Of a DNA stretch of 43,346 nt, positions 1 through 43,346 are shown one piece after another. Under the pieces are notes generated by a model that saw only the letters and a list, made by a program, of their open reading frames with translations, did no database searches and was not told the origin of the DNA. Every line of letters starts with the position of its first letter. The stretch's first letter is position 1. A program made the translations under genes and the position numbers. The stretch comes from a virus, in IMG/VR virus record IMGVR_UViG_3300008121_000006, positions 1 to 43,346 of that record, one strand, 5' to 3'.

Positions 1-3000
1 ACCGCTAGCCATCGCCGCGAGCGCTTCGACGCTCTGCGCGTTCAGGTCCTCGAGGTTCACGCCGAGGTCGGACGCGAGCATCTGGAGGTTGACGCCCATG
101 TCTTCCGCGAGCTGGAGAACGCTGATGTCCAGCGCACCAGCGAGGTCGCGCAGGTTGGCCGACAGGTCCATGGCCAGGAGCGTTCGATTGATCGCGTCCT
201 GCTGCGCAGTGGCCGCGTCGCGCGCTGCGTAGAGCTGCCGCAGTTCGTCGGACGGAACGAGCTGCACCGTATTCGGCCCGCCGAGCTCGCCGCCGGGCAG
301 AGTCACGCCGCTGACGCTGCGCAGGTCGTCGCGGATCTGCTCGAAGATGGCAGTGTAGTCGTCGCCGCTCGAGAAGAACGAGCGAGCGAGCGTGAGGTAC
401 TGCTGCGCGAGCTGCGGCAGATTCTCGAGCGCCGTCGCATCGCCGCCGCGCGCCGCAGTCAGCGCCGACGCGTACTGCGCAGCGGCCTCGCGCATCTGCT
501 GCTCGGGCGTGAGCGTCGTGATCTGCGTGTTCAGCAGCATGGAATCGAGGAACTTCTGGATGTTCTCGAGACCGCGCTGCCAGCGTGCGAACAGGTTGTC
601 CGTTGCGCGAGTGACGCCGCCGACACCATCACCGAGATCGCGACCAGAGCCCTCGAGTTCTGCGATACGAGCGTTGATCGCGTCGAGCGAACCCGGTACG
701 CCACCGTAGAGTCGAGCGATGAGATCGCGCGTACGCTGCTGGAGGATGTCGATGGCGGCGGACACCTGTCGCGCCGTCTGCATGTGAATCCACGCCAGCC
801 GCGCCTCGCCGGCACCAGCCTCGGTCGCAGCCTCGGCGGCAGCGTTCCCGCTGTCGATGATGTACCGCATCGCCTGATAGAAGTCAGTGCCGAGACCGCT
901 GACTTCGTCGGTCGCGACGCCGAGCGAGTTCGCATACTGCTCGCTGACTTCGGTGAACGCCAGCAGCGCGTCGCCGGCGCGGAGCCACTGCACGATCTCG
1001 TCGTCGGTGAGCGTCGGCATGGCCGCGGTGAAGGCTTCGCGGAACTCGCGCAACGTGATGTCGGGATCGAGACCGAGCGCGGTGAGCTGGTTCGAGGAAG
1101 CAGCGCCGAGACGCTCCACCTGTCGCGACAGCAGTTCGCTCTGCGAGAAGAACCCGTTGAAGAACCGGTTCCACAGACGCGAGGCTTCGTCGATGCCGCC
1201 AGCCGCGTCGGCGATGTCGGCAGCGAACTCGACGAACTCTTGGCGGTTGAGGTCCATCGTCACACCGAGCAGGCCGGTGGCGTCCTCCAGCAGCCGCGTC
1301 GCAGTCACGAGACGCGTGTACGTATCCACCAGCGGCTCGCCGGCGCGCGCCATGTCTTCCACGAAATCCACGACCTGCGTGAGCGATGAGCCCTCGCCGA
1401 GCAGAGACGCACCTTCGCGAATGTCCACGCTCGCTGCGAGCATGAGGCGCGCGCCGTCCATGAGCGCTTCGGCATCGCCGCGCCAGCGCTCGGCGACTTC
1501 GGTGGCGACGCCGCCCATGACGGTGTCGATCGTCTTGATGATGCCTTCGGCAGCGATGCGCGTGGCCGCGAGATCGGCGGTCGCCTCCTCCCACGTGCGA
1601 CCGATGACGTCGACGAAGATCTTCGTCGCCTTGACCTTGCCTTTCTTGTCGTACTCGGTGACCGTGCGGATCGCAGCCTCGATCATCTCGGGAGCTTCGG
1701 TCTTCAGCGACTGCGCCGCGCGCACCATCACGTCGTTGATGGAGTTGAACAGGTCGGACGCGGCCTGTCGCGCTTCGTCGCCAGGATCGACCGAGGTAGT
1801 ACGCCACTGGCGACCACGGAACAGCGAGCGCTGACGCACTTCCGAGAGGTACGCACTGGCGTCGCCACCTTGCGGACCGACAGACAACGTGGTGCCGCTG
1901 TCCTCGGCGCGGTAGCGAGTGCCGAAGAGCTTGCCACCGCTGATCATGTCGATGATGGCGGCGACCGCGAGCGCGATGGCCACCGGTCCGAGCGCCGCAG
2001 CCGCGCCGACACCACCGCTGACCGCGCCACCGATGGCAGTGCCGCCAGCCGCAGACGCGAGCGACGCGCCAGTGGCAGCGCCGAGCGCGATGGTGCCGCC
2101 AGCGTACGCGAGACCACCGTACGCCGCAGCGCCAGCGAGCGAGCCGCCGCTGCCGTTGGAGCGGCCACGGTTCGTGAACCCGTACAGACCGCCAGCAGCC
2201 GCAGCGGCCAGCGGCAGGAACGACGCCGCGCCGCTACCCGCCCCGGTCAGATTCCCGAGCATTCCGCCGCCGGTCGGGAGCGCGGTGCCGAGAATCTGGT
2301 TGAAGAGCGGGTTGATGATGGACAGACGCATGAACTCGCTGATGAGCTGCGCGACGGTACGCTTCGCCATGTCGATGAGCGAGTCACCGAAGTTCTCGAA
2401 CGCGCCTTCGATGTTGTCGAAGTCCGACAGCACTTCGACAGCGAACTCGCCGAAGGCGTCGGCAGCCTGCGCGCTACCGCTCTCGACCAGCGAGTTCCAG
2501 TCGTCGATCGCCGCGCGATTGGCGGTCAGCGTGTCGATCACGTCCAGTCGCGCAGCAACCTCCTCGCGCAGGCGAGCGATCTGCTCAGTGCTGAGAGGCT
2601 TTTTCTCCGCGATGGCGTCGTTGATGGCGCGCCGCACCTGCTCCTCGACGCGGCCTTCGCGCGCGCTCATGCGCAGCAGCGAGATCTCCTCATCCATGTC
2701 GGCGAGGAGCTTGCGATCAGCCGGCAGTCGTCGCTCGATGGCCGCGAGGTTCTGCTGGAAGATCTTGTGCGCCTGCTCGCGCGCGATGGCGAGGTCGCGC
2801 TGCGTGGCGGCATCCAGTTTGCCGAGGTCGATGAGCGACTCCTCCAGCGTCTGGATCTGCACCATCGCCGAAGCGTAGTCCAGAGCAGCGTTCGTGACGT
2901 CGTCGCCGAGGACCTTCGCCTGCTGAAGCAGCACGGTCTGGATGCCCGCGAGAGTGGTCTTCAGCTCCTTCATCTGGTCGTTCGTGAGGCCGGTCTCCTC

Positions 3001-4626
3001 GGCGAGCACGTCGAACTCCGGCGCGGCGGTCGCAGCGGCTTCGGCCGCACCGTCGGTCGCTTTCGCAGCGGCGTCCGCGGAGATCTCGTACTCCGCCATG
3101 TCGCCGGTCACCGTCTTGATGCTCGCGATGGCGGCATCGGTGTCGGCGTTGATCTTGGCGACAGCATCGCTGAACGAAGTGCTGCTGTCCGCGGAGGACA
3201 TGAGCTCTTCGCTGAAACCTCGCATGCTCGCGACCAGGCTCTTACCGCTCTCGCTGTCCACGCCGAGCAGCGCCTGCATCTTCTCGATGCCATCGACCAC
3301 GTCGGCGATGAACTTGCCGAACTCCACCTTGATGCCGTTGATGATGGGAACGACGACAGCCTTGATACCTTCCCACGCGATCGCGGCTCCCTGCTTCAAC
3401 CGCTCCCAGCCGACGAGCAGTCCTTCGATCATCGCGATGCCGAAGAGACGCACCTCGAGGAACTGCTCGCGGAGCATGGTGCCGATCTGCCAGCCGGCGA
3501 ACGCGGCAGCGAGCACGCCGAACGCGCTCTTGAGGATGCCGACGTTCTTGATGCTGGCCAGCAGACCCGCGTTCGTTGCGGTAGCGGCAGCGGCCAGTCG
3601 CCACGCGGCGACCTCCGCAGCAGCGTAGATGGCCGGCAGCACGCGAAAGACACCGACGTATGCGAGACCGATGGTCACGCCGGTCTTCAGCAGCGGGATG
3701 ATCACGCCGAGATGCGGACCGATGGCCGCGATGCCGCTCGCGACGCCGCTGAGGCCGCTGATGAGCGGCGGCAGCGCGCGAAGCACGCCATTGACGAGCT
3801 CTGCGAAGCCTCGCTTCACCTCGTCGCTCTGGAGAACCTTGATGACCTCCTCCAGCGCGGACTTCAACCCGGGGATGCTCGCGCCGTCTCCTTCGAGCAG
3901 ATCGCCGAACGCGTTCCTCAGCGAAGCGAGCGCGCCTGCGAACGTGTCGCGCGCGGCAGCGGCGGCTCCCTTGTAACGCTCTTCGAGTGCGTCGAGGATG
4001 ACGCTCTGCGCCTTGACGATTTCGCCGCTCTTGGTGAAGTCCTTCACCATCTCCTTCTGCGAAGCGCTCAACTGCACGCCAGCGCGCTGGAGCAATTGAG
4101 CGCCGCGCGCCGGGTCCTGCAGAGCTTTGCCGACTTGGAACGCGGCGCTCTGTAGATCGCTCCCCATGGCCGACGCCATGTCGAGGATCGCGGCGGTCGT
4201 GCGCTGAAACGTATCGCCACGAACGTTCTTGAACGTGAGCAGCAGCGTCTCGGCGGTGAGGATCGCCTCGTCGCCGTACGTGGTCACGCTCTGGAGCTGT
4301 GACGCCATGGCCGCGAGCTGCCCGGCAGTGAAGCCGGCGGCTCCGCCAGTGGCACGAACACGCGCCTCGGTCTGGCGCATCGCGGAGTCGGCCTCCGATA
4401 CGTTCGCGATGATGGACTTGAAGATGCCGCTCAGCGCCTGAAGCGAAACGAAGGAGGCGGCAAACCCGACGACGTTCTTGCGAACCTTGCCAATCGCATC
4501 GTCGAGCTTGTTCACCTCCTCCTTGGCAGCGGACATGCTCTTACGAGCGCCCTCCTTGACCTTCTCGAGCTCTTTCACCGCGAGCGTACCGTCACCCTTG
4601 ACGGTCAAGACGAGCGTCGCCGACAT
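1..4626 (-). CDS. Tape measure protein (C-terminus beyond left edge)
   Basis: The tape measure protein sets tail length and is threaded through the tail tube before DNA ejection. The frame is open from ATG 4626 to the first base of the window, giving at least 1541 residues; the stop lies outside. An AAGGGGA SD precedes the ATG. The N-terminus is helical and charged, followed by a region typical of tape measures (LQALSGIF, AMRQTEARVRATGG, and a VGKALQDPARGAQLLQRAGV segment near residue 150). Hydrophobic stretches follow (for example near residues 270-330), then an Ala/Gly-rich segment around 2000-2250 of the window ending in GPVAIALAVAAIIDMI, with KLFGTRYRAEDSGTT after it. It lies 1 nt after the stop of the frameshifted tail assembly chaperone, the classic siphovirus order. 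The length implies a long non-contractile tail. The family call rests on sequence character, length and position. Confidence 0.93.
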   Translation of the reverse strand, partial: MSATLVLTVKGDGTLAVKELEKVKEGARKSMSAAKEEVNKLDDAIGKVRKNVVGFAASFVSLQALSGIFKSIIANVSEADSAMRQTEARVRATGGAAGFTAGQLAAMASQLQSVTTYGDEAILTAETLLLTFKNVRGDTFQRTTAAILDMASAMGSDLQSAAFQVGKALQDPARGAQLLQRAGVQLSASQKEMVKDFTKSGEIVKAQSVILDALEERYKGAAAAARDTFAGALASLRNAFGDLLEGDGASIPGLKSALEEVIKVLQSDEVKRGFAELVNGVLRALPPLISGLSGVASGIAAIGPHLGVIIPLLKTGVTIGLAYVGVFRVLPAIYAAAEVAAWRLAAAATATNAGLLASIKNVGILKSAFGVLAAAFAGWQIGTMLREQFLEVRLFGIAMIEGLLVGWERLKQGAAIAWEGIKAVVVPIINGIKVEFGKFIADVVDGIEKMQALLGVDSESGKSLVASMRGFSEELMSSADSSTSFSDAVAKINADTDAAIASIKTVTGDMAEYEISADAAAKATDGAAEAAATAAPEFDVLAEETGLTNDQMKELKTTLAGIQTVLLQQAKVLGDDVTNAALDYASAMVQIQTLEESLIDLGKLDAATQRDLAIAREQAHKIFQQNLAAIERRLPADRKLLADMDEEISLLRMSAREGRVEEQVRRAINDAIAEKKPLSTEQIARLREEVAARLDVIDTLTANRAAIDDWNSLVESGSAQAADAFGEFAVEVLSDFDNIEGAFENFGDSLIDMAKRTVAQLISEFMRLSIINPLFNQILGTALPTGGGMLGNLTGAGSGAASFLPLAAAAAGGLYGFTNRGRSNGSGGSLAGAAAYGGLAYAGGTIALGAATGASLASAAGGTAIGGAVSGGVGAAAALGPVAIALAVAAIIDMISGGKLFGTRYRAEDSGTTLSVGPQGGDASAYLSEVRQRSLFRGRQWRTTSVDPGDEARQAASDLFNSINDVMVRAAQSLKTEAPEMIEAAIRTVTEYDKKGKVKATKIFVDVIGRTWEEATADLAATRIAAEGIIKTIDTVMGGVATEVAERWRGDAEALMDGARLMLAASVDIREGASLLGEGSSLTQVVDFVEDMARAGEPLVDTYTRLVTATRLLEDATGLLGVTMDLNRQEFVEFAADIADAAGGIDEASRLWNRFFNGFFSQSELLSRQVERLGAASSNQLTALGLDPDITLREFREAFTAAMPTLTDDEIVQWLRAGDALLAFTEVSEQYANSLGVATDEVSGLGTDFYQAMRYIIDSGNAAAEAATEAGAGEARLAWIHMQTARQVSAAIDILQQRTRDLIARLYGGVPGSLDAINARIAELEGSGRDLGDGVGGVTRATDNLFARWQRGLENIQKFLDSMLLNTQITTLTPEQQMREAAAQYASALTAARGGDATALENLPQLAQQYLTLARSFFSSGDDYTAIFEQIRDDLRSVSGVTLPGGELGGPNTVQLVPSDELRQLYAARDAATAQQDAINRTLLAMDLSANLRDLAGALDISVLQLAEDMGVNLQMLASDLGVNLEDLNAQSVEALAAMASG

Positions 4627-4627
4627 G

Positions 4628-5370
4628 TCACGTTCCCCTTCGCTCTGAAAGCATCTTGCACGCGGCGCGAGACATCAGCCGCACGTTCTCAAGCAGTTCT
4701 GGATGGCGGTCACGCGGTATGCGCAGCAGGAGACAGGCGGATCGGATCTCCGTAGCCGAGATGCCGAGCGGTACTACTCCACCCATCCCTACCGCACTAT
4801 CGAACCTGCACTGGAGGAACACCACCGCAGACTCGACGTTGCACTCGAAGACCTCGATGAACTCCTGCGCGGTGTCTTCGTCTTGCCGCGCCGTGTCTGG
4901 TGCGAAGAACTCAGCGGCCTCAACCTGTTGAGCCGGTGCCGCTGAGCGTTCCTCTTCTTGGTCGTCGAGTCGCCGTATCAGCGACCCTTCGCCCATCAGC
5001 GCCCGCGCGACCTCGGCGAGTTTTTTGCCTGCGCCTCGCCGAAGTGCGTGAAGTACTTCTTCACCAGAGCTTGCGTCAGGTACATCCCGAACGGGCCCTC
5101 GGTGCATTCCTTCACCGCGTCGGCGCCGCTGAGCTCCTTGCCTTCGGTGTTCACGAGGCCGCGGATGTTGCGGTACAGGTCGCCGTCGATGAGGACCTGC
5201 GAATCGCTGGCGAAGTCACCGCTCTCGATTCGCTCGGTGAGCTCCTGCATCTGCGCCTTGCTCCGGACCACCGCGTCACACGTCAGGAATCCCTTGATGA
5301 CCGGGTTCTCCGGCGGGATCGCGATGTCGACGCGGAGCTCGACGGTGGAAATCGCTTTCAGTGTCAGCAT
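4628..5370 (-). CDS. Tail assembly chaperone, long form by -1 programmed frameshift
   Basis: The heptamer A AAA AAC occurs in phase with the short chaperone (plus-strand 5026-5020), near its end. A -1 slip there gives 117 zero-frame codons followed by 130 codons of the second frame, beginning LAEVARALMGEG and ending at the stop 4630-4628, about 247 residues in all. The second frame is open through the slip site and well past the zero-frame stop. It has no convincing start of its own. The product is equivalent to lambda gpGT: the T-like C-terminal domain recruits tail tube subunits to the tape measure protein. It ends 1 nt before the tape measure start. The slip site matches one of the most efficient bacterial -1 heptamers. 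The shift itself is inferred, not measured. Confidence 0.88.
4996..5370 (-). CDS. Tail assembly chaperone, short (0-frame) form
   Basis: A 124-residue product starting at ATG 5370, with a GAGGAG SD just upstream. It begins MLTLKAISTVELRVDI and ends about eight codons after a slippery run. By position, between the tail tube/lipoprotein genes and the tape measure gene, it is the equivalent of lambda gpG: a cytoplasmic chaperone that coats the tape measure protein during tail assembly and is absent from the virion. Most ribosomes should terminate at 4996; a minority shift -1 at 5020-5026 to make the long form. No domain is recognisable from sequence alone. The assignment rests on position, size and the frameshift architecture. 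Confidence 0.85.
   Translation of the reverse strand: MLTLKAISTVELRVDIAIPPENPVIKGFLTCDAVVRSKAQMQELTERIESGDFASDSQVLIDGDLYRNIRGLVNTEGKELSGADAVKECTEGPFGMYLTQALVKKYFTHFGEAQAKNSPRSRGR
5020..5026 (-). promoter_or_regulatory. -1 ribosomal frameshift slippery site A AAA AAC
   Basis: Read on the minus strand, the bases are AAAAAAC, split as A|AAA|AAC in the zero frame of the chaperone ORF. Both tRNAs can re-pair after a -1 slip. Decoding then resumes with CTC (Leu) and stays open for 130 codons. It is the expected signal for the G/GT ratio in siphovirus tail assembly. Confidence 0.88.
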
Positions 5371-5412
5371 GGACTTCTCCTCAGTTGAGCCAGCGCGGGA
5401 TGCGCCAGCGGT

Positions 5413-6165
5413 TCAGCCGCCACCGGAGCCTGCGACGCAGGTACCCGATGGACTCAGCGTGCCAGTGGTCGTCTGTCCGTTTCCGAGCGTGACGGTACAC
5501 GGAGCGCCGTTGAACGAGTTCTCGTTGTCGTCGCGCCCGATGTTGTCGCCGCCGATGCCGATGTCGATGTTCGTTTCGGTGCGGTCGCGCCCGGTATAGT
5601 TGTCGCCGATGTTCGTTTCACTGCGATCGCGCCCGGTATAGTTGTCGCCGAACGTATCGCCGTAGTTCCCACCGACGGTGATGCGCGGACCGGCTTCGGC
5701 GTAGGCTTCGGCGTTGCGCCCGAGGAAGTCGTAGAAGTACTCGCGCTCGTCGCGCGCGTATTCCTGCGACTTCAGGTTCGTGTACGCGCCGAACGCCGGC
5801 ACCGCGATGGCGGCAGCGCCAGTGAGGAAGTCGCGAGCCTTCTCGCCGAAGTCGCGTTCGCGCGGCGGAGGGGCGAGGTTCACCGGCTGGCGCGCCTGCA
5901 TCGCGGCGATGGCACCGAACCCGGCCACTGCGACCGCGCAGACGCTGTCGCCGGGCGCACAGGCTGCGACGGGCGCACTGGCCGCAGAACGGCTCTGCGC
6001 CTCGGCGACGCGAACGCTCGCTTCGGTGTAGATGCTGTACGACGCGGCAGACCCGCTGACGGTCTCGGTGATCGGGCGACCATCGGGACCTTCGTAGACG
6101 CGCGTGAGACTGGTGCTGGCGCAGCCGGCCAGCATGAGTAGCGTGATGGCGATGAACAGTCGCAT
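5413..6165 (-). CDS. Phage lipoprotein with GDNYTGRDR repeats
   Basis: A 250-residue protein with a short signal peptide and a perfect lipobox, LAGC, with the lipidated cysteine at residue 15. Ala16 at +2 fits outer-membrane sorting. The middle (about 80-140) is Ala-rich with possible amphipathic segments. Residues around 165-215 carry two near-identical 14-residue repeats (GDNYTGRDRSETNI and GDNYTGRDRTETNI) flanked by decayed copies, and the C-terminus is Gly-rich. The start has an AGGAG SD. It sits between the tail tube and chaperone genes, an odd place for a lipoprotein. Possible roles are superinfection exclusion at the host outer membrane or a tail-associated factor. No family is recognised, so the function is open. 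Confidence 0.8.
   Translation of the reverse strand: MRLFIAITLLMLAGCASTSLTRVYEGPDGRPITETVSGSAASYSIYTEASVRVAEAQSRSAASAPVAACAPGDSVCAVAVAGFGAIAAMQARQPVNLAPPPRERDFGEKARDFLTGAAAIAVPAFGAYTNLKSQEYARDEREYFYDFLGRNAEAYAEAGPRITVGGNYGDTFGDNYTGRDRSETNIGDNYTGRDRTETNIDIGIGGDNIGRDDNENSFNGAPCTVTLGNGQTTTGTLSPSGTCVAGSGGG
5566..5649 (-). repeat. Two tandem 42-bp coding repeats in the lipoprotein gene
   Basis: Copies at 5566-5607 and 5608-5649 differ at only a few bases and encode GDNYTGRDRSETNI and GDNYTGRDRTETNI. The unit length is a multiple of three, so copy-number change would keep the frame. A shorter decayed unit (GDNIGRDDNEN) follows in the protein. Confidence 0.85.
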
Positions 6166-6185
6166 GGTGATCTCCTGGTGAGTAA

Positions 6186-6201
6186 GGCGCGTCCTTGCGC
6201 C
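6186..6201 (-). terminator. Weak hairpin between tail tube and lipoprotein genes
   Basis: On the minus strand this is GGCGC, a 6-nt AAGGAC loop, GCGCC, then TTACTC. The 5-bp stem and poor U tract suggest at most partial termination or transcript processing downstream of the tail tube gene. Confidence 0.35.
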
Positions 6202-6210
6202 ATGAATTCC

Positions 6211-7203
6211 TTAGACGCCGGTCGAGTCGCCGAACAGGATGCGGAACTCGTCGCCGCCGGCGTTCGACGCGATGCACGGACCCGACAGCTCCCACCCGTA
6301 GTCGCCGTCGATGTCGACTTCGTCGATCGCTTCGATCTGGCCACGGAACGAGAGCTGGCTATAGAGCGTGCCGGTCTCGGTGGTGCGGAAGCGACCGGTG
6401 ATGATGGTGCCGGCGTCGCGCACGGTCCACGGGTTGAAGTCCGCGAGATCGGTGCGCGCGATCCGCATCTTCCACGTCGCCTTGCGATCGCTGATCGACT
6501 GGAAGATGACGCTGGTGTACTCCTTCGACGTGAGAGCATTGTTGAAGGAGAGCTCCAACATCTTGCACCAGACGAGCAGCTCCGCGCCGCCACCGGCGCC
6601 GTCCGGATCAATGTACGCGACGGAGTTCGCGTAGGTCGAAACCGGCGGAACCGTCGACGGTAGCGTGATCGCGGGGACAGCCTGCGTCGTGACGGTCGTG
6701 TAGTTACCCTGAAGGCGCAGCGTTCCCTTGTAGCGCTCGCCGACTTCCATCTTCAGCGAACTCAGGTTGCCGCGCGCACCGGTGAGCTTCTTCAGCGTGT
6801 CGACGTGCCAGAAGTACGCCGAGACCGTCGGGATCGCGGTGCTGATCGGGTTGTACTGCGACTGTTTGTTGGTCGCGCCCGTGAGCGTCTGCGCGAGGCC
6901 GCACGGCAGGAGGACCGGCGCGACGTCGGCGACACCGGTGACCGCCACGCCGGGGACCGACGGTGAGTACAGGTCGAACTCGCCTTCGATGAAGGCGCGC
7001 TTGTTGGAGACCGAGAACGGGTCACCGGTGAAGAAGGCGCGATCGACCATCCGCTCCTTCTTGTCGAACTCGGTGCCGGACTTGCCGTTCATCAGCATGA
7101 TGCCGTTCGTGCCGGCCACCGGCACGGAATCGACGTTCTCCGTGACTTCGGCCTTGACGGCGACACCGCGACGCTTGAAGAAATCCAATGCGGGCTGAGC
7201 CAT
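6211..7203 (-). CDS. Major tail (tube) protein
   Basis: A 330-residue protein from ATG 7203. It forms the stacked hexameric tail tube through which DNA passes. It is rich in beta-prone Thr/Val/Gly segments (for example GTLRLQGNYTTVTTQ and TIITGRFRTTETGTLYSQLSFRGQIEAID), as is typical for tail tube proteins. The position also fits: downstream of the connector and terminator genes and upstream of the chaperone and tape measure genes. No Ig-like extension is obvious. The call is based mainly on gene order and composition, with moderate family resemblance. Confidence 0.82.
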   Translation of the reverse strand: MAQPALDFFKRRGVAVKAEVTENVDSVPVAGTNGIMLMNGKSGTEFDKKERMVDRAFFTGDPFSVSNKRAFIEGEFDLYSPSVPGVAVTGVADVAPVLLPCGLAQTLTGATNKQSQYNPISTAIPTVSAYFWHVDTLKKLTGARGNLSSLKMEVGERYKGTLRLQGNYTTVTTQAVPAITLPSTVPPVSTYANSVAYIDPDGAGGGAELLVWCKMLELSFNNALTSKEYTSVIFQSISDRKATWKMRIARTDLADFNPWTVRDAGTIITGRFRTTETGTLYSQLSFRGQIEAIDEVDIDGDYGWELSGPCIASNAGGDEFRILFGDSTGV

Positions 7204-7239
7204 GACGCGTTACTCCTCGTTGATGCGCCGAAGCGCGGA

Positions 7240-7410
7240 CTACTTCTTGACGACCGTCTTCGCGGGGACTTCCTGCGGCGTCGACTCGGGGGGAGTCGGC
7301 TTCGCGAGGTCTTCGTCGCGAACGAGCTTCCCATCGACGAGCGTGTAGCAGCCGCCAGCGGTCGGCGTGGGAATGAGCAGGGAGGGATCCTTGTTGGACT
7401 TGTTGCTCAT
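7240..7410 (-). CDS. Small hypothetical protein in tail operon
   Basis: A 56-residue Pro/Lys-rich protein from ATG 7410, overlapping the upstream tail terminator stop (ATGA). An AGAGGA SD lies upstream. It has a short motif GGCYTLVDGKLVRDED in the middle and a KTVVKK tail. Small proteins of this kind, with a residual G-x-Y-x-x-x-D-G-K-L motif, are common between tail terminator and tail tube genes. Function unknown; a structural or assembly accessory role is inferred from position only. Confidence 0.7.
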   Translation of the reverse strand: MSNKSNKDPSLLIPTPTAGGCYTLVDGKLVRDEDLAKPTPPESTPQEVPAKTVVKK

Positions 7411-7850
7411 GGTGCGGTCCTCTGGTAGGTGGTGGTGACAGCGAAGATGATGCTGACCGTGGACAGCGTCTGGCTCGGCGGTCCGTCCTGCGACGACACG
7501 AGGACAACGTGTTCGCTCGCACTCGTGGGCGTCCAACCGAGCAGCGCGGCACAGACCGCATCGTGAAGCTCGTTGAGTGCAGCCTCGACCTCGGGCTGAT
7601 TTTCGGCGTACCGCTGCACGACCAGGTTCACGACGAACTCGACGCGCGCGTGCTGCCGGTAGAGACCGGAGTAGCCGCGCCCGGTGTCGATCGGCGTGAG
7701 CCGCTGCGCAGCGACCCAGACCGCCGGGTACGTCTTCGTGAACGCGGTCATGTAGTCGCGGTCGTAGGACGTGCCGACGTGTATCGTCGCGTCGTTGAGC
7801 TCCGTGCGAATGCGCGCGGCGATGTCGGTGAGCGTGAGTCGAGCGTTCAC
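7407..7850 (-). CDS. Putative tail terminator protein
   Basis: A 147-residue protein starting at GTG 7850, with an AGGAGG SD 7 nt upstream and a GTGA overlap with the preceding gene. The N-terminal helix (LTLTDIAARIRTEL) followed by beta-rich segments such as ARVEFVVNLVVQRYAENQ and LSTVSIIFAVTTTYQR matches the alpha/beta layout of phage tail terminator and neck proteins (lambda gpU-like, DUF1834-like). These cap the tail tube and join it to the head. The size and the place between the gpG-like morphogenesis gene and the tail tube gene support this. It could be another neck subunit. Confidence 0.65.
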   Translation of the reverse strand: MNARLTLTDIAARIRTELNDATIHVGTSYDRDYMTAFTKTYPAVWVAAQRLTPIDTGRGYSGLYRQHARVEFVVNLVVQRYAENQPEVEAALNELHDAVCAALLGWTPTSASEHVVLVSSQDGPPSQTLSTVSIIFAVTTTYQRTAP

Positions 7851-8347
7851 TGCGCAGCCTCCTGAATCGCCTCACGAAGCGGTATCATGACCTCTTCGAG
7901 CCAGTCGGCCGGGAACGCTGCTTCACGCTCGTCACGCATCGGGAACATCGGGCGCGCGGGAATGGGCGCGCTGCCTCGCCCCCATGCTTTGTTGTCAGGG
8001 TTCCCGAACTGATGAACGTTGAAGTACTCGATGCCTTCGCCGGCCTCGATGACAGCCTGCTGCGGAGTCGACGACGCCTTGATGGACGCGTACATCGCTC
8101 CCTTCGAAATGAGCATCTGTACGCTCGCTTCGCCTGCACGCTCGCGCGCGGCCAGCGTGACCGGCGAGTGTGGTGGCCACGGCTGTCCCCACGGATCCGT
8201 CATCTCGCGGAACGTGCCGCGAATGCGGTCGTGCAGCAGCTCCGCGATCTTGGAGTACGACTCGGGACTGCCCGCCGTCTCCGCGAGAACCTTCGCGAAG
8301 GTGGCGAGCATCTCGCTGTCGTCGACGATGGCGCTGAGCGTGGTCAT
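7847..8347 (-). CDS. Virion morphogenesis protein (Mu gpG / tail completion-like)
   Basis: A 166-residue protein starting at ATG 8347. The stop of the upstream gene shares its A with this ATG (TGATG), and GGGAGG lies upstream. It resembles the phage virion morphogenesis family (PF05069): a helical N-terminus, the segment RIRGTFREMTDPWGQPWPPHSPVTLAARER, then an induced-strain core and a conserved HQFG motif (residues near 130) followed by IPARPMF. This family acts in tail completion or head-tail joining. An upstream in-frame ATG at 8374 would overlap the previous gene by 28 nt and has a poorer SD, so it was not used. Confidence 0.8.
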   Translation of the reverse strand: MTTLSAIVDDSEMLATFAKVLAETAGSPESYSKIAELLHDRIRGTFREMTDPWGQPWPPHSPVTLAARERAGEASVQMLISKGAMYASIKASSTPQQAVIEAGEGIEYFNVHQFGNPDNKAWGRGSAPIPARPMFPMRDEREAAFPADWLEEVMIPLREAIQEAAQ

Positions 8348-8694
8348 CAGCCGAGCCTCCCGTAGACGAACCATGCCAGAACTGTTTCGGCAGGCTTGAT
8401 GGGCTCCACGTAGACGATGACGAACTGCTCGTCACCATCCACGAGGCGCTCTGTCACTTCAGGGCGGCTGTCGGTGACCACCGGGTCGCCGCCTTCCGGC
8501 GTCGTGGTGGCCGCGAGAATGTACTTCCAGTCGCCGACCATGACGCCAGAGTCGCCGAGCGTCCGCTCCATCTGCGAGATGCGCAGTCCGGCGACCTGCC
8601 GAACCGGCGGTCCGGACAGCATCAGTGGCGCGCCGAACTTCTTCAGCAGCGCCAGCGCGGTCGCGCTCAGCTTGATGTAGAGCGGGTTCGCCAT
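8347..8694 (-). CDS. Head closure / connector-like protein
   Basis: A 115-residue protein from ATG 8694, whose upstream gene stops 1 nt before (TGACATG). The compact beta-rich sequence (KFGAPLMLSGPPVRQVAGLRI, GVMVGDWKYILAATT, and a PIKPAETVLAWFVYGRLG end) resembles small head-closure proteins of siphoviruses, which form the ring under the adaptor and plug the portal after packaging. No catalytic motif is expected. The assignment is mainly by size, fold-like pattern and position between the adaptor-like gene and the gpG-like gene. Confidence 0.62.
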   Translation of the reverse strand: MANPLYIKLSATALALLKKFGAPLMLSGPPVRQVAGLRISQMERTLGDSGVMVGDWKYILAATTTPEGGDPVVTDSRPEVTERLVDGDEQFVIVYVEPIKPAETVLAWFVYGRLG

Positions 8695-8695
8695 G

Positions 8696-9178
8696 TCACG
8701 CGCGCTCCAGCCTCAACGAACCACCGACACCACCGCGCGTGAGCGGGCGGAGCAGGCGATCCACGTGAACGAATCGCTTCTGTCCCGAGAACCGCGATGC
8801 TCCGTACGTCACGCTCAGCGGGCCGACCGTTTCCTGCGTGACCGGACGGTCCTCGTTCGCCACAACCAGCTCTTCGCCGAGTGCAATGACCGCGAGTTCG
8901 CAGCACGCGTCGCGCAGACGCTTCACCGGCCACTCCTCATAGCCGGAATCGCGCGGGAACTCCAGAGCCTGCAAGTCCCCGCGCACGCGCGCACCGCGAA
9001 ACGAGTACGCCGTGTCGATGTACTGCGTCGCCTTGCGAAGAGCGATCTCCTTCGCAGCGGTGGTCGCAGCCGCCCACGAGGTGCGTCCCATGTTCGCGAG
9101 GTACACGTCGGCATCCGCGATCGAGATGTACGACTCGGCGTTCGCGAGACCCGTATTGTCTTCGACGATGAGAGACAT
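8696..9178 (-). CDS. Head-tail adaptor (DnaT-like ssDNA-binding domain family)
   Basis: A 160-residue protein that begins MSLIVEDNTGLANAESYISIADADVYL and continues with helices ending in a CCELAVIAL segment. This pattern (an N-terminal strand, Ala-Asp-rich helices, then Gly-rich VGPLSVTYG) is typical of the phage family labelled putative DnaT-like ssDNA-binding protein, which is found at the head-tail connector position after the coat gene. The position agrees with an adaptor (gp6/gp15-like). The DnaT label is a family name; a structural adaptor role is more likely here than DNA replication. Confidence 0.72.
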   Translation of the reverse strand: MSLIVEDNTGLANAESYISIADADVYLANMGRTSWAAATTAAKEIALRKATQYIDTAYSFRGARVRGDLQALEFPRDSGYEEWPVKRLRDACCELAVIALGEELVVANEDRPVTQETVGPLSVTYGASRFSGQKRFVHVDRLLRPLTRGGVGGSLRLERA

Positions 9179-9192
9179 GGGACGCTCCTAGT

Positions 9193-9540
9193 TCAGGCGA
9201 CGCGGGTCCAGCCGCAGGCTTCCCAGTTCGCGACCTCGTCCGGGAGCGCTTCGATCACCTCGTTGTCGCCGGCGTACGCTGGGTTCTTGCGCCGCATCGG
9301 CACCGTCGCTTCGCTATCGAGACGCTTGGCACGCTCCTCGTTCGCGGCGGCAGCGGCGGCAGCGGCTTCGGCTTCCTCGGCTTCGATTCGCTCGCGCTCG
9401 GCGAGTTCCTCGGCGGCCTTCGCATCGGCGGCAGCCTGTTCGGCGTTCGCACGCGCGGCCTCGGCCTGCTCGCGCTCGGCACGAGCCTTGTCGGCAGCGG
9501 CAGCGGCTTCGCTCGCCGCCTTCGTGGTCTTCTTGGTCAT
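9193..9540 (-). CDS. Ala/Glu-rich coiled-coil protein
   Basis: A 115-residue protein. Residues 5-75 are almost entirely Ala, Glu, Lys and Arg with heptad-like spacing (long helix or coiled coil). The C-terminal 35 residues are different, with the pattern NPAYAGDNEVIEALPDE and a WEACGWTRV end. It lies directly after the coat gene, separated from it by a strong hairpin. Small proteins with this tail motif occur between coat and adaptor genes in related phages. Decoration, coat stabilisation or assembly functions are possible, but none can be assigned from sequence. Confidence 0.7.
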   Translation of the reverse strand: MTKKTTKAASEAAAAADKARAEREQAEAARANAEQAAADAKAAEELAERERIEAEEAEAAAAAAAANEERAKRLDSEATVPMRRKNPAYAGDNEVIEALPDEVANWEACGWTRVA

Positions 9541-9571
9541 GATCGTTCTCCTAGGTGAACGGTGAGTGAAT

Positions 9572-9601
9572 CGGGCTCGGCCGCGCTAGCAGCCGAGCCC
9601 G
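9572..9601 (-). terminator. 10-bp hairpin downstream of the coat gene
   Basis: CGGGCTCGGC at 9572-9581 pairs perfectly with GCCGAGCCCG at 9592-9601 across a 10-nt loop. No U tract follows on the minus strand. It lies just after the coat protein stop, so it may protect the 3' end of coat mRNA or reduce read-through into the connector genes, raising coat dosage. Confidence 0.6.
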
Positions 9602-9625
9602 TAGAACAGCGACCAGGATCAGGGC

Positions 9626-10774
9626 TCAGCCGAGCAGGATCGCGGAGTGCTCCGACTTCACGTTCTGCACGCCCCACGCGATGCCGATCTCGTAGCGGAC
9701 ACGCCGGTACTGCGCGTAGACCGCGACTTCGAAGGCGAGGCCGGAGCGCGGGTCCTGCACGACCATGCGGTCGTCGGCCGCGTCGCCTTCTTCCGGCAGC
9801 GCCGGAGCGCGGGTGAGCAGCACGAGCGCCGAGCGATGGAACGCCACGTTCGACGTCGCGGTGTTCCCGACGGTGACGGCGGTCGCCGAGGTCGGGATCG
9901 CCTGACGCAGACCCGGTGCGGCGAGCACGATGGTACCCGGCGCGGCGATGCCGGTCTCGACGACGTACTTGTTCGTGTCGCCCGCGAACGTGACGGTGTC
10001 GCCGGCGAGGATCGTACCGGTGCCGGTGATCAGCGTGATGCTGCGAGTGCCGACCGCATATCCCGCCGTGTTCGTCGTGTACGATGCGCCGGTACCCTTC
10101 GTCACGGCGCGGATCTGGCCGGACTCGCGGATGTCGAACCCGTGGAGCTGACCGAGGATGCCCTGACGCAGCAGACCCTGATCGCCGGCTTCGTTGACGC
10201 GGTACAGGCTCGGCAGCGAGCGGAGGTTCGCACCGGCGCTCGTGTCGACGACGAGCTGGAGATCACCGTCCGGACAGCCGTTGTCCTTCAGGATCTTCAG
10301 GATCTGCGCCGAATCGCCGATGTTCGGCGTCGAACCGAACGGAGTCGTGCCGGCGGTGCCGTACGCACGCGACGCGAGCTTGAAGAGGCCGGCGAGGTCG
10401 GCCTCGATCTCGTTCACCAGCGTCCGCATCGCCTGCGCCATCTGCTGCTGACGGAGCGTGAGGTAGCCGGGACCGTTGTTGTTCAGGCCGAGCTGTTCCT
10501 CGCCCGTCCAGCGGAACGGGACGGCGCGCGACTTGGTGATCTGCAGCGTCTTGTTCGTGAACGTCTGGTCGCCGGTGTCCGGCGGGTTCGTGCTCGGCGT
10601 GATGTCCTCGGCGGGCGCGGCGGGCGCGACCGGCGAACGGACGACCTGGCCGACGGCCGCGCGCGAGGCCTGCGCATCGAGCGTGACCGCCGGAATGAAG
10701 CCGACGAGTTCGCGACTGACGACGTCGAGCGCGCGATACAGGTCGGGGATGAGATTGGTGAGCGTGTTCGGCAT
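9626..10774 (-). CDS. Major capsid protein (P22 coat-like)
   Basis: A 382-residue protein. The N-terminus (TNLIPDLYRALDVVSREL followed by VGFIPAVTLDAQ) and the segment SRAVPFRWTGEEQLGLN are characteristic of the P22 gp5 coat family. The middle carries a Gly/Thr-rich beta insertion (about 215-300), comparable to the inserted domain of that family, and the C-terminus returns to the core fold with YEIGIAWGVQNV. It builds the procapsid shell with the scaffold encoded just upstream. The neighbours (scaffold before, connectors after) fit the standard order. A start at ATG 10774 gives the expected N-terminus. Confidence 0.93.
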   Translation of the reverse strand: MPNTLTNLIPDLYRALDVVSRELVGFIPAVTLDAQASRAAVGQVVRSPVAPAAPAEDITPSTNPPDTGDQTFTNKTLQITKSRAVPFRWTGEEQLGLNNNGPGYLTLRQQQMAQAMRTLVNEIEADLAGLFKLASRAYGTAGTTPFGSTPNIGDSAQILKILKDNGCPDGDLQLVVDTSAGANLRSLPSLYRVNEAGDQGLLRQGILGQLHGFDIRESGQIRAVTKGTGASYTTNTAGYAVGTRSITLITGTGTILAGDTVTFAGDTNKYVVETGIAAPGTIVLAAPGLRQAIPTSATAVTVGNTATSNVAFHRSALVLLTRAPALPEEGDAADDRMVVQDPRSGLAFEVAVYAQYRRVRYEIGIAWGVQNVKSEHSAILLG

Positions 10775-10803
10775 TTCAGCATCTCCTCAGTGGAGGTTGT
10801 GGG

Positions 10804-11559
10804 TCAGTCCTTGATGACGCCGCCGTTCTTCGTGAAGTCCATTCGCTCGGCAGCGTTCATCGTTTCGAAACGAGCGCGGTTGACGGTCTTGGGACCGCCA
10901 CCACCGGAGCCGCCACCAGACGGAGCACCGGAACCACCTTTCTGATCCGCCTTCAGGATCGCCTCCTTCCTCGGGTATCCGTCCACGATGATGCTGAGCG
11001 CCTCGTCGAAGTCGGCATCGTCGCCCGGCTTGACGCGGCTGCGCACGCGCTCGCCACGCTCGTCGAACGCCACGAGCTTGTCGCCGTCCATCTTGAACCG
11101 TGCGCCGAAGACGGACTGCACGATGTCAGGAGGGATGGCCATCTTCTCGGTGACGAACTTCGAGCCCGCGAACGTGTTCGTGAGCTTCTCGTTGAAGATC
11201 TTGGCGTTCAGCTCGGTGAGCTGCGCCTCGCGTTCCGCGAGCTTCTTCTCGTACTCGCCGCGAATGGACTCCTTGATCTTGTCCACCTCGCCGGCGTCGA
11301 CGAGCTTCTTGTCGTCCAGGTTCTTGACCGTGGTCAGCGCCTTCCGCGCCGCCTCGACGTCGAGGTCGCCGAACTTCTCGAGCTTCGCGAGTGCCTCTTC
11401 CTTCGCAACGCGGTGATCCCGCGACTCGGCGTTGAGTCGCTTGATGGACGCCATGGCGTTCGCCGCGTCGAAGGGAACTTCCTTCCCGTCGTCGTGGATG
11501 TACACCGGCATCCCGTCCTGCAGGACCGCGTTCCCGTTGGAATCGATCTTCAGTTTCAT
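10804..11559 (-). CDS. Scaffolding protein (DUF6651-like)
   Basis: A 251-residue protein starting MKLKIDSNGNAVLQDGMPVY at ATG 11559, with an AGGAG SD 7 nt upstream. An in-frame ATG at 11652 would translate through the hairpin leader and has no SD. The middle is charged and helical (about 50-130), followed by AIPPDIVQSVFGARFKMDGD, a Gly/Ser-rich linker near 205-222, and a basic C-terminal helix-turn-helix-like end (NRARFETMNAAERMDF). This architecture (DGMPVY N-terminus, coiled coil, C-terminal coat-binding segment) is typical of phage scaffolds encoded immediately before a coat gene. Scaffolds assemble the procapsid and leave before packaging. Confidence 0.85.
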   Translation of the reverse strand: MKLKIDSNGNAVLQDGMPVYIHDDGKEVPFDAANAMASIKRLNAESRDHRVAKEEALAKLEKFGDLDVEAARKALTTVKNLDDKKLVDAGEVDKIKESIRGEYEKKLAEREAQLTELNAKIFNEKLTNTFAGSKFVTEKMAIPPDIVQSVFGARFKMDGDKLVAFDERGERVRSRVKPGDDADFDEALSIIVDGYPRKEAILKADQKGGSGAPSGGGSGGGGPKTVNRARFETMNAAERMDFTKNGGVIKD

Positions 11560-11794
11560 CGTAGAGCTCCTGAGCTTCCGCTCGTTGGGATTTGGGCTTC
11601 GCGCCCGAGGAAGCAGGACGACCATCCGGTCTTGAACTGCGGAACCGGCCATCCGGCCATGAAGCGACGGTCATCCGACCGAGAGAATTGGGACCATCCG
11701 GTCCTGAGAACACGGAGAAGACGCGCGTTCTGCGCGCGCAGCATAGCAGAGGCCGAAGTACTCGTGGCCACTGAGCACGCGCGCCCGTGCGGCC
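11560..11794 (-). promoter_or_regulatory. Leader region before scaffold and coat genes
   Basis: A 235-nt gap in an otherwise packed operon. It contains four short hairpins with identical GGAU loops (listed separately), a GC-rich inverted repeat (CGCGCG stems near 11724-11740), and a possible extended -10 box TGCTATGCT on the minus strand at about 11740-11748. A start there would put all four hairpins in the 5' untranslated leader of the scaffold/coat transcript. The promoter is weak on sequence; no good -35 is seen. Confidence 0.4.
11620..11703 (-). repeat. Four hairpins with GGAU loops and covarying stems
   Basis: Units at 11692-11703, 11669-11680, 11647-11658 and 11620-11631. On the minus strand they read GACC-GGAT-GGTC, GGTC-GGAT-GACC, GGCC-GGAT-GGCC and GACC-GGAT-GGTC; two extend to 5-bp stems. 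The loop is invariant while the stems change with compensation (GACC/GGTC, GGTC/GACC, GGCC/GGCC), the signature of selection on RNA structure. Spacings are 22-27 nt. They lie 61-144 nt upstream of the scaffold ATG. Confidence 0.8.
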
Positions 11795-12001
11795 TCACTT
11801 GCGGCGCTCATACGTCACTCCGTTGTCGCCAGGAAACGGTTCGCGGTGGTCGTTCGCGCCGCTGCGAATCTCGCTGGGAATGCCAGCGGGGAACGCGCGG
11901 CAGCGCGCAGGGTCCGCGAAGCGATGCGCGCACGTGACGCAGGGAGTGCGCGCGACGAGCGTGTCTTCGTCGGTGAAGCGACTGGGAATCTTCTTATCCA
12001 C
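11795..12001 (-). CDS. Small Cys/His protein after the MuF gene
   Basis: A 68-residue protein starting at GTG 12001, with a GGAG SD 10 nt upstream inside the end of the MuF gene. It carries CVTCAHR, then a further Cys and the motif AFPAGIPSEI, then HREPFPGDNGVTYE. This arrangement (CxxCxHR, RCxAFPxGIPxxI, HxxPxPGDxG) recurs in small phage and bacterial proteins of unknown function and could bind zinc. An alternative ATG at 12043 would extend it by 14 residues inside MuF with no SD. The function is unknown; its place next to portal and MuF suggests a head-assembly accessory. Confidence 0.75.
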   Translation of the reverse strand: MDKKIPSRFTDEDTLVARTPCVTCAHRFADPARCRAFPAGIPSEIRSGANDHREPFPGDNGVTYERRK

Positions 12002-13766
12002 CGGGGATGTGCTCCAGAATGATGAATCGGCGGTAGCGGCCATCGACGAGCTGTCGCGGTCCTTCGGCGATGAAGCGGAACGCGCTGCGGTGGTCGAGGA
12101 TCAGCTCGCGCTCACCGACCGAGCCCGAGATCGCACGCGTTCCGGGAGGCATACGCACCTCCATGAACGTGTCGATTCGCCGATCGTCGGAGTTTCGCAT
12201 GATGAAGTAACTCGCGGTGTACGGCTCCGCAGAGACGCTCGTCAGGCCAGCAGCCTCGAACGTGTCGCCGACGCGAATGGACTCCAGCATACGACCGAGC
12301 TCGCTGTCAGGACGATACGACACGCCACGGAACCCGCGCATCGCTTCCTCAGACGGCGGAGCGTTCGCGATCTGTTCGCGAAGGAGCTCGGCCTGCGTAC
12401 GCGCCTCGTCGCTGCCGCGCCCGGTGCGCAGGTACTCGTTCAGCTCGCGTGCGCCAGCGTCCTTCACATAATGGTCGTGAGCAGCAGACAGCTCGTCCTC
12501 CCACCGCATCGCCTCGACGTGGCGTTCCTCGATGTAGTCCAGCGCGTGACCGATGTCTACGATCGGCGCACCGGTCTCTTCGTCGGTACCGGCCTCGGTA
12601 CTGTACGGTTCGTCCCATGCTGGCGGGTAGTCGTGCAGCGTCTCGATCGGCGAGGGCGCAGCGGGCTCTTCCGCCAACATCTCTTCGATAGCGCTCTGCT
12701 CCTCCGTCGTCGGAGTGGCGTCGGGCTCCGTCTGCTGCTCCTCGACGTCACCGACCTGCGCAGCCTCGCTCTCCTCGGCCTCGGTCGGGTAGCCGAGCAC
12801 CTCTTCGCGCAGTTCGCTGAGCGTGACGACCTGACCGTTCTGGTTGATGAGGTCGGCCGTCGTGATGACTTCGCTGCGCCAGAGCTCGGCGCGGCCTTCG
12901 CCGAGGATGTCGTTCTGCTGCTCGGGAGTCAGCGTCTCGAGCCAGTCGTCGAACTTGTCGATGTCCTTGCCGCCGTCTTCGGGCGGTCCGTCTTTGAACT
13001 TCTGCGGCAGCAGGATGCAGCGACACCACGGGTGGAGCGCCGGCGACGCGTAGGGAATGTCATGTCCGATCGGCTCACCATCCATGTCCCAGAGTTTGCC
13101 GGCGCGCTCAGCGCACTCGATGCAGACCTTGGGATCCAGGATGGCGTGCCATTTCAGCGCATTGACTCCGTTCGCTGCCATGGTGGCGCGCCTGCCCGCA
13201 TCCGCAGCGGAGTGGACAGTCGCGTCGCCGACGCCCCGAACCTTTCGGATGGCGTCATCTATGACACCGTTCCGCAAGTCTTTGCCAGTGCCGAGTACGC
13301 GCTCGACGACTTCCTTGCCCGACTGCCCGGCCTCGGCAGCGAGACGAATCTCTGCGGTCATGCGATCCATGAGCCGCTGCGCCTGTACCGCGAACGTTTC
13401 GTCGAGCGTCCTACCCATCAGCGTGAAGTTCGATGCGGTGCGCGCGACGAGTGCTTCGCCGGCCACCGTGGGGAACGCGCTCGCGCGTGCGGCGAACTTC
13501 GCCTCGATCGGCATGAGCTGTCGCACTGCGCCGACCTTGCGCGCCGCGATGCCTGCGTACGCGCTGGTCACGATGGTGTCGATCTGCTTCAGCAGCGCGT
13601 TCAGCTCCTTCTTCGAGTACCCGCCGAAGTCGGCCGTCCCCATGGCGCTCTTGATCTTGCGCGCCATGGTGCGCAGGTCTACGGTCGAAGACGCGTTGAG
13701 CCCGTTCGCCACGCGAATGAGGCGCAGCGCGTGCTCGACGTACTTCTGCGTGACGGTCTTGGCCAC
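11994..13766 (-). CDS. MuF head morphogenesis protein fused to ADP-ribosyltransferase
   Basis: A 590-residue protein from GTG 13766. Residues 1-255 resemble the MuF/SPP1 gp7 minor head family: a helical N-terminus, then a metal-ligand-like cluster with C215xxC218 and HPWC (H245, C248, C250). Residues 320-400 are an acidic, low-complexity linker. Residues 400-590 look like an R-S-E class mono-ADP-ribosyltransferase: Arg480 in GFRG, the LTSVS motif near 508-512, and an E552-R-E554 (ExE) motif before the end. MuF proteins sit at the portal and some are injected with DNA. A C-terminal toxin or effector domain would enter the host first and could modify host proteins. The ART fold is inferred from three motifs in the right order. 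Confidence 0.85.
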   Translation of the reverse strand: MAKTVTQKYVEHALRLIRVANGLNASSTVDLRTMARKIKSAMGTADFGGYSKKELNALLKQIDTIVTSAYAGIAARKVGAVRQLMPIEAKFAARASAFPTVAGEALVARTASNFTLMGRTLDETFAVQAQRLMDRMTAEIRLAAEAGQSGKEVVERVLGTGKDLRNGVIDDAIRKVRGVGDATVHSAADAGRRATMAANGVNALKWHAILDPKVCIECAERAGKLWDMDGEPIGHDIPYASPALHPWCRCILLPQKFKDGPPEDGGKDIDKFDDWLETLTPEQQNDILGEGRAELWRSEVITTADLINQNGQVVTLSELREEVLGYPTEAEESEAAQVGDVEEQQTEPDATPTTEEQSAIEEMLAEEPAAPSPIETLHDYPPAWDEPYSTEAGTDEETGAPIVDIGHALDYIEERHVEAMRWEDELSAAHDHYVKDAGARELNEYLRTGRGSDEARTQAELLREQIANAPPSEEAMRGFRGVSYRPDSELGRMLESIRVGDTFEAAGLTSVSAEPYTASYFIMRNSDDRRIDTFMEVRMPPGTRAISGSVGERELILDHRSAFRFIAEGPRQLVDGRYRRFIILEHIPGG

Positions 13767-13774
13767 GGCTCACC

Positions 13775-15244
13775 TCACTGCTGCGGCGGAACGACAGGCT
13801 TCGCGCCCGGTGCCGGAGTCTTCGGCTTGCCAGTGAGCGGATCGATGTCGTCGACGACCGGCTTCGCGCCGGGTTGCGGTGCGACGGGCTCGTCGTTCGC
13901 GACACGCTCCTGCTCGTCCTCCCACTCCAGCTCCTCGCTGAGGATGCCTCGGCGCTGCGCCTCGCCGAACGTGCTCTGGGACGATACGATGCCGCGATTG
14001 TTCAGGTCCATGACGATCTTCATCGACTCCAGCGGCGCAGCGTCCGGCTCGAGATTCGCGACGAGCTCGACGGTGCCGCCGGAGGTCTCGTTGCGGTACT
14101 TCGCCACCGTGTCCAGCAGCGAGCCGATCGTGGTCTCGAGGTCGTTGACGAACGCGCCGAGCGGCGAGTTCTCACGCGCGGCCTCCTCGCTGCTCTGCGT
14201 GGCGGTCTTCGTGCCAGCCGGGTTGACGAGGAGCTTGGCACCGGCCTCGCGCATCTCGTCCTTCAGGCTCTCGAGCGAATCGCGTCCGGACTTGATCGCC
14301 GCGCCAGTGTGTTCCACGAACTGGAGCTTGCCGTCATGCGGGAGCTTGATCGCGCTCTTCGCACCGATGGTGATCTGCGCATCGTCATCCATTCCCATGG
14401 CCACCAGGATGGGGACGCTCGCGATCTCGAGCAGCGAGTCGTTCGACGACTGCTGGCACCAGTGCTTCACGTTGAGGTATGCGAGCTCGCGCAGCAGCGG
14501 CTCGGCGGTCATGAACCCGGTTCGCTTCGCATAGAGCGTGACCAGCGCGATCTCGCCGAGCTCGTTGGGAATGCGCTCGGCCTCCTGCCACCGGAACTTC
14601 CCTTGCGCGTCCTTGATCTTCTCGTACGTGGCGATGTCGGCGCGCGTGTAGACGCGAATCTGCTCGACGTCTGTGACACCGAACTCGCCGTCCTCGACTC
14701 GCTTCGTGAAGCGAACGCGGAGCTGAGTGAGTACGCCGCGCTCCTCGCGCCAGCCGACGATTCGCTTCGCGCTCACGTGGACGAGGTACGGGCGGAGCTT
14801 CGCCTTTCGCTGCTCCTCCAGCGTACGCACGTCGCCGCGCGGCGGAGCCTCGACGAGCGCGTGCGAGAGCCCGTACGCCATGGCGTCGCGCGCCCATGTC
14901 TTGCAGAAGTCATTGAGCGATCTCTTCTGCATGTCCACGTCGTCGAGCACTTCCTCGACGATCCACGATGGCACGTCCTCCTTCGGCTTGATCGGCTCGA
15001 AGAACGCGCGGCCGATGAGCGCCTTCAGCGTCTCCTCGAACGCGGGGAACAGAGTGGACGTGGACAGCCGCGCCTCGTAGTCCTTGGGGTCTTCGAGCGT
15101 GCGTCGCGGCAGGAACAACTCACCAGCGGCGCGCATGGCCGGCGTGCCGCCGAGCAGTGCGTCGATGATCGGCCATTCTTTGGCCATCGCGTCGACTTCG
15201 GCGATGGGCGTCTCGATCGGGTGGCGTGATTGCGCAGTGCTCAT
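13775..15244 (-). CDS. Portal protein (DUF4055-like)
   Basis: A 489-residue protein starting at ATG 15244, overlapping the upstream stop by ATGA; an in-frame ATG at 15292 lies inside the upstream gene. Portals form the dodecameric ring at one vertex that passes DNA and binds terminase. The N-terminal region (IDALLGGTPAMRAAGELFLPR), the YLVHVSAKRIVGWR segment, the EIALVTLYAKRTGF stretch and the QQSSNDSLLEIASVPIL helix match the DUF4055 portal family. The C-terminal 40 residues are Pro-rich and probably disordered. It lies between the large terminase and the MuF gene, as expected. Confidence 0.9.
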   Translation of the reverse strand: MSTAQSRHPIETPIAEVDAMAKEWPIIDALLGGTPAMRAAGELFLPRRTLEDPKDYEARLSTSTLFPAFEETLKALIGRAFFEPIKPKEDVPSWIVEEVLDDVDMQKRSLNDFCKTWARDAMAYGLSHALVEAPPRGDVRTLEEQRKAKLRPYLVHVSAKRIVGWREERGVLTQLRVRFTKRVEDGEFGVTDVEQIRVYTRADIATYEKIKDAQGKFRWQEAERIPNELGEIALVTLYAKRTGFMTAEPLLRELAYLNVKHWCQQSSNDSLLEIASVPILVAMGMDDDAQITIGAKSAIKLPHDGKLQFVEHTGAAIKSGRDSLESLKDEMREAGAKLLVNPAGTKTATQSSEEAARENSPLGAFVNDLETTIGSLLDTVAKYRNETSGGTVELVANLEPDAAPLESMKIVMDLNNRGIVSSQSTFGEAQRRGILSEELEWEDEQERVANDEPVAPQPGAKPVVDDIDPLTGKPKTPAPGAKPVVPPQQ

Positions 15245-15465
15245 GACTTGTCTCCGTTGATGGCGTACTCGATGAGTTGATGGGCGAGCCACAACGCGTC
15301 CCTTCTCGCCATGGCGGATGACCTCACCAGCAGCGAGCCGTCGTCCAGTGTTCCAACGACGATGACCTCCTTCAGCTCCCCGTTGTCAGCGAACTGGAGA
15401 GCTGAGTGCAGAGCTTGCTCTGGCGAGAACGACGTACTCGCGGGCAGGTGCGCGACGTTGTTCAT
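15241..15465 (-). CDS. Small conserved phage protein
   Basis: A 74-residue protein. A helix with EQALHSALQ is followed by two strands (EVIVVGTLDDGSLLVRSS) and a C-terminal helix ARRDALWLAHQLIEYA. Short proteins with this beta-hairpin plus DALWLAxxL motif are common in phage genomes and have no known function. Here it overlaps the portal start by 4 nt and follows the large terminase by 3 nt, so it is co-translated with packaging genes. The sequence gives no catalytic clue. Confidence 0.75.
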   Translation of the reverse strand: MNNVAHLPASTSFSPEQALHSALQFADNGELKEVIVVGTLDDGSLLVRSSAMARRDALWLAHQLIEYAINGDKS

Positions 15466-15468
15466 GGC

Positions 15469-16965
15469 TCAACCTCTCAGGCTGGAAACGGACGTGGTTC
15501 GCTTGCGTGCGAGCACGCGGTAGCGCGTGTCGTCGTAGACGTGGTCCTCGGAATCGCTGTCGATGTCGTCGGGGTCGTCTTCGTCGCGTGGCAACGTGGG
15601 AAGGAGCGAAGTAGCGGCGCGACAATGGTCCATGAAGTAGAGACCAGGTCCTTCGCCGTCCTTCGCTGCTTCGAGCATGTCGCGCATCAACTGGAACCCT
15701 TGTTTCCGCGAACCGGGTCGCTTGTCACTGTCGTTCCACTTGACTCCCTCGCGCTCCATCTTCGTCTTGATGCTCGGGACGCTCGACTCCCTACGCTCGC
15801 CGATCTGGTTGTCGGCGGGGCCGGGATGCACGGTGCCGGTGATCCACTGGCCGGCGCGTAGTTCGGCCTCGCGCTTCTTGATGCCTCGCGCGATGCTCTT
15901 CGCGCTGAGCTTGAGGCCCGTGTTCGTGCCGATGTCGGCGCTGCCGTACCATTCATGGATGCGAATGAGCGTGCCGCGCGGTGGCGCGAACTTCTTACCG
16001 TTCGGCAGGATCGCTTCGGTGCCGTCGGCCTCCGCCCACCATCCCACGCTGAACGGGTGTGTGGATCCCCAGTCAAACGAGCGATCCACGCGCCACGACG
16101 ACGGGACCTTGAAGCGAGGCACGATGTGGACGGTATCGTCCCAGACGTCGTCGAACGCGCCACCGGCCACGATGTTCCAATCGCCCCAGAGCCACGCGCG
16201 ACGCTTGTTGTTCTCGGTGATGTTCTCGAGCTCGGCGATGTACTCGGGCGCGAGGTACCTGTTCTCCTTGTACGAGCCGAAGAGTCGAACCTGTGTCTTG
16301 GTCACCGACTCCCTGCGTTGCGTTCGCGGGTTGAATACGTTCGTGGTCTTGCGCACGACGCGGCCCGGCGGAGCAACGTCGATGAACCTACGCTTGATCC
16401 AATTGTGGCCGGGACCGTAAGGGTTAGTCGTCGCGAACACTTCGAGCGGAATATCCGGCAGCAGTGAGCCGTCTTCGCGCGGGTGGTCGCGCGGTATGAA
16501 CGACGTACGATTGCACGACATCATCAGGTCGAACAGTTCGCTCGTCGGGTACTTCGACAGTTCGTTCCAGCCGATGAACGGAAACTCGTGGCCGTGATAG
16601 ATCCAGTAATCCTGCTGTCGCTTGATGTGTCGGAAGACCAGCGTCTCACCTCCCGGCCATCGCCATTGGAACGAACCACTGCCACCGGTGAACCGAGCTC
16701 CGTCGCCCAGACCGCTGAACCAGCGAATCGACTTCGCGACGATGTCAGCGAGGTTCTTGTACTCGCGGTCGAAGATGACACCATTCCAGAACGCGCCGTA
16801 TCCCATGCCGACACGCGTGCGAAACCGCATGAGCTGAGCATCTGTCTTACCCGGTCCACGTGTACCTTCGTAGAGCACGACGTTCGCAGGACACGACAAC
16901 GCAAGCGTCTGTGAGCCGGGCAGCGGCTTCCAAACGGTGTGTTCCTCGGCGACGACGGTGTTCAT
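15469..16965 (-). CDS. terL: Terminase large subunit
   Basis: A 498-residue packaging motor with N-terminal ATPase and C-terminal nuclease. ATG 16965 overlaps the small-subunit stop (ATGA); a longer in-frame start at 17019 would intrude on terS. Walker A is TRGPGKT at residues 35-41, the acidic Walker B/catalytic segment is FIGWNE with Glu135, and a FATTNPYG coupling motif follows. The nuclease half begins with the acidic RSFDWGS motif and ends with an Asp-rich region (DEDDPDDIDSDSEDH). It binds the portal encoded just downstream. The small/large/portal order is canonical. Confidence 0.95.
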   Translation of the reverse strand: MNTVVAEEHTVWKPLPGSQTLALSCPANVVLYEGTRGPGKTDAQLMRFRTRVGMGYGAFWNGVIFDREYKNLADIVAKSIRWFSGLGDGARFTGGSGSFQWRWPGGETLVFRHIKRQQDYWIYHGHEFPFIGWNELSKYPTSELFDLMMSCNRTSFIPRDHPREDGSLLPDIPLEVFATTNPYGPGHNWIKRRFIDVAPPGRVVRKTTNVFNPRTQRRESVTKTQVRLFGSYKENRYLAPEYIAELENITENNKRRAWLWGDWNIVAGGAFDDVWDDTVHIVPRFKVPSSWRVDRSFDWGSTHPFSVGWWAEADGTEAILPNGKKFAPPRGTLIRIHEWYGSADIGTNTGLKLSAKSIARGIKKREAELRAGQWITGTVHPGPADNQIGERRESSVPSIKTKMEREGVKWNDSDKRPGSRKQGFQLMRDMLEAAKDGEGPGLYFMDHCRAATSLLPTLPRDEDDPDDIDSDSEDHVYDDTRYRVLARKRTTSVSSLRG

Positions 16966-17480
16966 TCGCGCACTAGAGCCTTGAGTCGCGTCTGCTGGTC
17001 GCTCGCGAGTCGCTCCCATTCGTCGACGTCGAGCATGGCGGGGACGCGAATGACACCACCGACACCGTTCTTCCCGTTCGGGTTCTTGACTTTACCGTTC
17101 TCCGGCTTGAGCTTGAAGATGGCGGCGAGCTCGCGCAGCGCGGCGACGCGCCCGCTGTCGTACGCACTGTTCGCAACGGCAGCGAGATTCGCGACGATGC
17201 GGTTCGGTGTGATCAGGTCCTCGAGCTTCGCTTCGTCGATGCGACGGTTGATCTCGAGGTTGACGCGTTGCTCGCCGAGCGCTCGCTTCGCCCATGCGCG
17301 GGAGTTCAACCGCGCGACGCCGGCGCGAATGGCCGCTGCGCGTGCGTTGAAGTCGCGCAGGTACTCGTTGACGAAGCGCTCCTCCTGCGCGGTCAACGCA
17401 GGCTCAGGCGCAGCGACGTCTATTGAGCGCGAAGGCTTCTTCGCACTCGCGGGCGATTGCTTGGCAGTGCGTCGGGACAC
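16962..17480 (-). CDS. terS: Terminase small subunit
   Basis: A 172-residue protein. The start chosen is GTG 17480 because AGGAG lies 7 nt upstream; the long in-frame extension to 17609 has no SD and reads as basic low-complexity sequence. The segment LTAQEERFVNEYLRDFNARAAA followed by AIRAGV is a clear Terminase_2 helix-turn-helix signature (DNA recognition for packaging), followed by a helical oligomerisation region. It is the first gene of the leftward unit, adjoining the iteron-rich control region, so late transcription probably starts just upstream. Confidence 0.88.
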   Translation of the reverse strand: MSRRTAKQSPASAKKPSRSIDVAAPEPALTAQEERFVNEYLRDFNARAAAIRAGVARLNSRAWAKRALGEQRVNLEINRRIDEAKLEDLITPNRIVANLAAVANSAYDSGRVAALRELAAIFKLKPENGKVKNPNGKNGVGGVIRVPAMLDVDEWERLASDQQTRLKALVRE

Positions 17481-18174
17481 GGGTTGGCTCCTGGATGCAG
17501 CGCGGCGCGCGACGCAGGTCGCCAGCCAGGAACTGACGCGGAGGGAGGTCGCGCGCCGCGCTGCGGTCCGCACTGTAAGTCGCGTCACCGAGCACCGCAA
17601 GTCGCGCACGTCGCGCGGCGACTGTTACATCACCGATCGCAGCGCGGGGAGCGTGATCGCTTCGCCGACGTTGTCCCTTTGTGGAGGGATCTGCACGATT
17701 GCGCGTGCAGCGGAGCGCGACTCGGCGCGACACGTTTTGAGCCTCGGCGGGCGCAGATGTAACAGCAGATGTAACAGTCTCAAACCGCACAACGGCGGGA
17801 GCTAGAGGGTCGTCTGTTACATCTGTTACACCTGTTACACCTATTTAGATTAAGTAGAGGGAACAGTAAATGCACTCCTTAACTAATAGATTTGTCAAAG
17901 GTGTAACGTGTAACAGGTGTAACATCACTTTCCAAATTTCCCTTGTTTTAGGGATCAACGAGCGACTTTGCGACGGTTACACCTGTTACATCACATCGCT
18001 CGTTTTCAGCGCTCAGAGCCCGCGCACCGAGACCCGAGCTTCTCCGCAGTGAACGCCAAGTGCCTGTTCCAGCGGCAAAAACTTGCATTGGTCTGTGCGC
18101 GGCCTCCACTGCTAGGCTAGGCGGCCCCGAGTGTAACAACTGCCGACGCGACCGAGTCGGTCAGGAGCGAGCGC
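17481..18174. promoter_or_regulatory. Divergent control region, probable replication origin
   Basis: This 694-nt gap separates the leftward late genes from the rightward early genes. About a dozen TGTTACA/TGTAACA heptamers lie between 17623 and 18138, partly in tandem at 9-bp period. The core, about 17840-17960, is strikingly AT-rich in a GC-rich genome. Candidate minus-strand promoter elements (TTTACT, 17 nt, TAAATA, read from about 17872 leftwards) lie in this core but are weak. The features fit an origin with initiator iterons and a DNA unwinding element next to the primase-helicase gene, and also repressor-type control of divergent promoters. Short ORFs here have no SD and were not called. 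Confidence 0.7.
17623..18138. repeat. TGTTACA/TGTAACA iterons
   Basis: TGTTACA at 17623, 17815, 17824, 17833 and 17984, with a one-base variant (GGTTACA) at 17975. TGTAACA (the reverse complement) at 17758, 17770, 17909, 17918 and 18132, with a variant (TGTAACG) at 17902. The three copies at 17815-17839 are head-to-tail at exactly 9 bp (TGTTACATC or TGTTACACC), as are 17975 and 17984; the copies at 17909 and 17918 are also 9 bp apart. Orientation flips across the AT-rich core. Confidence 0.92.
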
Positions 18175-20307
18175 GTGCCAACGAAGAAGCCTGTCGCACT
18201 GAACCTGCGACGTATGCTGGAAGAGAAACTGCTGAGCAGCGGCATCAGCGCGAAGGACGGAGCCGCAATGAAGTGCGACGTTCGCAGCGCGGACAACGCA
18301 CCGAGCGACATTCCCATCAAGGAGGCCGGGTTCATAATCCCGTACTTCGACATCCACGGGAAGCCGCTCAAGTTCTGGCGCTACCGCTACCTCATCGAGC
18401 CGAAGCCGAAAGGGTTCGCGGCGCTCACGAAGCGAAAGCCGCTGAAGTACGTGCAACCTCCGAAGAGCGAGGTTCGCATGTACCTGCCTCCGATCTTGGA
18501 CTGGGCTGCTCTCGCGAAGGACTCGTCGGAGACCATCATCATCACCGAGGGCGAACTGAAAGCGTTCAGCGCCTGCGCGAACACGCCATACGCGTGCATC
18601 GGGCTCGGTGGCGTATGGAGCTTCAAGTCGAACTCGCGACACGAGCCAGTCATCCCCGACTTCGACGCGTTCAAGTGGGAGGGTCGCCCGGTCTACATCG
18701 TGTACGACAGCGACGCGGTCACGAACCCGAACGTCATGATGGCGGAGAACGCGCTCGCGCGCGTGCTGCTGTCACGTGGCGCAGAGCCGCACATCGTGCG
18801 ACTGCCGGCACTGGCCGACGGTGCGAAGTGCGGCCTCGACGACTACCTCGTGGCGCACGGTGCCGAGCGACTGGAGGACCTGCTCGAGAAGTGCGAGACG
18901 TGGCGCAGTGCGAAGGAACTGCACAAGCTCAACGAGGAGGTCGTGTACGTGCGCGATCCCGGCCTCATCCTGCGCCTCGACAACCTGCAGAAGCTCAGCC
19001 CGCGCGCGTTCGTTGACCACGCGTTCGCGACCCGCATCTACTACGAAGAGGTCGTGGTCAAGAAGGACGTCAAGCTCATTCCCAAGAGCGCGCCCAAGGA
19101 GTGGATCACGTGGCCATCGCGCGCCGAAGTGCCGAAGATGTCCTACGAACCAGGACAGGAGCGAATCGACACCGAAGGCAACCTCAACCTCTGGCCGGGA
19201 TGGGGATGCGAGCCCGTTCCCGGCGACGTGAGTCTGTGGACCGAGCTGCTGGACCACCTGTTCTCCGACAGTGGCGACGCGGGCGCGCGCGAATGGTTCG
19301 AACGATGGTGCGCGTACCCGATCCAGCATCCCGGCACGAAGATGTTCTCGTCGGCGGTTCTGTGGGGTCTCGCGCACGGTACAGGTAAGTCGTTCGTCGG
19401 CTACTCGCTGTTCAAGATCTACGGCGACAACGCAGTCGAGATCGCCGACGAAGACCTGCGAGGCTCGTTCAACGACTGGGCTGAGAACAGACAGTTCGTC
19501 ATGGGAGAGGAGATCACCGGCGGCGACAAGCGCGGACAAGGCGACCGCATGAAAGGCATGATCACGCGGCAGAAGGTTCGCATCAACGCGAAGTTCGTGC
19601 CGGCGTACTCAGTGCGTGACTGCCTCAACTACCTGTTCACTTCGAACCATCCGGACAGTTTCTTCCTTGAGGACGAGGACCGCCGCTACTTCATCCACGA
19701 GGTGCGTGCGAAGCCGAAGCCGGCAGCGTTCTACAAGAGGTACGAGGACTGGATCGGGCGTGCTGGCACCGTGGGGCCGGGCGCGTCTGCGTTGTTTCAC
19801 CACCTGTTGACGCTGCCGCTCGGCGACTTCAACCCGAGCGGCCCCGCGTTCCTGACTGCTGCGAAGGAGAACATGCTGAGCCTCGGACGCAGCGACCTCG
19901 CGACGTGGGTCTACACGCTCAAGCACGATCCCGACAGCGTGCTGAAGCTCGACAAGATGCCGCTGAAATGGTCGCTGCTGCGCGTGGAGGAGCTGCTGTC
20001 GCTGTACGATCCAGAGAACAAGGGTCGCGTGACCGGGAACGGTATGGCGCGCGAGCTGTCGCGACAAGGGTTCCGCAAGGTGGCCGGCGGCATCGGCGTG
20101 CGTACGCTCGCGGGACTGGTGAGGCTATGGGCTGTCCGTGACGTGGACGCGTTGACACGTGCCACGCCGGGCGAAATCGCAGACACGTACAACCGCGAAC
20201 GCGGGTTGGTCAAGAAGAGGAGTAGTAGCAGTGAGCAAGAAAAAGCCAAGCAAGGAACAAAGCCCGTACGTGATCCTGGACGTGCATCGCAAAAGCACCG
20301 AGGTTGA
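18175..20307 (+). CDS. Primase-helicase (Toprim-like/DUF3854 plus SF3-type ATPase)
   Basis: A 710-residue protein from GTG 18175, with AGGAG 7 nt upstream. The N-terminal half is a Toprim-like DUF3854 region: IITEGELKAF (Glu125, Glu127) and a later VYDSD (Asp178, Asp180), the metal-binding residues of primases. The C-terminal half has Walker A GLAHGTGKS (Lys405), Walker B FVMGEE (Glu445/446) and the downstream FTSNHPDSFFLEDEDRR segment typical of virus-type (DUF5906/SF3) helicases. It should prime and unwind DNA at the fork and lies beside the putative origin. The Ser/Lys-rich tail (after about 680) overlaps the next gene. Confidence 0.9.
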   Translation: MPTKKPVALNLRRMLEEKLLSSGISAKDGAAMKCDVRSADNAPSDIPIKEAGFIIPYFDIHGKPLKFWRYRYLIEPKPKGFAALTKRKPLKYVQPPKSEVRMYLPPILDWAALAKDSSETIIITEGELKAFSACANTPYACIGLGGVWSFKSNSRHEPVIPDFDAFKWEGRPVYIVYDSDAVTNPNVMMAENALARVLLSRGAEPHIVRLPALADGAKCGLDDYLVAHGAERLEDLLEKCETWRSAKELHKLNEEVVYVRDPGLILRLDNLQKLSPRAFVDHAFATRIYYEEVVVKKDVKLIPKSAPKEWITWPSRAEVPKMSYEPGQERIDTEGNLNLWPGWGCEPVPGDVSLWTELLDHLFSDSGDAGAREWFERWCAYPIQHPGTKMFSSAVLWGLAHGTGKSFVGYSLFKIYGDNAVEIADEDLRGSFNDWAENRQFVMGEEITGGDKRGQGDRMKGMITRQKVRINAKFVPAYSVRDCLNYLFTSNHPDSFFLEDEDRRYFIHEVRAKPKPAAFYKRYEDWIGRAGTVGPGASALFHHLLTLPLGDFNPSGPAFLTAAKENMLSLGRSDLATWVYTLKHDPDSVLKLDKMPLKWSLLRVEELLSLYDPENKGRVTGNGMARELSRQGFRKVAGGIGVRTLAGLVRLWAVRDVDALTRATPGEIADTYNRERGLVKKRSSSSEQEKAKQGTKPVRDPGRASQKHRG

Positions 20308-20584
20308 GATTCGCGACGCGTACTACCGACTCGCGCGACGCTGGCATCCAGATCGCAAGCGCGGCGACACGGACATGTTCGTCATTATTTCGCAAGCCGA
20401 CGACGCGATCAGGGCCGAGATGGACCGCTACAAACGCGCCGAGCGTATGAAGCTCAAGTGCGACCCGTGCTCGTGGTGCAGCGGGTCTGGAGTCGTGTGG
20501 GTCGGTAAGGGGTTCACGAACAAGAAGCCTTCTCGCTGCGAGCCGTGCGGCGGCGAAGGATACGTACCGAGGGCAGCACGATGA
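20231..20584 (+). CDS. J-domain protein with zinc finger (DnaJ-like)
   Basis: A 117-residue protein. The GTG at 20231 is used because GAGGAG precedes it; the 77-nt overlap with the primase-helicase gene is accepted. Residues 11-65 are a J domain with the diagnostic HPD (39-41), which stimulates Hsp70/DnaK ATPase. Residues 77-110 carry two CxxCxGxG repeats (C80-C83 and C103-C106), half of the usual DnaJ zinc-binding set, giving one zinc site. It overlaps both neighbours, indicating coupled expression with replication genes. It may recruit host DnaK to remodel replication complexes, as lambda DNA replication recruits DnaJ/DnaK; that role is inferred. Confidence 0.88.
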   Translation: MSKKKPSKEQSPYVILDVHRKSTEVEIRDAYYRLARRWHPDRKRGDTDMFVIISQADDAIRAEMDRYKRAERMKLKCDPCSWCSGSGVVWVGKGFTNKKPSRCEPCGGEGYVPRAAR

Positions 20585-20769
20585 ACACGATGCACTTGAT
20601 CGGCGCGGACAGCGTGCAGCGAGCAGGACACGAAATAGCCTCAGGAGCGCAGAAGATGCGCGACGCTGCTCACCTCATCGACAGCTCGCTAGCCGCGCAG
20701 CGCCAATGGATGGAGGGCTGGTTGGAGCGGTACAGACAGATCACTGAAACAGGAGCAACGCAGAAATGA
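20581..20769 (+). CDS. Small hypothetical protein
   Basis: A 62-residue protein starting at ATG 20581, overlapping the J-domain stop (ATGA). The middle is helical (AGHEIASGAQKMRDAAHLID, then AAQRQWMEGWLERYRQ), probably one long amphipathic helix or short coiled coil. No family is recognised. It belongs to the overlapping string of early genes after the primase-helicase. Confidence 0.7.
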   Translation: MNTMHLIGADSVQRAGHEIASGAQKMRDAAHLIDSSLAAQRQWMEGWLERYRQITETGATQK

Positions 20770-21008
20770 GCATTCGCAAGCAACACATCGGCACGAGGCG
20801 CGTCTACACCGCGTACCCGGACAGCGGCACGTACGCACCGCGTGAGTTCAGCACGCGCGCCGAAGCCGACGACTACCTGACGGTCGTGAGTGTGGCGGAG
20901 CGCATCCTGCTGTCGCCGAGCAACCTGTTGTCGCCGGACGCTGCGCTGAGCGTCGCGTACTCACTCATCGAGTGCTTCGTAATCTACGCCAAGAAGGAGC
21001 GGTCATGA
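20766..21008 (+). CDS. Small hypothetical protein
   Basis: An 80-residue protein whose ATG overlaps the previous stop (ATGA). The first 40 residues are beta-prone and polar with a conserved-looking FSTRAEADDYLTVV, which resembles the short domain that aligns query fields in many phage and bacterial small proteins (a strand followed by an Ala/Glu helix). The rest is helical with a hydrophobic end. No function can be assigned. Confidence 0.68.
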   Translation: MSIRKQHIGTRRVYTAYPDSGTYAPREFSTRAEADDYLTVVSVAERILLSPSNLLSPDAALSVAYSLIECFVIYAKKERS

Positions 21009-21256
21009 GCGGCCACGTTCACATCACGTCGCAAGACGTTCGCGCGACATGGCGCTTACTCACGGTCAAGGTCGTCGTGCCGTGGGGCGCGAACCTGCGC
21101 GAGCAGTTGATAGTCGCCGCGCACATGTCCTCTAAGGTGTCCGTGGACGCGAGCGTGGCCGGTGTCGCCATGTCGGCGTTCGTTCACCACGAACGCACCG
21201 TGGAGACTCCAGAAGGAGTCTTCGCCGAATTCCTACTTACGGAGGCTCAGTCGTGA
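21005..21256 (+). CDS. Small hypothetical protein
   Basis: An 83-residue protein from ATG 21005, ATGA-coupled to the gene before and GTGA-coupled to the gene after. An AGGAG SD lies 7 nt upstream. It has alternating hydrophobic strands (LLTVKVVVPWG, VSVDASVAGVAM) and an acidic C-terminus. It is not recognised as any family. Confidence 0.66.
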   Translation: MSGHVHITSQDVRATWRLLTVKVVVPWGANLREQLIVAAHMSSKVSVDASVAGVAMSAFVHHERTVETPEGVFAEFLLTEAQS

Positions 21257-21480
21257 AGACCGTCGCAGTGTTGCCGTGTCCGTTCTGCTGCACGTCGCCC
21301 GTCGCCGAGCGCTACGACGGAGGCCTGTTCATCGGCTGCGAGACCGAGTCGTGCCCGGTGCAGCCGAGCGTCTGGGACTTCAAGGAAGACCAGGTCGTCG
21401 TTGACTGGAACACGAGAGCGGCGTACCGCGAGACGCTGACCACGCGCCGCGTCACCATCAAGGAGAAGACCAATGGCTGA
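21253..21480 (+). CDS. Lar-like restriction alleviation family protein
   Basis: A 75-residue protein from GTG 21253. The N-terminus has LPCPFCC with a following CETESCPVQP, four cysteines set like a zinc ribbon, and ends in WNTRAAY. This Pro-Cys-Pro-Phe-Cys start and W-N-x-R ending is the pattern of the Lar restriction alleviation family (PF14354), which in Rac prophage modulates EcoKI. Many phage members have not been tested, so an anti-restriction role is a family-based suggestion. Confidence 0.82.
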   Translation: MKTVAVLPCPFCCTSPVAERYDGGLFIGCETESCPVQPSVWDFKEDQVVVDWNTRAAYRETLTTRRVTIKEKTNG

Positions 21481-21679
21481 GCGCTTCGTTCCCTATCAGC
21501 AGTGTGGCAACCCGGCGTGCTCCGAGTGCTGGTCAGTGCGCGACAACGTGCTCGACGGCATCGTGTGTGCGTGCGAGCTGCCGGTGGCGCGCACCATCTG
21601 TCGTCTGCTGAACCGCGAGTACGGTGCCAGCATCACGGACATCGGCGACAACGGTCGCCCCATCAACGGGAGTCACTGA
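21473..21679 (+). CDS. Small Cys-rich hypothetical protein
   Basis: A 68-residue protein from ATG 21473 with an AAGGAGA SD; it overlaps the Lar-like gene by 8 nt. Cysteines form CGNPACSECW and CACELP, which suggests zinc binding, but no named finger family matches. The C-terminus (EYGASITDIGDNGRP) is polar. Confidence 0.68.
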   Translation: MAERFVPYQQCGNPACSECWSVRDNVLDGIVCACELPVARTICRLLNREYGASITDIGDNGRPINGSH

Positions 21680-21680
21680 C

Positions 21681-22013
21681 GTGGACAAGTTCGAGACGAG
21701 GCACGTCATCGGCAAGAAAGTGCTGCTCCAGTGCGATGGCCACGGCAACGTCCGCATTTCGCGCTTGGACGGCGCGACGTTGTGGAACGTACAGGTGTTC
21801 GCCGACGGTGCCGAGATCAAGCTCACTTCGGCCAACGGACCCGACGATAGAGACTGGGTCGCTGCGCTGAGTGTCGAGCCTCACGTGTCGAACAGCGTCA
21901 CGGTTCGCATGCTCACAAGCGCCGAGCACCTGCGCAAGAGCAAGGTGCGAACCACGAAGCTCGCAGTGAGCCCGAAGCCGAAGAGCAAGGAGGCGCGCCG
22001 TGTACTTCGATGA
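21681..22013 (+). CDS. Hypothetical protein
   Basis: A 110-residue protein from GTG 21681, with GGGAG upstream and the previous stop 1 nt before. It appears beta-rich (KKVLLQCDGHGNVRISRLDG, LWNVQVFADGAEIKL), possibly a small barrel, with a basic C-terminus (PKPKSKEARRVLR). No family is recognised. Longer in-frame starts lie inside the previous gene. Confidence 0.66.
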   Translation: MDKFETRHVIGKKVLLQCDGHGNVRISRLDGATLWNVQVFADGAEIKLTSANGPDDRDWVAALSVEPHVSNSVTVRMLTSAEHLRKSKVRTTKLAVSPKPKSKEARRVLR

Positions 22014-22143
22014 CTCCGGCCTCAAAGGTTGCTTCACCGTACTGCTCGTGACCGCAATCGTGGGTCTGGTGGCCACCATGTTCGTGCTCGTGAAGCACGT
22101 ATGGCCATGGCTCAAGACCATCATCCACGCGGCTACTGCGTAG
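22000..22143 (+). CDS. Small membrane protein
   Basis: A 47-residue protein starting at GTG 22000. AAGGAGG at 21987-21993 with 6-nt spacing is the strongest SD in the area and decides the start. Residues 11-31 form a single transmembrane helix (CFTVLLVTAIVGLVATMFVLV), followed by KHVWPWLK at the interface. It is one of four tiny membrane proteins in this early region. Inner-membrane location is likely; the function is unknown. Confidence 0.7.
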   Translation: MYFDDSGLKGCFTVLLVTAIVGLVATMFVLVKHVWPWLKTIIHAATA

Positions 22144-22177
22144 CGATTGCACCGCTGCACGTACTCACGGGCGCGCA

Positions 22178-22209
22178 TGGTAAAATTGGATGCGGTCGCC
22201 TTGACCGCA
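22178..22209 (+). promoter_or_regulatory. Candidate promoter with start-site hairpin
   Basis: TAAAAT at 22181-22186 is a fair -10 box. Five nt later a perfect hairpin, TGCGGTC/GACCGCA with a 5-nt loop (22191-22209), would form the 5' end of the transcript, just before the SD of the YegP-like gene. No good -35 box is seen at normal spacing, so an activator or a nonstandard promoter would be needed. Confidence 0.45.
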
Positions 22210-22224
22210 CTAGGAGAACACGTC

Positions 22225-22539
22225 ATGTCGCACAAAGAAACTTTCGGTGAGCTGTTCATGGAGTCGACGAGCGACATCAGCGGGCGCACGAAGAAGCCGA
22301 AGCAGTCGTGGCGGTGGCGCATCCGTGCGGCGAACAACCGCGTCATCGCGACCAGCGGTGAGTCGTTCGCGAGCAAGTCCAACGCGATGCGCGCGCTGAC
22401 GAACGTGGTGCAGACCATCGGCGCGGTCGCGCGGCAGCCGACCACGGTCCCGAACGCGGTGCCGTTGTTCACGGTCGTCACGTTGTCCGAAGTCGGCGAC
22501 GGCGCGACGGACGTGAGGTACGTCCCGTGTACCGCGTGA
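22225..22539 (+). CDS. YegP-like (DUF1508) domain protein
   Basis: A 104-residue protein from ATG 22225 with TAGGAG upstream. Residues 29-65 read WRWRIRAANNRVIATSGESF, then ASKSNAMRALTNV, a close match to the YegP/DUF1508 unit (RWrlkaaNgeiIatSGEgY then sK). These are small beta-hairpin and helix domains of unknown biochemical role, widespread in bacteria and phages. Here only one unit is present. The gene has its own candidate promoter and 5' hairpin, which sets it apart from the surrounding overlapping string. Confidence 0.78.
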   Translation: MSHKETFGELFMESTSDISGRTKKPKQSWRWRIRAANNRVIATSGESFASKSNAMRALTNVVQTIGAVARQPTTVPNAVPLFTVVTLSEVGDGATDVRYVPCTA

Positions 22540-22682
22540 CGATTCAGCGGCGGAAGGACCGCTGGTGCGTGGCGCTCTACCACGAAGGACACAAGATCTG
22601 GTCCGCCGTGAACGAGAACCTCGGCACCATCCTCGACGAGCTGAAGCACACGATCAAGGAGTTCGGGAGACTGACGTCATGA
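22527..22682 (+). CDS. Small hypothetical protein
   Basis: A 51-residue protein from GTG 22527, with GAGG 8 nt upstream. It overlaps the YegP-like gene by 13 nt and the next gene by ATGA. It is one beta-hairpin (YRVTIQRRKDRWCVALYHEG) followed by a helix (LGTILDELKHTIKEFGR), the pattern of small HicB/YegP-type domains, but too short to assign. Confidence 0.66.
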   Translation: MYRVTIQRRKDRWCVALYHEGHKIWSAVNENLGTILDELKHTIKEFGRLTS

Positions 22683-22948
22683 CCGAAGTACAGACCGAGG
22701 CACTGCGCGACGACGAGCGGTTCCACCTCGCGAAGCAGCGCCTCGATGGAAGCATCGAGTACGTGAAGACCGCGATTCCGCTGAAGAACGCGATGTTCAT
22801 GTTCAAGCAGTACGCCGGCGGCACGCTGACGCTCAGCGAGAAGTTCAACGCAGTCGCGATCTTCGACGAGGAGTACCGCATCGTCGCGGAGTACAGGCGC
22901 GGCGTCGGCATCACGTACCCGCCACAACCCAAGGAGAAGGCGTCATGA
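22679..22948 (+). CDS. Hypothetical protein
   Basis: An 89-residue protein starting at ATG 22679 (ATGA overlap). A helical N-terminus is followed by a short strand-rich region (TLTLSEKFNAVAIFDEEYRIVAEYRRG) and a Pro-rich end. It is not recognised. It is translationally coupled to both neighbours. Confidence 0.65.
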   Translation: MTEVQTEALRDDERFHLAKQRLDGSIEYVKTAIPLKNAMFMFKQYAGGTLTLSEKFNAVAIFDEEYRIVAEYRRGVGITYPPQPKEKAS

Positions 22949-23301
22949 GTAGCGCGTGGATTGCGATGATCTGCTTCTTCGGCGACGGCTCGCCGCTCAA
23001 CGACCGCTGCTTCGATGCGCAGTTCGTGGTGGACACGATCGTCGAGTGCCGCACGCTCGGCGAGGAAGTGCCGCTGAACATCAACACCGGCGTCGCCAAT
23101 CCGGGCAACGGTGTCACGATCCTGTACGAAACCGCGTTCGACGGTAAGAGAACGGTCGTGGCGCATACGTCGTTCGAGTCGCGCGGCTACTCGTCGTTTC
23201 GCCCGAACGACGCGACCGTGTACACCATCGGCTCGGGCTCGTTCTACGACGGGTTCGAGGACTGCTCGTGCTTCACCAGACTGATCGGAGGCTGCCAGTG
23301 A
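22945..23301 (+). CDS. Hypothetical protein, possibly exported
   Basis: A 118-residue protein from ATG 22945 with an AAGGAG SD. The N-terminus is short and hydrophobic (SSAWIAMICFFG) but lacks a clear signal-peptide charge pattern. Cysteines occur at DRCFD, VECRT, DCSCF and GGCQ. The sequence is otherwise strand-rich (VTILYETAFDGKRTVVAHTSF). No family is recognised. Confidence 0.64.
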   Translation: MSSAWIAMICFFGDGSPLNDRCFDAQFVVDTIVECRTLGEEVPLNINTGVANPGNGVTILYETAFDGKRTVVAHTSFESRGYSSFRPNDATVYTIGSGSFYDGFEDCSCFTRLIGGCQ

Positions 23302-23630
23302 GCCAGACCAAGCGACTGTCGTGCGCGCAACGCAACCTCGTCGTGGAGCTCGGCGCGCGCCGGGCGACGCGTACCGGGTTGAAGTTCTACAACCGAGCCG
23401 TTCTGGAATCGCTCGACCAGCGCGGTCTCGTCAAGACCGAGTTCAACGCGGCTGGTGTGCGCGAGTACTCGCTCACCGTCGAAGGCCTCGCAGTGCATCG
23501 CGAGCTGACGACGATCAAGCCGGTGGTCTCCATCGGGGAGTACGTGGATGGCCAGATGGCCGCGCTCGCCGAGGAAGAGCGTGAGCGCGAGGAAGAGCAG
23601 GCTCAGCGCGCGGCGAGGCGGCAGCGATGA
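23298..23630 (+). CDS. Winged-helix-like hypothetical protein
   Basis: A 110-residue protein from GTG 23298 (GTGA overlap). The helix-rich N-terminus with AVLESLDQRGLVKTEF followed by a strand pair (GVREYSLTVEGLAVHREL) resembles a MarR/winged-helix recognition helix and wing, so DNA binding is possible. The C-terminus is an acidic and basic coiled tail (EEREREEEQAQRAARRQR). No specific family is recognised. If DNA-binding, it could control early genes. Confidence 0.6.
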   Translation: MSQTKRLSCAQRNLVVELGARRATRTGLKFYNRAVLESLDQRGLVKTEFNAAGVREYSLTVEGLAVHRELTTIKPVVSIGEYVDGQMAALAEEEREREEEQAQRAARRQR

Positions 23631-24184
23631 ACATCTTCATGCTCGCCCGAGGACCCATCGCGTGCGCCCGCGCGCACTGCGACAAGCATGTCGTGAAGAT
23701 GCCGCTGGAGTACGCGGAGATGCTCGCACTGGCGCACTGGCACCGCGAGATCGCCAGTGGCAAGGTCCAGCGCGTCGGCTACACCACCGACAGCGCGTGG
23801 CCGAAGATCGGCAAGCGACACCTCAACCATCCGTGCTCGTTGTGGGCGCGTGCGTCGCGGCAGAACTACCTCGCGCTCTTCAACCTGTTCGTGGCCACGC
23901 TCGACGAGTACGAATTCCGCTACGGGCGCGAGCACTCGTATCGGCGCTTCGTCGACACGTTCTACGACGTACCGACCGATCTCGAAGCATCCGGACTGAC
24001 GCGCCCGTATCAGGCGATGCCGGAACAATACCGTCGCAGAAGTGCAGTGGAGGCGTATCGTCTGTACTACCTCGCCGAGAAGGCTCGCTTCGCGAAGTGG
24101 ACGCGCCGCGCGCCGCCCGACTGGTGGATCGCAGACCCCACCGAGCGTTCCGCCTTCGTTTCCAGAGCCACGATAGGAGTATGA
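23627..24184 (+). CDS. Pyrimidine dimer DNA glycosylase-like protein
   Basis: A 185-residue protein starting MNIFMLARGPIACARAHCDK, then HVVKMPLEYAEML; later NHPCSLWARASRQNYLALF and EYEFRYG. This layout (MNIF, CDKHVVKM, NHPC.LW, NY.wL, EY.yRyG) belongs to a widespread phage family annotated with pyrimidine dimer DNA glycosylases. The conserved cysteine/histidine set is present. It may act in repair or modification of phage DNA. The glycosylase activity is inferred from annotation of the family, not from a known catalytic residue seen here. Confidence 0.72.
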   Translation: MNIFMLARGPIACARAHCDKHVVKMPLEYAEMLALAHWHREIASGKVQRVGYTTDSAWPKIGKRHLNHPCSLWARASRQNYLALFNLFVATLDEYEFRYGREHSYRRFVDTFYDVPTDLEASGLTRPYQAMPEQYRRRSAVEAYRLYYLAEKARFAKWTRRAPPDWWIADPTERSAFVSRATIGV

Positions 24185-24186
24185 TC

Positions 24187-24516
24187 ATGAGTAGACCCAA
24201 GATGTCACGTGAAGAGTACCTCGCGCGGCTGGCGATCCACCAGAAGTACCGGAGCGCGGCGTACCTGCAATTCGCTGGACGTAACGCGGCCACCATCACC
24301 GACGTTATCATGAAGGCTACCGAGCGACTCGACCAGAAGCTCGTCGCGCCGTTCGTCGGCGAGATGCTGGTGTCGATCGCCGGCCTGCTGACGAAGACCA
24401 ACGACAACGACGCGCGTGTCGTGTGCGAAGCGATCAACGAGCTGATCACTCGCATGGAGAGGAACTACGAGCTCGAGATCACCGACGGTTGGCTGGAGAG
24501 GGACCCGCGCTCATGA
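24187..24516 (+). CDS. Helical hypothetical protein
   Basis: A 109-residue protein. Of two nearby ATGs, 24187 is preferred because AGGAG lies 7 nt upstream; 24181 would leave 1 nt. It is nearly all helical: a basic N-terminus (SRPKMSREEYLARLAIHQKY), then long amphipathic helices with an acidic end. No family is recognised. Confidence 0.66.
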   Translation: MSRPKMSREEYLARLAIHQKYRSAAYLQFAGRNAATITDVIMKATERLDQKLVAPFVGEMLVSIAGLLTKTNDNDARVVCEAINELITRMERNYELEITDGWLERDPRS

Positions 24517-24785
24517 GCCAGGAACTCGACGCGATTCTGGGAGCGATCATCGGCCTCGTGGCCATCGTGTTCGCTTACCGCGTGCTGTCTCGCGCGAAGG
24601 TTGGCAAGCCTCCGTTCGAGTTCAAGCGACGCTCCGACCGCACGATCGTTCGCATCTACGAGATCGGCGACTCGCGCGGGTACTTCCTGCATCACCCCAC
24701 CACCGGCAAGACGCACGTCTTCAAGTTTCACAGTGCGGCGGTCGAATGGTGTCACGACAACGATTACGAACCTCAGGACGATTGA
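24513..24785 (+). CDS. Small membrane-anchored protein
   Basis: A 90-residue protein from ATG 24513 (ATGA overlap). Residues 7-25 are a transmembrane helix (AILGAIIGLVAIVFAYRVL), followed by a basic cytoplasmic-like segment and a strand-rich domain (RTIVRIYEIGDSRGYFLHH). Topology with the C-terminal domain inside is suggested by the positive residues after the helix. The function is unknown. Confidence 0.68.
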   Translation: MSQELDAILGAIIGLVAIVFAYRVLSRAKVGKPPFEFKRRSDRTIVRIYEIGDSRGYFLHHPTTGKTHVFKFHSAAVEWCHDNDYEPQDD

Positions 24786-24786
24786 C

Positions 24787-25392
24787 ATGAACGACTTCCA
24801 GACTTTCCACGTTCCGATGCAGTACATCACCGCGATGAACGCCGCGATGGCCGGCGGTGCAACGAGGCAGCGCGCGCTGGAGCTCGTCGGCCAGGAACTC
24901 GGCTTCGACGCCACGGTCTGCGAAGTGACCGAGAACCTGCCGGCCACCATCAATGACGAGTACTCGCTGACGGTGCGAGCGCGTCCGCTGCCGCGCGCTG
25001 GCGAACGCACGCCGAAGAGCGATGAGCTGGAGTCCGCGATTGAGTTCCAGTCGCTGGTCTCCGAAGTCACGTCGACGGTGTCCGAGATCACCGACGAGTT
25101 CAACGAGACGCAGGCGAGCATCGCCGAATGGGCGGACGCTACGTTCGGTCCCCAAGACTCGCGCCGCGTGGCACTGCGCGCGTCGAGCGAGATGCACGAG
25201 CTCGTGGAGGCCGCGCTCTTCGGCGACGAAGCCGACATGATCGAAGAGGCCGCCGACATCATCATCGTGCTCATGCGCGTGTTCCACAATCGTGGCGTCG
25301 ACTACCGCGACGTCATCGATCGCAAGATGCGCAAGAACAGGTCGCGCCAGTGGAAGCTCGACGGTACCGGCAGCGGCCAGCACGTAGGCTGA
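24787..25392 (+). CDS. MazG-like dATP/dGTP pyrophosphohydrolase-family protein
   Basis: A 201-residue protein. The C-terminal 95 residues are typical of the dATP/dGTP diphosphohydrolase family (PF04447) within the MazG superfamily: SIAEWADATFGP, then an all-alpha core with E135, E138, E153/E154 and D157 as metal ligands (EMHELVEA and EEAADI), then VFHNRGVDYRDVIDRKMRKN and a W. The N-terminal 100 residues form a separate helical region. Such enzymes cleave dNTPs to dNMPs and can bias nucleotide pools for modified DNA; the related MazZ supports 2-aminoadenine synthesis. No PurZ or DatZ is visible here, so general pool sanitation is equally possible. Confidence 0.8.
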   Translation: MNDFQTFHVPMQYITAMNAAMAGGATRQRALELVGQELGFDATVCEVTENLPATINDEYSLTVRARPLPRAGERTPKSDELESAIEFQSLVSEVTSTVSEITDEFNETQASIAEWADATFGPQDSRRVALRASSEMHELVEAALFGDEADMIEEAADIIIVLMRVFHNRGVDYRDVIDRKMRKNRSRQWKLDGTGSGQHVG

Positions 25393-25401
25393 ACAATCGC
25401 G

Positions 25402-25427
25402 TTGTCGTGCCCGTGCGCTGGTACAAT
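25402..25427 (+). promoter_or_regulatory. Candidate promoter upstream of 64-aa gene
   Basis: TACAAT at 25422-25427 is a good -10 box in a 60-nt gap. TTGTCG at 25402-25407 is a possible -35, but the 14-nt spacer is short. The same gap carries the GGAG SD of the next gene. Confidence 0.42.
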
Positions 25428-25452
25428 ACGGGTCCACATTGGAGTACGTGTC

Positions 25453-25647
25453 GTGAACGAACACCGCATCGAGTTGAACAAGCCTCTGCGAGACCAACTC
25501 GCAGAAGACGTGCGACGATTCATCGAGAGCGGAGGCAAGGTGCAGCGCCTCCGTGAAGGTGAAATGTCCGAGGCGGGCATGGCGCTGCTGACCGGCAGAA
25601 CCTATGCTCGCGCGGGCAAGAAAGGAAAGACTGCATCAATGAAGTGA
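25453..25647 (+). CDS. Small hypothetical protein
   Basis: A 64-residue protein from GTG 25453 with GGAG 8 nt upstream. The sequence is basic and helical, RIELNKPLRDQLAEDVRRF followed by SGGKVQRLREGEMSEAG. It may be a small DNA-binding or toxin-antitoxin-like protein, but no family is evident. It follows a candidate promoter, so it may open a new transcription unit. Confidence 0.66.
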   Translation: MNEHRIELNKPLRDQLAEDVRRFIESGGKVQRLREGEMSEAGMALLTGRTYARAGKKGKTASMK

Positions 25648-25667
25648 ACTCGCCACCAGGAGGCGAC

Positions 25668-26450
25668 ATGAGCAACGAACTTGGCAAGAACGAAGTGCTG
25701 GTCCAATTCAACGGTGTCGGCGGCGAACTGCTCCAGTTCCACGCGGCCGAAGTCACGGTGTACTCGGACGCTCGGCCGCGCTACCCGCGCACCGACATCA
25801 TCTGGGTCCGCATCAAGGCGCTGTTCGGCGGAACCTACAAGATCGCCGCGACGTCCATCCAGCCGCTCTTCAACGGATCGCACGATCGTTCGATCGCGAA
25901 CGTCATCAAGTTCACCGAAGGCTGGAACGTGCCGTTCAAGGTGGCCGATCTTCACGTCTACGGCATCAACCTGCCGGTGTTCCCGCACCCGAAGAAGGAG
26001 ACGCTGACGGTCGACGTCAAGATGGACGAGAACATGAAGGAGACCGTCGAAGGCCTCAAGGAGCTGCTGCGGCTCATCGACAAGAACCTGCTCGATCACG
26101 GCGCGCGCATCAACGAGATGAAGACCGTGCTCGATCACATGGGCGTGCGGCTGCGCGCGATCAGCGACAAGGTCATCGACGCCGAGGTCTCTTCGCAGGA
26201 GCAGGCCGGTCTGGACTTCCTCGTCGGCGGCGAGCCCGACCCGTACCTCGTCATGGCGAAGAACGCGGTCGAGCAGCAGCACCGGCAGCGCGCGTCGTTG
26301 CTGCGCGACGCTCACATCATCGTCGGCTACGAAGTCAACGGTGGTCTGTCGCCGGCTGCGCAGCGGCTCAACGAGCTGAACAAGCGCCGACACGGCGCGG
26401 AGTGGGAATCGGCGCTGCGCTACGTGCGTCAGAACAAGGAAGTCTCGTGA
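25668..26450 (+). CDS. Hypothetical protein, two-domain
   Basis: A 260-residue protein from ATG 25668, with an AGGAGG SD. Residues 1-110 are strand-rich with mixed charges (NEVLVQFNGVGGELLQFHAAEVTVYSD). Residues 125-190 are a long helical stretch with coiled-coil character (VKMDENMKETVEGLKELLRLI), and the C-terminal third is helical. It resembles no family I can name. Its position between nucleotide-metabolism and small early genes gives no clear function. Confidence 0.65.
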   Translation: MSNELGKNEVLVQFNGVGGELLQFHAAEVTVYSDARPRYPRTDIIWVRIKALFGGTYKIAATSIQPLFNGSHDRSIANVIKFTEGWNVPFKVADLHVYGINLPVFPHPKKETLTVDVKMDENMKETVEGLKELLRLIDKNLLDHGARINEMKTVLDHMGVRLRAISDKVIDAEVSSQEQAGLDFLVGGEPDPYLVMAKNAVEQQHRQRASLLRDAHIIVGYEVNGGLSPAAQRLNELNKRRHGAEWESALRYVRQNKEVS

Positions 26451-26707
26451 GCGCGCCGAGCATCAGCGAGCGTGGCAAGTTCTTCATCAGGTTCGACGAA
26501 GGCCGCAGGAAGTGGGTCATGTCTGCCTTCGACGGCTCGGTGGTGTACATCGACACCTCGCTGAAGTCCATGGCCAGTTTCGCCGACTCGCGGCTCGCCA
26601 TGTTGGCGCTCGACGGATACGCGTCCGACCTGACGGTGTATCGCCGAGACGGCGAGATCAGCGATCACTACAGTATCGAGTCCAGGAAACTCAGCAGGAG
26701 GAAGTGA
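26447..26707 (+). CDS. Hypothetical protein
   Basis: An 86-residue protein from GTG 26447 (GTGA overlap). It looks like an alternating beta-sheet protein (KFFIRFDEGRRKWVMSAFDG, then VVYIDTSLKSM) with a basic C-terminus. The pattern resembles a small PH-like or WYL-like barrel, but it is not identifiable from sequence alone. Confidence 0.64.
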   Translation: MSAPSISERGKFFIRFDEGRRKWVMSAFDGSVVYIDTSLKSMASFADSRLAMLALDGYASDLTVYRRDGEISDHYSIESRKLSRRK

Positions 26708-26709
26708 AC

Positions 26710-27177
26710 GTGAAGAGTCCCAAGACCCGTCGCGCGCCGGTGCAGTCGCGCAGTGAGAAGAAGCAAGTCATGCAGGTCGATGCGCGCCCGGTCGGGCGTG
26801 ACAAGTACACGGTCGCGCGGTTCTTCAGCGAGTGCGAGGCTGGCACGCGCGACGTGCTCATCAAGGCACTGCGCAGCGGGTTCAAGCTCGCCGCGCGCAA
26901 GGTGCCGCGCGATGGGCTGCCGTGCATCGTGATCCTCGCGGCGTACGCGCGAGCCTGCGAAGTGGACCTCGTCGACGACTACGACGTGCTCATCGATCGG
27001 TTGGAGAACGCGCTCATGAGCGAAGGCGCTGTCAAGCATCCCGACCTGTTCTTCGCGTCGTCGTGCCGCATCCTGCACACTGCGCCCGGTCGTCCGAGCC
27101 TGCCGGCCATCGAAGGGTTCCACTCCATCTGGATCCACGAGATCTACGAAGAACTGACCGCAGGAGCAGGCGCATGA
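26710..27177 (+). CDS. Hypothetical protein
   Basis: A 155-residue protein from GTG 26710, with CAGGAGG 8 nt upstream, preferred over GTG 26704. The N-terminus is basic (MKSPKTRRAPVQSRSEKKQ), possibly nucleic-acid binding, and is followed by a helical region with two Cys and a hydrophobic C-terminal half (GFHSIWIHEIYEELT). No family is recognised. Confidence 0.65.
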   Translation: MKSPKTRRAPVQSRSEKKQVMQVDARPVGRDKYTVARFFSECEAGTRDVLIKALRSGFKLAARKVPRDGLPCIVILAAYARACEVDLVDDYDVLIDRLENALMSEGAVKHPDLFFASSCRILHTAPGRPSLPAIEGFHSIWIHEIYEELTAGAGA

Positions 27178-27485
27178 ACGACATCAAGACTGAGAGCGAC
27201 CGTCTGTTCAAGGCAGCGGTGTTCATCGTATCGTTCATGCTCGTGGCCATCGCGATCGGCGTGTCGGTGGTCTTGTTCCAGATCATCGCTCAGCGCGCGA
27301 CGGAGCCGCAGCCGGTGCCGCAGCGCCAACCGTTCAGCGTGAACTACACGGTTCTCACCGACACGAACGCGACCATCATGTACGTGGAGGTTCCGTCGCT
27401 GAGACCTGAGCAGCCGCCTGCGCAGTGCCTCATCATCGTCGCGCCCGATGGCCGCTCCACTTCCACTTCCTGCGTGAGGAACTGA
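27174..27485 (+). CDS. Small membrane protein
   Basis: A 103-residue protein from ATG 27174 (ATGA overlap). Residues 14-38 form one transmembrane helix (AAVFIVSFMLVAIAIGVSVV), followed by a Gln/Pro-rich region (QPVPQRQP) and a strand-rich C-terminal domain with two Cys. The N-in, C-out layout would place the C-terminal domain in the periplasm. Confidence 0.68.
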   Translation: MNDIKTESDRLFKAAVFIVSFMLVAIAIGVSVVLFQIIAQRATEPQPVPQRQPFSVNYTVLTDTNATIMYVEVPSLRPEQPPAQCLIIVAPDGRSTSTSCVRN

Positions 27486-27487
27486 CC

Positions 27488-28396
27488 ATGAAGGACTTCA
27501 AGCCGATGCTCGCGGCGAAACTGGAGCCGACCGCGCTAGACGGTCTCCGGTTCCCGCTGATGGTGAGTGCGAAGATCGACGGTGTCCGCGCGGTGGTGCG
27601 CGATGGTGTCGTACTCAGCCGCAGCCTCAAGCCGATCCCGAACGCCGAAGTGCAGCGGATGTTCGGCAACCGGGCGCACGACGGACTGGACGGCGAGCTC
27701 ATCGTAGGACCACCGAACGCGCCCGACGTGTTCCGCGTGACGTCATCGTGCGTCATGTCCGACGCGAGCGTCCACGGTGTCATCACGTTCGCGGTGTTCG
27801 ACGACTTCACGGTGCCGAACATGCCGTTCTGCGAGCGGCACTCGCGCGCAAGGCAGCGCGTTCACATGTCGCCGCTACCGTCGCGCCACTTGACGGTCGT
27901 GGACCACGCGTCGGTTCGCACGCCGGAGGAGCTGCTCGATGCCGAGGCACTGTTCATCGAGCGAGGCTTCGAGGGAGCCATGCTGCGCGCGACGCTCGGC
28001 CCGTACAAATTCGGCCGCTCCACGCTGAACGAGGGCTCGCTGCTGAAGCTCAAGCGATTCCTTGACGGCGAGGCTGTCGTGCTGCGCGCCGAGGAGCTCA
28101 TGCGCAATCACAACGACAGGAAGCTCGACGAGCTCGGCCGCATGAAGCGCTCCTCGCACAAGGACGGGAAGGTGCCGGCTGGCGTGCTCGGCGCGCTGCA
28201 CGTTCAGGACGTCAAGACCGGCGTGCAGTTCGCCATCGGCAGCGGGTTCGACGACGCCGACCGCGAGGTGTACTGGCAGCACCGCAAGAAGCTCGTCGGC
28301 CGCGTCGTGAAATACCGCTACTTCCCGTCGGGCTCCAAGGAGAAGCCGCGATTCCCGACGTTCCTTGGCTGGCGTGATCCGAGGGACATGTCATGA
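27488..28396 (+). CDS. ATP-dependent DNA ligase
   Basis: A 302-residue ligase from ATG 27488. The adenylated lysine is Lys29 in motif I (AKIDGVRA), followed by motif Ia (LSRSLKPIPN), motif III (LDGELIVG) and motif IV (FEGAMLR); motif V is in LKLKRF. The C-terminal OB domain is recognisable (FAIGSGFDDADRE and VKYRYFPSG). It seals nicks in replicated phage DNA and stands among replication genes. The small size is usual for phage ATP ligases. Confidence 0.93.
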   Translation: MKDFKPMLAAKLEPTALDGLRFPLMVSAKIDGVRAVVRDGVVLSRSLKPIPNAEVQRMFGNRAHDGLDGELIVGPPNAPDVFRVTSSCVMSDASVHGVITFAVFDDFTVPNMPFCERHSRARQRVHMSPLPSRHLTVVDHASVRTPEELLDAEALFIERGFEGAMLRATLGPYKFGRSTLNEGSLLKLKRFLDGEAVVLRAEELMRNHNDRKLDELGRMKRSSHKDGKVPAGVLGALHVQDVKTGVQFAIGSGFDDADREVYWQHRKKLVGRVVKYRYFPSGSKEKPRFPTFLGWRDPRDMS

Positions 28397-28641
28397 GCGA
28401 CGACATCAAGACTGGCGAAGGCAAGTTCGACTCGCGGAAGTACCGCATCGCGCTGATCTACCCGACGCTCGGCGCTGCGTTGGAGATGGCGAACCACCTG
28501 AGCGAGAACATGCTCTGGCTCCTCATCGCGCTGTCATTCATCTACATGCTCGGGAACGTGGGCGCGGCGGCACTCGTCGCGATCCGCGGTGGCCAGCTCA
28601 ACATCACCGGAGTCAAGTCCAATGCCACGCAAGACAAGTGA
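28393..28641 (+). CDS. Small membrane protein
   Basis: An 82-residue protein from ATG 28393 (ATGA overlap). Residues about 40-64 form a hydrophobic span (MLWLLIALSFIYMLGNVGAA), perhaps with one turn of preceding amphipathic helix. Lys/Arg occur on the N-terminal side. One hydrophobic helix and a short polar end make a holin-like layout possible, but a single span inside the early region, far from the spanins, argues against calling it so. Confidence 0.66.
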   Translation: MSDDIKTGEGKFDSRKYRIALIYPTLGAALEMANHLSENMLWLLIALSFIYMLGNVGAAALVAIRGGQLNITGVKSNATQDK

Positions 28642-29026
28642 GAAGAAGGTCACGCTGCCGAAGACGCTCGGCGCGTGCGCAGACATGCTCTACAAGCTCC
28701 GCGATCAGCGATACGCACTGCGCGCGCAGATCGAGGAGCTGGAAGAGCAAGAGTCCGCGATCAAGGACCACCTGATCAAGAACCTGCCGAAGTCGCAGTC
28801 GAAAGGCATCTCCGGCAAGGTCGCGAACGTCAAGGTGGAGTCGCGCGACGAGCCCGTCGTGCAGGACTGGGACAAGTTCTACGCGAACCTGAAGAAGAAG
28901 GGCGAGTTCGACCTGCTCAATCGCGCGCTCAACAAGAGAGCGGTGAAGGAGCGGTGGGAAGACGGCAAGACGGTGCCGGGAGTGGGAACGTTCAAGGTCA
29001 CCACCGTCTCGGTGACGAAGCTCTAG
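28622..29026 (+). CDS. Coiled-coil phage protein upstream of ssDNA-binding-like gene
   Basis: A 134-residue protein from ATG 28622, overlapping the previous gene by 20 nt with GGAG upstream. Residues 20-50 are a coiled coil (ADMLYKLRDQRYALRAQIEE), followed by a basic strand-rich part (KSQSKGISGKVANVKVESRD) and KTVPGVGTFKVTTVSVTKL. Proteins of this form are common next to ssDNA-binding and polymerase genes in phages of this type. The role is unknown, possibly in replication or recombination. Confidence 0.7.
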   Translation: MPRKTSEKKVTLPKTLGACADMLYKLRDQRYALRAQIEELEEQESAIKDHLIKNLPKSQSKGISGKVANVKVESRDEPVVQDWDKFYANLKKKGEFDLLNRALNKRAVKERWEDGKTVPGVGTFKVTTVSVTKL

Positions 29027-29066
29027 AGCACAACGGCTTGATCAGCCATCAACTGAGGAAATGAAC

Positions 29067-29891
29067 ATGGCAGCGAAGAAGAGCGTCCCCGCGAAGGCGG
29101 GCAAGAAGACCGGGACCGCGATGGTCGCGTGGAAGGAAGAGCTGGCTCGGCAGGCGAAGGTCGCCGCCGAGATCGAGTCGAGCGTCAGCACCGGTGGTTC
29201 GTACTTCAGCACGAGCGGTGGCCAGCTCAAGTTCAACGGCGCGGACATCCCCGGCAACCGCATGAACGTCGTGATCCTCGCGCACGTCATCGAGAACGCG
29301 CTGTACACCGACCGATACGACCCGAACAACCCGACCTCGCCGGCCTGCTTCGCGCTCGGCACGAACGAGAGCGAGATGGGTCCGCACGAGAAGTCCACCG
29401 ATCCGCAGCACGACGCGTGCAAGGGATGCCCGATGAACGAGTTCGGCTCCGCCGACACCGGGCGCGGGAAAGCCTGCAAGAACACGCGACGCCTCGCGCT
29501 CGTGCCCGAGGACTCGCTCGACGACATCGAGTCGGCCGAGGTGGCGTTCATCAAGGTGCCGCCGACCAGCGTGAAGAACTGGGCGACCTTCGTCAAGAAG
29601 GTGGCGGACACGCTGGACATGCCGCCGCTCGGCGTGCTCACCGAGATCAGCCTGTCTCCCGACGCGAAGCATCAGTTCCACATGAACTTCAAGATCGTGA
29701 ACGAGCTGGATGACGGCGACGTGGTGGCCGCGCTGCTGGAGAAGCAGAAGGAGGTCATGACGCCGCTCATGGCACCGTACGAGCCGCGCGAGGAAGAGGA
29801 AGCTCCGCGTCGCACGGGTCCGCAGGCGCGCGGCGTCAAGAAGCCGGCGGCGAAGGCGGCGGCGAAGGCTGGTGGCAAGTACCGCCGCTGA
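29067..29891 (+). CDS. Replication-associated Cys protein, possible ssDNA-binding
   Basis: A 274-residue protein; ATG 29067 fits the GAGGA SD (7 nt) better than ATG 29061. It carries a Cys cluster (PACFALG; DACKGCPMNEFGSA; GKACKN), probably one metal site, then helices and an Ala/Lys-rich tail (KKPAAKAAAKAGGKYRR). Proteins with the CxxCxxNxFGSA and GKxCKN signature are widespread just upstream of DNA polymerase in phages and are sometimes described as ssDNA-binding. This role fits the position between the coiled-coil gene and the polymerase gene. It is not proven by sequence. Confidence 0.7.
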   Translation: MAAKKSVPAKAGKKTGTAMVAWKEELARQAKVAAEIESSVSTGGSYFSTSGGQLKFNGADIPGNRMNVVILAHVIENALYTDRYDPNNPTSPACFALGTNESEMGPHEKSTDPQHDACKGCPMNEFGSADTGRGKACKNTRRLALVPEDSLDDIESAEVAFIKVPPTSVKNWATFVKKVADTLDMPPLGVLTEISLSPDAKHQFHMNFKIVNELDDGDVVAALLEKQKEVMTPLMAPYEPREEEEAPRRTGPQARGVKKPAAKAAAKAGGKYRR

Positions 29892-29904
29892 TCGTTCATC
29901 AACC

Positions 29905-29931
29905 GAGCGCCCGGTACGTCACCGGGCGCTC
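29905..29931 (+). terminator. Strong 11-bp hairpin between ssDNA-binding-like and polymerase genes
   Basis: GAGCGCCCGGT at 29905-29915 pairs perfectly with ACCGGGCGCTC at 29921-29931 around a 5-nt loop. No U-tract follows (CACTC), so full rho-independent termination is unlikely. It may be partial, an RNA stabiliser, or a processing site after an abundant protein. Confidence 0.68.
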
Positions 29932-29948
29932 CACTCTAGGAGCAGCAC

Positions 29949-30131
29949 ATGAAGAAGGTCAAGACGTGGCGTGACATCAACGCCGAGCTGGTCGATGCGA
30001 ACGAACAGCGGTGCAAGGAGATGCTCGACGAGGAACGCAACGGCGAGAACCGCCAGCTCTTCGTCATCCGCATCTACGGTCGCTACGCGAAGCTCCGCGC
30101 CGCGCGCGAACGCAAGGAAATGAGGATCTGA
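29949..30131 (+). CDS. Small basic/helical protein upstream of DNA polymerase
   Basis: A 60-residue protein from ATG 29949 with TAGGAG upstream. It is nearly all helical, with alternating acidic and basic residues (MKKVKTWRDINAELVDANEQ) and a basic end (KLRAARERKEMRI). It lies 2 nt before the polymerase gene. A polymerase accessory role is suggested by position only. Confidence 0.64.
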   Translation: MKKVKTWRDINAELVDANEQRCKEMLDEERNGENRQLFVIRIYGRYAKLRAARERKEMRI

Positions 30132-30133
30132 CC

Positions 30134-32011
30134 ATGCGCGCGCCGAGCGACGTAGTCACGATCGACTTCGAGACCGACGCCATCGAGCGTCGGCCGAAGT
30201 ATCCGCCGCGCCCGGTCGGCGTGTCCATCATCTATCCCGGCAAGAAGCCGGTCTATCGCGCATGGGCTCACCCGGAAGGGAACAACACTGACTTCGCCAC
30301 GGTGAAGCGCGAGCTGCGCGACATCGACCGCAGCGGCGCGCCGGTTCTGTTCCACAACGCGAAGTTCGACGTCGACGTGGCGCAGACGCACTGCGGCATG
30401 AAGCTCAGCGACTGGCGGCGCATCCACGACACGATGTACCTGCTCTTCTTGGACGACCCGCACTCCAAGACGCTGTCGTTGAAGCCTTCCGCTGAGCGCC
30501 TGCTCGGCATGGTGCCGGCGGAGCGCGACGCTGTCAGCGAGTGGCTCGTGCAGCAACGCATCATTCGCAGGAACCAGAAGGACGCCGGTGCGTACATCTC
30601 GCTCGCTCCCGGTGACCTGGTCGGTGAATACGCGAACGGTGACACGCTACGCACGCTCAAGCTCTTCAAGATGCTGTTCCCGCAGATCACGGCGAACGGC
30701 ATGGGCGCAGCGTACGACCGCGAGCGTGAGCTCATGCCGATCCTGCTCGAGAACGAGCGTCGCGGCGTTCGCATCGACGTGGCTCTTCTCGAGCACGACA
30801 TCGGCGTGTACCGGAAGGCGATGCAGGTCGTTGAGCAGTGGCTCCGCAAGGAACTCACGCGGCTGGGAGCCAGTGCCAGCGACCTGAACTTCGACAGCGA
30901 CCGCGACGTCGCCGCCGCGCTGCGCGACTCGGGCGTCGTGACCGACTTCGTGCAGACCGCTACCGGTCAGGACTCAGTATCCAAGAAGAACCTGACTCCC
31001 GGCATGTTCAACGACGCTCGCATCGCGTCGGCGCTCGGCTATCGCAATCGCCTGTTCACCTGCCTCGGCACGTTCATGGAGCCGTGGCTCGCGATGGCCA
31101 GTGCCAACGGAGGCTTCATCCACACGAACTGGAATCAGGTTCGGCAGATGAGCGACAGCGGCAGCGGTGCCGGCGCGCGTACCGGGCGCATGTCGTGCAG
31201 CCCGAACTTCATGAACATTCCGAAGTCGTTCGAGGACAAGGGAGACGGGTACGTGCATCCGCGACACCTGCGCGCGCTGCCGGAGCTGCCTCGCATTCGG
31301 AAGTACGTGCTCGCCGACGATCATCGCTCGGTGTTCCTGCACCGCGATTTCAATCAGCAGGAGCTGCGCATCCTCGGTCACTACGAGGACGGTCGCTTGA
31401 TGGAGGCATACCAGCAGCAGCCGCGCCTCGACGTCCACGACTTCGTTCGCGATCTCATCAAGGACGTGGCGAACGTTACGCTGGAGCGCCGCGCCGTCAA
31501 GATCCTGAACTTCGGCATGATCTACGGCATGGGCGCGGGCGCGCTCGCCGCCGGCCTCGGCTGCTCGGTGCAAGAAGCACGCGAGATTCGTGGTCTGCAC
31601 CAGAAGGCGCTGCCCGACGTGAAGCGTCTCGAGGAGAGCATCAAGCGCGGCGCGAAGGCCGATCAGCCGATCAGGACGTGGGGCGGACGCGTGTACTACA
31701 CCGAGCCGCCGATCATGCACAATGGTCGTATGCTCCACTTCGAATACAAGCTCCTGAACTACCTGATTCAGGGAAGTGCGGCGGACTGCACGAAGCAGGC
31801 TGTCATCAACTACCATCACGCGCGCAAGGAAGGCAGGTTCCTCGTGACGGTCCACGACGAAATCAACATCAGCGCGCCGACGAAGGCGCACAAGTCCGAG
31901 ATGCGTATTCTGCGCGAAGCGATGTGCGACGTCGACTTCGATGTTCCCATGGCCAGCGACGGCAAGTTCGGGCCGTCGTGGGGCTCCCTGAGCAAGTTCG
32001 AGGAGAAGTGA
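30134..32011 (+). CDS. DNA polymerase, family A, with 3'-5' exonuclease
   Basis: A 625-residue replicative polymerase. The exonuclease is intact: motif I D11-F-E13, motif II with N75 and D79 (FHNAKFD), motif III with Y166 and D170. Polymerase motif A is HRDFNQQELR (Asp405), B is RRAVKILNFGMIYG (Arg452, Lys456, Phe460, Tyr464) and C is TVHDE (Asp575, Glu576). Motif A differs from the usual DYSQIELR. No 5' nuclease domain is present. It acts with the primase-helicase and ligase. Confidence 0.95.
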   Translation: MRAPSDVVTIDFETDAIERRPKYPPRPVGVSIIYPGKKPVYRAWAHPEGNNTDFATVKRELRDIDRSGAPVLFHNAKFDVDVAQTHCGMKLSDWRRIHDTMYLLFLDDPHSKTLSLKPSAERLLGMVPAERDAVSEWLVQQRIIRRNQKDAGAYISLAPGDLVGEYANGDTLRTLKLFKMLFPQITANGMGAAYDRERELMPILLENERRGVRIDVALLEHDIGVYRKAMQVVEQWLRKELTRLGASASDLNFDSDRDVAAALRDSGVVTDFVQTATGQDSVSKKNLTPGMFNDARIASALGYRNRLFTCLGTFMEPWLAMASANGGFIHTNWNQVRQMSDSGSGAGARTGRMSCSPNFMNIPKSFEDKGDGYVHPRHLRALPELPRIRKYVLADDHRSVFLHRDFNQQELRILGHYEDGRLMEAYQQQPRLDVHDFVRDLIKDVANVTLERRAVKILNFGMIYGMGAGALAAGLGCSVQEAREIRGLHQKALPDVKRLEESIKRGAKADQPIRTWGGRVYYTEPPIMHNGRMLHFEYKLLNYLIQGSAADCTKQAVINYHHARKEGRFLVTVHDEINISAPTKAHKSEMRILREAMCDVDFDVPMASDGKFGPSWGSLSKFEEK

Positions 32012-32012
32012 G

Positions 32013-32696
32013 ATGCCTTCCACCTTCACGTCGTGGTCGTTCAGCCGATACAGTGACTGGGCTCGCTGCCCGCTGTTCGCGAAGCTCAAGCATCTGGACA
32101 AGATGCCGACCAGCGCGAGCCCCGCCATGGCGCGCGGCGGCGAGATCGCCAAGCTCGGCGAGAACTTCCTCAAGGGAGCGCTGCGTACGCTGCCGGCGGA
32201 ACTCAAGCCGCTAGGCGAGGACTTCAAGTTCCTGAAGAAGCAGAAGACCAAGTTCGTCGAGGAGCAGTGGGGATTCGACCGCGAATGGCTCCCGGTGGCG
32301 TGGAACGACTGGGATCGTTGCTGGCTCCGCGTGAAGGTGGACGTCGGCTACGTGGATGGCCACGTCGTTCACATCCGCGACGCCAAGACCGGCAAGATGC
32401 GCGAGGAGAAGAACGAGGAGTACCTGCTCCAGCTCGACCTGTACGTCGCAGCCGGTGCCACGCAGTTCCCCGACGCGAAGCAGTTCACTTCTCAGCTCCT
32501 GTACACCGACATGGGAGTTCGCTTCCCGGAGAAGGCACCGGTCACCGTGTCGCGCGCGGCGGCGCTCAAGCGACAGGCCGAGTGGAACAAGCGCGTGAAG
32601 CCGATGTTCAACGACCGCAAGTTCGTGGCGCGTCCCGGCTTCTACTGTCGGTGGTGCGACTTCAGCAAGTCCAAGGGTGGACCGTGCAAGTACTGA
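32013..32696 (+). CDS. Cas4/RecB-like PD-(D/E)XK nuclease with Cys cluster
   Basis: A 227-residue protein from ATG 32013, 1 nt after the polymerase stop. The N-terminus has WSFSRYSDWARCPL (Cys19). The core holds VKVDVGY (Asp110), the catalytic D123-A-K125 in DAKTGK, and Q140xxxY144. Three Cys at the end (C212, C215, C225 in YCRWC and GPCKY) with Cys19 would form the four-Cys iron-sulfur site of Cas4/AddB nucleases. Such exonucleases act in phage recombination or DNA end processing. No other CRISPR-associated gene is present, so adaptation is not implied. Confidence 0.88.
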   Translation: MPSTFTSWSFSRYSDWARCPLFAKLKHLDKMPTSASPAMARGGEIAKLGENFLKGALRTLPAELKPLGEDFKFLKKQKTKFVEEQWGFDREWLPVAWNDWDRCWLRVKVDVGYVDGHVVHIRDAKTGKMREEKNEEYLLQLDLYVAAGATQFPDAKQFTSQLLYTDMGVRFPEKAPVTVSRAAALKRQAEWNKRVKPMFNDRKFVARPGFYCRWCDFSKSKGGPCKY

Positions 32697-32697
32697 C

Positions 32698-33051
32698 ATG
32701 AGCATCAGCGAGAAGCGACACGTAGAGAACCCGTGCGTCAAGGAGGCGAAGAACCTCGGCGTGCGGGTCCTGAAGCTCAACACGATGGGGAACCGCTCGT
32801 GGCCTGACCGGTGCTTCTGGATTCCTGGCGGGAAGCCGCTGATCATCGAGTTCAAGAAGCCGGGCGAGAAGCCGACTCCGTTGCAGCGAGACACCATCGA
32901 CTACCTCATTCGCATCGGATACGACGTCCATGTCATCGACACGAAAGAACAAGGCATCGCGCTCATCCGGGATCGACTGGCTGCCGCGCGCGTACATGAA
33001 GCGAGCGGTGAAGTGGCTCGTGGAGCACGCCGCCGCAGGACTGTTCCTTGA
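32698..33051 (+). CDS. VRR-NUC domain nuclease
   Basis: A 117-residue protein from ATG 32698. The pattern is VENPCVKEAKNLG, then the catalytic W-P-D37-R, I-I-E51-F-K53-K-P-G and a downstream LQ, all characteristic of the VRR-NUC family (PF08774), a PD-(D/E)XK fold. Stand-alone phage VRR-NUC proteins are thought to be structure-specific nucleases that resolve replication intermediates, usually beside SNF2-type helicases. Here the 3' end overlaps the helicase gene by 122 nt, and the final residues (RGARRRRTVP) are in that overlap. Confidence 0.88.
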   Translation: MSISEKRHVENPCVKEAKNLGVRVLKLNTMGNRSWPDRCFWIPGGKPLIIEFKKPGEKPTPLQRDTIDYLIRIGYDVHVIDTKEQGIALIRDRLAAARVHEASGEVARGARRRRTVP

Positions 33052-34378
33052 TCCGGGTCTCGGCAAGACCAGCATCACGCTCGCGGCCATCACCATGTTG
33101 AAGGAGGCCGGCGTGCTCGATCGCGTGCTCGTGGTCGCGCCGCTGCGCGTCTGCTATCTGGTATGGCCGGCGGAGATGGAGAAGTGGAACGATTTCTCGC
33201 ACCTGCGTTGCGCAGTGCTGCACGGCAAGGACAAGACCGAGGCGATGCTGCGCCGTAGAGACGTCGACGTCTTCTTGATCAACCCGGAGGGTCTCGAGTG
33301 GCTCTTGACGAAGAGCCGTTGGAAGGCGCTCGGCGTGGACACGCTCGTGCTCGACGAGAGCTCGAAGTTCAAGAACTCGAAGACGCAGCGGTTCAAGAAG
33401 CTGAAACCGTACCTGACTCGGTTTCGCCGCCGCTGGATTCTCACGGGTACGCCGGCTTCCAACGGTCTACTGGACTTGTTCGGGCAGGTCTACGTCATGG
33501 ACACCGGGCGCGCGCTCGGCCGGTTCATCACGCACTATCGCAACAAGTTCTTCGATCGCACCGGGTTCGGTGGATTTTCGTGGCGCGTGCGCGAGGGCGC
33601 TGAGGAGGAGATCTACGCCGCGCTGCGACCGTACGTGCTGCGCCTGAGCGCGGAGGAGTACCTGACGCTTCCCGCGCTCACGACGATCAACATCAAGGTG
33701 CAGCTCCCCGAGAAGGCTCGCCGCGTGTACGACGAAATGGAGGCGGACTTGTTCAGCATCGTCAGCGGCGACAGAACGCTGCGCGCGCCGAACGTGGCGT
33801 CGTCGGTGAACAAGTGCCGACAGATCGCGAACGGGTTCGCGTACTGGACCGACGACACCGACCCAGACGACACTCGCAAGCGAAAGATGGAGTCCGTAGA
33901 CATCCACGACGCGAAGATCGAGGCAGTGCGCGAACTCGTCGACGAGCGCAACGGCAAGCCGACCATCGTCGTCTACGAGTTCGCCGAAGACCTGCGCAGG
34001 CTGCGCAAGGAGTTCGGCAAGGACGTTCCCACGCTGAGCGGCAACATGCGCCAAGTCGCGGAGGTCGAACGAGCGTGGAACGCGGGCGAGCTGCCGCTGC
34101 TGTTCTTGCAGCCGCAGAGCGCCGGCCACGGGTTGAACTTGCAGAAGGCCGGCGATACGATGATCTGGCTGTCGCCGATCTGGGACTTCGAACTGTACGA
34201 CCAGACCATCAAGCGAATCCATCGACAAGGGACCAAGCATCAGGCAATTTTCGTGTACCATGTTGTCGCCACCGACACCGTTGACGAGGCAGTCGTCGTG
34301 GCTCTGAAGAGAAAGCGTAACGTCCAGAATCGGCTGTTCGACGCGTTGTCCACCTATCGCAGGAGTAAGGGAAAATGA
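32930..34378 (+). CDS. SNF2-like DEAD/H helicase
   Basis: A 482-residue protein. Walker A is LDPGLGKTS (Lys46), then the DES-type Walker B LVLDESSKFKN, ILTGTPASN (motif III), and the C-terminal GHGLNL and QTIKRIHRQGT motifs V and VI typical of SNF2/Rad54-like phage helicases. The start at 32930 includes the N-terminal IDWLPRAYMKRAV segment expected in the family, despite the overlap with the nuclease. No strong SD lies before it, so coupling to nuclease translation is likely. Nuclease and helicase pairs of this kind act in phage recombination or replication restart. Confidence 0.9.
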   Translation: MSSTRKNKASRSSGIDWLPRAYMKRAVKWLVEHAAAGLFLDPGLGKTSITLAAITMLKEAGVLDRVLVVAPLRVCYLVWPAEMEKWNDFSHLRCAVLHGKDKTEAMLRRRDVDVFLINPEGLEWLLTKSRWKALGVDTLVLDESSKFKNSKTQRFKKLKPYLTRFRRRWILTGTPASNGLLDLFGQVYVMDTGRALGRFITHYRNKFFDRTGFGGFSWRVREGAEEEIYAALRPYVLRLSAEEYLTLPALTTINIKVQLPEKARRVYDEMEADLFSIVSGDRTLRAPNVASSVNKCRQIANGFAYWTDDTDPDDTRKRKMESVDIHDAKIEAVRELVDERNGKPTIVVYEFAEDLRRLRKEFGKDVPTLSGNMRQVAEVERAWNAGELPLLFLQPQSAGHGLNLQKAGDTMIWLSPIWDFELYDQTIKRIHRQGTKHQAIFVYHVVATDTVDEAVVVALKRKRNVQNRLFDALSTYRRSKGK

Positions 34379-35706
34379 AGAAGTTGAAAATCATGTTCGC
34401 GGTGCCGGAGGGCGAGGACATGGGCGGCATCATCTCCTCAAGCGAGAACCTCATGGCCGGCTTCAAGGAGCTCGGCCATAGCGTGACGTTCGCGCGCGTT
34501 CGCAGCATCCCGTCGCTCGCGCACACTGGCCGTCCGGACCGCGAGAACATCCGCGAGGAAGACTGGTCGATCGGCGAGGGTAGCGGCTACGACTTCCATC
34601 CGGTGCAGGGATGGGCGGGACCGTACTACTCCATGACGAACAGCGCGAGCGTGGACAAGTTCATCGCCGATGCGCAGCAGCACGACGTCGTCGTGTGGAT
34701 CGCGATGTACGGGTTCGCGAACAACCGCACCGAGGGGACCACCGACTGGACGCGGATGCTGACCGGCCACGGTGTTCCGCAAGTCGCGTTCAACCACGAC
34801 GATCATCTGTGGACGCGTCAGGCGTGGAGCTGCGTCTTCGACGACTACGTCGCGGGATGGGCCGGCGTGCAGCACTGCTCGTTCGACTCGCTGAAAGGCA
34901 TGAAGTCGCCGCGAGCGATGATCTCGCCGGGGCACGACATGTCGCGCCTCGTCAAGAACCCGCTGCCGCTCGGCAAGCGCGATCGCACGATGCTGAGCTT
35001 GCAGGTCGCGAAGTCGTGGAAGAAGGTGGACAAGCTCGTCGCCGCCGTTCCGTACATCCGCGACGCGAAGGTCCTGCTCGGCGGCGACGGTATCGAGCTG
35101 CGGTACATGCGGAGCAAGGAGAAGTGCAAGCCTCGCTATCTCTGCACGCCGACGGTCGACCCCGACGCGACCGCGAAGATGCGCGGGAAGCGGATCTGGG
35201 ACAACGCGACCGCGTCCAAGAACTTCGAGTACGTCGGCACCATGTCCGAGGAGCGCCGCGACCAGCTCATGCGCAAGACGACGCTGCTCGTGGACCTCTC
35301 CACGCGCGCGAACAGCGGCCAGCTCAACCGCGTGGTCGTCGAGTCGATGATGGCCGGTACCGTCGTGGTCGCCGTCCCCGACTTCCTGTCCGGCGTGCGC
35401 CGCGAGACACCGTTCGTGCCGGGTACGCACTACCTGCCGATCGACAGCGGCGGCACTCCGCGTGAGATCGCGGAGACGCTGAACTCCTACATGAGCATGT
35501 CGCCGAAGGAGTTCCGCCGCATCCAGAGCAACGCGACCGAGCTGATCCAGCAGTACGACAGGAAGCTCGGCGCGCAGCACCTCATCGATCTGGCGCTGCG
35601 CCCGAGCAAGAAGGCGGGTATGGCGTACGCCAAGGGAGCGCCGAACGAAGAGCTGCTCGAGAAGGGTCGCAAGGACTTCGCCACCATGTTCGGAGAAATG
35701 CCGTGA
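34375..35706 (+). CDS. GT-B-like glycosyltransferase
   Basis: A 443-residue protein from ATG 34375 (ATGA overlap with the helicase stop). The N-terminal Rossmann-like half begins MKKLKIMFAVPEGEDMGGI, with a Gly-rich loop as in GT4-type GT-B enzymes. The C-terminal half has NFEYVGTMSEERRDQLM, then LVDLSTRANSGQLNRVVVES (a donor-binding E near VVVES) and MMAGTVVVAVPDFLSG. It probably transfers a sugar from a nucleotide sugar to DNA bases or a phage protein. Its tight coupling to the radical SAM, base-modification and TS-homologue genes points to DNA. Confidence 0.82.
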   Translation: MKKLKIMFAVPEGEDMGGIISSSENLMAGFKELGHSVTFARVRSIPSLAHTGRPDRENIREEDWSIGEGSGYDFHPVQGWAGPYYSMTNSASVDKFIADAQQHDVVVWIAMYGFANNRTEGTTDWTRMLTGHGVPQVAFNHDDHLWTRQAWSCVFDDYVAGWAGVQHCSFDSLKGMKSPRAMISPGHDMSRLVKNPLPLGKRDRTMLSLQVAKSWKKVDKLVAAVPYIRDAKVLLGGDGIELRYMRSKEKCKPRYLCTPTVDPDATAKMRGKRIWDNATASKNFEYVGTMSEERRDQLMRKTTLLVDLSTRANSGQLNRVVVESMMAGTVVVAVPDFLSGVRRETPFVPGTHYLPIDSGGTPREIAETLNSYMSMSPKEFRRIQSNATELIQQYDRKLGAQHLIDLALRPSKKAGMAYAKGAPNEELLEKGRKDFATMFGEMP

Positions 35707-36677
35707 GCGCCGTCGCCAAAGACATGATCGTTCCGATCTTCAACCAGATCTGCATCGAGACGAGCGCGCTCTGCAATCGCAAGTGCGTGTTCTGCCCGAA
35801 CTTCTCCACTGCTCGGCCCGACGAGCAGATGAGCTGGGACCTCATCAAGAAGATGGTGGCCGAGCTGCGCGAGATGAAGTACACGGGCTCGGTGGCGAAC
35901 TTCATCTACAACGAGCCGTTCCGCGATCCGCGCGCGCTGGACATCATTCGGCACTTCGCGAGCGAGCTGCCGCGCGCCACCATCCACACGAGCACGAACT
36001 GCGACTACTTCAAGTCCAAGAAGGACATCGCGGACGCGTTCGACGCTGGTGTTCACACCATGGTCTGCAACATCTACTCGGCGGCCGACGGTGGCAGCGA
36101 TCCCAAGAAGGTGGCGCGCGGCGTCGAGGCAGCGAGGAAGCGAGCCGATCAGGTGGAGCGCTGGCTCACGGAGCTCGGCGTGGACCAGAAGAGCTCGCCG
36201 TACGCACCTCGCGCTCCTCGTGGCGTGCGTATCGCGCGCGTCGAGCGGAAGTACGGCATCGCCGGCGGTACGAAGAAGCTCGGCTCGTTCGAGCTCCAGA
36301 ACCGCTCGGGGAACATCGAGCACATTCTCGGCGGCACCACCGAGCCGCTCGAGAAGATGTGCGTGCGCCCGTGGCGCGTGCTCAACATCAACTGGACCGG
36401 ACAGGCGATCATCTGCTGCAACGACTATCACGGAGCCACGAATTTCGGCAACGTGGCGGAGCGTACGCTGTCGGAGATCTGGCAGCATCCTGGCTTCGGC
36501 GTGTATCGCCTGATGCTCCAGAACAAGAACAGGAACATCGCGATGTGCGACACGTGCGATTACAAGGGAGGCTCGTATCCGCACATGATCAAGCGCGTGA
36601 CGCTCGGCAGCGAGGAGCTCGACAACGAGTTCGTGAGGAAGACCGCCGCGCGCCACGCCAAGACCAAGGGGAAGTGA
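35703..36677 (+). CDS. Radical SAM/SPASM enzyme
   Basis: A 324-residue protein from GTG 35703, overlapping the glycosyltransferase stop (GTGA). The radical SAM cluster is C24xxxC28xxC31 (LCNRKCVFC), followed by a TIM-barrel-like region. The C-terminal third contains the SPASM-type arrangement CVRPWRVLNINWTGQAIICC and later CDTCDYK, for one or two auxiliary [4Fe-4S] clusters. These enzymes abstract hydrogen from substrates with 5'-deoxyadenosyl radical. In thymidine-hypermodifying phages a radical SAM enzyme rearranges an aminoacyl-dT, so a role on modified DNA or nucleotides is proposed here from context. It is one of the strongest indications of a complex modification. Confidence 0.88.
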   Translation: MSAVAKDMIVPIFNQICIETSALCNRKCVFCPNFSTARPDEQMSWDLIKKMVAELREMKYTGSVANFIYNEPFRDPRALDIIRHFASELPRATIHTSTNCDYFKSKKDIADAFDAGVHTMVCNIYSAADGGSDPKKVARGVEAARKRADQVERWLTELGVDQKSSPYAPRAPRGVRIARVERKYGIAGGTKKLGSFELQNRSGNIEHILGGTTEPLEKMCVRPWRVLNINWTGQAIICCNDYHGATNFGNVAERTLSEIWQHPGFGVYRLMLQNKNRNIAMCDTCDYKGGSYPHMIKRVTLGSEELDNEFVRKTAARHAKTKGK

Positions 36678-36678
36678 C

Positions 36679-37524
36679 ATGAAGCCGCTGCCACTGAAGA
36701 ACATCGACCGGTTCCACCGATTCATCAAGGAGCGGCACGCCATCTATCAGCGGCGCTCGGCCGGAGCCCCGAAACCGTGGACTCGTGACGAGATCCTTCA
36801 GAGCTTTCGTTTCTGCAACGTGTTCCGCGAGCTGGACACGGTCACGGAATGGATTCGCGTGAATTGGCGCGACCCGAACACGAGCGACCCGGATCTGTTC
36901 TTCGCGATGTCGGTGGCTCGCGTCTTCAACCGCACCTGCACGCTCGACGTCATCGGGTACCCGGTGCCGTGGAAGCCTGAGCGGGCGTTCTCTCGAATCA
37001 GCGCATTCCGTGCAGCGGGACACGCGGTATTCACGGGAGCGTACATGGTGAGTACGAACGGCACGAAGAAGGATAAGGTTGAGTACGTCATCGAGAACGT
37101 GCTCAACCCGTTGTGGAAGCAGCGCCATCAAGTGCGCCCATTCGCCGGCGATACGCTGGTCGGGTTCTCGCAGCGGCTCATCGAGCAGAACGGGTTCAAG
37201 GGATTCATGGCCGGTCAAGTCACGTGCGACGTGAAGTACGCCGAAGGGAGCCACCTGCGGCACGCCGAAGACTGGTGGAGCTTCGCTGTCAGCGGTCCGG
37301 GCAGTCGTCGCGGTCTGAATCGCGTAGTGGGTAGAGGACTTCGTGAGCCGTGGCGCGAGCACGTATGGCACGAGGTTCTGATGCGCCTGCACGAGCGGAC
37401 ACCGGAAGTGCTCGGCGAGCCGCTCCACGCTCAGGACCTGCAGAACTGTCTCTGCGAGTTCGACAAGTACGAACGCGTTCGCCTCGGTGAAGGTCGTCCG
37501 CGCTCACGCTATCCCGGTGTCTAA
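36679..37524 (+). CDS. aGPT-PPlase / HMUDK_hel family protein
   Basis: A 281-residue protein from ATG 36679. It has FIKERHAIYQRRSAGAPKPWT, then RFCNVFRELDTVTEWIR, FAMSVARVFNR and later FTGAYMVSTNG, and FMAGQVTCDVKYA with DWWSFAVSGPGSRRGLNR. I recognise this as the phage family named alpha-glutamyl/putrescinyl-thymine pyrophosphorylase (aGPT-PPlase), also called the 5-hmdU DNA kinase helical domain in domain databases. It occurs in phages with hypermodified thymine. It should act on 5-hydroxymethyl-uracil in DNA, activating it or coupling an amino compound. No separate P-loop kinase was seen here. Confidence 0.84.
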   Translation: MKPLPLKNIDRFHRFIKERHAIYQRRSAGAPKPWTRDEILQSFRFCNVFRELDTVTEWIRVNWRDPNTSDPDLFFAMSVARVFNRTCTLDVIGYPVPWKPERAFSRISAFRAAGHAVFTGAYMVSTNGTKKDKVEYVIENVLNPLWKQRHQVRPFAGDTLVGFSQRLIEQNGFKGFMAGQVTCDVKYAEGSHLRHAEDWWSFAVSGPGSRRGLNRVVGRGLREPWREHVWHEVLMRLHERTPEVLGEPLHAQDLQNCLCEFDKYERVRLGEGRPRSRYPGV

Positions 37525-37543
37525 TTCATAACGAGGAATTGTC

Positions 37544-38572
37544 ATGATTGTCCAGAAAGTGCGAAATGTGAGCGAAGCTCTGAAACTTGGGCTGTCGCTT
37601 GCTCTCGAGATTGGCGTACCGCGCGGGACTCGCAACGGCACCGTCTTGCGAATCCCCGAGCCGGTGACCACGGTCTACCAGCGTCCTGATGAGCGAGTGC
37701 TGGTGAACGGTCCGCGCAACGCGAACCCGTTCTTCCACTTCTTCGAATCGTTGTGGATGCTGGCCGGTCGCAATGACGTCGAGTACGTCGCGCGCTACGT
37801 GAAGCGTATGCGGCAGTTCTCCGACGACGGCACCACGCTCCACGGAGCCTACGGATGGCGCTGGCGTGGCGGGCTCGGTGCCGATCAGATTCGCGTCGTC
37901 GTGGACCTGCTGCGAAAAGACCCGAGCACGCGGCGCGCGGTCATCGCGATGTACGACGCCATGGAGGACGCGAGCGAGCTGTCGAGAAGTCGCGACATTC
38001 CCTGCAATACGCACATCTATTTCGACGTGACCGAGTCGATGCACCTGAACATGACGGTCTGCTGCCGCAGCAACGACATCGTCTGGGGAGCGTTCGGCGC
38101 GAACGCTGTTCACATGAGCGTGCTCCACGAGTACGTCGCAGCCTGCACCGGCCTGCCGATGGGCGTGTACCGCCAGATGAGCAACGACCTGCACCTGTAC
38201 ACTCACGTCGTGAGCCGCGAGCAGGCTGCGCGCATCGTGGCCGCGTGCGACACCGAAGACGTCTACTCGGCACCGCTGCCGCGCATGGTGCCGCTAAGAC
38301 CGGCGGGGACGCCGCGCGAACAGTTCATGGATCTGTTCGAACACGAGGTACATCGCGTGATCGGTACGCCGGTGGACCAGGTCATGAAGGACCGCGAGCT
38401 TCGACTTCCGTTTTTCAGAGACGTTGCTGCGCCGATGCACGACTCGTGGAGGCAGTACAGGAGCGGCGACATGAAAGAAGCGATGTACGAAGCACTCCGC
38501 ATTCAGGCTGACGACTGGCGTGCTGCCTGTCTTCAGTGGCTCGGCAACCGTTGCAAGAAGGAGCTCGTGTAA
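37544..38572 (+). CDS. Thymidylate synthase homologue, probable dUMP (hydroxy)methylase
   Basis: A 342-residue protein. The catalytic cysteine is C154 in DIPCNTHIYF, followed by the QRSxD-like CRSNDIVWGAFGAN (R175, S176, D178) and YRQMSNDLHLY (H217, Y219), the substrate-binding residues of TS. Asn187 matches the Asn that selects dUMP in TS (dCMP hydroxymethylases have Asp here), so dUMP is the predicted substrate. In phages of this type, TS homologues often make 5-hydroxymethyl-dUMP, the precursor of hypermodified thymine. It ends 1 nt into the DUF3310 start (TAATG). Plain dTMP synthesis is an alternative. Confidence 0.84.
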   Translation: MIVQKVRNVSEALKLGLSLALEIGVPRGTRNGTVLRIPEPVTTVYQRPDERVLVNGPRNANPFFHFFESLWMLAGRNDVEYVARYVKRMRQFSDDGTTLHGAYGWRWRGGLGADQIRVVVDLLRKDPSTRRAVIAMYDAMEDASELSRSRDIPCNTHIYFDVTESMHLNMTVCCRSNDIVWGAFGANAVHMSVLHEYVAACTGLPMGVYRQMSNDLHLYTHVVSREQAARIVAACDTEDVYSAPLPRMVPLRPAGTPREQFMDLFEHEVHRVIGTPVDQVMKDRELRLPFFRDVAAPMHDSWRQYRSGDMKEAMYEALRIQADDWRAACLQWLGNRCKKELV

Positions 38573-39045
38573 TGAAGGCGAACGATACGCAGGTCGGCGG
38601 TCTGCACTATCGCACCGGCTATCAGCACTGGGACTTCGTGATTGAGCACCTCGAGAACCGCTATCTCGAGGGGCAGATCACGAAGTACGTGACGCGGTGG
38701 CGGCGCAAGAACGGGCTCCAAGACTTGATGAAGGCCTCGCACTTCCTCGTCAAGCTCATCGAGGCTGTCCAGATGCGGCGCGTGCATCCCATCGGCTCGC
38801 GGTTCGTCCACGCCGGTCGTGGCGTACGTGCGTTCATCGCCGACAACCGACTGGACCCGAACGAGGCGCAGCTCGTGCGTCTACTGGCGTCGTGGGAATC
38901 GCTCGACGAACTGCGCGAGGCGCAGGGAGTGCTCGGCGTACTGTTGGAGGATGCGCAGCGGCACGAGCGTCGGCTGGACGCGATCAAGGCTGGCGCATCG
39001 CCCGACGCCGAACCGGGCGCAGGCTACGTGAACCAGGACCGCTGA
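38572..39045 (+). CDS. DUF3310 protein
   Basis: A 157-residue protein from ATG 38572. The N-terminal 60 residues match DUF3310: QVGGLHYRTGYQHWDFVIEH followed by YLEGQITKYVTRW and LQDLMKASHFLVKLI. The family is common in phages near nucleotide-metabolism genes and is sometimes called a nucleotide kinase, though the motif has no P-loop. The C-terminal half is helical and acidic. Here it sits between the TS homologue and the epimerase, consistent with nucleotide metabolism. Confidence 0.85.
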   Translation: MKANDTQVGGLHYRTGYQHWDFVIEHLENRYLEGQITKYVTRWRRKNGLQDLMKASHFLVKLIEAVQMRRVHPIGSRFVHAGRGVRAFIADNRLDPNEAQLVRLLASWESLDELREAQGVLGVLLEDAQRHERRLDAIKAGASPDAEPGAGYVNQDR

Positions 39046-39055
39046 GGAACTGGCC

Positions 39056-40231
39056 ATGAGCAATCGTGGACGCGTTCTGGTGACTGGCGGCTGCGGCTAC
39101 GTCGGCAGTCACGTGGTGAAGCAGCTCGTCGAGGCTGGCGAAGACGTGGTCGTAGTCGACGACCTGAGTACTGGCTTCGCCGAGTCGTTGCTCGGCGGCT
39201 ATCCGGTGTTCGCCGACTGCGGTGACTCGGAGTTCATGCGCGACGTGCTGGTGGACTACCGCGTGGATACCGTCATGCATCTGGCGGCGAAGATCGTCGT
39301 GCCCGAGTCGGTGTTCTCGCCGCTGCGGTACTACGGTGCGAACACCTGCACTTCGCGCAGACTGCTGGAGGCCTGCGTCTCTGCTCGCGTGGAGCGCGTG
39401 GTGTTCTCCTCTACGGCATCGGTCTACGGCGACGTGCCGAATGGCGTCGCCAGCGAGGACACTCCCACGGCACCGAGCAATCCGTACGGGCGCTCCAAGC
39501 TCATGACGGAGTGGATGCTGCGCGATGCTGCCGTGGCGCACGATCTGCGGTACGTGGCGCTACGCTACTTCAACGTCGCCGGTGCCGACCCCGAGGCGCG
39601 CATCGGTCAGCGCACGAAGACCGCCACGCACCTCATCAAGCGCGCCTGCGAAGTAGCGGCTGGCAAGAGCGATCAGCTCGGCATCTTCGGCACCGACTAC
39701 GCCACGCCAGACGGTACCGCTGTCCGCGACTACATACACGTCGAGGACATCGCGAGCGCTCACCTCGCTGCTCTGGTGTACCTGCGCGACGGCGGCAGCA
39801 GCGAGGTCTTGAACTGCGGCTACGGGCGCGGCGCGTCGGTGAGGCAGGTCATCGCAGCAGTGGAGCGCGCGCATGGCGCTCCGCTGCGCAGGCGCTTCTT
39901 CGCGTGGCGCTCCATCGGCCACCGGACTACGTCGTGGGCGGCGACGAACCGTACCTGTACCGCTGGTGGATCATCCCGAGGAACAGGTTCTTCAACGTGT
40001 ACCTACACCAGTTCATTCGCAGCGACGACGATCGCGCGCTGCACGATCACCCGTGGGTCTGGTGCTCGTGGATGCTGGCCGGCACGTACACCGAGCATCG
40101 CATCGCCGCTGGCGGCATCCACGTGCGCCACACCTACACGGCGGGAGCAGTGCGCTGCGCGCTGCCGAGCACTGCGCACCGGCTGGAGGTGGAGCGCGGC
40201 TGCTGGACTCTGTTCTTCACGGGACCTGTAG
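39056..40231 (+). CDS. galE: GalE-like UDP-sugar 4-epimerase, C-terminus out of frame
   Basis: An SDR-family epimerase from ATG 39056 with GAGGAA upstream. The NAD-binding TGGCGYVG (residues 10-17), FSSTASVYG, YGRSK (YxxxK) and YFNVAGAD are all present through about residue 278 (39890). Beyond that, where GalE proteins continue for about 50 residues, this frame reads as Ser/Thr/Cys-rich sequence and runs to 40231 across the cupin gene. That end is most likely shadow translation of the cupin. The true GalE is therefore truncated, or the sequence carries a -1 frameshift near 39890. It would supply UDP-galactose or a related sugar to the glycosyltransferase. Confidence 0.8.
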   Translation: MSNRGRVLVTGGCGYVGSHVVKQLVEAGEDVVVVDDLSTGFAESLLGGYPVFADCGDSEFMRDVLVDYRVDTVMHLAAKIVVPESVFSPLRYYGANTCTSRRLLEACVSARVERVVFSSTASVYGDVPNGVASEDTPTAPSNPYGRSKLMTEWMLRDAAVAHDLRYVALRYFNVAGADPEARIGQRTKTATHLIKRACEVAAGKSDQLGIFGTDYATPDGTAVRDYIHVEDIASAHLAALVYLRDGGSSEVLNCGYGRGASVRQVIAAVERAHGAPLRRRFFAWRSIGHRTTSWAATNRTCTAGGSSRGTGSSTCTYTSSFAATTIARCTITRGSGARGCWPARTPSIASPLAASTCATPTRREQCAARCRALRTGWRWSAAAGLCSSRDL

Positions 40232-40329
40232 TGCGGGAATGGGGATTCCACTGTCCCGGCGGCTGGCGGCACTGGCGCGTCTTCACAGACGAGAAGGATT
40301 CGAGCAGGGTAGGTCGCGGATGTGACTGA
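39904..40329 (+). CDS. Cupin-like protein overlapping the galE end
   Basis: A 141-residue protein from GTG 39904. WWIIPRNRFFNVYLHQFIRS leads to ALHDHPW (H47 and H49), the paired metal ligands of a cupin-type site, and TLFFTGPVVREWGFHC carries another His; a HRLEVERG segment follows the first His pair. I recognise it as a family of small phage cupins (often near TS/GalE-like genes) whose activity is unknown. A dioxygenase, isomerase or sugar-modifying role is possible. The start is uncertain, since the frame extends upstream to 39511 without a stop. The gene overlaps galE in the -1 frame by over 300 nt. Confidence 0.75.
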   Translation: MALHRPPDYVVGGDEPYLYRWWIIPRNRFFNVYLHQFIRSDDDRALHDHPWVWCSWMLAGTYTEHRIAAGGIHVRHTYTAGAVRCALPSTAHRLEVERGCWTLFFTGPVVREWGFHCPGGWRHWRVFTDEKDSSRVGRGCD

Positions 40330-40351
40330 AAACAGGGACTTTCTGCGATGA

Positions 40352-40406
40352 TTGCCTCTTCAGGGAAAGAGCCTGTATAATGAACGGACCGGCGAATCGT
40401 CGCCGG
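40352..40406 (+). promoter_or_regulatory. Strong sigma70 promoter with 5'-terminal hairpin
   Basis: TTGCCT at 40352-40357 and a perfect TATAAT at 40376-40381 lie 18 nt apart. The predicted start (about 40388) is followed at once by CCGGCGA/TCGCCGG with a 4-nt loop (40389-40406). A 5'-terminal stem of this kind stabilises mRNA. It is the best promoter in the window. Confidence 0.8.
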
Positions 40407-40427
40407 CCAACCCAAGCGAACGCCACC

Positions 40428-40730
40428 GTGAAGTCCGGCCTGAAGACCGGCCAGAAGCCGGTCGAGGCCGACGAGCCGCGTGGCAAGAAGACCGCGACGA
40501 AGAGCGCGTCGCCCAAGAAGGCCGACAGCGGCAGCACGCGCGGCGGTGACCAGAAGTACAGGGTCCTGTCCAAGGAGAACCCGTTCCGCGAAGGCACCGG
40601 TCGTCACGGTGCGTGGAAGATCCTGTCCAAGCACACGAGCACCGCTGCGGTCCGCGCCGAGAGCGCGCTCTACGGCACCGCTGTCTTCTTCCGCGAGCTC
40701 GAGAAGCGCGGCCTCATCAAGTTCGTGTGA
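40428..40730 (+). CDS. Basic small protein after strong promoter
   Basis: A 100-residue protein. The in-frame ATG at 40380 falls inside the -10 box of the only obvious promoter, so transcripts from that promoter could not use it; GTG 40428 is the next plausible start, though its SD is weak. The N-terminal 40 residues are Lys/Thr/Ser-rich (KTATKSASPKKADSGS), then KYRVLSKENPFREGTGRHGAW and a helical end ending LEKRGLIKFV. A basic N-terminal tail with a folded C-terminus suggests nucleic-acid binding or a small histone-like protein. It has a strong promoter and terminator of its own, so it may be abundant. Confidence 0.68.
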   Translation: MKSGLKTGQKPVEADEPRGKKTATKSASPKKADSGSTRGGDQKYRVLSKENPFREGTGRHGAWKILSKHTSTAAVRAESALYGTAVFFRELEKRGLIKFV

Positions 40731-40770
40731 CGCGAAACGTTCTGCTCCGCAACGGGTCGCCCGTTGCCTT

Positions 40771-40798
40771 GAACCCGGCCCCGCGCCGGGTTCTTTTT
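40771..40798 (+). terminator. Rho-independent terminator
   Basis: GAACCCGG (40771-40778) pairs with CCGGGTTC (40786-40793) across a 7-nt loop, followed by TTTTT. A second short hairpin, AACGGG-TCG-CCCGTT, lies at 40751-40765. It ends the transcription unit started at the 40352 promoter. Confidence 0.92.
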
Positions 40799-40833
40799 GC
40801 CTGCGATTTGCGCAGGCCTCGGCGCTCGCACTC

Positions 40834-40963
40834 GGCTGCACCTGTAGCGGCTGCACCTGTATCGGCTGCACCTGTATCGGCTGCACCTGTAGCAGTCTGC
40901 ACCCGCCTGTAGCGGCTGCACCTGTAGCAACCTGCACCCGCCTGTAGCGGCTGCACCTGTAGC
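40834..40963 (+). repeat. 15-bp tandem repeat tract (GGCTGCACCTGTAGC)
   Basis: Six units: 40834, 40849, 40864, 40879, 40914 and 40949, each 15 bp; the second and third end in TATC instead of TAGC. Units 4, 5 and 6 are separated by 20-bp variants (40894-40913 and 40929-40948), giving a 35-bp higher-order period. Each TAGC unit can fold as GCUGC-ACCU-GUAGC with one G-U pair. A partial copy (GGCTGCACC) is at 41049. Confidence 0.9.
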
Positions 40964-41070
40964 AGCCTGCGCCCGTACCACCGGCACGCGCCGCGCCTGT
41001 AGCGTGACAGGCGATCGCTGGGAGCTTGTTTTCAGCACTGCGGCGCTCGGCTGCACCGCTGCTCGCGCGC

Positions 41071-41112
41071 TTGCAGCGATGTGAAAGATGCTACGATGGC
41101 TCTGCCATCGTA
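41071..41112 (+). promoter_or_regulatory. Candidate promoter overlapping a 9-bp inverted repeat
   Basis: TTGCAG (41071) and TACGAT (41092-41097) resemble -35 and -10 boxes, but with a short 15-nt spacer. TACGATGGC-TCT-GCCATCGTA (41092-41112) is a perfect 9-bp inverted repeat that includes the -10 box, as expected for an operator or an RNA hairpin at the 5' end. Confidence 0.45.
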
Positions 41113-41145
41113 ACCCGGTGGCAGCGGCACCGACGACCCCAACAC

Positions 41146-41672
41146 TAGGAGCAGACAACATGAACACCACGAAGACTCGCACCACCGTTCGCAACGTGCC
41201 GGCCCTGCGCGCCAACATCCGCACCATGCGTCGCGACCTCCACGACGTGACCGCGCTGCGCGAGACACTCAGCCGCGCCATGCTGCTCACGAAGAAGGAG
41301 GCCGACGAACTCGCCGCGTCCCTCGGCCCGAGCTTCACCACCGTGAACATTCTCGGCGGCACCATCGTGTGTTCGCACTACCTGCGCCACGAAGTGCTCT
41401 GGATGCTGCGCACCGCGTCGCGGTCGTACAGTCGCATCATGGAGCCGATCTGGCGCGAGATCCACGACGCCGAGGAGGCCGACTCGTGCTTCGATCACGG
41501 CGAATGGTCCGACGAGTTCCACGACAAGCGTCGCAACCGCGAAGACGAACGTGTCAGCGCCATGATCGCCGCGAAGTTCGGCATCACCGCTGGCGACCTG
41601 TACGCGGCCACACTGCGCCGCGCCAACAACGACCTTTGAACAGCACTCACCAGGAGCAGACAACATGAACAC
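41146..41672 (+). repeat. Duplicated translation start region of two adjacent genes
   Basis: The segments AGGAGCAGACAACATGAACA at about 41146 and 41651 are identical over 20 nt, and the match runs on for several more bases into the coding sequence (both proteins start MNTT). The copies are 505 nt apart. The rest of the two genes is not similar. Confidence 0.85.
41160..41639 (+). CDS. Helical hypothetical protein
   Basis: A 159-residue protein from ATG 41160 with a GGAGCAG SD. It is largely helical and charged, starting MNTTKTRTTVRNVPAL; residues 10-50 are basic, and a C-terminal acidic segment has HDAEEADSCFDHGEW. No family is recognised. Its start region is almost identical to that of the next gene, see the repeat entry. 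Confidence 0.68.
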   Translation: MNTTKTRTTVRNVPALRANIRTMRRDLHDVTALRETLSRAMLLTKKEADELAASLGPSFTTVNILGGTIVCSHYLRHEVLWMLRTASRSYSRIMEPIWREIHDAEEADSCFDHGEWSDEFHDKRRNREDERVSAMIAAKFGITAGDLYAATLRRANNDL

Positions 41673-42156
41673 CACCGACAACGTGAACACCGACCGTACC
41701 AACCCGTTCAGCACGATGGGCGCGTACGTCGCGTCGATCATCAATCGGACAGGCGTCACTGCGAACGACACGAACCGCGACTTGTTCTTCACCGCGCTGG
41801 CTCGCGGTCTGGCGCAGTCCTCGCTGAACGCCATCGTCGAGCATCTCGGCACGAGTACGCTGAGCGACGCGATCAGCACCGTGGACTCGCCGCGACTGGA
41901 GCGCGTACTGAAGAACTTGGCTCGCGAGTGGGAGCCGGAGGAATGGGCTCGCATGAACTCTGAGTTCAAAGACTGGCTCATCGAGCACGACGAAGCCGAA
42001 GTCGACGATGCGCGCGACTCGTCCGCTACCGAAGCGAACGAGCAGACCACGCACGACGTGGAGGCCTGTCTGGACCGCGCGAACGAGTTGACCAGTGGCA
42101 TCGAGCAGCTCGCACAGGAGCTGGGGGAACTGCGCGACAGGCTGCGCGACGAATGA
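41665..42156 (+). CDS. Hypothetical protein, last rightward gene
   Basis: A 163-residue protein from ATG 41665, with GGAGCAG upstream. It has a helical core and an acidic, coiled-coil-like C-terminus (LDRANELTSGIEQLAQELGE). There is no recognised family. It ends just before a strong terminator hairpin, closing the rightward unit. Confidence 0.66.
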   Translation: MNTTDNVNTDRTNPFSTMGAYVASIINRTGVTANDTNRDLFFTALARGLAQSSLNAIVEHLGTSTLSDAISTVDSPRLERVLKNLAREWEPEEWARMNSEFKDWLIEHDEAEVDDARDSSATEANEQTTHDVEACLDRANELTSGIEQLAQELGELRDRLRDE

Positions 42157-42185
42157 CCTGTACCGCACCGCGCTCCACGTGACAC

Positions 42186-42220
42186 CATCGCGCCGGCCTC
42201 AGTGCCGGCGCGATGCGTTT
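42186..42220 (+). terminator. 12-bp terminator hairpin after last rightward gene
   Basis: CATCGCGCCGGC (42186-42197) pairs perfectly with GCCGGCGCGATG (42204-42215) across a 6-nt loop, followed by CGTTT. The U tract is short, but the stem is very strong. Confidence 0.78.
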
Positions 42221-42254
42221 AGGGCTCGCTGCACGCCCGCTGGCGCTGGCCGCT

Positions 42255-42316
42255 GGCAGGCCGGTACAGGCGCACCGGGCGTACCGGCCGGCAGGCCGGT
42301 ACAGGCGCACCGGGCG
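42255..42316. repeat. Two 27-bp direct repeats (35-bp spacing)
   Basis: Identical copies at 42255-42281 and 42290-42316, starting GGCAGGCCGGTACAGG. The first copy plus the following 8 bp folds as GGCCGGTAC/GTACCGGCC. A degraded third copy (CCAGCCGGTACGGGCGCACA) begins at 42451. Confidence 0.88.
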
Positions 42317-42551
42317 CGTTAGCCGGTGCCAGCGGGCTCCCAGGGTCGTTACCCGGCTCGCAGGGCGATCGCAGGGCTCGTTTGGCAGGGTACCCGGTAC
42401 CTGCGCCAAGGGTACCCGGTCGTTATGGCCACCAGCGATCGCCCAGCGAGCCAGCCGGTACGGGCGCACAGGCGCGCCTGCATAGGTACGCCGGCACCGG
42501 CTGGCGCAGGCCTCGGCGGCTGGCCACTGGCGCAGCCGCGTTCTTCACCGC

Positions 42552-42854
42552 TCACCAGCGAATGCGACCGACACGTGTCTCGTCGATGAGGCATCGTTCA
42601 TGCGCGATTGCGCATTCACGACAACGACGATACGTTCCCGAGCCGACGAGCACTGCATCGCCGACGTCGTCGGGATCGCCTTCGCCTTGATCGTCGACGG
42701 GAACAGCGGGCGCGATCACGTCGGGACACTCACTGTCCGCGCACTTCTCGCACGTCAGTTTCGGTGGCGGCGGCTGCATGACCCAGGGCTTCGTTGATGG
42801 CACGCATCCGGCCAGCAGGAACGCGACAACCATTGGCAAGAGTCGAAAGTTCAT
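42552..42854 (-). CDS. o-spanin (Rz1-like lipoprotein)
   Basis: A 100-residue lipoprotein from ATG 42854, with CAGGAA 8 nt upstream. The signal peptide MNFRLLPMVVAFLLAGC carries the lipobox LAGC, after which VPSTKPWVMQPPPPKL is Pro-rich. The C-terminal half has a Cys-rich end (CEKCADSEC and RCRECAIAHERC), unusual for Rz1. It overlaps the 3' end of the i-spanin in a different frame, as in classic Rz/Rz1. Outer-membrane location and fusion of the inner and outer membrane at lysis are expected from the family. Confidence 0.85.
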   Translation of the reverse strand: MNFRLLPMVVAFLLAGCVPSTKPWVMQPPPPKLTCEKCADSECPDVIAPAVPVDDQGEGDPDDVGDAVLVGSGTYRRCRECAIAHERCLIDETRVGRIRW

Positions 42855-43157
42855 TGACCGATTTCCTGTAGAGAGTGATGGCAGTGCTGGAGGCTTGCGT
42901 GATCTTCTCCAGCGCCTCGTCGAGCTTCTTCTCACGCTCGGCGGCAGCGGCCTCCGCAGCGGCTTCTTTCTGCGCGACGTCGTCGGCGACCTGGTCCTCG
43001 GCTTCGGCCTTGGATTCCTCGCACTCCTTCTGCGCCTTCGCGACGCCGGCGTCGAACTGCGCCTGAAGCCGCTCGCGGTCCAGTCCCAGACGCCGACGCC
43101 GAGCAGAATCGCGAACGCCACGATACCGATCCAGAGGTAGACTTTCGCGGTGATCAT
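42730..43157 (-). CDS. i-spanin (Rz-like), split across two frames
   Basis: Start ATG 43157, SD GGGAG, overlapping the upstream stop by ATGA. Residues 1-26 form a signal-anchor (YLWIGIVAFAILLGVGVWDW). From about 43080 the expected periplasmic coiled coil continues in the -1 frame, DRERLQAQFDAGVAKAQ to LYRKSVNEL, ending at 42730; the joined product is about 142 residues, normal for Rz. The initial frame instead turns Arg/Pro/Ser-rich and runs on into the o-spanin frame. Either a base is missing in the sequence near 43080 or expression needs a -1 frameshift. No canonical slippery heptamer is present. Confidence 0.78.
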
Positions 43158-43346
43158 GACACGCTCCCGCACGCCACGGCACGTCCCCAGCCGGAGCGCG
43201 AGTAGAGTGGAGCATGGCGCAGCATGATGCGGCGCGGGTAGTCACGGTTCTCGCGAACGAACTGCGGCGCGCGTCGCTTGTCCGGCGTCGCCTCCACGTG
43301 CGAGAACCACCGCAGCGGGTCGCGACCAGCGGCGATCGCCGCGCGC
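43154..43346 (-). CDS. Partial gene upstream of the spanins
   Basis: The 64-codon C-terminal part of a gene running off the right edge. The visible frame reads RDPLRWFSHVEATPDKRR, then PQFVRENRDYPRRIMLRHAP and SGWGRAVACGSVS to the TGA at 43156-43154, overlapping the i-spanin start (ATGA). It could be the end of an endolysin or another lysis-module gene by position, but the sequence is not recognised as such. Confidence 0.62.
   Translation of the reverse strand, partial: RAAIAAGRDPLRWFSHVEATPDKRRAPQFVRENRDYPRRIMLRHAPLYSRSGWGRAVACGSVS

Follow-up and report, generated by a model that had tools for sequence, protein, structure and literature searches.

Tandem GGAU-loop hairpins before DUF6651 scaffold genes of phages: a candidate autogenous translational operator

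A comparative analysis of phage leaders has revealed a conserved element of tandem hairpins with GGAU or GGAA tetraloops, usually three, located directly 5' of scaffold genes of the DUF6651 (phrog_784) type and often again 5' of the coat gene, in alpha-, beta- and gammaproteobacterial phages and prophages. The sequence under study is IMG/VR record IMGVR_UViG_3300008121_000006, positions 1 to 43,346, and the window is this whole stretch of 43,346 nt. It is proposed, with about an even chance of being right, that the hairpins are an autogenous translational operator bound by the phage scaffold protein (DUF6651/phrog_784). The element is placed at the Shine-Dalgarno sequence and occurs in no leaders but those of scaffold and coat, which points to translational control, in which the leader would be transcribed and a protein bound to it would repress translation.

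The hairpin array of the window

The array is housed in a 235-nt gap of the minus strand, between the stop of an 82-aa open reading frame (11795) and the scaffold start codon (11559). The upstream frame (11795-12043) showed a weak match to phrog_33375, a family of unknown function. The scaffold gene (10804..11559, minus strand; 251 aa, phrog_784/phrog_206, Pfam DUF6651) encodes the proposed ligand of the array, and its codons 1-31 (11467..11559, minus strand) specify a conserved N-terminal module, MKLK..DG.PVY.HDDGKE..FD, predicted to form a small beta domain. The P22-type coat gene (9626..10774, minus strand; phrog_283, PF11651) is located 3' of the scaffold gene; there is no second array 5' of it in the window, although many relatives have one. 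Three loci from other metagenomes, L002, L003 and L004 (3300008258, 3300008117 and 3300021578), share with the window an identical coat gene and the same array.

Four hairpins with identical GGAU loops had been reported at 11620-11703 of the minus strand in a sequence-only reading of the window, and they are present exactly there: GGACC-GGAU-GGUCC (hairpin 1, 11691..11704), CGGUC-GGAU-GACCG (hairpin 2, 11668..11681), GGCC-GGAU-GGCC (hairpin 3, 11647..11658) and GACC-GGAU-GGUC (hairpin 4, 11620..11631). That inventory was incomplete, as two further minus-strand hairpins had been overlooked: GAGC-GGAA-GCUC (hairpin 5, 11572..11583), which stands where the last hairpin of an array is usually found, and GGGC-GCGAA-GCCC, with a pentaloop, between hairpins 4 and 5 (11594..11606). 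The loop of hairpin 5 lies 20 nt 5' of the scaffold start codon, and the hairpin abuts a Shine-Dalgarno-like AGGAG (11567..11571, minus strand). In two relatives that also have a DUF6651 scaffold, L011 (2760-2827) and L240 (a Microcystis phage, 2470-2500), GUGAA/GCGAA pentaloops stand in for GGAU, and the pentaloops of these phages and of the window perhaps reflect a shifted ligand specificity.

The four GGAU hairpins of the window are beyond chance. No other perfect 4-4-4 GGAT hairpin exists in the 43 kb, whichever strand is read, and in 300 first-order Markov simulations there were at most three same-loop hairpins within 90 bp, versus four in the window. The folding energy of the leader was ordinary (z of -0.55 and -0.18) because the stems are short and able to pair with one another; this value was not used as evidence, and the case for structure in the leader is comparative and not energetic. 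A search of the window leader for a promoter or a terminator found neither.

Conservation and covariation of the element

Relatives were gathered through the coat protein and comprised 80 viral loci and 28 loci from named bacterial genomes. Many of them carry tandem GGAT hairpins at the corresponding position, built on clearly different stems, such as GGGC/GCCC, CCTC/GAGG and GCCG/CGGC, or ATTC/GAAT in an Acinetobacter of 38% GC. Of all tetraloops, GGAT showed the strongest upstream enrichment in 77 non-redundant loci (35 hairpins in 67 kb versus 11 in 585 kb elsewhere), followed by GGAA, and the enrichment was strand specific, with no hairpin having the antisense loop ATCC in the same upstream regions.

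Covariation was analysed at all GGATs located no more than 100 nt from the start codon, paired or not, which gave 118 sites in 51 non-redundant leaders. Their flanks were paired at positions 1 to 4 in 95, 95, 90 and 77% of the sites, versus 39-42% at 974 GGATs elsewhere (39, 39 and 40% at positions 1 to 3). The inner flank pairs run through all Watson-Crick types (at position 2, GC 39, CG 35, UA 24 and AU 8), and a pair counter gave 144 doubly changed cells (59 in shuffles), with covariation scored at 0.72 (0.20 in shuffles). When RNAalifold was applied to 26 whole leaders, three hairpins were found unaided, and 10 of the 11 pairs showed double changes; in a three-hairpin model, in which hairpin 1 is extended by an outer stem (GCCN with NGGC), double changes were present in 12 of 15 pairs. 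A structured RNA under selection is well supported by these compensatory changes, which exceed those of shuffled controls. The sequence-only reading had taken the covarying stems as an RNA-binding target in the scaffold leader and had named the lack of covariation in homologous leaders as its refutation; covariation was looked for and is present, and it lends this reading strong support.

The layout of the element is also constant. Loops are mostly 19-26 nt apart (median 23), the last one is mostly 18-25 nt 5' of the start codon, and its 3' arm adjoins the Shine-Dalgarno sequence. Seven leaders (L024, L028, L051, L098, L103, L155 and L237) offer no Shine-Dalgarno candidate other than the loop GGA. 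The base 3' of GGA was T in 118 cases, A in 40, G in 24 and C in 11.

Perfect inverted repeats in intergenic DNA could also constitute a DNA element, that is, an operator bound as double strand or as cruciform, a pac site or a recombination site. This explanation is extremely improbable, considering that the half-sites vary freely (39 distinct 4-bp stems), that the loop, which is not palindromic, is invariant on the sense strand, that the spacing to start codon and Shine-Dalgarno sequence is fixed, and that a duplicate of the element precedes the start of a second gene.

A strong intrinsic terminator was found to end just 5' of the array in 28 of the 51 leaders, versus none of 186 control windows, and its T-run lies mostly 65-100 nt before the scaffold start; the window is without such a terminator. 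The late operon of phage HK639 has annotated terminators throughout, and therefore antiterminator read-through is likely.

A covariance model built without the window in its training set detected the window array with an E value of 4e-6. Among 87 sources, every match with E < 0.01 sits in a locus with a DUF6651 scaffold, and many of these loci show a second match 5' of the coat gene. In 249 Pseudomonas genomes the model gave 20 matches with E < 2e-5, of which 19 were directly before the scaffold gene or its coat gene (16 directly 5' of a scaffold with the conserved N-terminus and 3 in the adjacent coat leader); the one exception was L263 (E 6e-6), and five weaker Pseudomonas matches (E 2e-4 to 9e-4) were likewise outside a scaffold or coat context. 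A pattern scan of viral contigs, carried out with three CGGATG motifs and no gene information, found stem-bearing arrays before a DUF6651 scaffold or its coat wherever the gene was readable, with the exception of clusters L118, L138, L158, L165, L180 and L184, which were set aside for near-identical repeated stems or the lack of a scaffold context.

The element is apparently new to the literature searched and to Rfam. At the gathering score, Rfam 15 contained no family for the window (only chance matches with E up to 10) or for seven relatives, and no account of the hairpin element was found in a literature search from which subscription papers were largely out of reach.

Association with scaffold type and the candidate ligands

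The arrays follow the type of scaffold and not the coat in the loci compared. Among 87 non-redundant coat relatives, at least two perfect hairpins were present in 28 of the 39 with a DUF6651 scaffold (fewer than two in the other 11), and no array was found in the 48 with another scaffold. Array scaffolds share the N-terminal module and the DUF6651 body. Scaffold type changes many times on the coat tree, and the array follows it in about 8 of 10 independent contrasts and never goes the opposite way (median p 0.008). The array is kept where a DUF6651 scaffold, with a different C-terminal tail, is combined with a coat of unrelated type, about 320 residues long (Pseudomonas R656, D14P and PS-1; Acinetobacter B1251), and it is absent from Acinetobacter qsb1, in which the coat is 62% identical to that of the window and the scaffold is of another kind. 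Hairpins in the coat leader were found in 13 of the 39 phages with a DUF6651 scaffold versus none of the 48 without it; in Rhizobium P106B and X2_24, where genes are located between scaffold and coat, the coat array remains with the coat gene. Autoregulation by phage coat or scaffold, an option already raised from the window alone, appears to be the best fit to arrays that track the scaffold family, and it is from this association that the scaffold is put forward as the probable ligand. As the array is located beside the scaffold start, linked inheritance alone could yield the same association.

The scaffolds seem to be modular: the C-terminal tail is of at least two unrelated kinds, seemingly matched to the coat family (L113, L125, L161, L203 and L234 compared with 10804-10950 of the window), and the N-terminus and the array are constant. 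The assignment of the array to the N-terminal module alone was weakened, as in array-less relatives the scaffold is different over its entire length. A closer type of portal accompanies the scaffold family as a whole.

The ligand could also be encoded by the phage without being the scaffold, with the portal, or a small protein too divergent to be seen, regulating both scaffold and coat. The portal (13775..15292 of the minus strand of the window, phrog_145) is, besides the scaffold, the only protein detectably common to the six array phages compared (the window, HK639, B1251, P106B, DMCA and PS-1), and it is closer among phages with a DUF6651 scaffold (median identity 37% versus 24%). However, portal homologues are also present, at lower identity, in 15 of 28 array-less phages, the array adjoins the scaffold gene, and the precedent is a scaffold, since autoregulation of the P22 scaffolding protein (gene 8) is credited to Wyckoff and Casjens (1985) in PMC5744158. 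A phage-encoded ligand other than the scaffold is given a small chance, and the portal appears to be a weaker candidate than the scaffold.

A different proposal of the sequence-only reading, that the GGA loops are bound by host CsrA/RsmA, which would repress translation of scaffold and coat or be titrated by the leader, has become very unlikely. The layout resembles that of CsrA targets, with several GGA sites in hairpin loops followed by UG and one of them over the Shine-Dalgarno sequence, and CsrA is present in some hosts (Pseudomonas lini, Sodalis, Serratia and Acinetobacter). Nevertheless, a Pfam search found CsrA absent from seven array-bearing host genomes, namely the Phyllobacterium, Variovorax and Pararobbsia isolates and four metagenome-assembled genomes that may be incomplete (Tardiphaga, Paraburkholderia, Rhizobiales and alphaproteobacterial). 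A phage-encoded CsrA was found neither in the window nor in 11 other phage records, which include fragments. The high-affinity CsrA consensus is the hexaloop ANGGAX (PMC4005645), and the adenine of ANGGA was A in only 11 of the 118 leader sites, at a position that is a covarying stem pair. As host CsrA is not the general ligand, the ligand would be encoded by the phage or would be a more widely conserved host factor.

A conserved host factor would be compatible with a device for translation initiation or mRNA stability, by which the host machinery (30S standby with the GGA loops, S1 or protection from RNases) boosts the most expressed virion genes with no dedicated phage ligand. The same element in alpha-, beta- and gammaproteobacterial hosts, its location before scaffold and coat only, and the loop GGA that can be the sole Shine-Dalgarno sequence are all consistent with such a device. 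On the other hand, phages with a close coat and another scaffold do without the element, hairpins before the coat gene track the scaffold type, and plain Shine-Dalgarno mimicry does not predict that the base after GGA is mostly U and then A. We regard this explanation as having a modest chance of being correct.

With the scaffold as the ligand, the mechanism would be as follows. A GGAU/GGAA tetraloop on a stem of 4-5 bp that is free to vary would be read as loop and helix, not as stem sequence. The last hairpin abuts the Shine-Dalgarno sequence, or supplants it through its loop GGA, and a protein filling the array would block 30S binding. When coat is short, leftover free scaffold would repress its own translation, and also that of the coat where a second array exists, so that scaffold and coat would be kept proportionate to assembly.

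The N-terminal beta domain of the scaffold is predicted with a pLDDT of about 95. Searches of the PDB by sequence with the scaffold, and by fold with the whole scaffold and with its N-terminal 66 residues, gave nothing significant, and an NCBIfam search gave no match; weak matches to the fold of ribosomal protein eL24 (E about 1, Z 3.0 or less) were disregarded. The N-terminal 31 residues contain 6 acidic and 3 basic residues. The lack of a fold match and the acidic excess leave direct RNA binding through the N-terminus in doubt.

More broadly, and with somewhat less than an even chance of being right, the scaffold of a large group of dsDNA phages may be an RNA-binding translational repressor that reads GGAU arrays before its own gene and the coat gene by a novel binding mode, procapsid assembly being sensed at the mRNA. 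If true, this would be a new class of autogenous RNA operator, the element being a new RNA family for Rfam and the DUF6651 scaffolds a possible new family of RNA-binding proteins. The element is compact and occurs in the culturable phages HK639 (E. coli), PS-1 (Pseudomonas) and B1251 (Acinetobacter), in which the proposal could be examined by means of a leader reporter and a single protein.

Comparison with known systems

The way in which scaffold and coat are proportioned has been an open question since the autoregulation of the P22 scaffold, and we know of no RNA target for it. In P22, unassembled scaffold lowers its own synthesis post-transcriptionally. The array phages resemble P22 in that the scaffold gene is followed by the coat gene, the coat of the window belongs to the Pfam family of the P22 coat, and the element is found here in the scaffold leader of a phage with a P22-type coat. 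They differ in that P22 gene 8 starts 13 nt after the portal gene, with neither GGA hairpins nor an array before it, whereas array phages often have a separate coat array and their scaffold is of the DUF6651 type.

CsrA/RsmE targets and RsmZ-type small RNAs share with the element the repeated hairpins with GGA in the loop, one of them over or beside the Shine-Dalgarno sequence. In contrast to those targets, the array is made up of GGAU/GGAA tetraloops in which the adenine of ANGGA is swapped for a covarying stem pair, and it occurs in hosts without CsrA and in tested phages that lack it.

In MS2-type operators the coat protein binds a hairpin at a gene start and represses translation, and a structural protein is likewise proposed here to repress translation through hairpins at a gene start. 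The array differs from that operator in belonging to dsDNA phages, in its tandem hairpins and other loop, and in the proposed ligand, which would be the scaffold rather than the coat.
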